Below are positions 1 through 64,000 of a stretch of DNA of 64,000 bases, piece after piece. The notes under the pieces are model-generated. The model had not been told where the DNA came from. It did no database searches and saw nothing but the letters and a program-made list of their open reading frames with translations. Source of the DNA: Daphnia pulex (Eukaryota > Arthropoda > Branchiopoda > Diplostraca > Daphniidae). Both the position numbers and the translations under genes were made by a program. Where the stretch lies: positions 3,472,001-3,536,000 of the forward strand of contig NC_060027.1 in the NCBI RefSeq assembly GCF_021134715.1, given 5' to 3'. How positions within the stretch are numbered: the stretch's first letter is position 1; every line of letters starts with the position of its first letter.

Positions 1-345
1 AAGGAAAGAAGAATATATATTGATATATAATCTCCTATTTTCATTTTCTAACCCGCCGCTTTAATAAAACATGGGTCGACTGTCGCGCTAAGCATTCCGT
101 TCACGATTTAGCCGGACGGACGCCGAGACATTCCTCATTATCGCTCACACCCTCTCCAAAATCCTCCCACGCACAAAGTGCACGGACATCTTCTCTCGAC
201 TCAAATGTCATCACATTCTCTAAGTCGGGATAATGACCTGTTTCGCACGCCATCCTACTACTACTAGCTGGACGCCAAAGACGGGCACAAGGAAGGAATG
301 TCAATTTGAGAATAAAGCGGGTTTTAAGATATGTAATATATATAC
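1..345 (-). other. RFC1 intron beginning, with an unexplained open frame
   Basis: After the donor at 345 the expected RFC1 continuation (Walker A KT, then the sensor region) does not appear in any frame. Instead a frame stays open on the minus strand from about 345 to 101 and ends with GVRPAKS and a stop. Its text (for example SREDVRALCAWEDFGEG) does not match RFC1 and I do not recognise it. It could be an intron with chance openness, an inserted fragment of another gene, or a misjoin in the assembly. An AT-rich tail follows to base 1. Confidence 0.4.
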
Positions 346-2864
346 CAATGCCAGGTGGGCCGGAGAGCAAAGCGGCTTTGAAGAAGGCTCCGTCGTCGTT
401 GGTCGACCAGGGACCTGAATGTGTAACAAGGACGACGGAAAACAAATTGTTTAGTTGATCCCATTTTCCAGGGGTGGGGTTTCTTTTGCTTTTTCCCGCC
501 AGAATCTCATTCATAATTGATTGAGCATCACTTACTGGGCTTTGTAAGTTTCTTGCCGCGATTATCGTACCAACTTTTGAGCCAGTAGACCAACTTTTTA
601 GCGATGCTCCGATCTCCGTGCATTCCTGAAATGACAAAATTCAAATTGTTGACTTTCTACTTTCAACCACGACAAAGTTTTCGGACTTACCAATCACTTG
701 TTTTAAGCTGGTCGGTTTGTACTTGTCGACCCAGGGTAGTTGGGCTTGGTCGTTTCCTTCGGCGACTTCCATTTTTAACGAAATGAGCTCGGCTTTCCTG
801 ATAGGAGCGGCCGTGCTGCTGCTGCTACTCTGCTGCGGTTTGAGATCGATTTTCTTGGGTTCGGGGGATTTCTTCTTGGGCGGACTAGAAACAGTAATAG
901 GCTTGCCAGGAGGCTCTGGCTCGGCTTTCTTGGACGCGGCGGCTTTATGGGCGCTCCTAGGTGTCGTCGGGGCTTTCTTGGCAGCCGGAGAACTTAAACC
1001 TTGGCCGGCAGGTCTTGTAGCGATCAATTTCAAGAAATCATCTTCACTGAGCATGGGTACATTGAGATCCTTGGCCTGTGCGAGAGAGAGAGAGAGAGAG
1101 AGAAACCCCAAAATCATTAAATAGTTACTAATGAGCGCCAAGAGAGACACAAAGGCGAGAGCCAGTGAAATCCACCCTCAAAGCACATCAGAATCAATCT
1201 AAACGGCTCTTCAATATTAGTGGCAGGATCGTGTTTCTCATCTGAATAGAGTTGCAAATGCCGATTGTTCTCTCTGCTCGACAATGTGTGGTAGTAGTAC
1301 CACCTAGGAGCGTTTGGCGACTTGGGAGAGAGAATGAATGGGCGAAAAATGAACCAGACAGAGGGAGAGACAAGATCCTCTGGCTGAATGCGTTCACTTG
1401 AAATCAGAGCGCCACTGTCTCTCTCTCTGGGCTTGACAGCATACATGGAAATCGTGTGAAGGACCAGGTGAAGGACTTACTTTCGACAGCTTAGAGGGAC
1501 CCGCATCATCGCCGGCCAATAGATACGTCGTATTCTTGCTGACAGCTTTAGGCGCTTTGCCGCCATATTTCTTGACAAGCCCTTCGGCCTCTTCACGGTG
1601 CAGGGATTCCAAAACGCCTGTAACGACAATGGTCAATCCCGTCAGACATCCCGGAGCTCCCTGTAGGGTAGAAGATACAAAAGAAAAGATATATAAGGAC
1701 GTTGTCGTCATCTTTCCTTCATATATAGCCCAGACATATTAACAATACACAATTTTCAATCTCGTGTACGCGTGTGTGTGTGGGGGGGTTATTACCTCCG
1801 GAACGGGTTTACTGCCGGGATTTTTCGCTCCGCCGTCTCTGCGAGAAGCAAGGAATTTCCGGTAATTCTCGGCCTTTTCTTTTCGCTTTTCTAAGGCATC
1901 GAAGGCCGGCGAGTCGATTACATCTGGGTCGTCGTCGTCATCATCTTTGCTCGACTTCTTTTTGGGAGTTTCTTTGACAATTGTTGTCTCCGCCTTCATC
2001 TTTTTGTTTGACTTGGGGGTTGAAGAGGTTTTATTTGAATTAGAGTCCAATTCTTTCAGCTGGGATTTGATTCTTTTGTCTTTCTCTTCACTGGGTTTGG
2101 CATCCTTAGTGGGAGTGCTCTTCTTGGGAGTGACGGATGAATCAGCAGCCTTTCTCTTCTTGTCAGAATCCCTCTTTACTTCCACCCGGGCTGACTCTTT
2201 TGAAGATGTTTTCTCATTTTTAGACGGAGGGCTAGACTTGGATTTCTCTTCCTTGGCAGGAGATTTGATTTTCTCTTTCTTGGTTGGAGAATCGGGTTTG
2301 CCCTTTTTACTTGTTGACTTTTCGACCACTTTTGACTTTTTCGTCACTGGGGCTTCATCCAACTGCTGCAGTGTGGCTTCAAAATCTTCATCACTGTGAT
2401 CTTCAATGACCGTTCTTTTCCTTTTCTCTGGTATTTCCTTGCTCCTCTGGATGGGCTTGTTGCCGAATACTGAGCCGATGTCAACAGGTTGAAGTGGAGT
2501 TTCAGGTGTTTTGGCATGTTTCTTGAGTTTGGAGGCTGAAACAACAGTCTCCTTCTTTGGTACATCTTCCACTTTTGTTTTCTTTAAGGACGCAGGTTTC
2601 ATGATAGGCCCTTCCGAGTCTGAATCTGTGGAGTCAACAAGAACCATGGCTTTCTTCTTTCGTTTCCCTGCATCCTCGTCTTTCACATTCGATGCTGAAC
2701 CCGGTGATTTCGACGATTTCGGGGCGATCGACGTGAAAAAATTTCGAATGTCTCCCTTGACTGCAGCAGTTTTGGGACTTTTGGGAGGCTGTCACGTGAC
2801 AAAAACCAAAAAACATAGTAAATATGTGCTCAAAACTAAAATTTTAACCAATGATAAATACCAT
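346..2864 (-). CDS. RFC1: Replication factor C large subunit, 5' part (6 exons, runs off window)
   Basis: Large subunit of the clamp loader that opens PCNA rings on primed DNA in the nucleus. Proposed exons: 2862-2864 (ATG only), 1796-2788, 1481-1660, 691-1075, 536-625, 346-414; phases agree at every junction and introns have GT/AG ends. The joined protein has about 573 residues so far. A PIP-like box (KGDIRNFF, about residues 12-19) is followed by a lysine/serine-rich linker with acidic SDSEG and HSDEDFE patches. Then come a BRCT domain (about 333-405, LTIVVTGVLESL and KYGGKAPKAVSKNTTYLLAG), the RFC box PWVDKYKPTSLKQVIG (about 506), and KAALLSGPPGIG, the start of Walker A. The next exon must supply the KT of Walker A and is not recognisable before base 1. 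Human RFC1 has over 1100 residues, so about half is here. Domain order and sequence match RFC1 strongly; exon borders are read by eye. Confidence 0.93.
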
Positions 2865-5800
2865 GATGACAAAATAACGCTTCCAATGATTCAACAATCA
2901 ACAATCGTAATACTTAAAGTCATAAACTCAACGTTTTCGAGTTTTTCTTATTTTTAGACGACGATTGCTTTCACAAGGGTGGTTGGCGCCATCGTTTGGT
3001 AACAATACGAAGTTTTTAAATTAAACGCTAGGTGGCAGCAGCGTCTATGGATGATTTAAAAATCACGCAATAAATATTAGAAAAGTGAACTTGTTTTTAC
3101 ACACAATTTAGTTCCTGGTAGAAAGAAGAGCTCTGCAGGCTTTGGGAGAGTGTAAGCATCATATTTCCAAAAGTTTCTACCACACTTAGTTTGAATAGGA
3201 GACGAGCTTCACTGCCGTCGAGCTATTGTGTCGCTGGTGAAAAAAGCGATAGAGTTAATCTCAATTCGAGTTTAAGGGGTCTTTGGTGAAAACATGTAAA
3301 TACAAAATCTAAAAAAAAGAGAAAACTTGTACACAGACGCAGGTTTATATCGAGGTTCCGAGATGAAATATGATCTCATCCGCCGATGTAACGCAAGACG
3401 CCGAGCGGGACCGCCGCCTTGTTATGGTGATGATGCCGCGCGCTTAATTTATGACACAAAACCTTTACGGCTGTGGAGAAAGAAATTCATAAGAGGATTT
3501 TTGCATACCATCAAGATGCGCGACTTAAACATTTCCTCTATCTTTCTTCTTCCTTTTTTATATTTTCTCTCTCTCTCTCTCTCTCCGGAATTGAATTTTT
3601 TTTAAATACACCGCCGTAGGGAGTGAAAGAGAAATCGGCGTGAAACGGAAGATAAATTCCGTCATCCATCAGAAAAGGTAAATCACCCGATGGAGAATTG
3701 ATTATCAATTCGGGCGATCACGGCTTATTTCCCGACAAGATTACGACTAGCGATAGGAATACACACACACAAGAAACACAATGTCGACAGTTACTACACG
3801 TATAGATTCCTATTCTCTTGATTGAACTTTCAACCTTTATTTCTTTTTCTTTACTACGTTGTTTGTTGATGGCCTTAACCGCTTGGTCACGTGGCTCCAG
3901 TCATTGGAGCATTACTCACGAGCTCGGCGGGAGGCCCCCAAAAAAATTTCAAATTCATTTTTTTTTCATCTTCTTCTTTCCTCCCCGTATTTTCTCTTTT
4001 CCTTTTTTCTAACCCTCAGAAAGCGATTGATCTTTCTCACCTCTATCGAATGAATACAAATTGTAATCAAATTTTTAAATCTTGATATATTTTTTTTAAA
4101 TGTTAGGTGTATGTAGTTTAAGTAAAAGTAACTTGTAATAAGAGTATAACGCATTGACTGGAATATACACGACGAGACGAGAGAAAGATCACGTAATTAT
4201 GTGTACCTCTCGTAATGAATTGATTATGAGTAATGAGCTGATTTTTATGATTTTTATCAAGCCTGTAGATGCCGGGGCAAAGTGAACCCTATAAAGAATT
4301 TGTAAATGGCTTTGCTCGTATCTCTAATAATCGGTTCAAATAAAAAGATTAGGGTTGTTGCGACAATTTCCAACAATGAACCGTTATATTTATTGAAAGA
4401 TCTTGAAGTAGAAGTGAATATGAAAGTAACATCAAGGATAGCAACTGTTTTAGATCAATTTACAATGGAGCTTGCTTGTTATTGTCTTTGTCATCTTAAT
4501 ATTCTTTTAACATGCCTCCCTTAATTTGATTAACTATATCTTCACTCCTTAGGTCTGTTAATCTGTTGACCAGCTTGTAGACACCTATTATCATCTAAAT
4601 CAGTTGAAAATAGTGTTGATGAAGAAGATCAATGATTTCAATTGATGTACTAGCTGACGTGCCTAAGAAGTGAGGGCGTTCGAATTAATGGACATTGGTC
4701 CATAAATATCAACTAAATTTAGTCAGTTATGCTACTGGCGAAACTCCGAAACAGAAAATATTTAATGTAACAGATGGTATCTAAGCAGTTAAAATTAGCG
4801 CTCACAAAAATCTTCGCTGCATTTGTTCCCAGTTGGTTCATTAACAGAAAGTTATCTTTTTTCTATTAGTAACGCACCCCCTGTGTGTTGTCAGCAAATT
4901 ATAGTCATCGTTGCAGTATTTGGCGTTGGAATAGCGGCAAAGTTGCCCGAGGCATTCTTCAGCGTTATTACAGCGGACGAAGTTTCTTGACGGGCACGTT
5001 CCCAAAGCTCAAAAGGCTCCAAGAAAATTTAGTAACGATAAATACGCATATTAATAATACATGACGAAAGATAAAGTCTCCTGTGTTTCATTATTATTAC
5101 AATCAAATCAATACAACCCAAAAATAAAACTATAGCGCTCGAGAATGTCAGAATGTCTTGTTGGTATAGTCATCGTGAGATAAACGATTAGCTGAGAACT
5201 AAACTTTTGCTATTTTCGGATTATTCATATCTAATTGGTGCAGGGAATTCACTTTTGTCTCGAGAACTTTGAATGCATCACCAATGCGCATCAGCAAATG
5301 CAATTTTATATGGGTAAATTCGAAATCATCTCTAATACATTTGCATACTGTTTGACACATGTTATGAATGATGTAAGGAATACAGAAAGATATTAATATC
5401 TCAATAATTTTGGTTATTATTCAGTTCTCAAGCACTTATAGCTTTAACTTAAAAGAAATGAAGCGAAACTTCCACAGACGAATTCTCTATTGTAAGGACT
5501 AGAGTTGACGTGCGATTTCTCTTAATAAGGAAAGCTTCTTGTGCTGTGCTTGAGCGATTCTAACTTGAAATAATATCAATGGTGGATATAAATAGTATTG
5601 GCCAGCTTAAAGTGGTATGGTGTACTATTCAGGCAGTTAACACATCCGTAATTGGATCACTGTATTCATTATCTTTGAAATGGAGAGTAACTGGCCGTTC
5701 ACGCTGACACAATTCCAGTTCATTATAATTAATTTAGTTGTTTGGTTTACCCGACCCCAAAAAGTTTATAATAATCAATTCACAAAACGATACGTCATAA

Positions 5801-6000
5801 AACTAAATAAAATACAAAGTTAGTCTACCCGGAGTTGATTATCGTTCTATACTTCTCATTCCAGTTTTTCAATCGAATAAGAAAAAAAAAAACGAAATCC
5901 AATCGAATTTAAGTGTCTATCGCTCAGACGAGCTGAAGGGCTGTCGGTTATTTTTCATCATAATGTCTCGCGTCGGAATCTGTCCGCTGGAACAGCTGCC
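2865..6000. other. Gene-poor DNA upstream of RFC1
   Basis: Nothing convincingly coding. The first few hundred bases should hold the RFC1 promoter and 5' UTR (minus strand), but I see no clear TATA box. From about 4200 to 5900 the DNA becomes markedly more AT-rich and loses the CT/GA runs of its surroundings. It contains a 72-codon plus-strand open frame (4306-4524) with A/T-ending codons and no recognisable domain. This block may be an old transposon remnant. Confidence 0.4.
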
Positions 6001-7660
6001 GGACCTCTATATGTAGCTAGAACTAATATTGATAATACCATCATCCATCAACGATTTCCACGACACATTGGCGGAGTTCTATCCAGGAAAGAAGAAGAAC
6101 GAAAAAAAAAAAACAAAAATAAAATAAAAGGGGAAACAAAAATCCCTCGATCGATACGGATGAGATATGAACAATCGGGTTCTTCTGTCGGGTTCAAACA
6201 AAAAACACGTCTAATATATATCTGTATAGGATATGAGAATGTACACACACACACACACACTGCAGCAGTCTCTCCGGATCACGTAAAAGGCCTGAAAGGG
6301 TGGGGCGTCCGAGCGTGTACACACCGTTCGTTCGGTTAGATGGCGGGAGAGGGGGAAGATCGATAAGAATCCGGGCGAACGGACGGACAATTCCATTTAC
6401 GAATAAGGGGACGACCCTCTCATTTCCCCCCCGCCATCACCTTTTATCTTCTCGACAGCAAATAACACTAATGAGAACGAACGAAACCAAACCAGGGGTG
6501 GGGTAGAGAGGAGTGGCCAGCTCGTAGTTGAACCTCGCTGTGTGTGTATATTTACATTTTAGTGATTTTACACACACTGCTAAACAATGCGTAGAAGTTC
6601 TGCTGAATATTCCACTAACAATCGCTTTGATGGCATCTCACGTCTTCAATCAATTACGATGGCTATATACACTGCTGGAATCCAGTCGTATAATTTGATC
6701 AGAAAATATTTAATCCAATCAAAAATTATTCCCTCTCTTGGCTATCGTTTTTGAACGGTTGGGATTTAATTAGGGGGAGCGAGGGTCGATTTTTAATTTT
6801 CTATCGATACCTAAGAATAGCTAATTAGAATATTGTGTCGTCTGCTTACTTTCTGTTGCAATTTGCAAAAGGCAAGCTAAAGTTTCGATAAACGAAAAAG
6901 AGAAGATGCTCTAGATATTTTAAAAGATATAGAAAACTTAACCAACCTGACTGAACTCTCACTTTTACGAAAACGTACGTGGCTGCACGAAGAAATAGCA
7001 CATCAAATAAAATGACAAAAATGTGGACGTGTGATTTCTCGTCGTGGCGTGGCTCACCATGCTCTTTTGCTCTCCACTCCAAGACTCCATGCTGTTTGGC
7101 AGGTAAATATAATTAAGAATACAAACGGAATGATTATTTGAGCTTAATTAGAACAGTTAAACATGTTCTCAAATTGTGGAATGTTCCTGATTAGCATTGA
7201 TTAAGGTAACCCCTTTGACGATGCATGGCAGAATGCACTGTAACCTTTTCCTTTGTGCAGATTTGAGCCCTGAGCCAGCCATTGTAATCACAAGATATTA
7301 AATAGGCATAAGCAACAATCTCAGCATCATTGCGAGGATAATTTGTGTTCCTTTGACCTGCTAGATGTTTTATTGATGCATGACTTGCACGATTTGCATA
7401 AATGAATGTATTAAGTAAACCTCCAGAGATTCTCCTGTTGATTAACAACTAGGGTTTAATCAGTGTATCATTTTAAACTTTTCCTTGTTGTTTTTGTAAA
7501 AAAAAATTTCGTAAACCATTTTGTATTTTTGTCATCTAGATAAACAGCATCCAGTTTGATAGGAAAAAACTGTGTCCTCGTGTACGCCTATGTGAAGGTG
7601 GGTGTATTCACGAGGAGACCCTTTCCCCCTAAATCCCGGCTGGTGTCTTCAACCTTTCAG

Positions 7661-7721
7661 CGGATGGATGGAACGTATACTTGCAGATGGATGCCTGGCT
7701 GTGGATTTCCCAGGCTACAAG
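7661..7721 (+). other. Possible isolated exon with strong splice sites
   Basis: A pyrimidine-rich stretch ending TTTCAG is followed by 61 bases open in more than one frame and then AAG|GTAGGA. One frame reads RMDGTYTCRWMPGCGFPRL, with a cysteine pair resembling half a zinc finger; another reads WMERILADGCLAVDFPGYK. Neither is recognised. It may be an alternative exon, a 5' UTR exon, or chance. Confidence 0.15.
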
Positions 7722-10700
7722 GTAGGACAAATTTACCTCTGTGCCTTTTGTTTTTCTCTATTTGGTGGCGTTTATCATAAATCGTTACGAAGTACGATTA
7801 CTCCTGACCTGAACTTAGTCGATTGACTGGAACTTTGTTTTCTCTTGGCGTTTTTTTTTATTCAGTCAGGGTTTTTTCACTGCAGAGATCAGGCTTGTTT
7901 TGTGTACTACCTCACAACTTTGTCTGTGGGAAAAGTAAAAAAAATTGTATGCTCAATGCAAGAGTCATCTGCTGCTACACCGACACCTCCTCGTTATTCT
8001 TTTGCATTTGGGGAATTCTTTCGTTCATTTTTCAATTTTGGCGGTAAACAAGTTTCTACCTACGAACGCTAGATGGCCTTAAAAAACGGACGGACTCCCG
8101 CGGCCTCTCATTTTTCGGAGGTCGAAAGGAGGAACCTCTTGTTCCACCACCTACCAACCCATCCCATCCCACCAGCACCACCCTATAGACACACACACAT
8201 ACATAGAGAGAGAGAGAGAGCAGAGAGTTGATTATATTCCCTTTTTCTTTTTTATATTTTCTTCTTCTTTTTCTTTCCTTTCGACCCCCAAAGACATGCG
8301 GACCTTTCGGACGGTCGGCTTTCAGTCGCTGGGCAACATCGGCGGGAACCAAACGGACAGCGTCTAGCACGTGACGGCTATTCTATCGCACCGACACTTT
8401 TAACTTTTTTCTTCTTTTTTCGGTAAAAAGAAGAAGAAGAAGAAGTTTCCAACTCAAGACAAGAAGGAGATAAGAAACAAAAAACGGCCAGAGTGGCTCT
8501 TTTCCGTCCTTCTATATTCTGTGTGTGTGTGTGTGAGTGTCTCTCTCTGCTGTGTGTGTGTCTGTGTCTGTGTTATTAGTGCGCATTCAAAGTGGCCGCG
8601 TGTGTGTGGCGTATAATAGTGCGCCGAGCGGAGTATTAACCCAAAAAGAAGAAGAAGAGTCTGAAGAATAACATTTTTTGATTTAAGTTTGGCCAGCAGC
8701 AGCAGCAGGAACTAGAGAGAGAGATCCGGCTGGCTGGCTAGCTAGCTAGCTCTATAAGCTCCATTGCGGTGCGGTCGCCATGAACGACGGGATTGTATTC
8801 ATTATTGTTGGGCCAGCGGTTATTATTCGTGGTGCTGGGGCTGCCTCCGTCATCGTCGATCACGCTCCGCCGTCCGGCGACAGCAGCAGCAACTAATCCG
8901 GAAGGAATTCGTTGACGGTAAATGAACCGTCGATTTATTGTTATGTGTAGTACCTCATTATTAGAACTTTGTGCTGGGCTGGGCTGGGCTCTCTCTCCTT
9001 TCTTTAGATTATTATTACATGTACACACACACAGTAGCAGCTCGTCTCATTATGAAAGGATCATGTGATGGACGGTGGTTGAGACTATTTTTTTTTATTA
9101 TTTTATGAGACGGACAAATGCTCCGTGAAAGTCACCTTGGAGCCTCTTCTTCTTTCGTTTTTTCCTTTTTTTTCACGGTGTAGTGGACGAACGGACGCAC
9201 AGCAGGTGGCCCGAGCTGAGCTCCGTTTTGGTGACTTGTCTGTTGTGATTGAGGCCATGTAGAATTGTTTGGCCGGAGAGAACAAAATGTCGAGATATAT
9301 AGAAGCGGGCGGGACATAGTTTCGGGATCAAAAGTCTCTCCACCCATTCGAGTAATGCAAATGACAATTCTGTCCGACTTGATCAATTTCACCCGGTGTG
9401 TGCCCGGTTGTTGTCTAGCTCTCGCAGAGGGATGTCTAGATTGAAAGCATTCCAAAGGGAGAGAGAGATGGTTTATAAATAGACAGACTGGGATATACAC
9501 GTAGGTTCTATAATAATAGGCACATCACTTATTGTTATTATTACACATATCCGTCGTGATTGAATGGATTGTGCTGTCAGGAGAGCCCAGGGTAAAGAAG
9601 AAAATAAGTTAAAGAGAAAGAAAAGAGAATAAAAAGATGGGTCAGTAACTTGTCGGAATCCGTCACCAGATAATAACTTATGGAGCCAGGCGAAAAAAAG
9701 ACAAACTCGGAAGAACGCACAGCACTTGTCTTTCTCTCTTATCACCGTGTAAGAATGTCAATATAGGAATATATATATATATATAAATATAAGTTGTGTG
9801 TGTGTGTGTGTAGAGAATGGCGTGCCACATAGCCACTGCTCTGCTCTATGGGGGTATAATATTTGACTTTGGTTTTGTTTGTCTTCCCCATTTTTTTTTC
9901 TAAATCTGGACAAACATGAAGGCGAAGCACGAGCGAGAGCAGCACACAAAGATTCTTCGTTATATATATATTTTTTCTTTCTTTCTTTTATCATATTTAT
10001 TCATTTTTGTGGTTTGGACATGAGAAGAATGAAAAATAACCAACCGGTCCTGGCGTGAACACAAGATGGAGATGTTTCATTCGTGATAACAAAACGGCCC
10101 CTGTAGAATTTATTTATTTTAATTTTTCCAACAACCCCTACAACTATTTTTTTAAAAAGAATATTAAAGAAAAGGGGGGTTCAACCAGTCGGTAGTATTT
10201 TCCTATCCTCTTAATACAACCCCTCGGAGCGATGCGAAACGGCGATAAAAAAAACTCCCATCCGGAATTATTACACACGGGAGAAACGGCCAGTGCGTGC
10301 CAGTCAGGACCGGTTTCAAGATATTTTATATTTCTTTTTTTATTTCAAAAAAATGAAGATGGGGGGAAATGGAATCAAAGTTGAGAACGATTTTCTTTTT
10401 CCTCTCGCCCGTGTGTAGAGTGTAGAGATTGGAAGGAAATTCAATTGTCGATTGGAATCGAAACATCCATCGCGCGCAAAAGAGATTCCTCTCTCTCTCT
10501 CTCTCTCTCGCTCCCAAATGTTTGTCTGTGTGTGCATACCTTTGATCGATGGAGAGAGAAAAAAAAAGTCTCAAATTTCTCGGAAATTGCCGGAAGGGTT
10601 TCCCCTTCTCCGTGCGGATAGCAACCAAGGCAGGCTCTCTTTTTTTTCCATTAAATTCTCTGAAGCGAAATGTTTCTTTTCTTTTTTTGAAATATTTTTT

Positions 10701-10909
10701 TCAAACCCAAACGGATATCAAGAAATGTGCGCAATCTCGATGTTGCCATCGCGACCCGCCGTGCGCTTTTTATCATATTTTCGCTATTTATATGTTTTAC
10801 CATCTTCTTCTTCTCCTTCTTCCTGGAGAGCTGTATACTCACAATGTGCAGTTGTGCACAGACGGGGGCTCTTAAATAAGGAAAAAAGTGTGTTGGATGG
10901 GAGAGAGAC

Positions 10910-11030
10910 GGTGGTGGTGGTGGTGGTGGTGGTGGTGGGCGGGAGTAGAGGAGGGAAATGATGGATCGTCTTTGACCGCGCGCATCCAGCGGAGCAGCGC
11001 CGCCGCCGCCGCTGCTGCTGCTGCTGCTCC
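10910..11030. repeat. GGT and GCC/CTG trinucleotide repeats
   Basis: About nine tandem GGT units at 10910-10938 are followed within 60 bases by GCC units and then CTG units (10999-11030). The block is long for an invertebrate intergenic region and should be polymorphic in length. Confidence 0.8.
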
Positions 11031-14000
11031 GCCGGACCTGTTCCACACACACAACCGCAGCCACCGCGACATCCATCATCCGCGCCATCTCCAATGTGCA
11101 GCGAAATAAAATAAGAAAAGACCCAACACTGTTCTTTTTTTTTGTCCGTCTGGTTGTTGTTGTTGTTGTTGTTCCCATCCATCCGGAGTATAGGAAGTGT
11201 GGCGGTGATTTGTCGGTTTTTGTAGTTTGACAAAATGTTGTGATGGTGTAACCGAGTGCGTGAGAAAAACAACAACAATACCAAAAGGAGAAAAATCGAT
11301 CGATTCTCGTCCGGATACACAACAGTCAACAGACAAAATAAAAAGGTACGGGATTTTTGTTAAATAAGAAATCGATTTGATCCATCCATCGGAGATTGAA
11401 ATGGGCGTTGCAGGGCGAATATTCTAAGGGTATATACATAACATGTAACTATTATACCGTCTGATTATTATTAGAAAAAGTAGCGTTAGGCCCTTATATA
11501 TATATTCTCCTGTGTAATAAGCCGGAGCCCATCTTGATGGATATTCTTCTTCTTTCTTTGCCAGATTGGAATCAAAGATTTTCCCTTTCTCCTTTGTACC
11601 CGTTCGAACCTTATAGGAAAGAAGAAGAAGAATAACAACAACAGTCAAGGGAATTTTTTCTTCTTCTTTTTGGCGTAGATGAAAAGGAACTTTCATGACA
11701 ACAAGGCAGTTGCATACAATGGGTATATACTACATAGAAGCCATTTTCTTATATTTCTTTTTTTGGCGGTCATTTCGAACCGTGTGTGCCGGAGGGGGGC
11801 CTCCTTCTTCGTTCCCCCCTGTGTGTCTGCCGCCGATGCCCTTCGACGACCTATTTCTTATTCTTATTTTTTCGCCAGCAGACAAACCATCTAATCGGAT
11901 ACAATGCGCAACACAAAGGCAAAAGAAAAGAAAAGAAAGAAAATACTGTCTATAAAATCTATCCAAAGGCTATGATATAACAAGGAAAGAAAAGAAGAAA
12001 CAAAAAAGTTTAGATCAACTAAATTGGGTTGACGACTTGACGTTGTGAATAACACAAAAGCTTTTAATGGAAAAGCTTGTTTTTTTGTTTTTAATATATT
12101 CCCTTATTAGTTCACTTTTGGGTTCCCGCTGCTCGCTCCAATAAGCAAATAAAATTAACCGGGAACAAAAGAAAAACTCGTATTTTTATTGACACTGTCG
12201 ACTTTTTCTTTTGCTGCTGTACTTAATTATTCATAAAGAAAAACCCTGTGTTAGTTTGTGTGTATTAACGTAGAGCGACATTAGAGAGAAAGAAAATAAG
12301 GATAATCAAACAAGTGCCGGTGCCCCCGCGTCGCCCGTGTGTATAATATATCATTCCGCATGTGTGAGTCCCTTTTTTTTTTTTAAATATATACTTACGT
12401 GTGTACAGCACACATGCTATAAAGCTGCCAATCAAACAGCAGCAACACATACTACGTTCGTCGTTGTTTTGTTTTGTTTTAATTCAATGATGCAAGAATT
12501 TACACCCCGGGGAAACAATTGCGTGGGCTTTTTTTTTCCTGTCTGTGTGTACACGGTCGTCTCTCTCTCGCCATATGCCACATTTCTCTTTTTCTTTTTT
12601 TTCCTGGCGTGCGATGAATCAGCCCGTTTTTATTCTCCTTTGTTTCCGAGAATCTCACGTAATCAAGGAGCTCGTGAGTTGTGTATTTCTTTCCCTTTTT
12701 TGTTATTTTTTAGGAGAGGAGAGAGAAACCCACAAATGTGTAGAAGAGCTGTGTCATTCGCTTCTCCTTTATTAGGAAGAGAATCATTTTTGAGTCAATA
12801 GATATTAACTCTAGCCCTACTGTTTGATTTATGCCATCAGAAACTGTTTCTTCTTTCTTTCCTTATTTGAGAATAATATCTCGACATTTTTTGTCTTTTC
12901 TTTTCGCCTTTTTGTGATGTCTAACCTTTTCCAATAGGCCAAATAGGCAGTACTATCTGCGCTCGGATAGAACGGCACTATATAACTGTGAGAGCTGTGA
13001 TGTGATGTTTTTTCCTGTTGAAGAATTCCCGCTGGCCACCTATACACAATACCAAACAAGGCAGTCCGGGCTTTGGTGATTTATCAACAGCGCCGAGTGT
13101 CTGTGTGTGTCTCCTATGGCTATGTCTGTTATACAATAGGCGACTGGTGTGTATATGCAAGAGAAAGGATTGTCACTGCGCCAAGAGAATCTGTCAGTAT
13201 TATTTCCCCCCTTTTATTCTTTTGAAATCAAATAAAAGAGAGAGAGAGAGAGACCCCCGAAAACAGCACACACAAGAGGAGAATAATGCGGTCCGGCTTT
13301 GAATAAAACCAAATTTCGGACGTGATTCTACTACCTATGTAGATCTAAAACCTTGTACGGTCTAGAGACCCTTTTATTCCCACAAGTCTATATATATATA
13401 AACAACAAGGAATAAATGGCTCTCTTCTTTTCTTGTGCATAGCGATAGATGTAGTAGGCTGTAGACAATCTATAAAGCGATGCACATTTATTTCCAGCGG
13501 ACAGCGTCACCATTTTTAGTCAAACAGGAGGCGTGCGTGTGTGTATAGAGAGACGACGTCGAGACGAGATTGATTAAACAGGCTCTTTTTTATTCTTTAA
13601 TATTCATTCGCCTTTTTTTTCTCCAATCCAAAATGGCGCCCAATTTTGATTGGATCTCGATTTTCTATTTATCCCGAGCCATCGAATCCATAGAATTAAT
13701 AATCAGCTCCGCAACTCTCTCTCTCTGGCAAGATTCGTGTGAGTCATTACTTGTGCTGCTGCTGCATCGTCATCTTTTATATAAGAGAATGACGCAAATC
13801 TCTCTACGTGATAGATTTATATCTGAATAATAGAAGGAAAGCTAATCGTAAGGGGGAAACTGCTGGCGTTGGCTGTTATACAACACGAGCCAGCGGGCCT
13901 CATCTGTTCCGGAATGGATGGAAATCGGATCGAATCGCTGCTGCTGCTGCTGCTGGTGCTGAGCTGGTCGAGCGAGAAAAACGCTCGGCGTGAGACCGAT

Positions 14001-17000
14001 CAGGTTTTTAATAGTCTCAAACCCGGTCGTGTGGCCCATATTTTTGATTCCCCTTTTTTCTTCTTCTTAGGCCACTTTTTATTTCTTTTTTTCCAGTCGT
14101 AAAAAAAAATCAAAGAATAACGGATGAAATTGGGCAGCCAGAAATTGGGAGATTTGAATATTTAATCAAATGGCTATACAACTTGATTGGCAATCAGTTG
14201 CATTTGTTTATCGAAGAAAAGAGTTAACTCGAACCGGTGAGCAGTGAGGAACGAGTTCGTTAGAACGTTTAACTACAGTCACGCTACATCATACCCCAGC
14301 AGCACAACTCCCTTTTGGGTTCTTTTTTGACGTCTAATAATAAATTCAAACGCGCGGGAAAAATATATTTTTTTCTTCTTCTTCGACGCTATGTGGATTC
14401 ACATTTCAAATCAGGTTCGCTCGAAGAATAATCCGAGATAGGCGATCGCTATACTACAAGCGCCAGAGTCCAATAACTATCCCGTCAGGATATTATAGTA
14501 GTATGTAGACGGGCCAGCCAGCATACTGTATTTGTGTTTATTACACACGTTCTCCTATGCATGTTTGCATGGGCGAACAAGGAGCCTATCCGACTATGAT
14601 GTCACGCGATACTACGTGTAAGCGTATAGCCCCCTTTTTTCTTTTTTTAAATAAAAATAAAATAAAAATAAAAAAGTTATTTTTCCACTTCTTGTGCGGT
14701 CCTCTAATAAATACGATGATGACATCCGACTCCGCCAACGATTAGGAAATGTTATTTCTTTTTTTTTTCTTCTTCTTCAAAATTTTATTTTCCACATTGG
14801 ATGGCCATTAAAAATAAAAATATGTGCGCGGTGTATTAATATCACACAGCTGACCAAATGGCAGACATGAAACGCAGTAGATTTTTTTTTTATGTGGGCC
14901 AGTTTAACAGCAATTTCAGCACTGTATTATGTGTGTGTAGTTGACTATATAACATGAACTGCTGCTGGAAAGAGAGAGAGAGAGAGTTGAGGGGAAACAC
15001 ATTCCAGGTGTTGCGTGACTTCACGGTTCACGGAAAGCGGCGCACCCCCTTTTGTTCGTTTGGGCTTTTTTTTGTTCGTGTGATGATGGCGGTCGTGGTA
15101 GACGATTTGAAAGGAATAAGAAGAACAAGAAGAAGAAGACACAAATCTTAAACGGAGTTGAGAGCACATACACACACATACCAAAGGGGATTTGTTGTTT
15201 TATTTGTGTGTGGCTGCTGCTGCTGCTGCTCAAACTGAATAGAAGTAGATGGATAGGGTTGACGGGGGTTGGAGCTATTGTTTCCATTTTTCTCTTGTGG
15301 CTGGTTACACGTTATATACGTCAAGAATAACACAGAAAGTCGGTGGCGATATAATACACATTGTGGTAGTGCTGGGGGTCGGCCCTCATTTCGGACGGCA
15401 TTTGTTTCTCATCTCCAAACCCCCCGCTGCTGCCTATAGACCCCTGGAAAAGAGAGAGAGGAACTTCCAGGAGCAGCAGCACACTGTCAGTTCTAGATAT
15501 TCTATATACAAAACAATTTACGTTATCCTGCTCCTTCCCCTGCTGCTGTTGTTGTTGTTGTTCTTTCTACTTTTATATATGTGTGTGTATTCTCCGAAAA
15601 AAAAGTTTTTATTTTCTGGTGGCGGTGAAGATTGTTTTTTCTGGTCCTCCCCCTGACCGGCTGTTTTCACTCCAAATGAAAATAAGAAAGAAAAAAAATC
15701 TCCCGTGTTATGAGCCTGGGCGTGTGTGTGTGTGTGTTGTTGGTGTGGCATCTTGCATTCGACTCTTTTCATTGCGCCCCATATAGCCCAGGCTATACAA
15801 GATGAGGACCCTCAACTAAAAAAAAAAAAAACCCGGCCCAATGTTTGGACAAGAGTTTGGGTCCAAACACTCGAGACACATCGCCAGAGAGAGAGGCAGA
15901 GAACAATATAATAAAAACCCCGAGTCCCGCCATATACAACAACAACCGACTGGGAAAAAAAGGTCGTCGAGATCTCTCTCCATTCATTGTAAAAAAGTTT
16001 GTCTTGCCAAAGACGCACCGTCACAACATTTTTTCTATAACATCACTGCGTGAAAGCTAGAAAATGTTTCAGGGTGTATACACACCTTTTTTTTATAATA
16101 ACGAACGTATTGACATCGTTATATTTCCAATTCAACACGTTATTTTTTGTATAAGAAGTTTATTTTATTCATTTTTTCTTGGTACAACTTAATATCGGAT
16201 GGTTCAATCTGGCCGGATGATATTCATCTCTCTCTCCCCTGGAGTAAAAATATTTCTCCGTCTATTATTCATGAGATTTTTTTAACAAAATTCTTTCTCC
16301 CCCCGTTTTCTTTCTTATTTTCCATTTTGTTCAAAAACGACAAAAACGGTTTTGGGAAAGTTGGAACAAGAGACTCTCTTCTTTTTTTCCTATCTCTCTC
16401 TCTCGCTGTGTAGATGTAGGAGAGATCCTTCCTTCCATCTCCAGAGTCTAAGACGATTATGACCATCATTACTGGCCTTCATTATCAGCTTTATTATACG
16501 GTCCTTTTGGGTATGGATGCCCGTCCCTACGTCCCTATGGGTCCCGGCTTTTTTCTCTTCTCTTCTATCCGCGCGGTCTCTCTCCGTTCATTATAATTTG
16601 GTTCTTTTTTTCCCTTTTATTCTTGAATGATGTTGCCCAGAAGTCTAGACAATCAAAAAAAGCCCTTTTTTGTTATTTTCTCGTTTCCCCTTTTTAAAAT
16701 AAAAATCGGGTTGTTTATTAGTGTGGGGGTGAAGTTTTTAAAAACAACAAAAATCGATGACATTGTTTAGTTGTTTGTAGGGATTTGAAGAGTTTTCCCA
16801 GATAAATATCAAGAGAGATTTTTATTTTATTTTTTAAATCGAAAGGGTTATTTATTTGAATGATTGGATTTTCCATAAATTTTTTCCAACCCCCTGACTC
16901 CATATTGCTGTGGCCTGGACTGCTTGGTTACTTCCTCTATACGCGCCACACATCGGAATCGATTCATTATTCAAATGACGCGCGCGCGCCCGCGCGCTTT

Positions 17001-18865
17001 TATTCAAATTTTCGAATGTGATTGCAGCAAAGGGGGGTTGACTTTTCTTGACTGCGGCGGTGAGTGCCCAAACTTTATTTATAGGCGACCAGGGGGAAAA
17101 GAAAAAGAAGGGGAGAAGAATATTCTACCGACACATAAATACCCAAATTATTATTATTATTATACCTCCCCTCTATAGACTTTTAACTTATTTCTTCGTC
17201 TGCTGGAAACATCTCAACGCAAAAGTTTCCTCCCCTAACAAAAAAAAATTTAGTTGTCAACCTTTCCACGTACACACGAAAGTTTCTTTTACGAGCGTAG
17301 GCCTCTCTCTCTATTATTTCTCAAAGGAAATCCGAAAAAGAAAAAATCTAAGAAAGGTTATATCTCCATTTCGGAAATGAAGAGAAGTAAAAACCGCCCA
17401 AAAATACACACACTCTCTCTCGTCTGTAGCTCTCGCTATCTTGGCGTTCAAACAGAGCCCAAACAGCAGAGAGCAAAAGCATTTTTCCCGAGAATGGGGC
17501 AAAAAGAAGAAGAGGGAGAACAAGTCAAAAAGATAAAGCCATCAAAAGTGAACCAGAGGAATATGTGTCTGTGTATAAATATCAAAAAGAGTCTATACGA
17601 GTTGGAAAAAAAAGAAAGAAGCTGCCGGAGAGAGAGAAGAGAGAGAGAATTCCTAAGAGAAGTAGAGTTGATTGCCTGTTGGGATGTGTCATCAAATCCA
17701 ACTCTCAATCATGTCAGAGCTCTTTTCTTCTTATAACATTTTCTTCCTTCCTTCTTTTTTCTTTTTTTACTGGAGTATAGATGTGTAACATTACTTTGGA
17801 AGACAGCCTGCAAAAGGATATATAACCCCCCCGACAACCAGAAATAGATCCACACACACATACAAAAGAAAGAGAAAAAAGGAAATATTCCAGACTACTC
17901 TCTTTTATGTCCAGCCATTTTTATTGAACTTTTTTTTTCCTCCTTTTTTTTCTTTCCTTTTCTTCATGGGACTTAAACGGGGCACCGTGTAACGACGTGT
18001 TGTTATGTAACGACTGTGCAGCGCCGCTCGGTTTCTCTCTCTCTCTCGGTGATGACTCTGCTCGTAAATAATCGGCGCGCATATTTCCTCCCAACTCTAC
18101 ACAAAATAACAGGGTATGTGTAGTAGAATATAAAAATAAAGGGGGGAAAAAATGCGCCTGTTGACGTGTCGTTCACACCGCTCCGCTCGCTCCTACTCCT
18201 ATATACTACAGTTCAGGCGAACGTCATATTTATAGCGAAACGCGCTGGGGCCAAAATGATTTACGACCGAATTGTTTTTTCTTCTTCTTTTTATTTTATT
18301 TTAAAAAACCCGCCCTAAGGTCTTGGAGGAACAAAACATCCAAGAAATCAACTCTTCCCGACTCGTGTGTATAGTATATTTAATATCGAATTTCCGTCGA
18401 GAGAATTCAATAGAATATCAGCCAGAAGGGGAAAATATGAAATAACTCTGAGCTAGAGATCACAGACGTCTATACGGAAATTCTTGTTAGTATTACATTG
18501 GGTTATGTAATAACATCCTCGATAGGAGAAAATCAAAACGAGTGCCGATAGACATTTTCAAATCTCCCGCGCGCCGTATTATTATTACAAACATCAAATA
18601 GGAGAAATGATGAAATTTGATTCGCTTCGTTGAACTTTCTTCTTCTCTCCACAAAAGCCAATTGATTTATTCCGCGCCAGCTATTTGGTTATGTTGTTTC
18701 AACGGGCCAGTTTCAAACCCCCCACTAGTTTATTTAAACGTTACCGGATGGTCTTAGTATTTCCCCCCTTTTACTATATTCCGTAAGACCATCTGTTTAG
18801 AATTTTCAAAAAGTGGTAACTGATATTTTTCCCCACTAATGTCTTCAACATATTTTCTCATTTAG

Positions 18866-19073
18866 ACTTTTGGAGCGCCGGTGGAGATCATCTTTCGTCT
18901 GCTGCTGTGTACATACATACAACCAGGATACAACAACTTGGCAGTTTTTCGGACTTTTCCCCCCGTGTTGTTTGTCGCTCGGTGCTTTTTTCCCTACTGG
19001 ACAATTTGATTTGTTTGGCGATCGTCAGTTGTCTGGTGTGCGGAGGATCCAAGAACAACATTTGAAAGAAGAA
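18866..19073 (+). other. 5' UTR of the ADAMTS-like gene, probably starting at a splice acceptor
   Basis: CTCATTTAG just before 18866 looks like a 3' splice site. The same reading frame as the protein is open through this stretch but has no ATG before 19074, so it is read as untranslated. A weak hairpin with arms GATGGTCTTA and TAAGACCATC lies just upstream (about 18748-18792). Confidence 0.4.
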
Positions 19074-22000
19074 ATGATGATGGGGCCGCCCGTCTGGACG
19101 TCGGCCGTCTTCACCGTCCTCCTCCTCCTATTGGTGCCAAGGATCGACGCCTCTGGCAGCAACTCCGCTCTCAAAGCCAAGGTACACACACAATTTCTCT
19201 TTAAATATTCCGGAGAAGATGAAAAATATGAAACTCACACAACACCTGCGCTTCGGATGCATTTCACCAGTTGAATTAACGGCCAAAAGAAAACAAATAT
19301 ATGTCTGTCTCTCTCTCATATTTTTCACGAATCAATAAACCTAATGGGGCGGAATCAATCACGAAAAGCTCTTCCAGCTTCTCCAGCTGCCACAAATGGC
19401 TGGAGGAGAGAAGAAATATTTAAAAAAATAAATATCCATCCAGCGCTCCTTGGGTGGTTCAACCCTTTTCGGAGATGATGCCCTAATGTGTGCGCATATA
19501 TATCCGTTACGTGTGTGTGTGTGTGTGTCTAAGGTATATACATATGGGTCCTGCCCATCGAATTCTTTTTAGCCGATGCGCCTCGTTGGTCTCGGCGACT
19601 GGCCAACCCAAATATGAAGGCGTCGCTGACAACTTGGACGCCGGTCGGCGGCGGTACACTAGTCGATATGACGGGAATAGAAATCGAGACCCCGCGTTTC
19701 TCTGTGTGTGTATGTGTGTGTCTGCCTCCTGTTTATACTAGCGTCCTGCCACACTATATAACTGCTCTGGTGTGTATAGTGTACACAACACTCGCTCGGT
19801 TTAGTATTTAAACATTTTTTTGATATTTCTCCTTGGAGAGGAAAAAATAACATTAACATTCCCTTTCGCAACAACAACAACAACAACAACCGAGTTAAAT
19901 TCCCGAATGTAATTTATCCGGCCAAAAAAGAAAAGAATGTCCGCCCTGGGGGCATCTAGCCATCTCTCGTTTAGCAATAGACATTCCGTTTTTATTGTGA
20001 CGTGACGACACTGAGCTAAAGGGGGGACAGGGGACAAGCGAATGTAACGCCATTCTCACGACACGACAGACATTTTCGTGGTGGACATTCTATTCTATCC
20101 TTGTCTAAATATACACGACTCCACCCGGTAAAGATTATTAGATGTTTATTCTTTTGATAAACATCGGCGGGTTCTTTTTTGATTAAAATAACGACAATGT
20201 TATCAAATCTTTTCTCTTGTTTTGATATCAATTCCCTTGTTGTATTTTTTTTTTGGCGATGCTGCGGGGGCTTATAACCGAAAAAGTTTGTTGTGGAACA
20301 ACTTTGCGTGACACGCTTTTTCTGCACGACATGTGTGCGTATCCAATCGTGTTGTTTTTTCATCTCCCCCCGTGTAGAACAGAGAGAGAGAGAGAGAGAT
20401 AGATAGGGAAATTGTTAACAGCTCATTGAACCTGTTTTTCTTATTCTTTTTCGTTTTGTTTGAGTTTGGTTGATTCTTTTTTTCCTTTTTTTTGTCTTCC
20501 ATGTTGACGGATCTCATCGTCAGATAAGCCCTTCACCGCCATCTTCTCTCGCGGGGCTTATTCACGCGTGCTGCATTTTTGTGCGGTCCCCGGTACTCCA
20601 TGCCATCGTGAAAAAGGGCGGGTCATTTGGCTTTCGGGGGGCCTGATGTTTCTCGTGACTGAAGGCGTGACGATTCACCTTTTTTTCTCTTCTTCTTCAT
20701 TCAGCCCCTTCGATTATAAATCTTATACACATCGTGATCGCATCGAATATTTGTGTGTCTAGTAGGGGCCTCGCCAGCGCTATGCATTTAATTTCCCGCG
20801 CCTTGTAATAATAATATTTAAAAAAAAAAGAAAAACGAACCGGTTTATAGCGGGCGGGTGGTGGGCGCTGTATGTTTATTATTAACTCCTTTTTTTGTGT
20901 GTGTGTGTGTCTGCAGTCTAATATTAAAATAATAATTTATAATTCCACGACAGCCGTATTTTCTTTCTATTATGCAGTGGCTAACACTGCAGACTACTGG
21001 GGAGTCACAAGTCGATATAGAATTGTTTGTTTCCATTTATTATCCCCGTCTGTAGTGGCCTAACCGAGGGCCTAACTAACTAATCTATGATTTATTAATA
21101 TTTCTTTTCTATTTGAAAAGGGTCACGACGCCCTGGAAGACGACACGGACGATGCGGCGGCATATGCGCGTTACATGGCCGCTACCGAAGCCTCGGCTCC
21201 GCTGATGCAGCGACGCTCCCAGCAACAACAACAACAGCAACAACATCACGATTCCGCCGTTGTGTCTGCTGCTGTTGGCAGCAGTGCTGGTGGTGCTTCA
21301 TCTTCTTCTTCTGCCAGCAGCAGCAGCAGCAGTAGTCATAGCCCAGGGACTAGCAGCAGCAGCAGCAGCAGCAGGGCCTCGACTCCTTTCAAAAGTATTT
21401 ACCGCTCCTCGGGTGGTCACGTGACTCTGCTGCATTCCAACGACTACGCGGCGGCCATGGCCGGCACGACCCGGCGTCGCTTGGTCCACGTCTGGAGCCC
21501 CTGGTCCGCCTGGTCGCCGTGCAGTCGCACTTGCGGCGGAGGAATCACCGCCAGACACCGCACCTGTCGCGTCGAATACGCCAGGTATTTATTATATGAC
21601 ATCATCTAGTACAATACAACAGGATATGCAAAATGTCATCATCATCATTCACACTGGGAAGGGGAATAATAAAAATATTATTATTATTTTGGCGACAATA
21701 AGGGTTTCGGAAGGATCGGGAATCCGGTCGAGTTACCAGCAATGCATCGGCGAATCGTCGGAATATTCGTCGTGCAATCCGCAGTCGTGCTCGACGGCAG
21801 CGGCCGGACATCCGGAAGATTTCCGGCTCTTTCAATGCTCGCTCTACAATAACCGGACCATTCGCGGCCATTACGTCGCTACTTGGACTCCATATCAAAT
21901 GGGTACGTCTACTACTTATAGGCCGGGTCAAATTTTATTCCCTTCAAATAATCTCCCCCCTGATGCTTTGATCGGTTTTGAACGGTTTGTATGGTAGTGG

Positions 22001-25000
22001 GTCGATAGTTTACAAAAATGGTTTCTATCGATTTCTAAGAAAAGTGTCGTCTGCTTTTGTTTTGTATTTCAAAAATGAGACGAAGTTTAAGGTTACAAAC
22101 AAAAAAGGAAATGATACTATTAGAAATTATATTATCATTAGAAATGATTTGAAATGTATTGTTGAAGCACATCTGTGTTTACAATCTATCTGGAAAGTGA
22201 TTGTGTTGAAATGTGAGAACTTGGTAAACACAAAATTTGCTATTTGTTCTTTGCTGTTTGAGATTGGAGCTTAAACATTTTTGAATCTGTAAATCATTCA
22301 ACGTAATTGTGAAACAAACATTGGTTGTTTGTGTGAAAATCAATCCATTGTTGTTCCTGCAGGAAAATCACAAGTTTATGTGAAAAACAATCATGTTGAT
22401 ATTAGAACTTCTCATCTTTTCTTGCAAGCTTATATTAAACCTTGTTCATTCAGTTTACTTTGCAAACAAGAAAACACATTCTTGCTCGTAATTTTAAACA
22501 TTCTGATTTCTTTGGAGGAACAGCAAATTGACGACAAACCTAATTCAATTAAAAAACATTTTAACTTTTAAACATTAAAAGCTAAGTGTAACTGTAAATT
22601 ATGTGACCAAGAGAGACAGACCGCCACAGAACTGGCAGCTCCCCTTATTTTATGTATAAACACCACGGGATGATGAATTTGATCGAATAACCATTTCCAT
22701 TTGGATTGCAGGAGCGAATCAGTGCGAGTTAAGCTGTCGGGCGGGCAACAAGCCCAACGGATTGGTCTACTCGTTTGGCAAAGTTTTGGACGGCACGCGC
22801 TGCACCATCGATCCCGAAAATCCATACAAAGAGTTCTGCATCAACGGCCGGTGTCTCGTAAGTCTCAATCAGATTGGGCGTGGGGGATACACTAAAAAGA
22901 AAAAGCGGCTAATCTTATAACCATCTAAGCAATAAAACGACAATAAAATATCCCCCCGAAAGCTCGTGTAAAAAGCTTTTATGCAGTTCGAATCCTTAAA
23001 CTAAAAAGATCGAAAGAAAAAGGAGAGACCACACCTCTCTGTCTTGATGTCCAGCTGTCCATAATATTATGCAATTAAATGACCATGCCATATATTATTA
23101 TTACACACAAACGGACACGTATAATATAAAACTATAGGTGTCTATAAGTTGTCGAGCGTGTGTGTGTGTGTGTCGTGTTTTGTGTGTGTGAGAGAGGGAG
23201 AAAAATAGAGCCGTCCTCGGGGTGGCGATAAAACTGTCTCGCTCGACTGATGATTATCTTGTACATCTTTTCTCTCTCTCTTTCTCTTTTTCTCTCTCCC
23301 TTGTGTATAAATATAGGCGGTAGGCTGTGACGGACGGGTGGGGTCTCCGGCCAAGCGAGACATGTGCCACGTCTGCGGCGGCAACAACGGCACGTGCCAG
23401 AGAGTAGCCGCCGTCGCCTTCCCTCAGAATGCCGACATGCCCCTCAAGACACGCAGCCCTCAACGAAGTAGTACGTTATTATTATTATTTGGGCTATCTG
23501 GATACATCCGTAAAAAAGAAAAAAACACCTTACAGATGCGGAAGATATTTTCTTCCGGAAATGTTTCAACAAGAAATTGACGAGTTAATTAGATTTATTA
23601 AATTTTTTTATTTTTCCTTTTTGTAGTGACGGAAACTTATGGATACAGTCCGGTAGTCCGCATACCTCGAGGTGCCACTCACGTCCGCTTGACGGACAAC
23701 AGCAGCAATTACCTCGGTAACATTTAGTCACGATAATTTATTGAAATAACAACGTCTAATTTACTAAATGATGTGTTTCTTTAAATTCCGTTACAGCATT
23801 GATGGACGAACGTGAACGATATTTCCTGAACGGCAACTGGATCGTGGACTGGCCGGGCCGTTACGAAACGTCGGGAGTGGCTTTCCATTATGAACGCGTC
23901 AAAGACTCGGAAGTGGTGCACAGTCGTGGGCCATTGCAACAAGATCTCATCGTCATGGTATGCCCATGTTCCATGGCCGGCCCGACTAGTCGAAATCTCT
24001 CCTTCTCTCTCTTTCGCTCGACAGGCGCTCTGAGCTGGATGCCCTCCGGTTATCTAGCTTCTCCTATTTATCCCTCTAAATAGCCCCGTAGCCCTCTCTT
24101 CCTCTATCAGATAAATAGTAGACGGCCGAGTGTATAATAAGCTGCTGCCGGATCGCGTATTCAATGACGCGTGACTCTTCTGGCGTAGTGAGCATTACCG
24201 ATCCCGACTTGCTCATCGCCCGTATAATGACAGCTGCTGCCGGGCACACAGCAAATGTGGCCCGGCTTCAATAGAAAAAAGACCTTCACAGATCTCAGCG
24301 AGTCATTGAAGCCGATCAATGATCACATAGGGGACATGGGGACCCATTTTTTTTCTTTCTATTTGGCTTTTCTTTTGATCATGGGGGACGCGTGATTCAT
24401 CGATCAAGAGCCGGATGAGTCGTTATTATATCAGTCGTCAAATATTTTTTTTTTCTTTTTCTTTATTTCTCCGACTGACTGGCTGCTTATTTCCGCTCTA
24501 TTGGCTGCTGCTGGCTGCCTTCATCAAGTCGTGAGCCAACGACAAGGACGTGATCACGAATAGATTAGAGCTTAGATTGCCCTGGCGTTGACAACGATCA
24601 AGTGGAACGCGGCCGACCATAATGATGTGTAGCTAGCTTCTGATTTCCTAGAGAGACGATCGTATAAAATGATCGGTCTACTTTTTTCTGGGAATCGAAT
24701 GATTATGCTAATCGTCTAAAAAGAATCTTACTGGATCATGTGTGTCGTATTCGTTACGAAATTTGTATTCAACAGGTTCTGGTGAGGGAGAAAGATCCGG
24801 CCATTTATTACGAATACTGGATGCCACGTCAAGCTCAACTTTATCGGATGACGGTGGACGCTTTCGCTTCGGATGCCCAGCGGGTGGTCTCGGCCCGCCC
24901 CACCGTGGCCCCGACCACCAGCCGACCCAGCACGACCACCCGACGGATATCTACATCGAGGGTGACAACAACGACGGCCAGGCCAATTACCACAACGACT

Positions 25001-25884
25001 CCGGCGGCCCCCCTGGCTTTCCGGCATCACAACGAGACGGGCGAAACGGATTTGAGCGATTGGGATCAGTACGAGCCTCAGCCGACGGCCGCCAGTTTAG
25101 TCAGGAGTCCACCCCGAATGACGTACGGCAGTTTCATGATTCCTTTCTTCGGCTCCTTCGCAACAACAACCACCACCACCACTACGACGCCCAGGACGAC
25201 TACCACCAGCGCCCCGACTAAAAAAAGCCGTTCCAGGGGCTCCAAGAAGAGCAAAGCGGCCAACGGAGTTCACAACATTGACGAGGTGCGCCACCATCTC
25301 GGACTGATCCACAAAAAGCATCCGAAAACCTCGTCGGCCGTCAGGAGCGGAGCGAACAACGGACCCAGCCACCAGTCGCCGTGTTCCGTCGACGGATCCT
25401 GCTGGAAAACGGTCAACGGCAAGAAGCATTTCTGTCTCAGTGAATTCGGTAATTTATTTAATTTTTAAAATTTGAATTTTTTAGTTTTCTTCCGTTTCTT
25501 TAATTTTGTCTGTTGCGATTTGACGTTCCAGTTTTGCGGTGCAAAGTGCTCAACTACGAGGTGATTAACGGAGAAACGCGCTACGAGATCCAGGTGGTTC
25601 AATCCTACAAGAACATGATCCCAATTTTGAACCGTGAATTCATCTGGGCTGAACCGGTGGCCGATTGCCCCTGTCCGGCCCCTTATCTCCGGACTGGCAC
25701 CGACTACATCATCATGGGCAAGACGGACAGGAAATTCCGACGTAACGAGATCCGGCTCCTCCTCGACTCGGACAGTTACGTGCGCGTCTACAACCAGGCC
25801 AATGCGGAGCGAGTGCTGCGCATCCGCCGAGACGAGGCCAAATTCTGTCAGAAATATAAAACGAAATTCAATCTCACGACCTAA
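19074..25884 (+). CDS. Secreted ADAMTS-like protein with TSP1 and netrin-like domains (ADAMTSL5-type)
   Basis: Extracellular-matrix glycoprotein with no protease domain. Coding exons: 19074-19181, 21121-21584, 21703-21902, 22712-22857, 23317-23470, 23627-23716, 23797-23957, 24776-25448, 25532-25884; joined length 2349 bases, 782 residues, phases consistent. The start is the first of three tandem ATGs and gives a signal peptide (VFTVLLLLLVPRIDASG). A Gln/Ser/Ala-rich low-complexity part (residues about 60-125) leads to one thrombospondin type 1 repeat (WSPWSAWSPCSRTCGGG, from about 159) with WxxW C-mannosylation and CSRTCG O-fucose sites. Next come the ADAMTS cysteine-rich module (about 257-357, including CDGRVGSPAKRDMCHVCGG), the spacer (about 358-490), a Thr/Pro-rich mucin-like linker (about 480-600), and a C-terminal NTR domain (about 640-782). 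TSP1, Cys-rich, spacer and NTR in this order is the ADAMTSL5 plan. The end of exon 5 could instead be 23467. Confidence 0.9.
19182..21120 (+). other. Intron 1 of the ADAMTS-like gene
   Basis: A 1.9-kb intron, much longer than the others, separating the signal-peptide exon from the rest. It holds CA/TG, GA and AAC (19869-19890) repeats and no recognisable exon. A long first intron is a common site for regulatory elements, but I cannot name one. Confidence 0.7.
21217..21373 (+). repeat. CAA/CAG and AGC repeats inside the coding sequence
   Basis: In-frame CAA/CAG codons encode a polyglutamine run, followed by two serine tracts made of AGC/TCT codons. The mixed codons suggest protein-level tolerance as well as slippage. 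The tract lies N-terminal to the thrombospondin repeat and should vary in length between individuals. Confidence 0.85.
21903..22711 (+). other. Intron 3 of the ADAMTS-like gene with an AT-rich insert
   Basis: From about 22010 to 22570 the base composition shifts to strongly AT-rich, without the CT/GA runs of the other introns. A 98-codon plus-strand frame (21978-22274) ends mostly in A/T-rich codons. It resembles the AT-rich block near 4.3-5.9 kb in texture, so an inserted old element is plausible; no ends were found. Confidence 0.35.
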
Positions 25885-26702
25885 GATAATTGGGTTAGTT
25901 TTTCCCTTTTTTTTCTTCTTTTAACACAATATAAGTCAATGTAATGTCTTCTTCAGTACTATACATATTGACGTTGGTCCGCCCACCTTAATATACGCAA
26001 GTGGCGTTGGACGGATTGGAACATGAAAAAGAAAAGTGAATTAAAAAAAGACGTTTGATATTTGTGTTGCTATTGGCATCTTCAGTGTTTGTGTCATATA
26101 GTCTGGTTTGATAGATTTCGTTATGAATATAGTTGAAATCGTCTAAATGTATAAATAATCATGACATTTAAAAAAAATTGGTTTCGTCAAGTCTAGCGCT
26201 AGCTGAATGATATAATATCACACTTGTAAATACATGCGATTGTACGATCAACTTTTAAATGTGTTTTTTTTTTTTGCTTGCCTGTACCATGTTGATTAAA
26301 AATGAGTTGCTGTTTATTATTTGTCCCGATGACTGTAATACAAGCTTCGTTTTGACTGTCAACTTGTCGTGACACGAATCTCGCGACCTTTGGTCTTTCC
26401 CGTTTTTTTCCCCCCCGTCGTCGATTGTTTTTCTGTTGCCATGAGAGCGGGTATGGTAGAACGGTTGAAATTTTCGTTTTTCTATTTTTCTATGGTGACA
26501 CCAATTTGTCTAACTGAAAAATCATTTGGTTATTCTTTTTTTATACCCAAACTCCAAAGGATGTGTAGAGATATTATTAGTGTGTTGGTATTTTTCCCAA
26601 CAGATGGCGAAGCGAGGTTGGTTCATATTGTTCTAATAGAGGGCCATTCAAGCGAACATAATATAAGGGAATCATGTAAAAGAATTCAAAGATGTAAATA
26701 AA
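25885..26702 (+). other. 3' UTR and candidate poly(A) signal of the ADAMTS-like gene
   Basis: The stop codon is followed by AT-rich DNA with T and A runs. AATAAA at 26697-26702 is the clearest polyadenylation hexamer, giving a 3' UTR of about 0.8 kb. Earlier variant hexamers (ATTAAA at 26296) are possible. A 110-codon frame (26369-26701) here is read as chance. Confidence 0.4.
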
Positions 26703-27044
26703 AAAAGGAATGATTCGGTTTTATAGACCACATTAAATTAAAGGTCTTGAAGCACACTTAATGTACAGCTTTATTTAAGAATTTAACGTTTTAAATTGCA
26801 AAACTGAAAATGGCAATGTTGCGCCTTGCGCGTAACTTTCAAGATCAAGATGGCTGCTGACAGTCTGACAGCCTCGGCTCATAACTCAACCTACTCAACT
26901 TATTTTACCTGACATTACAATAATCGTCAAAAAAATTGGTAACTCCTGTTTGTATTCATTTGAGGCTATTAAATGCACATATTTTGTGTGGTACATTTAC
27001 AGATAACATAGCCTAGAATTTAGGCCTGAAAATTCCATCTGATC

Positions 27045-27353
27045 ATGTGGCCTGAAACTCCCAAAATTGTCGTCTCTTGCTGCACGTGCCGGCTGTGCGT
27101 ATCGTCTTATGTAGAAATACTTCAAAACAGTAAAAGTGATCATGTGTAACCCTAAGGTTACACATTTATTTATTTGATGACCTTGTTTCTGATAATAATA
27201 GTTTTTACTTTTCTATTAACAGCATGGTGAAGTCTGAGCTTCTTCATTGCAGTCCAATGTGTACAGTGCGATTTGTTGCAGCCAGCAGGCGAAAGGTGTT
27301 CTTCTTGCAGGCTTGCTACCTGTACCATTTGTAGCTTCTTCCAAACAATTTAA
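27045..27353 (+). CDS. Small CxxC-rich protein, two exons
   Basis: Proposed exons 27045-27129 and 27253-27353 join in phase (1 base plus 2 bases) to 61 residues. Exon 1 starts at ATG, reads MWPETPKIVVSCCTCRLC and ends at A|GTAAAA; exon 2 follows CATTGCAG and reads QCVQCDLLQPAGERCSSC, then a further CxxC (CTIC) before TAA. Four close cysteine pairs suggest zinc binding, but I do not recognise a family. Support for coding: related copies of both exons lie on the minus strand at 42165-42470, and a partial copy at 41815-41890, where they are frameshifted or have lost cysteines. The palindrome begins 190 bases downstream. Alternatives: a noncoding transcript duplicated with the region, or part of a mobile element. 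Confidence 0.4.
27138..27165. repeat. Short perfect hairpin in the intron of the CxxC gene
   Basis: TGTGTAACC and GGTTACACA are separated by CTAA, giving a nine-base perfect stem with a four-base loop. It lies just after the proposed donor at 27130. Function unknown. Confidence 0.6.
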
Positions 27354-27393
27354 ACTAATTAAATTGATCAACTTTTTTCAGTGAGGCTACACA

Positions 27394-27651
27394 TTAAATT
27401 TGTTGGTAACTAGCTCTTCGTTTTACATCTATTGACTTTACAGTTAAGACTGTTAAATAGTATAAATTTAAGAGAAAAAGTAATAAAATAAGCTTGCCAA
27501 CTATTGATTCCTTTGTAAAAGTAGTTCTTAGAGATTGCTTAGTTGACGCGGAGGTGTTGCCCATTGAGGGGTTTTGGTGACAAGGAGTCACTGAACGAAA
27601 CGCTAAACCAAATGAAAAAAATAATAAAAAAGGTAATGCTAGGTACGACAT
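27394..27651 (-). pseudogene. Truncated secreted-protein start, left palindrome edge
   Basis: Reading outward, the frame starts at ATG 27651 with MSYLALPFLLFFSFGLAF, a good hydrophobic signal peptide. It crosses the arm boundary at 27544 after about 36 codons and continues into unrelated DNA to a stop at 27394. The mirror copy at 39821 has one extra T in the run after codon 7 and therefore a different downstream frame. Family not recognised. It is either the 5' end of a gene cut by the event that made the palindrome or a chance frame behind a real promoter. Confidence 0.35.
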
Positions 27652-27702
27652 GAAGCTTTTGCTTTCGCAGGAAATAATTTGAATTTGTTTGGAGCCAACG
27701 AT

Positions 27703-27713
27703 CCTTTATATAT
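27703..27713 (-). promoter_or_regulatory. TATA-type promoter facing out of the left arm
   Basis: GGATATATAAAGG on the minus strand lies about 52 bases before ATG 27651, a spacing that fits a short 5' UTR. The copy in the right arm (39759-39768) is conserved. Confidence 0.5.
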
Positions 27714-28369
27714 CCGAGCCGAGTCCTTTCCGTCTACATTCGGTGTGAAGAGCAAAACCCAAATTTCAACCCATTTCACTGATTAGCAACGAAAACAAAG
27801 CGAGTGTCAAAACATTGTTTTACTTGCGCATACTTTATTGTGGCAGAAACACGTTGGTCATGTAACAGGGTGGAATTTTTTTTCCATTTTGTTCATGCAG
27901 CATCAAACGACACGATAGGTTCCGGCGGTAATCAACTATTCAAGATGGTAGACATGTCAATGTAAAAGACAGGGTAAGGGTAGCTCCTGTAAATGTTATT
28001 CATTAATGTAAAAAAGCTGCTAGTAGGATCTCATTGTTGATTTGCGGTTACAAAATCCATAGCCCTAGAGTTCAGGTAATGTCAATCAATCAATTGATTT
28101 GCGTTTTAGATACTCCTAAATAAGTTGTGGAAATACGATTCCCCCCCCCCCTTCTCCTGGATGATTACTAAGGATCATCTAAGTATATTTTTGAGTTATT
28201 CGTTGTGAACGTAGCGGACGAACTCTGACAGTCTATCGAGCTTTAGCAATTGCGTCTAATTTCTTATTTTATTGATTTTATTCAACCGTTTAATGAGAAG
28301 CTTTGATTTGTATTTTTCTTTATTAATAATTTACCTTTTTTCATCTTTTTTTTTTTTTTATTTTCTTCT

Positions 28370-29130
28370 CCGACCGCTTTGAGCCAATGGAAAACCGAGA
28401 AGGTGAAAGCGGAAAGTGTTAATGTTTTGCTCAAAGCTAATGTGGAGGGTGCCACATTAGTGTAATGAGTTTTGGAAGACTACAAGGTCGCATTGACCTT
28501 AAACAATGGTTAAAAGGTAAACAGTTATTTCTGTGCATGTTTTAGCGATGTTAATTAAAATCTAAAAATTATTTCAGCAGATTTAAACTGACCATGTCGT
28601 CGCTGCTGTCGGTTGGGATGCAAACATGGATTTGGCTGTTGCTTTTGGTTTGAAAATAGAGGAGAGGAGATTTTGGTGGTTATCGAGTCAATACCAAGCT
28701 TGAAGCATGATCGAACGTTTGTTTGGTAAGAATCCTTGAACATTTTATTTCATATTAATTGAACTATTGTGATTAAAACTTGACCAACATTGACTGCTCT
28801 AATGTTGTTTTTAGATAGTATATGAAGTTCTTGTTAAATTAGATTCTAATTATTGGGTTTGGACTTTATTTTTTATTAGGTTGGAGATGTTGCGTTCTTT
28901 TGTGATATCAAATTGGGTCGCTGTTGTATGTTGTATCAGGGCGATTGGCGGGAGAGAACAATACTGGCAAAGAAACATGGATGAAAAACTGCAGTGCACT
29001 GTTGCCAAGTGCATTCTTCGTCGTATTATCAGTACGCAATCGGGTAAATATTCTGTTTCACGGAGTTTTTATAAATTATTGTTTTTTATCTGTTTGTGTA
29101 CCATATTGAATATTAATGTTCAAATTATTT
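28370..29130 (+). pseudogene. Unrecognised exon relics, left arm
   Basis: Three exon-like stretches separated by AG/GT-like sites: about 28381-28510, 28577-28710 and 28880-29042. The first corresponds to the right-arm text LSQWKTEKVKAEIVNVLLKA but is broken here by a small insertion with a stop near 28465; the second reads DHVVAAVGWDANTDLAVAFG in the right-arm version; the third contains [20 protein letters not shown] recognise no family. The left copy is the more damaged one. Confidence 0.25.
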
Positions 29131-29152
29131 ACCGCATAGTTGATGTGATGTC

Positions 29153-30024
29153 GTGATGTTGCCGTTTGCCGTATCGTTGAAGGCTGGGTCGATCACTGGT
29201 GTAGCGATGTCTCCTGGGTATAGCGGATACCAAAGCACCACACCGCCGCCTTACTACACAACAACAACATTCGCAAAAACCGGTTACTACACTGAGGCAC
29301 ACAATTCCTACACCACCAAGGCTCCAGAGTATTATACCACAGCTGATGCTGCCCCGAGTTACACCATCAAACGTACTACACCGAGGCTCCAAAGTACTAA
29401 AACCACCAAGTCACCGGAGTATTACACGTATGTTGCCCCAGATTGCTGCACCGAGGCTCCCAAGTATTACCTAGTTCCTAGCTACTACACCGAGGCTCCA
29501 ACTTATACACCACCAAAGCGGCTGAATACTACACCGAGCCGCCCAAGTACTACACCAACAAGGCTCCAGAGTATTACACCACAACTTGTGCTTCCCCGAG
29601 CCTCTACACCGAAGCCCCGAAGTATTACTTTGCCCTAAGCTACACAACTACAACTGAGGCGGCCAAGTACTACGCAGCCCCAACTTACTACACAGCGGCT
29701 GCTCCTTCGTACTACGTTGAATCGGAATACTACACCTAGGATTCAGTTTACTACACCACAACCTTCGCTACACCGAGGTCCCTATGTACTACACTACCAA
29801 GGCACCTGAGTATTATAACACTACTTTCGCTGCTCCGACCAACTACACCAATGCTCCGAAGTATTACTCTATCCCGAGATACTACACCACTAAGGTACCT
29901 GAATATTACACCACACCTCACGCTTCTCCAACTTACTACAGGGACGCTCCTAAATATTATAACTATGTTCAGATTTGTCGGTCATATCTTAATAGTTACT
30001 TGTCACTGGGAATTGTTGATCTTT
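29153..30024 (+). pseudogene. Decayed tyrosine-rich repeat protein gene, left arm
   Basis: About 290 codons' worth of units of the type YYTTKAPEYYTT and YYTEAPKYY, alternating between frames. The opening part (MSPGYSGYQSTTPPPYYTTT) runs in one frame to about 29360; the unit YYTEAPKY then appears in a second frame, and the frame shifts again near 29395 and 29505. Stops occur at 29636 and 29736. Such proteins are likely extracellular or cuticular; the repeat style is one I associate with Daphnia. It points toward the palindrome centre, as does its mirror copy at 37441-38310. Confidence 0.6.
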
Positions 30025-30568
30025 AATAGGGAAATAATTTTTTTAAAACCTGGGTAATCATTGTGTACGACTTCTCTTGTCACCTAAAAGCCTTAAGACA
30101 TTGCGACGTTTTCTTATTTTGGTTGGGTCTTTCCTATTTCGCATGTTGGAGGTGACTATTACTCTAGTCGCTCCGCATTGCGACATATTCTAGTGTTTGG
30201 ACGAACTTCATTTACAGGGTAAATTACGAAAGAGACGTACTGTGTGGTGTTTACTAAAATTGTTTGATGTTTACAGTTCTTTCTACGTAAGTGTTACTAT
30301 TCTTTTTAACGTAAGTTGGCGTAACAAAAGAGCTGTAAATAGTGTGTGGTTTATCATAGAAGTTTATTTGAAGAATGTGGAGTTTATCAGTTGCTTGCAT
30401 ATAACTTATGTAAAACTTGAAAGTTGTAAAAAATACACAAAGTCGTAAACTAAACATTTTTTTATTACAAGTTATGAAACATAGCAAACAAAAACATTAA
30501 AAGGAATTGCTTTATTGTCCCACCTCCACCCACAATTCCACCACATTTTACAATCACATACATACAAG

Positions 30569-30883
30569 TTAACCCGTTGGCTGCCACGCCATACAACCCG
30601 TAGGTTGCTCTCTACTACTCTACGCGCCACGTCTGAAGGATCTATGGCCAAGGTGGAACTTGCCATTGCTGACAAGTCCGGGCTGACACGGTGACAGAAG
30701 AATCCATCACCGCATCGACAAAGGGGAACTAGGTATGGTGCATTGCCTAACAGGCGCCTTGCGGCAAGTTTTGGGCTGGTGCGACTTTCCGACCCCTCGG
30801 CATGAAAACCACGAGGCCGAACAGCGCACGCAGCCCGTGCTAAGGAGCAGGGGAGAACAAAGGCGTGGCAACCAACAGGTTAA
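30569..30883. mobile_element. piggyBac-type MITE, left arm
   Basis: Bounded on both sides by TTAA (30569-30572 and 30880-30883). Terminal inverted repeats CCCGTTGGCTGCCACGCC and GGCGTGGCAACCAACAGG differ at two sites. Length is 311 bases plus one target copy and it has no transposase. TTAA targets and CCC/GGG-like ends are typical of the piggyBac superfamily. The same insertion is in the mirror position of the right arm (36580-36894), so it predates the arm duplication. Confidence 0.8.
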
Positions 30884-31146
30884 CTAACACTAACACATAT
30901 TACCAACAACAAATAATGATCCGCGCTGACACTTTGGAGATACCGGCGATGTTTTGGTGTCAATCTTCTCGACGTCTCCTCTGCATCATCTGAAGAAAGA
31001 GAAAAAATTCTTATTTAAGTGACATGCCAATAAAAAGTTACATAATACATGTAGGTACATCGATCTGTTATTTTTGGCTCAAAACTTTAAAGGCGCGCTT
31101 TAAATTGCTTAAAATATAGCTAACAATATTGAAAACTGTACACATA

Positions 31147-31533
31147 ACAAAGCTCACTTGCTAGTCTTTAAAAAAAATTCCGGAAGTAAACCGGAAGTAG
31201 CCACAGCGCCTCAACCATTGAGCTGTCGTCAAATTAAACCACATATTCGTGATCTCCATGAAATTTGGGGTCGATTGGGTGTGATTTAAACGAAATCCAA
31301 AATTTGGCCAAAATCGAGAATTTTCCTGAACTATAGTTCAGGAAAATTTTCAAAACCGGAAGTACGAAAACGTACAAAACGAAACATGAACTTTACCACA
31401 AATTCGACGAGGATCACGAATATGTGGTTCTTTTGTGCGTCAGATGAATATTTACTGAACTACTTACTGAAATGAGTAAACCGGAAGTAGAAAAAAAAAG
31501 CAATTATCGAAAATTTAACAAGTGAGCTTTGTT
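31147..31533. mobile_element. MITE with ACAAAGCTCACTTG ends, left arm
   Basis: The 14-base end at 31147-31160 is matched by its reverse complement at 31519-31532. The roughly 390-base interior has an internal perfect palindrome (TTTTCCTGAACTATAGTTCA followed by GGAAAA, near 31323-31348) and several ACCGGAAGTA motifs, which resemble ETS-factor sites. Superfamily not assigned. Present symmetrically in the right arm. Confidence 0.65.
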
Positions 31534-31799
31534 GGGGGAATAATAATCGTCAGTTATCACTAAATATTTCAACAAAATAACTGTCGATACATGTTTAAAG
31601 AGATGTTCAAAGTAACAGAAACTGACATTAAACAGCTGCAAATTATCAGAAAGCCATCTAGCGTTGGAAAAAAGAAGCGTCCAAGTAAACTTTGTTTGCG
31701 CGCAAGAAGGGCCTAATTTTGGAAACTATTACACAGACACAGTCTAACACAACTAGACTATTGGTAGATAACCTAAGAAAATAAGTCAATTGTTGGGTA

Positions 31800-32040
31800 C
31801 CTAGGCATAATCCCGTGGTGAGTGACTGCAGGTGTTAACAGCGGACGGAAGCGATCTTCAAGTGGTCCAGAAACTCGCCAAGTCTCCAGTGAAGTAAAAC
31901 AAATCTTGTTTAAAAGCAGTGAAGCTAGATGAGCGTGCGTCGCGAAGATAAGGATGGAGAAGAATGTTGTTGAAAGTCCTTCTTCCGTCATGGACAAAGG
32001 TCAGCATCATTGGCACAAGAATCTCCGTGCTCTGTAAAAA
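31800..32040 (-). pseudogene. Unrecognised exon relic, left arm (mirror of 35437)
   Basis: After TTTTACAG on the minus strand (near 32035) the frame reads MLTFVHDGRRTFNNILLHPY and stops near 31858. The right-arm copy reads MLTFVHDGRGTSRNVLLHPY. The shared protein text beside unequal downstream frames suggests a once-coding exon; family unknown. Confidence 0.3.
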
Positions 32041-32519
32041 CAAATTTTTAACATTACTGAAAATATAACAATGAATGAAGCATATCAATTTTTACCTTTT
32101 TTTAATAAGCACACAGAAATGCTCATAATGAAAAAACTGTAAAAATTGAATTCACAGCAACAAACAGCATTACTCCACATGTTGAGATAAATTTCCTGAT
32201 GCTAAAGAAAGTGTCATGAAGTATGCATGGTGATAGGTGGTATTGATGCTTACCTTTATCATATGGGTGAATGTTGCTGAATTTAGTATTAGTAATAGTA
32301 AGGCATTAGACGTGGTGTGGTTGGTGTGGTAGCAATAATGGGGAAATACCTTGTCCCCACACATTCTATTCCACGATATGTGAGCTTCACACATAGTTTT
32401 AGGCTTTTGACAACATGATGGGTCTATTGGATTGAAAGTGACTGAGCGCTAAGTCAACTTTTTGGAATGACTGACAGTATGCATCTAAAATTTGAAGAAA
32501 TAAGTTGGTATAGTATAAA

Positions 32520-34129
32520 AATACGAAAAAGCTATTGCAACGTCAGGCTGACGTTGCTATAGTGTATTTTGGCTATTGCAACGTCAGGCCGCTAGGTGCG
32601 CTGCAGTCTGACGTTGCGCTATGCCAGCGCATAGCTATGCTGGAGGCTTGGAGCAACGTCAGGCCGCTAGGTGCGCTGCAGTCTGACGTTGCGCTATCCC
32701 AGCGCACTGAGTCCCTTTCTATAGCTAAAATAATGTTGGAGGCTTGAAGCAATGTCAACCAACCACTTAATGCTAAAAATCATATGTAATAGCTGCATAA
32801 AATGACAGAGAGAATCAATCTGACGTTGCTCTATTCTTACTTCCCTTTGTCGCTGCAGGCTGACGTTGCGCTATCTTAGCGTACCCGAGTCCCTTTCTTA
32901 AGCTTGGAGCAACGTCAACCAACTACTTAATTCTAAAATTCGTGTATAATGTTGTATACCTGCATCCCGACCTGCACAGTATGTATAAACTCCTATAAAT
33001 TCATAGAGAATCAATCTGAATTTGCGCTATCATTCTTCACTTCGTCAGCCAACTCATATTTTAATGCTACGGTCAGGTGCGCTGTTGTCTGACGTTGCGC
33101 TATCGTAATGGGCCTCTTAGTGTAGTAAAGTATTTCCCGGAGCAACGTCAGGCCCTTTAATTCTGACGTTTGCTACCCTCTACTGCTAGGCTATTACCCC
33201 CGTCATAGGCGCTGGATCAAAATCATTGGACATATGAAACTAATGCTTTAATTTTTAAAAGTGTCCAAAAAGAAAAATAAAGAGAACCAGTAAAAGTTGT
33301 GCAAATCGGTGAGCTAACGGAACAATAATGAGAATATCATCTGATGGAATTTCTTCCTGGCGGGATTTGGCAAAACATTCATACAGTATTTAAGCGGGAT
33401 CCTGTTATAGTATTATAAAGCTGTAAGAATGGAATGGGATGCAATATGATAGCGCAACGTCAGACTACAGCGCCTAGCGGCCTGACGTAAGTTCAGCATG
33501 GTCATAAAGAGAGGCTCAGCGGTAGGCTTGGCGGTAGGATTAGATTAGGATCAGAGATTCGGGTAAGCAACGCAAACGCTCCAGCAATATATGTATAATG
33601 TAGGAATATATAGCGCAACGTCAGATTGATTCTCTATAAATTCATAGGAGTTTTAACATATTATGGCAGTATAAAACATTATACATGAATTGTAGCATTA
33701 AGTAGTTATTGACGTTGCTCCAAGCTTAAGATTAAGAAAGCGACTCGGTTGCGCTGGGATAGAGCAACGTCAGACTGCAGCGACGAAGTCAAGTAGGATA
33801 GAGACGGTAAAGACGGATAGAGAACGTCAGATTGATTCTCTCTGACATATTATGCAGCTATTACATATTATTAGCATTATTTGAAATTTATATTCTCTAC
33901 ATATTTTGTAGCATTAAAATTAAATGGTTCATTAACGTTGCTCCAAGCCTCCAGCATAGCTATGCGCTGGCATAGCGCAACGTCAGACTGCAGCGCACCT
34001 AGCGGCCTGACGTTGCTCCAAGCCTCCAGCATAGCGCAACGTCAGACTGCAGCGCACCTAGCGGCCTGACGTTGCAATAGCCAAAATACACTATAGCAAC
34101 GTCAGCCTGACGTTGCAATAGCGACGACC
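32520..34129. repeat. Inner inverted repeat packed with CAACGTCAG/CTGACGTTG motifs
   Basis: This 1.6-kb block has its own symmetry centre near 33327, about 400 bases left of the arm centre. About 25 copies of CAACGTCAG or its complement CTGACGTTG occur, many extended to CTGACGTTGCGCTAT. At both ends the motif forms a perfect 21-base palindrome (32537-32557 and 34096-34116). Spacers such as GGCCGCTAGGTGCGCTGCAG recur. The interior (about 33180-33440) is non-repetitive AT-rich DNA acting as the loop. TGACGT is the core of CREB/ATF sites; whether that matters here is unknown. Confidence 0.85.
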
Positions 34130-34645
34130 ATAAAAATAAGTAAATTAGGTCAAGTTAAACCTACACAAGTTACGAAGTTCAATTTGTTATATGAAATCAC
34201 AGGAATATAAGTATTAATTCGCATCCAATTGTTTCACCCATTTTGCCTCGTTTCACGATAAACAACAAGGGCGACACTAGCGACATCTGGTAATGAGTTT
34301 TGAATCCTAAGTTGGTTGCAATATTATTAAAGATACCCGACAATAGAACTCCAGCGACAATAGAACTCAAATATTTTATTTAAAAAAAAAAAATACCCGA
34401 ACAATAGAACTCCACTACGAGACAATAGAACTCCGATAATTTGAGCTGCGACTGTACAACCAACTTAGGATTCAAAACTCAAGATGTCGCCAGTGTCGCC
34501 TTTGTTGTTGTTACAAACGAGGCGAAGCCGAAAAGGGCGAAACAAAACTGTAGCTAATTTATACTTATATTCCTGTGATTTCAATTACCAAATTGAATTT
34601 CGTATCATGTGTAGGTTTATCTTGACCTAGTTTCCTTATTTTTAT
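34130..34645. mobile_element. Foldback MITE inserted only on the right side
   Basis: About 516 bases. Long imperfect terminal inverted repeats begin ATAAAAATAAG and end CTTATTTTTAT and extend about 220 bases inward (AGGTCAAG... versus ...CTTGACCT, and GTCGCC-type text near 34270 and 34490). The loop carries four copies of ACAATAGAACTCC. The mirror position on the left (near 32510-32530) reads as an empty site with ATTTTTAT once, so this insertion is younger than the palindrome. Confidence 0.7.
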
Positions 34646-34999
34646 ACTGTACCAACTTATTTCTTCAAATTCTAGTCTTCTAGATGCATACTGTCAGTGT
34701 CAGTCATTCCAACAAGTTGACTTAGCGCTCAGTCAATTTCCATCCATTAGGCCCATCATGCTGTCAAAAGCCTAAAACTTATGTTTAAAGACCACATGTA
34801 GTGGAAAACAAATCTGCCGAGATAAAGTATTTCCCCATTACTGCTACCAGACCATTACAATTCAGATTTTCTTATTATTACATAGGTGTGAACCATATAA
34901 GACTTTTCTGAATCTTGCAATTTTTGTGGCGCACCCTGCAACAGCATTTTTGTTGTTATGGATGTTTTTACTTCTGTTTAGAAGGCAACCCAGCTTAGA

Positions 35000-35260
35000 A
35001 ATAGGTACAGTTTTATTTCTCATGGGTAAATTTATGTCAATTTATAAGTAACATAGAGAATTTCCTTGTCCCATTGCCACTTTCAGTTTCAGAGACATGA
35101 AGCATGTGGAGTGAATAACCTGCCATGTGTATGCACATGTACCAGATCTGCTTGATGAAAGTCAAATGCCTTACTAAATTCATCTCCCATATGATAAGGT
35201 AAGCATCAATACCACCTATCACCATACTACTGCAATACTTCATGACACTTTCTTTGGCAT
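35000..35260 (-). other. Open frame in a right-arm-specific stretch
   Basis: A minus-strand frame (35037-35243) reads IIWEMNLVRHLTFIKQIW and IHMAGYSLHMLHVSETESG. The left arm at the matching place (32160-32290) is shorter and different, so about 300 bases here have no mirror partner. Family not recognised. Confidence 0.2.
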
Positions 35261-35436
35261 CAGGAAATTTACATCAACCTCAGGAGTAAGCCTGTTGGTT
35301 GCTGTGATTTCCATTTTTGCGGTTTTTTATCATGAAAACTTCAGTGTGCTTGTTAGTATAGGTAAAGATGGAAATGCTATATTAACTGTTATATTTTCAA
35401 TTCATTAATGCAATACATCTTTTTTTTCTTTACAGA

Positions 35437-35662
35437 GCATGTAAAAGATCCTAATAAGCCAATGCTGACCTTTGTCCATGACGGAAGAGGGACATCCAGA
35501 AACGTTCTGCTCCATCCTTATCTTCCCGACGTACACTCATCTAGATTCACTGCTTTTGCTGCTACAACTTGTCTTACTTCACTGACCAGTTGGAACACTT
35601 CAGTGGTCGCTACCCCTTTGCTGTTAAACACCTGCAGTCACTCACCACGGGATTATGCCTAG
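35437..35662 (+). pseudogene. Unrecognised exon relic, right arm
   Basis: Follows a strong acceptor (TTTCTTTACAG, ending 35436). Reads EHVKDPNKPMLTFVHDGRGT and LLHPYLPDVHSSRFTAF, then loses its frame; a second frame gives SYFTDQLEHFSGRYPFAVKH from about 35570. Compared with the left copy the gain or loss of single bases is visible, so neither is an intact gene. Function unknown. Confidence 0.3.
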
Positions 35663-35930
35663 GTACCCAACAATTGACTTATTTTCTTAGGTTATCTACC
35701 AATAGTCTAGTTGTGTTAGACTGTGTCTGTGTAATAGTTTCCAAAATTAGGCCCTTCTTGCGCGCAAACAAAGTTTACTTGGACGCTTCTTTTTTCCAAC
35801 GCTAGATGGCTTTCTGATAATTTGCAGCTGTTTAATGTCAGTTTCTGTTACTTTGAACATCTCTTTAAACATGTATCGACAGTTATTTTGTTGAAATATT
35901 TAGTGATAACTGACGATTATTATTCCCCCA

Positions 35931-36317
35931 ACAAAGCTCACTTGTTAAATTTTCGATAATTGCTTTTTTTTTCTACTTCCGGTTTACTCATTTCAGTAAG
36001 TAGTTCAGTAAATATTCATCTGACGCACAAAAGAACCACATATTCCTGATCCTCGTCGAATTTGTGGTAAAGTTCATGTTTCGTTTTGTACGTTTTCGTA
36101 CTTCCGGTTTTGAAAATTTTCCTGAACTATAGTTCAGGAAAATTCTCGATTTTGGCCAAATTTTGGATTTCGTTTAAATCACACCCAATCGACCCCAAAT
36201 TTCATGGAGATCACGAATATGTGGTTTAATTTGACGACAGCTCAATGGTTGAGGCGCTGTGGCTACTTCCGGTTTACTTCCGGAATTTTTTTTAAAGACT
36301 AGCAAGTGAGCTTTGTT
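35931..36317. mobile_element. MITE with ACAAAGCTCACTTG ends, right arm
   Basis: Mirror copy of 31147-31533, with the same ends, the same internal palindrome and the same ACCGGAAGTA motifs; nearly identical by eye. Confidence 0.65.
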
Positions 36318-36579
36318 ATGTGTACAGTTTTCAATATTGTTAGCTATATTTTAAGCAATTTAAAGCGCGCCTTTAAAGTTTTGAGCCAAAAATAACAGAT
36401 CGATGTACCTACATGTATTATGTAACTTTTTATTGGCATGTCACTTAAATAAGAATTTTTTCTCTTTCTTCAGATGATGCAGAGGAGACGTCGAGAAGAT
36501 TGACACCAAAACATCGCCGGTATCTCCAAAGTGTCAGCGCGGATCATTATTTGTTGTTGGTAATATGTGTTAGTGTTAG

Positions 36580-36894
36580 TTAACCTGTTGGTTGCCACGC
36601 CTTTGTTCTCCCCTGCTCCTTAGCACGGGCTGCGTGCGCTGTTCGGCCTCGTGGTTTTCATGCCGAGGGGTCGGAAAGTCGCACCAGCCCAAAACTTGCC
36701 GCAAGGCGCCTGTTAGGCAATGCACCATACCTAGTTCCCCTTTGTCGATGCGGTGATGGATTCTTCTGTCACCGCGTCAGCCCGGACTTGTCAGCAATGG
36801 CAAGTTCCACCTTGGCCATAGATCCTTCAGACGTGGCGCGTAGAGTAGTAGAGAGCAACCTACGGGTTGTATGGCGTGGCAGCCAACGGGTTAA
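36580..36894. mobile_element. piggyBac-type MITE, right arm
   Basis: Mirror copy of 30569-30883, with TTAA at 36580-36583 and 36891-36894. The 67-codon frame starting inside it (36788-36991) extends beyond the element and is read as chance. Confidence 0.8.
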
Positions 36895-37440
36895 CTTGTA
36901 TGTATGTGATTGTAAAATGTGGTGGAATTGTGGGTGGAGGTGGGACAATAAAGCAATTCCTTTTAATGTTTTTGTTTGCTATGTTTCATAACTTGTAATA
37001 AAAAAATGTTTAGTTTACGACTTTGTGTATTTTTTACAACTTTCAAGTTTTACATAAGTTATATGCAAGCAACTGATAAACTCCACATTCTTCAAATAAA
37101 CTTCTATGATAAACCACACACTATTTACAGCTCTTTTGTTACGCCAACTTACGTTAAAAAGAATAGTAACACTTACGTAGAAAGAACTGTAAACATCAAA
37201 CAATTTTAGTAAACACCACACAGTACGTCTCTTTCGTAATTTACCCTGTAAATGAAGTTCGTCCAAACACTAGAATATGTCGCAATGCGGAGCGACTAGA
37301 GTAATAGTCACCTCCAACATGCGAAATAGGAAAGACCCAACCAAAATAAGAAAACGTCGCAATGTCTTAAGGCTTTTAGGTGACAAGAGAAGTCGTACAC
37401 AATGATTACCCAGGTTTTAAAAAAATTATTTCCCTATTAA

Positions 37441-38310
37441 AGATCAACAATTCCCAGTGACAAGTAACTATTAAGATATGACCGACAAATCTGAACATAG
37501 TTATAATATTTAGGAGCGTCCCTGTAGTAAGTTGGAGAAGCGTGAGGTGTGGTGTAATATTCAGGTACCTTAGTGGTGTAGTATCTCGGGATAGAGTAAT
37601 ACTTCGGAGCATTGGTGTAGTTGGTCGGAGCAGCGAAAGTAGTGTTATAATACTCAGGTGCCTTGGTAGTGTAGTACATAGGGACCTCGGTGTAGCGAAG
37701 GTTGTGGTGTAGTAAACTGAATCCTAGGTGTAGTATTCCGATTCAACGTAGTACGAAGGAGCAGCCGCTGTGTAGTAAGTTGGGGCTGCGTAGTACTTGG
37801 CCGCCTCAGTTGTAGTTGTGTAGCTTAGGGCAAAGTAATACTTCGGGGCTTCGGTGTAGAGGCTCGGGGAAGCACAAGTTGTGGTGTAATACTCTGGAGC
37901 CTTGTTGGTGTAGTACTTGGGCGGCTCGGTGTAGTATTCAGCCGCTTTGGTGGTGTATAAGTTGGAGCCTCGGTGTAGTAGCTAGGAACTAGGTAATACT
38001 TGGGAGCCTCGGTGCAGCAATCTGGGGCAACATACGTGTAATACTCCGGTGACTTGGTGGTTTTAGTACTTTGGAGCCTCGGTGTAGTACGTTTGATGGT
38101 GTAACTCGGGGCAGCATCAGCTGTGGTATAATACTCTGGAGCCTTGGTGGTGTAGGAATTGTGTGCCTCAGTGTAGTAACCGGTTTTTGCGAATGTTGTT
38201 GTTGTGTAGTAAGGCGGCGGTGTGGTGCTTTGGTATCCGCTATACCCAGGAGACATCGCTACACCAGTGATCGACCCAGCCTTCAACGATACGGCAAACG
38301 GCAACATCAC
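37441..38310 (-). pseudogene. Decayed tyrosine-rich repeat protein gene, right arm
   Basis: Mirror copy of 29153-30024 with the same frame breaks and the same stops, pointing toward the centre. Because both copies share the disruptions, the gene was already broken before duplication or was homogenised by gene conversion afterwards. Confidence 0.6.
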
Positions 38311-38352
38311 GACATCACATCAACTATGCGGTAAATAATTTAAAATTAATAT

Positions 38353-39120
38353 TCAATATGGTACACAAACAGATAAAAAACAATAATTTATAAAAACTCC
38401 GTGAAACAGAATATTTACCCGATTGCGTACTGATAATACGACGAAGAATGCACTTGGCAACAGTGCACTGCAGTTTTTCATCCATGTTTCTTTGCCAGTA
38501 TTGTTCTCTCCCGCCAATCGCCCTGATACAACAGCATGGTGATCATGTTCCATACAACAGCGACCCAATTTGATATCACAAAAGAACGCAACATCTCCAA
38601 CCTAATAAAAAATAAAGTCCAAACCCAATAATTAGAATCTAATTTAACAAGAACTTCATATACTATCTAAAAACAACATTAGAGCAGTCAATGTTGGTCA
38701 AGTTTTAATCACAATAGTTCAATTAATATGAAATAAAATGTTCAAGGATTCTTACCAAACAAACGTTCGATCATGCTTCAAGCTTGGTATTGACTCGATA
38801 ACCACCAAAATCTCCTCTCCTCTATTTTCAAACCAAAAGCAACAGCCAAATCCGTGTTTGCATCCCAACCGACAGCAGCGACGACATGGTCAGTTTAAAT
38901 CTGCTGAAATAATTTTTAGATTTTAATTAACATCGCTAAAACATGTACAGAAATAACTGTTTACCTTTTAACCATTGTTTAAGGTCAATGCGACCTTGTA
39001 GTCTTCCAAAACTGCACCTTCCACATTAGCTTTGAGCAAAACATTAACAATTTCCGCTTTCACCTTCTCGGTTTTCCATTGGCTCAAAGCGGTCGGAGAA
39101 GAGAAGAAAATAAAAAAAAA
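38353..39120 (-). pseudogene. Unrecognised exon relics, right arm
   Basis: The better-preserved copy of the relics at 28370-29130. Reads TALSQWKTEKVKAEIVNVLL, with KANVEGAVLEDYKVALTLNN following it to a stop (39091-38968), then after a TTTCAG acceptor DHVVAAVGWDANTDLAVAFG (about 38770-38900), and [20 protein letters not shown] (about 38440-38568). The third stretch has 12-18 bases absent from the left copy. No family recognised. Confidence 0.3.
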
Positions 39121-39758
39121 AAAAAAAGATGAAAAAAGGTAAATTATTAATATAGAAAAATACAAATCAAAGCTTCTCATTAAACGGTTGAATAAAATCA
39201 ATAAAATAAGAAATTAGACGCAATTGCTAAAGCTCGATAGACTGTCAGAGTTCGTCCGCTACGTTCACAACGAATAACTCAAAAATATACTTAGATGATC
39301 CTTAGTAATCATCCAGGAGAAGGGGGGGGGGAATCGTATTTCCACAACTAATATTTAGGAGTATCTAAAACGCAAATCAATTGATTGATTGACATTACCT
39401 GAACTCTAGGGCTATGGATTTTGTAACCGCAAATCAACAATGAGATCCTACTAGCAGCTTTTTAACATTAATGAATAACATTTACAGGAGCTACCCTTAC
39501 CCTGTCTTTTACATTGACATGTCTACCATCTTGAATAGTTGATTACCGCCGGAACCTATCGTGTCGTTTGATGCTGCATGAACAAAATGGAAAAAATTCC
39601 ACCCTGTTACATGACCAACGCGTTTCTGCCACAATAAAGTATGCGCAAGTAAAACAATGTTTTGACACTCGCTTTGTTTTCGTTGCTAATCAGCGAAATG
39701 GGTTGAAATTTGGGTTTTGCTCTTCACACCGAATGTAGACGGAAAGGACTCGGCTCGG

Positions 39759-39768
39759 ATATATAAAG
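39759..39768 (+). promoter_or_regulatory. TATA-type promoter facing out of the right arm
   Basis: ATATATAAAG lies about 52 bases upstream of ATG 39821 and is conserved with the left-arm copy. Confidence 0.5.
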
Positions 39769-39820
39769 GATCGTTGGCTCCAAACAAATTCAAATTATTT
39801 CCTGCGAAAGCAAAAGCTTC

Positions 39821-39976
39821 ATGTCGTACCTAGCATTACCTTTTTTTATTATTTTTTTCATTTGGTTTAGCGTTTCGTTCAGTGACTCCTTGTCACCAAA
39901 ACCCCTCAATTGGCAACACCTCCGCGTCATCTGGGTAATACAAACAATTGAATTTGTAGCTTTAGAAATTTGACTA
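39821..39976 (+). pseudogene. Truncated secreted-protein start, right palindrome edge
   Basis: Opens MSYLALPFFIIFFIWFSVSF, a hydrophobic N-terminus, and runs about 50 codons, crossing the arm boundary at 39929. One extra T relative to the left copy changes the frame after codon 7. Not recognised. Confidence 0.3.
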
Positions 39977-40012
39977 ACGTGTAATTACGTACCCTCGTTT
40001 AAGCCCCGATGG

Positions 40013-40357
40013 ATGGCAACCCTAAAGGATTCAGGATTGTCCGGACTGCTCAAAGGAGGCATTGTTCTAGATTTAAATTCTTATTTTAACAGACCATCCG
40101 GTTCAAACTGCAGCCAGTCAAGCAAGGGAAGACACTGCCCGACTGACTCGACCAGGGAGATTACTCGGCCATGGTTAAGAGAAACCGAAAAAAGAGCGAA
40201 GAGAGCTGAGGAGCAGTTATTACGAGAGCGATTAATCTTAGTAGGCTTCCGGCTTGGACTCATGACCCTCCAACAGATTTCATCGAATCATGCGCCTTGC
40301 AAGTCCCCGTTCGACCAAACATCTCCCTTCCTCCTGGTTGTCGCAGCGAGTGAGTGA
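40013..40357 (+). CDS. Hypothetical protein with charged helical stretch
   Basis: An uninterrupted 114-codon frame with an ATG start just outside the palindrome. The middle (RPWLRETEKRAKRAEEQLLR) is strongly charged and likely helical or coiled coil. No domain is recognised, no introns are needed, and no promoter was identified. It could equally be an exon of a larger gene or part of an old element. Confidence 0.3.
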   Translation: MATLKDSGLSGLLKGGIVLDLNSYFNRPSGSNCSQSSKGRHCPTDSTREITRPWLRETEKRAKRAEEQLLRERLILVGFRLGLMTLQQISSNHAPCKSPFDQTSPFLLVVAASE

Positions 40358-40399
40358 CCACCGGCGGGCGTTGGTTAGTGGTTATTTAGGGAAACGGGG

Positions 40400-43300
40400 C
40401 CACTGAAGAAGGGAGCCCAGATTATGCACTTGTAATTTATCTACATAATTTATTGATCAATCTTGAATTTCAGCAACGTCTTCTTAGTTTCACCGGTGGA
40501 TCAAGTCTAAGCAACGGCGGCAAACGAATCAACTGAAATGAAAACGGAGAAGGAGATATTAACTAAATCAGTAATTAAATGCGACTGAACATCAAGCATT
40601 ACCTCAGCGGCGGTACAGCTAGCAAGAGAAGCGACATATCGACAAAATGCTGCCTATTAAAAAAAGCCCGACAGCCATCAGGGAACTTCGACAATTTTAC
40701 ACAACAGTTCAACACTGCATGGCCACCAACATAGGCAAATGACACATTTAAGTGTGATGTTTAACTGCAAGTCTGCACAAACTCCATTTCAACCCATCTC
40801 CCAACTGGAAAATGGCTGCAAAATCCCTGCACACCAAACAGCAACACCAAATATAGCTCAAACAAATGGCAGTGGAAAACTACAAAGTACAAAGAAATAA
40901 ACATTAATAAACCAATAACATTTTGAAATGTGAAAAAAGATACAAAAAATAATATTAAGCAAAACCAAAAATGCAAGTGAAGTTTAACTTAGCTTACAAT
41001 TGTAAAATAAATGGTTCAAACGGTAATGATTGTTCAAACGGTAAAAAGTTGTTAAGGTAATGATTTTTCTTCAAATTTACACTATAAATTATAGAAAAAG
41101 AAATTATGAAGATGGCCAAAAATCATCACATCATGAAGATTTCATTTCACATTTTTGAGAATGAAGGGAATTTCTGTTCTGTTAGAGCAACAAAAATTTC
41201 CGACTCATAACAAACTGACACCTAAGTTTCAACAAAAGCTGTCTTATTTGGAAGCACAAAATAAGATGTCACTTGTCTTCAACATCAAGAAAAATAATGC
41301 TAACCTACTTGAATTATCTTACAAGTGCATTACCACCATTTCAGATTTTCTTTTTTCATCACATTTTTTTTGTGCAATGCAGTTGAGACCCTCTCAAAGA
41401 CGCATCTTCATGACACGACAACGATCACGTGGAGAAAGGCAAGATCTTCCGACATGCTCTGAAAACAAAAATGATAATAGTATTAAGAAAATGGACTATC
41501 CGAAAAGTCAAAACTCTCACGATTCACTTACTTGCTTTAGAATTGTTAACTTTCGAATTGCATGGAAGATACCTCATTGTTTCTAAATGTAAAACCGAAA
41601 AACACCGTCAGCAACACATTTCCGTCCACTATCTAAAAGCAAATATGGCAGAATTTCGTCAGTGACTCACAAACAGACTCTCCGAGTCTCCGCCACCTTG
41701 TGGACACAATTTTACATACCTAGTGACAAGTTAACAAATTTATTAAATTCTTAACATAAAGGAACCCTGAATGGTCCATAGTTAAATTATCAATACCAGC
41801 ACAACAGTCTGCATGCAACAGCTCACCACACCGTTCACCAGCTGGCTGCACCAAATCCATGTGCACATTGGACTACAACGAAGAGGCTCAGAAGTTGAGG
41901 GGCTACTAATCCTACTTGGAAAAAAAAATCAATACTATCAGAAAGCAAAGTACATGACAAAATGACAGAAGCATAGTTAAACTAAGCAATCTCTAATTAC
42001 TTTTACATATATTACACAGGACGGTCACATTTGGCAAGCTTTAAAACAGTCTAAACTGAAATTTCAACAAATATAAAGCAAACAGCTTGTCATCAACAAA
42101 GTAAATAATGTATAGCCTTACTTTAGTAAAGGTTGACTTGATTATTTCATATTGTTCTGAAGTGTTTCAGCATGTGACAAAAGCTACAACCAGTACAGGT
42201 TGCCAGCCTGTAAGAGAAACACCTTTCACCAGCTGGCTGCAACAAATCCATGTGCACATTGGACTGAAATGAATAAGCACAGACTTCACCAGGCTGTTTA
42301 CGGAAAAATGAAGATTCAATAAATAACTAAATATGTAACCTTATGGTTTAACAGTTGACCAACATAATTACTTTTACCGTACTGTTCTGAATCTCTTCAT
42401 CAAACGAAATGTGCAGCAAGAGACAACATTTTGGGAAAATTACAGCAGTTTCAGGCCACATGGTCAAATGGAATTACCAAGTATAAATTGTAGGCTATGT
42501 GCCTATGTTATGTCGCTGCTTGTCAACAAACCTACAATAGATCGTGTTTTCGGAAGTAACAGTTTAATCAAATTATTGAAAACCTGAAATTCCACATAGA
42601 CTTTCAAAACGAGAAACGACTGATTTAAGCGGATTTAAGTTTAAGGCCCTAGGCCCCTAGCCCTACACAACCATGCCAAAATCACAATCCCATAAAAAAT
42701 AATTAAAAGATAATCTAAGCATAATTTAAACGAAATTTGTCTACACCAGCAAGTTGTTAAATTACAATTTCTTTCAAATCAACATAAACGAAATACAAAC
42801 ACTCGTAGAAGAAAATAAAACGAATTTACCAAAACGCGGTCATCTGTCACGCAAGTTTTTCACTCTGGAAGCCATTTTGGGAGATGCAGCATTGCCACGA
42901 GACGCATGAAATAATAAATTTGCAATTTTTTTTATTTGGCGGTGTGGCAATGTGGTGTGGCGGAATTTGTTAATGATTTCGAATGTTCATAGCATATAAA
43001 AATAGGAAAACGTCCGTCTCTGAAAAGAATGTTGCTGAAAGCAATTAAGTTTAAAAAATTTAAGTATAATTAGTTAATTACATTAGGATAAGAAAGAATG
43101 CAAAGATTTGCAGGTATTCTTCAAGACCGGCAGTCCCAGAGTCATAGGCTACTTAACTCTTCCAAGTACGGAAACCCATCCACTGCAATTGTATCAAAAA
43201 GTTGTCAAATAAAACAGAATATTTACGGAAAATTGGAGACTTGAATATCCACGATGCAAACTTTGCGCTCCCTTAAGGAAATTCAATTTGCAACAAGGTT

Positions 43301-43700
43301 AAATTACCAAGTAGAAACTTACACATAACATGTATTTCAGGTATCCAAATAACAGCGACAACGGCTCAATGTTAGTCGGTTTGGCAAGTAACTAAGTAAC
43401 ATTGTGGCAGGATTCACATGGAATTCTATGATTTGTTGTTATTTGTAGGCGTAAGCCTTCAATTAGGAAGGAGAATTGACAGGATTAAAACAGCATCAAA
43501 CTTGAACACATCTACCTGAGACATTTTTTGCTGTAATAGTTATTTTCAGTTGGTACTGAAACCTTCTGTCTTGATAAAAAAATTGGTAGTAAGAGGTGGG
43601 ACAAATAAAATACAATTCCCATTATACTTTATTGAATAGAATTTCCATTTAAAAAGTTTACCTAATAAGAAAGATCTGAAAACAGATGGTTACTTACATT
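40400..43700. other. AT-rich DNA with degenerate copies of the CxxC gene
   Basis: Mostly A/T-rich, with no CT/GA microsatellites. The minus strand at 42165-42470 matches 27030-27345 over long stretches (for example GTGGCCTGAAACT, TCTCTTGCTGCAC and TTGTTGCAGCCAGC). A shorter second copy lies at 41815-41890. Compared with the plus-strand gene both copies have small indels that break the frame. Other open frames (41155-41665) have no recognisable content. Confidence 0.5.
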
Positions 43701-43725
43701 CAGTTATTCTCGTTATTTCTTTTAG

Positions 43726-44160
43726 AAATGATCTTGTACAAACAGCATACACACAGTCCAATGCTAACAGTTAGGAGGCAATGTTTCATTGGTTATTCAA
43801 TGGATGAAAATTGCGGAAAATTGACATTCCCCAATTGAGTTAATAGACCATAAAACACACTTTAACTAATCCCGATAAATTTGAGCACAAAAACCTACTT
43901 TTATCCAAGATGTTTTCGTATGTACAGCTGCAGTTCCAAAACAGAAAGAACACAGCACATTTTTCTTTGAAACAGAAGAATTTTCTGTCCTCTCTACTTC
44001 CCACACTTCCGTGTCATAAAAAAATTCAAGGAATTTTAGCTTAAATGAACACAAATGATCTTGCACAAACAGCGAACAGACAGTTAGAAGTCAATAATAC
44101 TTCATGGGTAATTCAATTGAAGGTAAATTGACATTCCACAATTGAGTTAGTAGCGAATGC
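43726..44160. repeat. Diverged direct repeat, spacing about 324 bases
   Basis: AATGATCTTGTACAAACAGC near 43726 recurs as AATGATCTTGCACAAACAGC near 44050, and both are followed by AAATTGACATTCC and CAATTGAGTTA at similar distances. The pair is diverged by substitutions and indels. Confidence 0.6.
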
Positions 44161-44282
44161 TACGTTTCACAGGATTCCAACTTCGCACAAGGATTCAAAA
44201 TCATTGACGATTCTAGGGTTTCAAGAGAAATACGATGGGAATTCCGTAATACAAACTCTTCTGTATTTAATCTATTTACCTG

Positions 44283-44446
44283 AATTTTCCCACTTTTATC
44301 GGACTTCCAGAACAGTAGGATCCATGAAAATATCCCCAATAAGATCACAGTAATAAGATTCCCTGGGAAAGTCCAAGAGGATTTGTAAGTGACGACTTGC
44401 ATGCGGACGTCGACGTCCAAATCGGCCAGGAAGGAACAACAGATTT
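44283..44446 (-). CDS. Possible exon of a single-pass membrane protein
   Basis: Between a CATTAACCAG acceptor and a CAG|GTAAAT donor the frame reads PKICCSFLADLDVDVRMQVV and then NLITVILLGIFSWILLFWKS, a clear transmembrane helix. A further minus-strand open stretch (43866-44066) may belong to the same unit, with AATAAA near 43634. No family recognised and no start found. Confidence 0.25.
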
Positions 44447-44982
44447 TGGGCTGGTTAATGTTTCCTCATTTCTCAAAGTGTTAATTTAAAAAATCGAAAT
44501 TATTCAAGGAATTTCACAAAATGTGCTAAATAAATTAAACTTAAAATCCAAAAAGTGATCGATCAATTGGAAGGGCTTGTGTGTAGCTTGAATCTTGATG
44601 TAGCTTCAATTCGGCAGCTATCTTTTCTCGCGTCAAAATACGTTTCTAGGTCACGAAACAATCACAACTGTTTTTTCAACTCCTAAACAGAAAAGAAATC
44701 AAATTTTAATAGAAAATTACGACAAAATAGAAATCTGTGTTGGAAAAAAATATTTTGCATGTGCAAAGTTTTGAACCACTGACATGATTGTGAGGTGAAG
44801 ACGTATCTCGCATTTGGCGTCTTTTATTCAAAACAAAAGAAATTATTGAAAATATTAACAAAACGTTATCGGATGGGTCTGTTGAGGAATAGTCTGCATG
44901 CAACGGTTCAGGCTTTGATGAGGACCTATAACCCCTAACCTATACCTTAACCTAACACCCTATCCTAAACTAACAGCAGCAG

Positions 44983-45095
44983 CCGACCTCTCCCAAAGCC
45001 GTGACCGTGAGTTCCGAACCAGTATCTGCCACCCTGGCGACCAGATCCGACAACGTAGGCGCCGACGCCTTAACCATTAGGCTATCGGCGCCCAA
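44983..45095 (-). mobile_element. tRNA-derived SINE-like sequence, copy 1
   Basis: On the minus strand an A-box-like TAGCCTAATGGTTAAGGCGT (45066-45085) is followed about 45 bases later by a B-box-like GGTTCGGAACTC (45009-45020), the spacing of a tRNA-type Pol III promoter. The 3' half does not fold back to an acceptor stem with the start, so it is not a functional tRNA gene. Confidence 0.6.
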
Positions 45096-45654
45096 AGTTA
45101 TCTTATTTTTGAAGCTAGTATTTTTAAAAACTTTATCTCAATCATACTATTTTCCTAAGCCTTCATTTAAAAAATCGTAATTATTCAACGAATTTAAAAA
45201 ATGCGCTAAATAAATTAAACTTGAAATTATGACGAACTTGATTAATTAATTGGAATTGTGCTATTGTGCGATTATGGCTATTGTGTAGCTTCAGCAACTA
45301 TCTTCTCTCGCACCAAAAATGAGTTTCTACGTTACGAAACAATTACAACAACGTTTTTCGACTCTTAAACAGGAAAGAAATCTAAAATAAATAGCAAAAT
45401 AGAAATCTAGGTTGGAATTTTTTTTGCATATTTAAAGTTTTGAACAGCTGACTTTGATTGTGATGTGACGACGTATCCCGCATTTGTCATCTTTTATTCA
45501 AAACAAAAAAAACATTGTTATAAATTCTAACAAAACGTTATCGGATTGGGTCTGAGGAACAATCTGCATACAACGGATCGGGTTTCTTATGCCGAAGGTT
45601 GCCAAGTAGCAGCTCCAACCCACTTTTAACTTTCAACCCCCCCTGAAGCCTTCG

Positions 45655-45760
45655 CACCGTGAGTTCCAACCAGTAACAGCCACCCTGGCGACCAGATCCT
45701 GATAAACGCCGACGCCGATGCCTTATCCACTAACCCATCGGCGTCTGTAAGTATCTAATT
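45655..45760 (-). mobile_element. tRNA-derived SINE-like sequence, copy 2
   Basis: Second copy of the tRNA-like head. The A box region reads GATGGGTTAGTGGATAAGGC and the B box GGTTGGAACTC, a weaker match that has lost the central TTCG. Likely older or inactive. Confidence 0.55.
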
Positions 45761-46292
45761 TTTTAAGCTAGTGTTTTTTATCAATTTTATCTCATTTACA
45801 CTAAAACAATTCCTTTCAACTTAGTTCTTTTACAAATTTTATAATTGAAAATACTTTGACTATCTAAATCAGATACCTAATATGAAAATACAATATAAGA
45901 AAGTCTATTTGTTAGTTTTCGACATCGCAGAATAACATAGATCTAACCGAGTCACTCTGAACCTTTTTTTTTGGAGGGGTCAATTCCAATATGAAACACC
46001 ATTCCATTTTCTGGGAAACTGCTGATTGCATTCAAAGCTATAAGCACCGTGAATCACATGATGGATCAAGTTACTTAAATTTGGGTCTTAATTGTGGGAA
46101 AAAGGAGGAAGGACCAGAAAAAGACAACAAACGTGAATTATTTTCGAACTTAATCCAAAACTCCATCAAAACTACCTCTCAACCAGTAAATGCTTAGTGA
46201 GGGCTTGGTTAGCTTTAAAATATACCCGATTTAGAAGCAAATACTACAATTCCGTTCTTAGTGCAGAACACGCGACGCATACCCGCGAAAAA

Positions 46293-46393
46293 ATGTCCGC
46301 ATTTTTCTTCTTGTTCCATTTACCATTCGTATTAACTCTTCTGCTAATCGAAGGTCAAAATCGGAAACCAGAGATGGAGAGCCATTTGGAGTG
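46293..46393 (+). CDS. Possible signal-peptide first exon
   Basis: ATG opens MSAFFFLFHLPFVLTLLLIE, a strong signal peptide, and the exon could end at GAGTG|GTGAGA. No partner exon is identified between here and the divergent exon at 46604, so support is limited to the hydrophobic leader and the donor. Confidence 0.2.
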
Positions 46394-46603
46394 GTGAGAA
46401 CAGGATGATGGACTTAAAGATACCAGTCAGGATTCGATGCATTTATCCGTTGAATGCAAACACAATGAGAAAAGGGTTTCAAAACAGAGCTCTTACAACG
46501 AGCGACGTTCAAATATGCTGCATGCAAGGATTCTTGGAATCGGCATAGTTAATAGTTAAACAATTTGCTGGTGTTTTTATGATTCGATTTGATTGGGACT
46601 TAC

Positions 46604-46753
46604 CCCGAAGGTGGTCATCATGAAGTTAAGAACTTCTTGGTTGCGTTCCCAAATGGCGCCGGCGATCAGCTGCTGCAGCTCGAGGAAAGTGGGTTGAACG
46701 CAGAACATGGTGGAGACGGCGGCGATACGGATATCGGTGGTCTCAGTGGCCAT
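46604..46753 (-). CDS. First coding exon of an unknown minus-strand gene
   Basis: Exactly 50 codons from ATG 46753 to TTC GGG, followed by a consensus GTAAGT donor. It reads MATETTDIRIAAVSTMFCVQ and continues PTFLELQQLIAGAIWERNQE. Codon use is GC-rich and regular, unlike the AT-rich flanks, which argues for real coding. It starts 92 bases from the VMO1-family start on the other strand, so the two would share a divergent promoter. No family recognised; following exons were not found. Confidence 0.5.
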
Positions 46754-46845
46754 TAAGGATCAGGAGAAGAGGAGCAGAAAAGAACTTGTTGCGGTTAACA
46801 ATTCAGATTCCCTACAGCGTTTCGTCACGACAGCCGCTACTAAAA

Positions 46846-47547
46846 ATGTTGAAATTCACTTTCCTGTTGGTCTTGGCCGTTGGCGTCATTGCCAGTTGGA
46901 ATCATCAATCGTTCCAACCACTCCGCCTCCCCAAACCAGCACGACGACGACGAGACGGCCGAGACAGGTCATCACGGTCACCAACGGAGAAACGGAAGGC
47001 CAATGGGGACCGTTGGAGCGCTGCCCAAAAGGCGCCCGAGTCGTCAGCTACCAGACCCAGAACGAACTGGCCACTCCCCGATTCGACGACACGGCACTCA
47101 ACACCATCGTCCTCTTCTGCAACGATGAATTCATCACCAACTTCACCTTCACTGCTGGATTGTAAGAATTTAATGAAATTGGGAAAAGAATTTCAAAAAA
47201 AAAAAAAATCATTTGTACTTAAATATTTACGCAGTTCCGAGATTTTCACGGGATTCAGACTTGCGCTTTCGGCGGTTACATGACGAGTTTCCAGTTGAGG
47301 GTCAGTCCTGCCGCACCAGAGGCCGACAACACGGCGGCAAACGACATCCGTTTCAAGTGCTCCAGCGGCGATGAAATCAACGGACTCGGCAACACCGGCG
47401 GAACGTGGGGCGACTACAGCGAAGTCTGCGAGAATGGAATTTGCGGAATGGAGACCCGCGTCCAGCCGTACGAAGGCGGAATCGGCCACTACGACAACAC
47501 CTTGGTTCAAGGCCTTGAACGACGTTCGCTTCACTTGCTGCAATTGA
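46846..47547 (+). pseudogene. VMO1: Vitelline membrane outer layer protein 1 (VMO1) homologue with frame breaks
   Basis: Secreted beta-prism protein family. Exon 1 46846-47161 and exon 2 47235-47547 with a 73-base GT/AG intron. Signal peptide MLKFTFLLVLAVGVIAS is in one frame; the Thr-rich linker and first repeats (VITVTNGETEGQWGPLERCP, then FDDTALNTIVLFC) are in another. After the intron the frame changes again before CAFGGYMTSFQLRVSPAAPE, DNTAANDIRFKCSSGDE and GTWGDYSEVCENGICG. Near the end a 10-base insertion separates DNT from ALNDVRFTCCN and the natural stop. Family residues (paired DDTALN/DNTAAN motifs, conserved Cys, Trp-Gly) are otherwise well kept. Three disruptions suggest a young pseudogene, or indel errors in the assembly of a working gene. 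Confidence 0.8.
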
Positions 47548-47559
47548 TTCAAATTTAGC

Positions 47560-48780
47560 GCTCAATCAATAACGTTTGTTTCGAATGAAATCACAAATGT
47601 TAATGCAGCATTTCTATTCCTAAAAATAATTGATATTATCTAGTTAACAAAATTTCATGACGAAACGGAATTTTCAATTTGAGATAAAATGAAGATGGAT
47701 GATGAGAAAAGATGGACAAAATAATAATAGATACCCTTACAAATGGAATGCTTTTCTATGGACCTTGGTCGACAAATCGTTCTCACCAGTTCACCATCAC
47801 CCAGATAGCAAAAGCCAAAGCGGGAGAAAATCGGACTGTTGGTGGCGCTTCTTATCGGAATTGGAAACCATAGATGATGATAAAATCTAAAGCGAAAATG
47901 ATAAAATGGTAAAATAAAAAATGATAAATAACAATAATTTTTAAAAGTATTTAGCAATTTTATGTAAAAACTTGGAATTCCCATGATCCAATTGATCTAT
48001 TAATGCATTATGCATAATGCAGCTAGCGTAAAAACCCTGAACTAAGGACACTGACGTACCATCCTCTGCCACGCTTAACCAACAAGTGACAAAGAAATGA
48101 ACCATTTAGTAACTAATCCACCAGTAGCTATCTAGCGTAACATTCGAGATCTAAAAACACCCATACCAGCAAAACGAAAACCCGTTCAGAAACCTATCGA
48201 GTAATAAAAAATTATAACAAACAATAACAAGCAAAGAGCTAATAAACCAATAAACTTGATAATTGATACTCACATAACTTTAACAGCATTCAATTTCAGC
48301 ATCCTTTACTCACTTTCTACCAATGGATTAAGTCATGGAAAAAAATGAAGAATAAACCTGAAGAGAGAAAAGACAATAATTTTTTTTAAGCCAATAAATT
48401 TCAAACGAGATTTTAGCGATAGCAAGCAATAAATCAAATCAAAAGCAGGGCTGTTCTAGGATCTAAAAAGAGGAGATTCCAAGTGTGGCAGCCAAAAGGC
48501 AATAAAACAAAGAACCTCATTAAATGTGTTGTTATTTTTCTTGTAAGGAAAAAGGAAAATGCTTCTTTTTCAGTCTTGTGGAGAAATCTAAATTGAAAAT
48601 AAAAAATTTTGATAATGGAAGGTATATCACTACTTAGTGAATGCTATGAACAATATGGATGCACCATAACTCAAGTTAATATAGAACCTGTCAAATTAAA
48701 GAAATTAGATCATATTATTTATAATTTATTTGATCAATGTCAAGATGATTGTCAATGTGTTTGATGTGACAGCAAAATAA
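47560..48780. other. AT-rich DNA with one short Cys-containing open frame
   Basis: Mostly featureless A/T-rich DNA. A 49-codon plus-strand frame from ATG 48615 to a stop at 48764 reads MEGISLLSECYEQYGCTITQ and ends QCQDDCQCV. Its codons end mostly in A or T. It is too short to support as a gene; no splice signals or family match are evident. Confidence 0.3.
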
Positions 48781-48789
48781 CATGCATAC

Positions 48790-48913
48790 CTATTTCCTTC
48801 ATCAACAACATTTTGATCATAAAGCTGTTGTTTGGTTGCTGAAGTTGTGATAAATACTAAATTATTCTGGAACTTGTAAGTAACCGGGAATACCAATGAT
48901 CCATGAGTATAAC
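48790..48913 (-). CDS. Isolated exon with clean splice sites, unknown protein
   Basis: CCCATCAG|GT at 48913 and ATAG|GTATGC at 48790 bound 124 bases, open in one frame: YTHGSLVFPVTYKFQNNLVF, then ITTSATKQQLYDQNVVDEGN. It reads like genuine protein, and lies on the same strand as the phospholipase relic 1 kb away, but I cannot match it to that family. Partner exons were not found. Confidence 0.35.
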
Positions 48914-49157
48914 CTGATGGGATAAAAGATACTTCTGTCAATAGTAGAATAAATAGATGTGTCTAACAATAGACTATGGTGTTCAGTCTACAATACTCTA
49001 CAATAACGGACTTGCTTACTTACAAAAAAAAAGCAAATAAAATGACAACTTTTGTCATGTTTGCCACACTTGACATCTCCATCTAGTGTCAAAATTTTAA
49101 CAATTTTTATTTTGTGCCGGATGACGGATGTGCACCGAAAGCAAACGAAAGGTGGAG

Positions 49158-49257
49158 CGTCTTCAACTACGTGCTGACATCAAATCTGACAATGGAGAGA
49201 TCTGTGACGTCTTCAACTACGTGCTGACATCAAATCTGACAATGGAGAGATCTGTGA
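49158..49257. repeat. Perfect 50-base tandem duplication
   Basis: A 50-base unit beginning CGTCTTCAACTACGTGCTGA occurs twice in direct succession (49158 and 49208) with no differences over the copy, indicating recent slippage or unequal exchange. Confidence 0.9.
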
Positions 49258-49699
49258 TGCTCGTGAAATTAGGAAAGGCCTAAGTTCTTAGACCACCAGC
49301 TAGATGCGAATTAACTTCACCTGCACACAGCAGAGAATAAGAAAGTAATGAATGAAAAACGTTGATTGAAGCTGAAAATACCTAGTAATACCAGATAAAG
49401 AAGTGGGACTCTTCAACAGGAGGATCATCAACTTTCTGGTTGTGGTTTCGTAGAAAAAGGACATTTCAACAGAATTTCAATCGTTGCGCAGGATACTTTC
49501 TTCATTGAAATTACCTGGCAGTGGACGATGATATCGGATAATCTTGATAGTAACCAGAAAGTAAAATTATTACTCCTAATGAAATAAAATTGTAAAATAA
49601 TTTTCTTTATAGCTTTTCCTTGTGAAATATCTTAAAACGACTTCCAACCTGAAATGGATAGTAAATGGGTCCCGATGATCGCGAAACCGGATTTTAGAA

Positions 49700-50140
49700 C
49701 CTTAAGAAGTAACGCGACAGCTTCTGCCTGTTCAACATGAGGGAACTCGTTTTCCCCACGTGAGAATGAAGATAAGTAACGGACTTGTGGAAACAAATTT
49801 TGAATTGCTGCGGGAGTGAACAGTAGTTCTCGATCGACAAAATGACCGGGTAAGGAGAAATGTTTTGTTTGATCGTTTTCACAACGACTAGAAACCTGAT
49901 ATTCAACGTAGTCGTATTAGTAGAGTAATCAAGGTAATTAGGAGGAAGTAATTACAGGTATTCCGTCCAAACCGTCCCAACAATCCAGTTCGACGCAGCG
50001 ACAGCCTTGCATTGTACACCTGGCGTAGCACTCGCACTAACTAGGGAAGCATTTTTTCTAACAAGGAAGTTTTCTTTTGGAAAAAGCCAGTTGAATTGAA
50101 CGCACCTTATGCTCGTTAGTCAAGTGTATCGTGGGAGTCA
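49700..50140 (-). pseudogene. Phospholipase C X-domain relic
   Basis: Three pieces of the PI-PLC X box appear in order on the minus strand. SSHDT, followed by LTNEHK after a lost base (50138-50112), corresponds to the SSHNTYLT motif with the first catalytic His. Then an 81-base exon (50036-49956; TTAG acceptor, CCT|GTAATT donor) reads [20 protein letters not shown]; its VELD carries the calcium-binding acidic residues. Then SPYPVILSIENYCSLPQQ (about 49895-49780) matches the ILSxENH segment. The THG segment with the second catalytic His is missing and the frame does not continue between exons. Closest to the PLC-beta type by eye. No Y domain, PH or C2 domain was found, so this is a partial, inactive copy. 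Confidence 0.6.
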
Positions 50141-50299
50141 CCTGCCTCAGATTGTAACTAGCTCATGATAAAGGGGCTTTTCAAAATCCATCTAGGTCCA
50201 AACTGCACCAACATTCATTTTGTTTTGCAATGAACTAGCATTTGTTCCCATATTGGTCATGACCCAAAGATTGTAAATCTGAAAAGAGAAATAAGAAAC

Positions 50300-52090
50300 T
50301 TTGTTAATCTACTCAGAAAAGTTATTTTTACTTATACACATAATCACGAGTTGCAAAAGTCTTAAACAATAATCTTGTTGCTCACATTGTAAGAGAATCA
50401 CTGTAGAAGATATTGAATGAAAAGATTAAAAGTTATCAATCCCACCTCTTTTCTCTATTGAACCTTGAACATGGAGCAAAAACTGGTTGCCATTTGTCTA
50501 TTCAGCACTTTGTCACTCCAACGTTGATGTTCTCCTCTCTGACTTTGCCATTTTGTTGCCTGATGTGGAACTGTAATCCACACACACATCCCCATGTAAA
50601 CTGGAGTTTGGAATTCTTCTTATTGTAGGAAATTACTGTGTCTAGCAGTTCACATAAGTAGGTTGTCACTGAACATTTGAGTCGGATTCAAGTTCACTTC
50701 ATTTAGTAGGTACTTGTTCGAAATCACTGAATTCTTCACCAGCTGAGGTAACTTCCAACATTGTACTTGAAAAGCTTAAGACTTGCTGGTGCTGATGCTG
50801 TGATTTCGACCTAAATAAGAAAATATTTTCTTTTAACCCTCTTTGTTAGCAAGGGAGAAAAATCCATGCAGGTGAAACAATCTATGCCTCACTTGTTGCA
50901 CCAATGTGCTCTGGGCACATGGGCTGTTTCAAACATTCCATCGATTTGAATTTTGAAGGCTTTGTTTCAACCACGTCAAGGTCAAGGGGTAACGGAACAC
51001 AGTGAGTGTGGGTAACACAGGTTAGGCGATCGAGAAACAAAAGCGAACTTCTACTTGAACAGACATATTCACCAAATGCTAACCTAAATCAAACAACTTT
51101 ATAATTTTAACTTTGCTACAATATGCTAAAAGCAGCCTCACCATCTGTACTGCGCGTAACAACTTTAATAAGCGTGGTCGCGTGGTCTACTGGACTTTAG
51201 TGACTTACTCACTTTAGCGCCGAATTGGCTCGTGTGCTGCAGAGTAGCAGAGAGCAGACGAATTTCTGTAAAACGTGGTATGCCCTCTGGTGATTCCTTT
51301 TCGAAGATAAGTAAATTACCCGTCTTGTCGGTAGATGGCGTTTAGATGTCCTTTTCGATAAAATCCATATTACGCGCAAGATTACGCGTTAGTAAATCAT
51401 AAGCCGCGTAAGCATTCGACTGCTGAAAGCACTTGTCACCGTCAATTTGACAATAATCTAATCAAGTACTACACTTACGATTTTTTAAAGTACAAAACTT
51501 AACAAGACACAATTAAAACAAGCCATAAGATGGTGGGGATGTTGAATATTCTGACTTGTGTCAAAATATTAGTGATTCACACCGGTCGCAGTCTCACAGC
51601 GATTGACAAGCCGGTATGTATCACAACGATGTGACCTTCAAAGGCCTTCAGTGCTGTCATTTAGAGGGATCGATCATCACACGAGTGCTTCTCGATGGAT
51701 ATACGAGATAGTCATCCGGATGATATCCATTGGATCATCCACCCAAAAGGTTTTTCGCCAAATCAACCCCGGAGAATAAAAAGAAAAAAAAAGCGAGGGG
51801 GACGATTGTTCCGGTTATTATTCGGGCGCATACATCGGGATTGGAATGGCACATGAACAAACGTCGAGGTTCGATCGGACCCGCACATATCAGCTGCTTC
51901 CCGGAAACGTACTACATAACATTCGAACGGTTTCGACATGTTCAGCCAAGCGCATCTGCAACTGAGACGTTGGAAAAATAGTCGTCGAACGGCAACATTT
52001 GAATGCTCTTCTCACGAAAAGAACTTGGTGGAGAGTCCAATCACGTCACATCTCACTTTTGAGTCCAACGATGTGAAATCTGGTGATTTT
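50300..52090. other. No supported gene
   Basis: A/T-rich DNA with short exon-like fragments on the minus strand, such as VEITASAPASLKLFKYNVGS after a TTATTTAG near 50805. These may be further eroded parts of the phospholipase relic or chance. An 83-codon plus-strand frame (51730-51981) has no recognisable domain. Confidence 0.35.
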
Positions 52091-52127
52091 TAAATTCAAG
52101 TTCCAGGGGTTAAGTCTTCCCACTTAC

Positions 52128-52395
52128 ACACATTTGTCCTAAATAGCACAGCAAATTCGATTTTCAACATTGAGTATAGCGATAAGGCTGACACTCTGTA
52201 GAGCGCGTTGGGATTGACGACGATGCGAGTATTATCAGAGTCGCCCACAGCTCCAATAAATCGGTGTGATCTTTTGAACCACTTAGCAAATTGGAAAGTC
52301 ATTGCGTTGGCCGCCCACACGCGGGAAGAGCGGCGGCCAAATGGATAGACAATATAAGTGTATAGCAGCACAATAAGGCTCGATAGAATTCCCAT
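52128..52395 (-). CDS. First exon of an N-terminally anchored membrane protein
   Basis: ATG 52395 opens MGILSSLIVLLYTYIVYPFG, one hydrophobic segment followed by basic RRSSR, fitting a type II membrane or signal-anchored protein. The frame continues FAKWFKRSHRFIGAVGDSDN and ends at GTGT|GTAAGT (phase 1). Codons are GC-balanced, unlike the surroundings. The family is not recognised and the following exon was not found; upstream TC-rich sequence (52440-52500) may be the promoter and 5' UTR. Confidence 0.45.
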
Positions 52396-52499
52396 CACCG
52401 ATAATAACGATATACTTTTTCCGAATTTCGTGCTATAATAAATATCGGTGCTGTCTCAGTCTCTGTCTCAGCGATTCCCTTTGCGGACTATTGAGTTTT

Positions 52500-55400
52500 C
52501 AGTTGTATTGGTGCGCTGTTACACAGAGTGGAATCATTTGGCATTGAATCAAACGTTATCGTAAACCAACTTTAATCTTCTGGAAGCAATTGCTTTGCTT
52601 CCTGTGAATTATTTTGATAATTAGAATAATGCCTAGCTGTAAAATTGATGGAATTATGAAATGACACATTTATAGGAAGATGTTTTTTTCATTTTATAAC
52701 GGACAACAATTTTGTTTATTTCTCATTTCCTCACAGCACACACACCTCGGCAAACACACACACGACAGTATATAGTTTCACCGAAAGAGTTCTAAAATTC
52801 CACGAGGAAAATCAACAGTATACAGTGAAATGACGTCATGATAATAATTGATAAACGGCCGTTTTCATTTTCATATAGTAACAGGAAGAGAGAAAAAGGA
52901 GCTGTATAGGAGAGACAGAGAATCGAAAAAAAAGAGTTAACCGAATATATCAACTGTATATCAAGACATTTTGTTCCTCGCAGTTATATTTTGAATCAGA
53001 ATAATTCGCTTCTATTAGATTTCGGTGGGAGCTCATTTTTTCAAATTTCCCGCCCAAATTCAAAAACAACCGAAAACTAAAATAAAAGTTTTTAGTTGTT
53101 TTCGCGATCCAACAAATGTCAACCCAACGTGCAGTGTACACTGTGTCGAGTGATGTATAGTATATAACCTCGGTAGAATAAAAAATAAAAAAGTCTGTCT
53201 CACACTTTCATCATCACTCAGAAAAAACATATGGCAGTATAGACAGGAGAGAATAATATCCAAACATCAACAACAAGGGAGGGGGGGGGGGAGAGAGACC
53301 CAACAAACACGGAACGCAAACAAATCCCTACATTGTGTATACATACGAGTCAAAAAAGGAATCATATCTCGGGTGATGCTGCATGGGTTTGATGTCGTAA
53401 TATAATATTTGCTTTGTTTGTGTGTGTGTCAATAATAGTGGAGGACGATGGTAGAGGTATACATAAAAGGGAGAGATAAATTTTTTGGTTGGGTTTCAAA
53501 TCTTTCAGACTCATTTTTACTTTTTCTTCCTATTTATTATAGTATACACAAACAACAACATACGGATCGTCAATTGAAAGGAAACGGCGGGATAATCAAT
53601 CAAACGGGTTGATTATACAAATTGAAATCTTGTTGTGAGGAGAATCAAGTGAATAAAACGGGCGGGAAAAGAAAAAGTCGTTTGAATTTCGCGCATTTCT
53701 TTTCTGAGATTCAAAAGATGAGGGCTGGTGTATTAATATAGGGAGAAGGGAGCTGTTTTAGTCTCTCTAGAATGCATCTCAATTCACGTAATTTATAATT
53801 AATCTAAAACAATTATATTTACATATCAGACAAGACTATATTTCGAGATGAAATAAAACACCTATATAGCTCTCTCTGCTGTAATAACAAGGGAGAGAGT
53901 ATCGTTGTGATGTGGCACCCAAGGAAAAATTGAAATTAAAAATTGAAATCAACCTATATATCTTACAAAACATCGTCATCCCTTACTAAAACAAATTCCC
54001 TTTCAATCAGCATTTCCAGCAAACGAAATGTTGATGATAACTTTTTTTCGCCGGGCTGCGGCTCGGATTGACGTCGTGGGTGTCTACATATATGCTCTGC
54101 TGTTGTCTATTATCTTTAGAGGTCTCGCTTTGTTTCTTGAAAAACAAACGTTGGGTATATATATTATCTTTTAGTTGAAGACCCCCCGAAGAAAAGATGA
54201 GAGAAAAGAACAAGTCTATACTCTATTATGTAGGTCTCGATGTGGAAAAAGCGGTTCGTTAAAAATAGAAACTGACTGACTGCTGCTCTCCCCGACCCTC
54301 ATCTGCGGTTGCACAACAGCATCATCAAATCAAAGGGATGCGAGATGCACAGAGAGGAGCAGCCAGCAGCGCACTGACTTGAAAGAAAAGACAAACCTAT
54401 TGGGGTGAGATGGTACTATATTTTATAGTCTGCTGACTATTTCAAAGTTAAAAAAGCTTCTTCTTCTTCTTCCTAGTTCTCCCTTCTTCTGTCTATAATA
54501 GCCGCCCCCCCCCCCTGACAAACACAGCCCAAACACATACGCCTCACGCTCATCAGCAGCAGCCAACTATATGTGTATAGTGTATACCATACAGTACGCG
54601 AACAAACACACACACACTCTCGCCCAACCTATAAGGTCTACATCTAAGTAAAATTAAATTCAAACAAAATTTGTTTTCCCCGCAGTCCAGAATGAAATAA
54701 AATCGATAATTATATGGTACAGTATATAATATAATGATAACAACATAATCTACAGGATATACATCATATAGAAACTCGAGAGAAATAAAAGAAATTAAAG
54801 TCTAAGAAAATTCTACTTGGGGAATCAGAAAAGAAGGGAAATAGAGAATAATAGAAGAAAATATAAGCATCAGCTGATGTTATTCAGTAGTAATAGCTCT
54901 TGACGACGCTCACCCGCACAGCGCAAAATGCATGTATTATTATATCTCTCTTTTTTGTTTGTTCTCCCTTGCGCAATCTTCTTTTCTCCCTCCCGGTTTT
55001 ATACATGTTTCTCACTGGCGCTTGCGTTGTTTTTATACTATCTCTCTCGTCCTCTGAGATGGGCGACTGATGGGCGAAAGACGAGCGCTGCAAAATGGGG
55101 ACGACGCTGCTGGGATTTATTGTTGTCGGGACGGTTTTTGGCTGTGAGCCCTGCGTCTTTGGCTGGATTCGTTCTCCTCTTTCTAGATTTGAATTTGACT
55201 GTCAAATGTGCAGCACGGCGCTGATCCGTGATATTATACCCTTCACGCTAATAGCTGCTGCATAACTATATAGTTCTCTGGCTGCTGGGGGCTCATTTTG
55301 AACAGGAATTTATAGCGATCGAATTTCGAATCCCAAAATTGTCAGTTTGTCAATTTCATTTCTATTATTATAGCGATATGGGCTCGATACGAATGACGAC

Positions 55401-58400
55401 ATCATCAGAACTCAATCAAAAATAACATTCATCGAATTTCTCCCACATCATAAGATGTATAGCTAATGAAAAACCTTTCGGCCTAGCAATATATTGGGAA
55501 AATTCCGATGCTGAGCCTTTTTTTCTTGATGAAAGGGGAAATTGAGTTGATAAAAGAAAAACGGTTCATCGTCATTATTGTCGAGTTGACAATAAAAGGA
55601 AAACATCCATCCCCGAAGATATTTATAAGATTTGGGCGGCGGAGGAACACAGCAGCAGCAGACGTTGCGGATGGCTGAGCACGGGTGGATCGCATCGCAA
55701 AAGGAGCTGGGATGGAGATGAAATAAAGGAAAACAAAAACATCGATATAACTTATAAGAAAAGAAAAGAAAAGAAGGGAAAACATAACAACAGATGTATA
55801 TATATTGGGCCAATGCAATCAGGTGGAAAATAAGAAAAAAAAACAATCAGACAACCGAATAACACAAATGTAAGAATCAAATAAAATGAAGAATAAGATA
55901 AAAGAATAATAGGATGTTGTTGTATGTAGACTGCTGAATTGTAAATAATATTAACTGATCGTGTGTGCGCGTCTTATTCACTCGTATATAATTCCCGCCT
56001 TATACATAATTCGATCATATTGTTGTATATAGTGTACGCCCTGCTGATGTTTTGCCAGGCCTGCTGGTGTCGCCTGTTGAAGTTAATTCATTTGTTTTAA
56101 AAGCCAAAATAATATTTTTTAAAACAGATATCTATAGTCTGAGGGAAAGATATTATAATCTGTTTGAGGTTTTCTGTTTCATGTATTTGATGTAATAACA
56201 ATGCATGCCTATTTAAAAAAAAATGTATGCAAACATTTCGGGAGGTTTGACGAGAATCAACAAATTCTAATTAAAAATTGCTGAAACACACAGAGATTTT
56301 TTTTGGCCCTTATTGATTTCTCTTAATTTTTCTTTTGGTTGATGATAATTCAATTTAAAAAAAAAATTCGAAATAAAAACAGATTCGTGTCCAACAACAG
56401 GCGTACGCCAACGAGGGGGAATATAATAGTATATACTTCCTATATATTTTTTACGTCAATAAAACAAAAATTAAAAATTAAAATAAAAGTGAAAAAATAA
56501 TCGAAATGATTCAACAAATATTCTAACGGCTTCTCTTCTCTGCTGCTGCTGGTGTTGCTATAGGTTATTAGGTTTGCCTTTTCGCGTTTGAACATGTACA
56601 TGTGTGTGTAGCTATAAGAATTCTGTCTGAAATGTGTGTGTGAAATAACAAGCGCGCTTCTTACATTTTCTTTGCTGACGTGGTGAGGAGCAGAGCGCGT
56701 TACTTTCTACACAATAGCTCCTAGATTCGTTTGATCTTGACTTCTCGCATATATACGTAGGATATCTATGACGTAATTTACGCGTGTATGCGCGTGTACC
56801 CATGGAGGAGGAATTGCTATGATGGCGTAAAAACATCAATCAACTTGAAAACAAATCAAAACAGAAAAAAAACAACCAAAATGTGGGATAATAATAATCA
56901 AAAGACTCAACTGATGGCTGGCGCGATATCTATATAAAAGGAGAATCGACCAAGGGAAATTTCAACATGTAATATATAAAGTATAATAATTATATAATCG
57001 AAGAAATTATTTTTTTCCTAGATTGTGTGTGTGTTGTTGTTGTTGTTGTTAAAGGCAGTTGTATATAGAGACAAACAAACAACAGAAATGGTCGAAAAAA
57101 ACAACAAATAAAAAGTCATCGTAACAATAATCTCGATTTTTCATTCAGATAATTTTTTTTTTCGACTAATAACATAATTATATTTAGAGGTAATAAATTG
57201 AAAAAAAGGGAGGACTAAATGGAGACCAATTTCTGAGGGAGGAGGAAGAGGGGGAAAGTCAATTATGTCTAATGTTTATGTCCTTTGACATACATGACGA
57301 CGAATTTTGAGAAATATTTTTCCTTCAATTTTACACAGCAACAAGTGGTCAAATTATTGAACCGACCGAATTGATATCCCACCAATTTCTATTTATATAA
57401 AACCCTGGGGGGGAAGAATCTACAAAAAATGGCAGCATAATTCAAATTTCTCCAGGAGACATTTTTTCCCATTTTCCTTTTCAATTGATAATCGCGTGGC
57501 AATCAACAGCAAAAAAAATAGAAAAAAAAATTCTTATTCTTCTTTGGGTTTTGAATTTCTTTGAATTAAATTCATGTACAGCTTCTTGTATATCATGTCC
57601 GGGATGATATCTAATAAATGTGAGAGTGTTGTTGAATGCAAATCGTTTTTTTGGTATGTAGGCCTATTATATCCTTGTTCGTCATCCTGATATTGTAAAA
57701 TCAAATTCCAACGAGCGTATTATTTAAAGTAAATCCCGCCAAATAGCCGATGATTGTGCCATTGTATATCTAGGCCGAATGACGAGTTCTTTTATGATGA
57801 TCTCTTTTTCCTTCTTCTTCTTCTATATGTGATGTATAACTTTTCACACGAGATGCTGCTTGCTGTATAGAGCTACGATTAATTGATATATAACCGAAAA
57901 GAATATAAAGTCTAAGTTAATATATGGGCGAGGATATCTTTTGTCGACGAAGAAGACATGAGGATTTTTTAAATGCAAGGAAGAGATAATAGTTATATAA
58001 AGAGAGGAAACATCATCAGTCGTAATCGACCAAAAACAAAAATGGGGGGAAGATTTGAAAAAATGTTTTCCATAAAAAAGAGATGATGGCGGTTTTTTTA
58101 AATGTTTATAAGGATTTCTTTTTTCGTTTTGTTATAAATGTGCCGGGGGAAGCATCTCGGTCGTCTTCTTAATGTATATAATCTTCTTCTTTTCTTTTTT
58201 CTGGCGGTCCGCACATCTTTTCCTATACATCTGCTATACAGAGATATCTAGAAACCTGTGATAAATAGCAGAGGTTGTCATACTAAAATGTATGAAAATG
58301 CGACAGTTATTATCCGATAATGAAATAAGTTTTATAATGTCTAGCTATAGTAAATCAGCTGTGTCTACTATCAAAGCGATTGGATTTCTGTGTGTCCAGA
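52500..58400. other. Gene-poor DNA downstream of the exchanger gene
   Basis: Nearly 6 kb with no recognisable exon. Very A/T-rich with TATA-like dinucleotide runs, poly-A and poly-T, a G run (53281-53290), a C run (54506-54515) and short CA and GTT repeats (57032-57050). Part of it may be a long 3' UTR of the minus-strand exchanger gene; many AATAAA hexamers make the end uncertain. Confidence 0.5.
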
Positions 58401-58406
58401 TATTAT

Positions 58407-58614
58407 TCAATACATACCGTTGATGTAACCGTAGGCTTCGAGCGAAGACATGAGAACGTAGAAGAGCCAGAGGAAGACGAATAAACAGCTGGTGGCTATC
58501 TTGTAACCTCGGGGACCGCCCAGCTCGCCGCCAATAGCTTTGGAACGCCTCAGCATCATCACCAGCAAGGCGATCATGGCCAAACTGCAGAAGAGCACCA
58601 CCGAGAAGCCCAGA
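58407..58614 (-). CDS. Calx: Last coding exon of a Na+/Ca2+ exchanger (SLC8/Calx family)
   Basis: Plasma-membrane antiporter that exports Ca2+ in exchange for Na+. The exon starts after ACATAG with LGFSVVLFCSLAMIALLVMM, a transmembrane helix, then the hallmark KAIGGELGGPRGYKIATS, a last helix (CLFVFLWLFYVLMSSLEAYG) and a short tail YINGMY with TGA. SLC8 proteins end almost identically, with GGELGGPR, a helix, SSLEAY and a few residues. Length, order and stop position all fit the C-terminus. The acceptor implies phase 2. No other exchanger exon is seen up to base 64000, so the preceding intron exceeds 5.3 kb or the rest lies beyond the window. Confidence 0.9.
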
Positions 58615-61600
58615 CTATGTGTTCCATCAAGATTTTCCGATACAGCAACAGAAAGAGAAATAAGAGAATAAGTATATAGATATCTTCATTGCAGCATTCC
58701 ACATATAAGAGACGACGCTACATAGAATCACATATCGGCAAAGGCCTAAGCATCAAAGCCCCCAACGGGCCGTTGTATAGATAACACACATGCTGTGGCC
58801 AGCAGCACCAGCTTTATATATATCTACTTTTATTCCACGCTTTTGCGGAGCTATCGATTTTCTCCCCCACACACGTCGCCCCCTTTTTTTAAACGCCCGC
58901 GATAGTGCTTTGGCCTAGCAGCAGCACACGTGCTATACGACACCCATATAGCATTTATACTACTTTTTTTTCCGGCTCTCTTTTTTTTATTTTATAGTCT
59001 GTGGATATACATATACATATATACGATATAATACTTGAGGAAGACGTGCTTGGAGTTATTGAACTCGAGCGCGTGGATCCTTTGAGTGCTCCTATACGCG
59101 GCTCCTGTTGTGAACAGGAAACAAGGAGCTGGCCGGAGCTGGCTATGGGGAAAGGATCGAGCTTATAGTGAACGAAATAGTAGATAGAAACGAAGCAGCA
59201 GCTGAGCATTGACAAATGTTTTCCTTTGTCCTCGTCGTTCCACATTCTCGGTTATATAGTGTGTGCTGCTGTGTAGAGAGAGGGAATATATATATAAGGA
59301 GCCAATCCAGGAGCACGGTGACGGATTTTCGCCGCCGTCTCCAAACTCTCGCGGGAGTTAATCAACGAACTTGAGACGCGCCTCCATCTCTACTGCTGTG
59401 TACACATACACTATACGCAGCAGCAGACACACCCAAAAAGCCTATATAGCAGCTCCTGAACAGGAGCTGGATAACGAAGCATCTTAGAATGTATGAAGGA
59501 AGTGTAGATGCTGATGATGTTCTATATATATTTTTGTATACTGCAGCATGTGCGGATATGGATATACATAACACGTAATCTAATATGTATTATATAAAGC
59601 AATAAAGTTTGTGTTACTGCTTCTTTTCTTTTTTTTCTGGTTGCTATACACTGCTTAAACCCTTGCTGATATGTTTCTATAATCTAGTTTCCAGTTTCTT
59701 TGGCTTGTTGTTTTGTTGGTTGACAAAGCCCACACAGCAAGGATGTCCACCGAAACTTTGACGGTATGATCTATACATTATCTAGAGATAATTCCGCAAA
59801 GTTCTCTCTTGACTTTTTCAAAGAACCGCGCGCGGAGAGTCAACAGTTTAGATATTCTTTAAAGTTTGATCATAAATAGACACGGCTTGACTATGCACAG
59901 CACCGCAGTTCCACGAAGTGCATAAGTCAACTTCAAGTCGAGAACAAAAGGCAGAGCTATAAGCTGGGCTCCTTATTTTGAATAAGACAAATGGAGAGCT
60001 AGATAGAAAAGAATGAGCGGGCACTCTCCTGGAACGCTGTAGAGATAATGATATTCTCCTTTTCATTTCTTTTCAACGCATATAGTTTTTCGCTTCTTAT
60101 AAGATGTATAGGGCCTATCCTATTTATTATCCTATCTCTTTCTCTTTTCTTCTCGTTGAAGATATATGACAGACCAGCGTTGTATAGATGAAGAATGGAA
60201 CTTGGACGGGATCCTTGGCGTGGCATGATTCAAGGAGCCGGAGGGAGCTAGTCTCAAGCTATAGAGAGAACCCATATAGATTATATATATATTATAAACT
60301 TGATAACTTTATAGATTTCTTTTCTAGTAGGCCTATAGAATGAAAACAGCTTCCTATCTATTTCAAAAGGCGACTCTGAAAAGATCGCAGTCGAGAGAGT
60401 GCCAGTTGATATGATTCTCTTATATATGTGTAAGAAATTCGTTCCACTTGGCTCAAAAGAGACAAAGTGTCTGTAGATCTTTTATATATAGGCCAGCAAA
60501 TATAGAGAAAAGGAGAACATCAATCGACATGGCGCGGATATAAAAGTCATTTGGAAGAAGAAGAAAAAAACTAGCTCTGCAGATGTATAGAACTATAAAG
60601 CACACATCAGCTGTGTGCGCATGAAAAGGGTATTCGCCTCTATATATTTCTATGGGCTATATATGTATACTATGTAATAAGAAGAACGTCAGCAATCGAT
60701 CACGTCGTGCTGGGCTGTTTCCCCTCTCCGATGAAAAGGCAAACGTCTATTAAGTGTTTCTGCTAAGCGACGACTAGCATCAGCAGAGAGAGTCTAATAT
60801 ATCTATATAAGTATATATGTACACGCCCGGCAGCAGCAATTCAGATCGTTAAATATATATCTATATATGTATTTTCGAGTTTGTCGAGAAACATCATACA
60901 ACCACACACATGCACAGCGTATATATAATATCTAAGTACTATATATATATTTCGGGTTTTGGGTGCTGTGCTCTCTCATTTTGGTTGCCAATAGGAATTG
61001 AAAAGCACATCATCACCGAGGCAACGCCATCATCACCAGCAACCCTTAAAAAAGGCGCATCTACGTACGTTTATATATCTCGTTTCCATGTTCTATATAG
61101 CTGTTGCTGTGTTGCTGCTGACAAGCCGTTTGTTATAGTAATATTTAGTCGAGGAGGTATATAATATGTATAATAACACGTTGATGTATATACTGCTGCG
61201 TGGGTGCCCGCATGTATCGATTCAAGAGTCACATATAAGCACTGCCTGCTGATATATTATAAACTGTGACACGCGTACTATAGTCTATATATTATAAATC
61301 TATAAAGGCAGTATTGCAAACTGTTTAACAATAAATGTGTAATACCACCCTATAGGATGTGTGTATAGGGCCTAATATGCGGTCTCAGCTGTGGCGAAGA
61401 AGATTGTAATGGAACCAAGTAATTAATACGTGGATATTCAGCTTAAATATGTAATACAGAAGCAGCAGCGGCATCAGCTGAGTAATATCTCATTTATGTA
61501 TACAGGAGCGCCTCGTTTTAATATTTCAAACGAAAATTGCACACGCACATAGCTATCTATATCTTTTAGAAGTATATATAATGCTGTATGGGCTGCAGGC

Positions 61601-64000
61601 TCTCCTTTTTCTTTATATAAAGGCTATAGTGTACAATGCAAGAAATAAAGCGCTTAATTTTTCTCGTTTTGTGGCCACATCATTTGCCTTTCCTTTTGTT
61701 TGCTGGTGCGTAATATTTAGACTATAATATAGGAAGCTCACGAGAGAAGCTATAGCCTTTCAAGCAGATGAATTTTCTGCATGAAATGTAGGCTATAAAA
61801 GACTATTGGAAAATTACTGGTGCCAGCAGCAGCAGCAGCAGGCGAATAATATAAATCGTTCAAACACGAGACCAGCATCAGTGAAAATCGGTGAAAATAT
61901 TCTGTATAGCCTATATACAAGACATTTACAATGGAGGATTAAAGTCTGCTGCTGTGTGTATAGCAAATGAGTCATATAGGCCCTATCTTTTCTGAACAGA
62001 CTACATAATACACAGAAGCCTATACACTTTCATTCGGGGGTTGGCAACTCACAACTTGGGTGTACGAAGATTCGGGATTCTAGAGAGATTCTAGAGATTC
62101 CGAAAGATTCTATGAGAGGAGAGATAGGGAGATTCTGGCCAGGGTGGACCAGGGTGTACGAAGATTCTGGGGAGTTGCCAACCCCCGCTTTCATTTATTC
62201 ATCATCACACAGACTGATGTTCTGTGTATTGTGGAAACCATCAGCATAGCCTATAGGCCTACATGCATCTATATGCTGTTGTCATCCATTTTGACAGATC
62301 AACTATGAAGCATATGTATTATAGAACACGATGCTGCTGCCATATCTTTCTATTATGCAACGCCTGGCATGCAGCAGGGCATTATTCCTCATCAGTTCAA
62401 AGATTTGGGATGCTCTATAGGCCCATATACAGGCCTACAACACATGTCCCTCTATAGATGTACAGCAGCAGTAGGGGAAATATAATGATGCTGGAAGCCA
62501 GCAGCAGCCAGCAGAAGCGGCAGCAAATGATATAAATTATGCAACGACCGAAAGCGCGGGCGACTTTTGCTGTGCTGATGCACATCTCACGAATATAAGA
62601 GGGGTGGGTGGGGGGGGGGGAGAGAGAGTTGCCAATCAGCGTTGCGTGTATGCGGACTATCTGAGCAGAATATCGTCAATGCATAATGAACCATTTAGCA
62701 GCACTTGACGCGTCACATATTCAGCTAGCGCGCGCGCATATTATTATTCGGTCGGGTTATTGTGAATGATGTGGCTCAAATACATTTTCGCCGTTTAGAT
62801 CCAAGCGGAAATAATGCGTTCAATATGTCTTAATATTATATAGGCTATACATAATACCCTTATTCTTATACATATTATTCAATTTTCGTTTTGTGCTGTT
62901 AGATTTTCATAAGAAAGTATATAGTTGTATTATATAGGAGAGGCGAGACGTTTATTATTTTGCTTAAATATAAATTCCAGCATGCAGTAGCTAACACAAT
63001 TCGTGCGCAATGTGCCTCTGTTGGCGGCTTCTTTCTGTATATATTTCACCAGCGTCTTTATATATTGGTCCCTGTAGGCCTAAACACACAGCAGCAGCTA
63101 TATAGCAGCAGCCACAGTGGAGCTCTATTGCTGGCTTGCTGCTTCCTTCAACCACGATATAATAATATAAGACCCAGGCTGTACACTCTCGCTTTTTTTC
63201 TCCCATATATTAAATATACCCCTTTTATACATTCCCGCGGTAGCTCTACAGCTCCTATTTTCGTCTATAATACATGCTAATCACGATGGAAGGAAATACC
63301 GACTATATATTATAGACATCAGCGGTGATGTGCAAAGTAGGCCTATATTGAATATATAACTCTTTCTATTTAAAATTCTCCACGCCAGAATAAATGTGAA
63401 TAATTATATTCTATACGTTCCCAGCAACTCGAATGAAAACCAGAACAAATTCCTTATAATTCTTTCTTTTTCTTTTTTTGTGTGATGTATAATGACGAAA
63501 CTTTGTCTTTTAGCTTTCCCAGCAGCGCACATCAGCAGCCTGTTTTTGATGATGTCAATAATATAATGCCAAAACTCTCTCTCTCTCTATACTTCTGTCG
63601 TTTCCTGGGCCGTCTTTATAAAGTTTCGGCCTCATTATTATCAAACCGCTGATGAATGTACTATGTACAGCAGAACATCACAGACGATTATATCTATCTT
63701 TTATATAAAAAAAAAAAAGTTTTAAGTCTGGGCTGTGCGTGTGTGTGCTGGTGCTCCAGATATAGTAGTGTGTCACCGGGTACAACACAACATATATCAC
63801 GCAGCAGCCTCGACGAAATTGCTATATAGGCTAGTGCGCTTGCCTTTATAGGCTGCTACTGCTGCGCTCCCGCGCGCTGATTCTGTCAAGCGTGATGCTC
63901 ACAAGCGTCTCCGCGGCCCATTCCAAAAAAAGGAATAAACGAATGAGATTGCCACGGTTGCTGGTCATTGGGGAATATATTCTTATTTTCTACGTGCATC
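58615..64000 (-). other. Probable long intron of the exchanger gene
   Basis: No exchanger helix or Calx-beta domain is visible. The DNA has many TATA/ATAG runs, CAGCAG and CTGCTG clusters and repeated short text such as GGCCTATA, giving it a different texture from the 40-50 kb region. A hAT-type MITE lies at 62035-62187. Open frames up to 106 codons are repeat translations. Confidence 0.5.
62035..62187. mobile_element. hAT-type MITE with perfect ends and 8-base target duplication
   Basis: Perfect 16-base terminal inverted repeats (CGGGGGTTGGCAACTC and its complement) bound 153 bases. CTTTCATT occurs immediately outside on both sides (62027-62034 and 62188-62195), an 8-base target-site duplication typical of hAT elements. 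The interior repeats GTGTACGAAGATTC twice and AGATTCT several times and encodes nothing. Confidence 0.88.

Follow-up and report, generated by a model that had tools for sequence, protein, structure and literature searches.

Palindromes of the mammalian X and Y chromosomes are described as large, near-identical inverted arms on either side of a spacer, with the likeness of the arms kept by gene conversion (PMC8981503), and gene families are described within the arms of sex-chromosome palindromes (PMC5997626). Inverted duplicates are also described in Adineta vaga and Folsomia candida, in which there is little or no sex, and it has been proposed that they allow conversion there (PMC7953838); a table in the same paper gives 19 gene-order palindromes in A. 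vaga and 15 in F. candida, and its palindrome screen omitted Daphnia pulex and two other species, which lacked annotation. The hairpin-RNA loci described in Drosophila (PMC10292708, PMC10317233) hold inverted copies that can be transcribed into a hairpin.

The locus analysed here lies in a stretch of 64,000 nucleotides of D. pulex DNA, which we call the window (C11:3472001-3536000; C1-C12 are contig labels), and the genome searched comprised 133,188,837 bases in 13 contigs. The sequence of one exon of a glycosyl hydrolase is unlike that of the D. pulex protein PDB 4xnn at 7 of 105 residues, as counted by eye. The palindrome in this window is very probably a member of a dispersed family, most of whose compared members descend from a single ancestral palindrome and whose arms undergo conversion. 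Like the mammalian X and Y palindromes, the family has near-identical inverted arms several kb long, a spacer, homogenisation by conversion after the palindrome had formed and a multicopy gene family, and the comparison with amplicons on sex chromosomes that was made in an initial annotation of this DNA gains support from the trees, identity profiles, AU tests and both-arm private substitutions presented below. The mammalian palindromes lie on one chromosome and have arms of tens of kb, whereas here the arms are of kb and 12 contigs are involved, many palindromes would derive from one ancestor, and the gene copies that were read mostly look broken. The palindromes of A. vaga and F. candida are of the gene-order type while here there is one repeated unit, and, as at the Drosophila loci, a transcript of the inverted copies could form a hairpin, this family being known from DNA alone.

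The usual context in which conversion-maintained palindromes are discussed is the rescue of sex chromosomes or of asexual genomes, and Daphnia has both sexual and asexual lines. Palindromes with arm conversion are familiar from sex chromosomes; a dispersed family with one common ancestor is unusual among them. With dozens of copies of a single palindrome that differ from one another to graded degrees, the family would supply replicates for the study of conversion rates, of tract ends and of the spared central zone, and genome annotation is affected as well, since inverted pairs of identical genes are prone to collapse or misassembly.

Architecture of the palindrome in the window

The structure in the window is one old palindrome, centred near 34387, with one transposon insertion and one truncated left end. 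Its longest gap-free inverted pair is 2718 nt (29119-31836 against 35627-38344), which is far above chance. The homogenised part of the left arm (27541..31839, forward strand) and that of the right arm (35623..39932, reverse strand) are about 99.6% identical, differing by 17 substitutions over 4280 aligned columns and by nine short indels, and only three of the substitutions fall within 28628-31836 of the left arm. Both the near-identical inverted arms and the small differences between them that the initial annotation had noticed are thus borne out.

Next to the centre lie zones that are not homogenised. The left one (forward strand) runs from 31840 to 32514, is severed there by the transposon and resumes at 34139-34320, and it clusters with the left halves of palindromes C, B and F (W denotes the window's own palindrome, and the others are labelled B, C, F, G, I, M, S, AA, P and Q). 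It is followed by an asymmetric central spacer of about 130 bp with CAATAGAACTCC-like repeats (34321..34449), which by eye is homologous in S, C and B and inverted in Q, and then by the right inner zone (34450..35622, reverse strand), of which about 300 bp (near 34855-35160) have no left counterpart. The GC content of W, S and AA is about 40% in the arms and 36-37% in the inner zone, a difference that fits GC-biased conversion and is confounded by content, and such a bias is not claimed here.

The insertion is a foldback transposon of 1606 bp (32524..34129) in the left arm, with inverted ends of about 0.5 kb that are 73% identical in a gapped alignment and a centre of symmetry near 33327. It is flanked by two copies of a 9-bp target site duplication, ATAAAAATA (32515..32523 and 34130..34138), recognised by eye against the empty sites in C, F, B, S, G and M, which are all six of the other palindromes with sequence printed at this point and in which that sequence is uninterrupted. 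The inner 1592 bp of the element (32531-34122) have a 100% identical copy on C12, and an own 9-bp target duplication was found by eye for three of the four copies inspected (window, C12 and C10), with only one end located for the copy on C8. A 9-bp target site duplication is characteristic of Mutator elements, and on the basis of these three duplications the insertion is taken as a Mutator-like foldback element. It resembles the foldback elements of the Mutator superfamily in its duplication and its long inverted ends, but the likeness is limited to the 1606-bp insert and the large palindrome is not described by them.

As six palindromes lack 32524-34129, the inverted repeat around 33327 is a separate transposon, and once it is removed 31840-32514 together with 34139-34320 opposes 34450-35622, so that the foldback at 34130-34645 is the centre of the palindrome. 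The initial annotation had read three nested layers here; the inner repeat and the foldback are both present, but the former is the inserted transposon and the latter is no separate element, being the original centre, which is also found at the middle of other palindromes. Its proposal that the duplication was seeded by a motif-rich centre is not supported either, as the motif-rich part arrived later as a transposon and other loci have the site empty.

On the right, homology to the outer arms of other palindromes continues beyond the homogenised arm (39933..41556, reverse strand), reaching 41556 with M and 40956 with AA and C, and this flank is absent on the left. Since the right flank past 39932 is homologous to other members and the left flank is not, 27541 is the truncation point of the left arm; it had been considered as a shared terminus, as many matches start there, and was rejected on these flanks. 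Further out, 27006..27454 (forward strand) has 69% inverted similarity to 42045-42500 and is probably an older remnant of the outer arm which has since lost its homogenisation. A search of 27000-42500 with Rfam gave no matches at gathering scores.

A large family of palindromes across the chromosomes

The palindrome in the window is one member of a large family that is spread over many chromosomes. The genome-wide count of arm copies that the initial annotation had proposed gave at least 57 matches to the window's arm (40 of 347 candidates scored), and probes from the centre and from the gene fragment gave at least 124 (40 of 366 candidates scored) and at least 206 (150 of 1819) respectively. 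The genome contains 311 occurrences, at up to three mismatches, of a 29-base arm motif, against none for the reversed pattern, and this motif had no matches in viral_contigs. Copies of the family with a conserved core number in the dozens and are dispersed on at least 9 contigs.

Among the 97 exact motif sites that were listed out of the 311, close neighbours (less than 15 kb apart) were convergent in 28 of 28 cases, and among 141 gene sites close neighbours (less than 20 kb) were convergent in 39 of 43, these sites being taken from the listed part of the 206 matches, with six rows omitted that were judged to be second pieces of the same places. The two lists combined place convergent pairs on all of C1-C12, so the family is not confined to a sex chromosome as ampliconic palindromes are; Daphnia is not known to have sex chromosomes. 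A further 29-base motif, at the right junction of the spacer, is present at 34 places (reversed control, none), two of them within palindrome B. When these places were compared with the partial lists of arm sites, 19 had both arms, 11 had one and four had none, where an arm missing from such incomplete lists does not amount to its absence.

Eleven palindromes (W, B, C, F, G, I, M, S, AA, P and Q) were read, each in part and all from one assembly. In the main self-alignment pieces of all of these but Q the arms are 96-100% identical, the 96% being the figure for W, which takes in its inner zone. In the literature that we could search, which did not extend to subscription papers, we found no earlier report of a dispersed palindrome family, and the word "palindrome" is absent from the text of two Daphnia genome papers.

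Homogenisation of the arms and the origin of the family

Trees built from different parts of the palindromes disagree in a way that separates the history of the centre from that of the arms. In the tree of an outer segment (17 rows from nine palindromes; F has one row, and P and Q have none) all eight palindromes with both rows have their left row joined to their own right row, whereas in the tree of an inner segment (17 rows) the left halves of W, C, B and F cluster together and their right halves do likewise, with S and I consistent with this grouping by side, I in reverse orientation. AU tests on the inner tree rejected own-arm clades for all three palindromes tried (W, 2e-43; C, 4e-105; S, 4e-20), and on the outer tree, where the program did not constrain identical rows, a left-arm clade of W, C, B and F was rejected (3e-5); the clades for these tests were chosen after the first trees had been inspected. 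As the halves group by side near the centre and by palindrome outside it, one ancestral palindrome has spread and conversion came later, and the central halves of W, C, B, F, S and I share a common ancestry that precedes the homogenisation of their arms.

In all five of the palindromes profiled, identity between arms is 61-94% near the centre and climbs to 98-100% farther out. Taken outward from the centre in steps of 200 aligned columns, it is 61, 90, 79, 74 and 82% and then 100% in W (some outer bins 98-99%), 68, 89, 80, 80 and 86% and then 100% in S, 84, 84, 74, 84, 94, 98 and 99% and then 100% in AA (some outer bins 98-99%), 83, 84 and 94% and then 100% in Q, and 86% and then 100% in P. 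W, S, Q and P show an abrupt step and AA a more gradual one, and in the outermost 1 kb of S identity falls again to 92-98%. Conversion very probably spares a central zone of about 0.2-1 kb.

Mutations private to the window are mostly found in both of its arms. Across 3230 columns in which B, C and F are the same, 64 window-private substitutions are in both arms, two in the left only and six in the right only, a count made in two blocks and without I as an outgroup. An earlier count with I as a fourth outgroup (360 in both, six left, five right) was discarded for an apparent misalignment at a deletion of about 2 kb. This deletion lies in both window arms (28377/28378 and 39088/39089), and neither arm of B, C, G, I, S, M or F has it; AA could not be aligned there. 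The private substitutions shared by both arms, together with the discordant trees and the identity profiles, favour ongoing gene conversion over recent origin, the two possibilities raised in the initial annotation; in the zone by the centre the window arms share no more than 61-90% identity, and the halves of this zone predate the separation of at least six palindromes.

In the history that we favour, the ancestor would have been a tyrosine-rich gene and its downstream DNA facing their own inverted copy over a spacer of about 130 bp, and this palindrome would have been copied to many chromosomal places. Within each copy one arm would then have been repeatedly overwritten by the other by non-allelic gene conversion, through intrachromatid fold-back or between sister chromatids, so that the two halves stay almost identical and new mutations, including the deletion of about 2 kb, come to be in both arms. 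Conversion would halt short of the centre, where the halves would retain their old difference, and in the window the Mutator-like foldback transposon later entered the left arm, which was shortened at 27541. The centre is not always spared, as in the inner tree G has a left-type half on both sides, as if conversion once ran across it. Distances in the gene and in the core also disagree (I and B differ by 2.8% in the gene and 13.0% in the core, G and I by 5.6% in the gene and 2.0% in the core), as would be predicted if palindromes also exchanged segments with each other, which we suggest only tentatively.

Many independent formations, in which the inner end of the gene unit prompted tail-to-tail joining at one point, are unlikely to account for the family. 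Two one-arm copies, L041 and L044, have homology that stops at the palindrome centre, and this may indicate that the original form was a single unit and that joining took place repeatedly; AA and P moreover have next to no spacer. Against this, the same asymmetric spacer is found in W, S, C and B and inverted in Q, the motif at its junction recurs at 34 places and the inner halves are side-specific, and for those palindromes these three features together need one ancestor. AA and P, with almost no spacer, and AA, P and Q, whose inner halves show no clear grouping by side, may have formed separately, so independent formation may apply to a minority alongside descent from a single ancestor.

It is very unlikely that the family is a giant foldback-type transposon moving as a unit with terminal inverted repeats of about 5 kb, a proposal that concerns dispersal, is compatible with conversion and would explain the dozens of dispersed copies with a conserved core. 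The initial annotation had suggested such an element and a search for other loci with the same ends, but in the four other palindromes whose arm ends both fall within the extracted stretch the outer ends are unlike (S, 618/21514; AA, 1151/18295; I, 2954/19906; G, 489/15051, in coordinates of that stretch), and a non-exhaustive search saw no target duplication at them. Long frames were listed for W, B, C, F, G, I, M, S, AA and part of P and Q, and the few that were scanned yielded RNase H in B, Pao retrotransposon domains in C, DUF6570 in F and no match in M, with no transposase recognised in this non-exhaustive inspection.

A recent inverted duplication of a single arm at the window locus, without any conversion, would give arms 99.6% identical across 4.3 kb, but it is extremely improbable given that identity is uneven, falling to 61-90% by the centre, and that the halves there are related by side across palindromes. 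An assembly artefact, by read-through of a missed adapter or from duplicated haplotypes, is just as improbable, for although a single assembly was used and G is a palindrome with almost no spacer, the window arms differ by substitutions and indels, their flanks are unlike and one arm only carries a 1.6-kb insertion with its target duplication, all of which makes a missed adapter unlikely, and the self-alignment of G itself holds 52 mismatches and 38 gaps in 14582 columns (each difference counted from both sides).

A conserved stretch and the tyrosine-rich gene

The arms contain a highly conserved stretch of 320 bp (31200..31520 on the forward strand, mirrored by 35943..36263 on the reverse strand), within which lies the 29-base motif counted 311 times. 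The best 40 of 605 candidate copies, a favourable sample, are 94-100% identical, and all four of the unpaired copies inspected adjoin the tyrosine-rich gene. This likeness could come from selection, from conversion between loci or from a recombination signal. That the stretch, which recurs in hundreds of copies and varies less than the neighbouring genes do, is a cis element which starts recombination, driving both the conversion of arms and exchange between palindromes on different chromosomes, is a distinctly doubtful proposal; if true, the whole family would be one self-homogenising and self-spreading recombination system on autosomes.

The gene is represented in the window by fragments at 29144..29635 (forward strand), with a frame of 164 amino acids, and at 37828..38319 (reverse strand), and the frames in the arms encode repeats rich in tyrosine, threonine and proline. 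Pfam recognised no families in five tyrosine-rich frames, and four peptide strings were not found in literature text; repeats comparable to these are present in Daphnia proteins. By eye, the repeat pattern of the left copy leaves the frame as by a frameshift, and both window copies, like most others read, are broken in this way. The gene parts of distant members give local matches mostly of 64-79%, and elsewhere, among the gene-fragment matches listed, there are open frames of up to 557 amino acids.

Start of the conserved core

In several comparisons, the conserved core, the arm stretch of high likeness between palindromes of the family, starts at approximately window positions 30487-30530. 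An AATAAA motif was found by eye on the reverse strand in this same region, and so an antisense transcript may run outward from the palindrome centre.

Other palindromes of the family

On contig C5, a Pao-type retrotransposon (at about C5:483900-492580) lies in the inner left part of one palindrome (C, loci L011-L012), and the centre of another (B) is duplicated, with its two copies oppositely oriented (C5:351018-353988). The palindrome of approximately 14.5 kb at C2:397988-412550 (loci L014-L015) has almost no spacer and a self-identity of 99.4%, and both of its sides carry a left-type centre, which is the inner half that groups with the left halves of the window palindrome and others.

Other genes and a tandem repeat

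Among the matches listed to the tyrosine-rich repeat gene of the arms, C1:4614350-4615995 is the sole divergent pair outside any convergent pair, with 1.2 kb between the starts. Outside the window palindrome, a 152-amino-acid frame at 46707-47162 holds a domain of the PF03762 family, vitelline membrane outer layer protein I (E = 1.4e-14), and a 50-bp unit is perfectly duplicated in tandem at 49158-49257.
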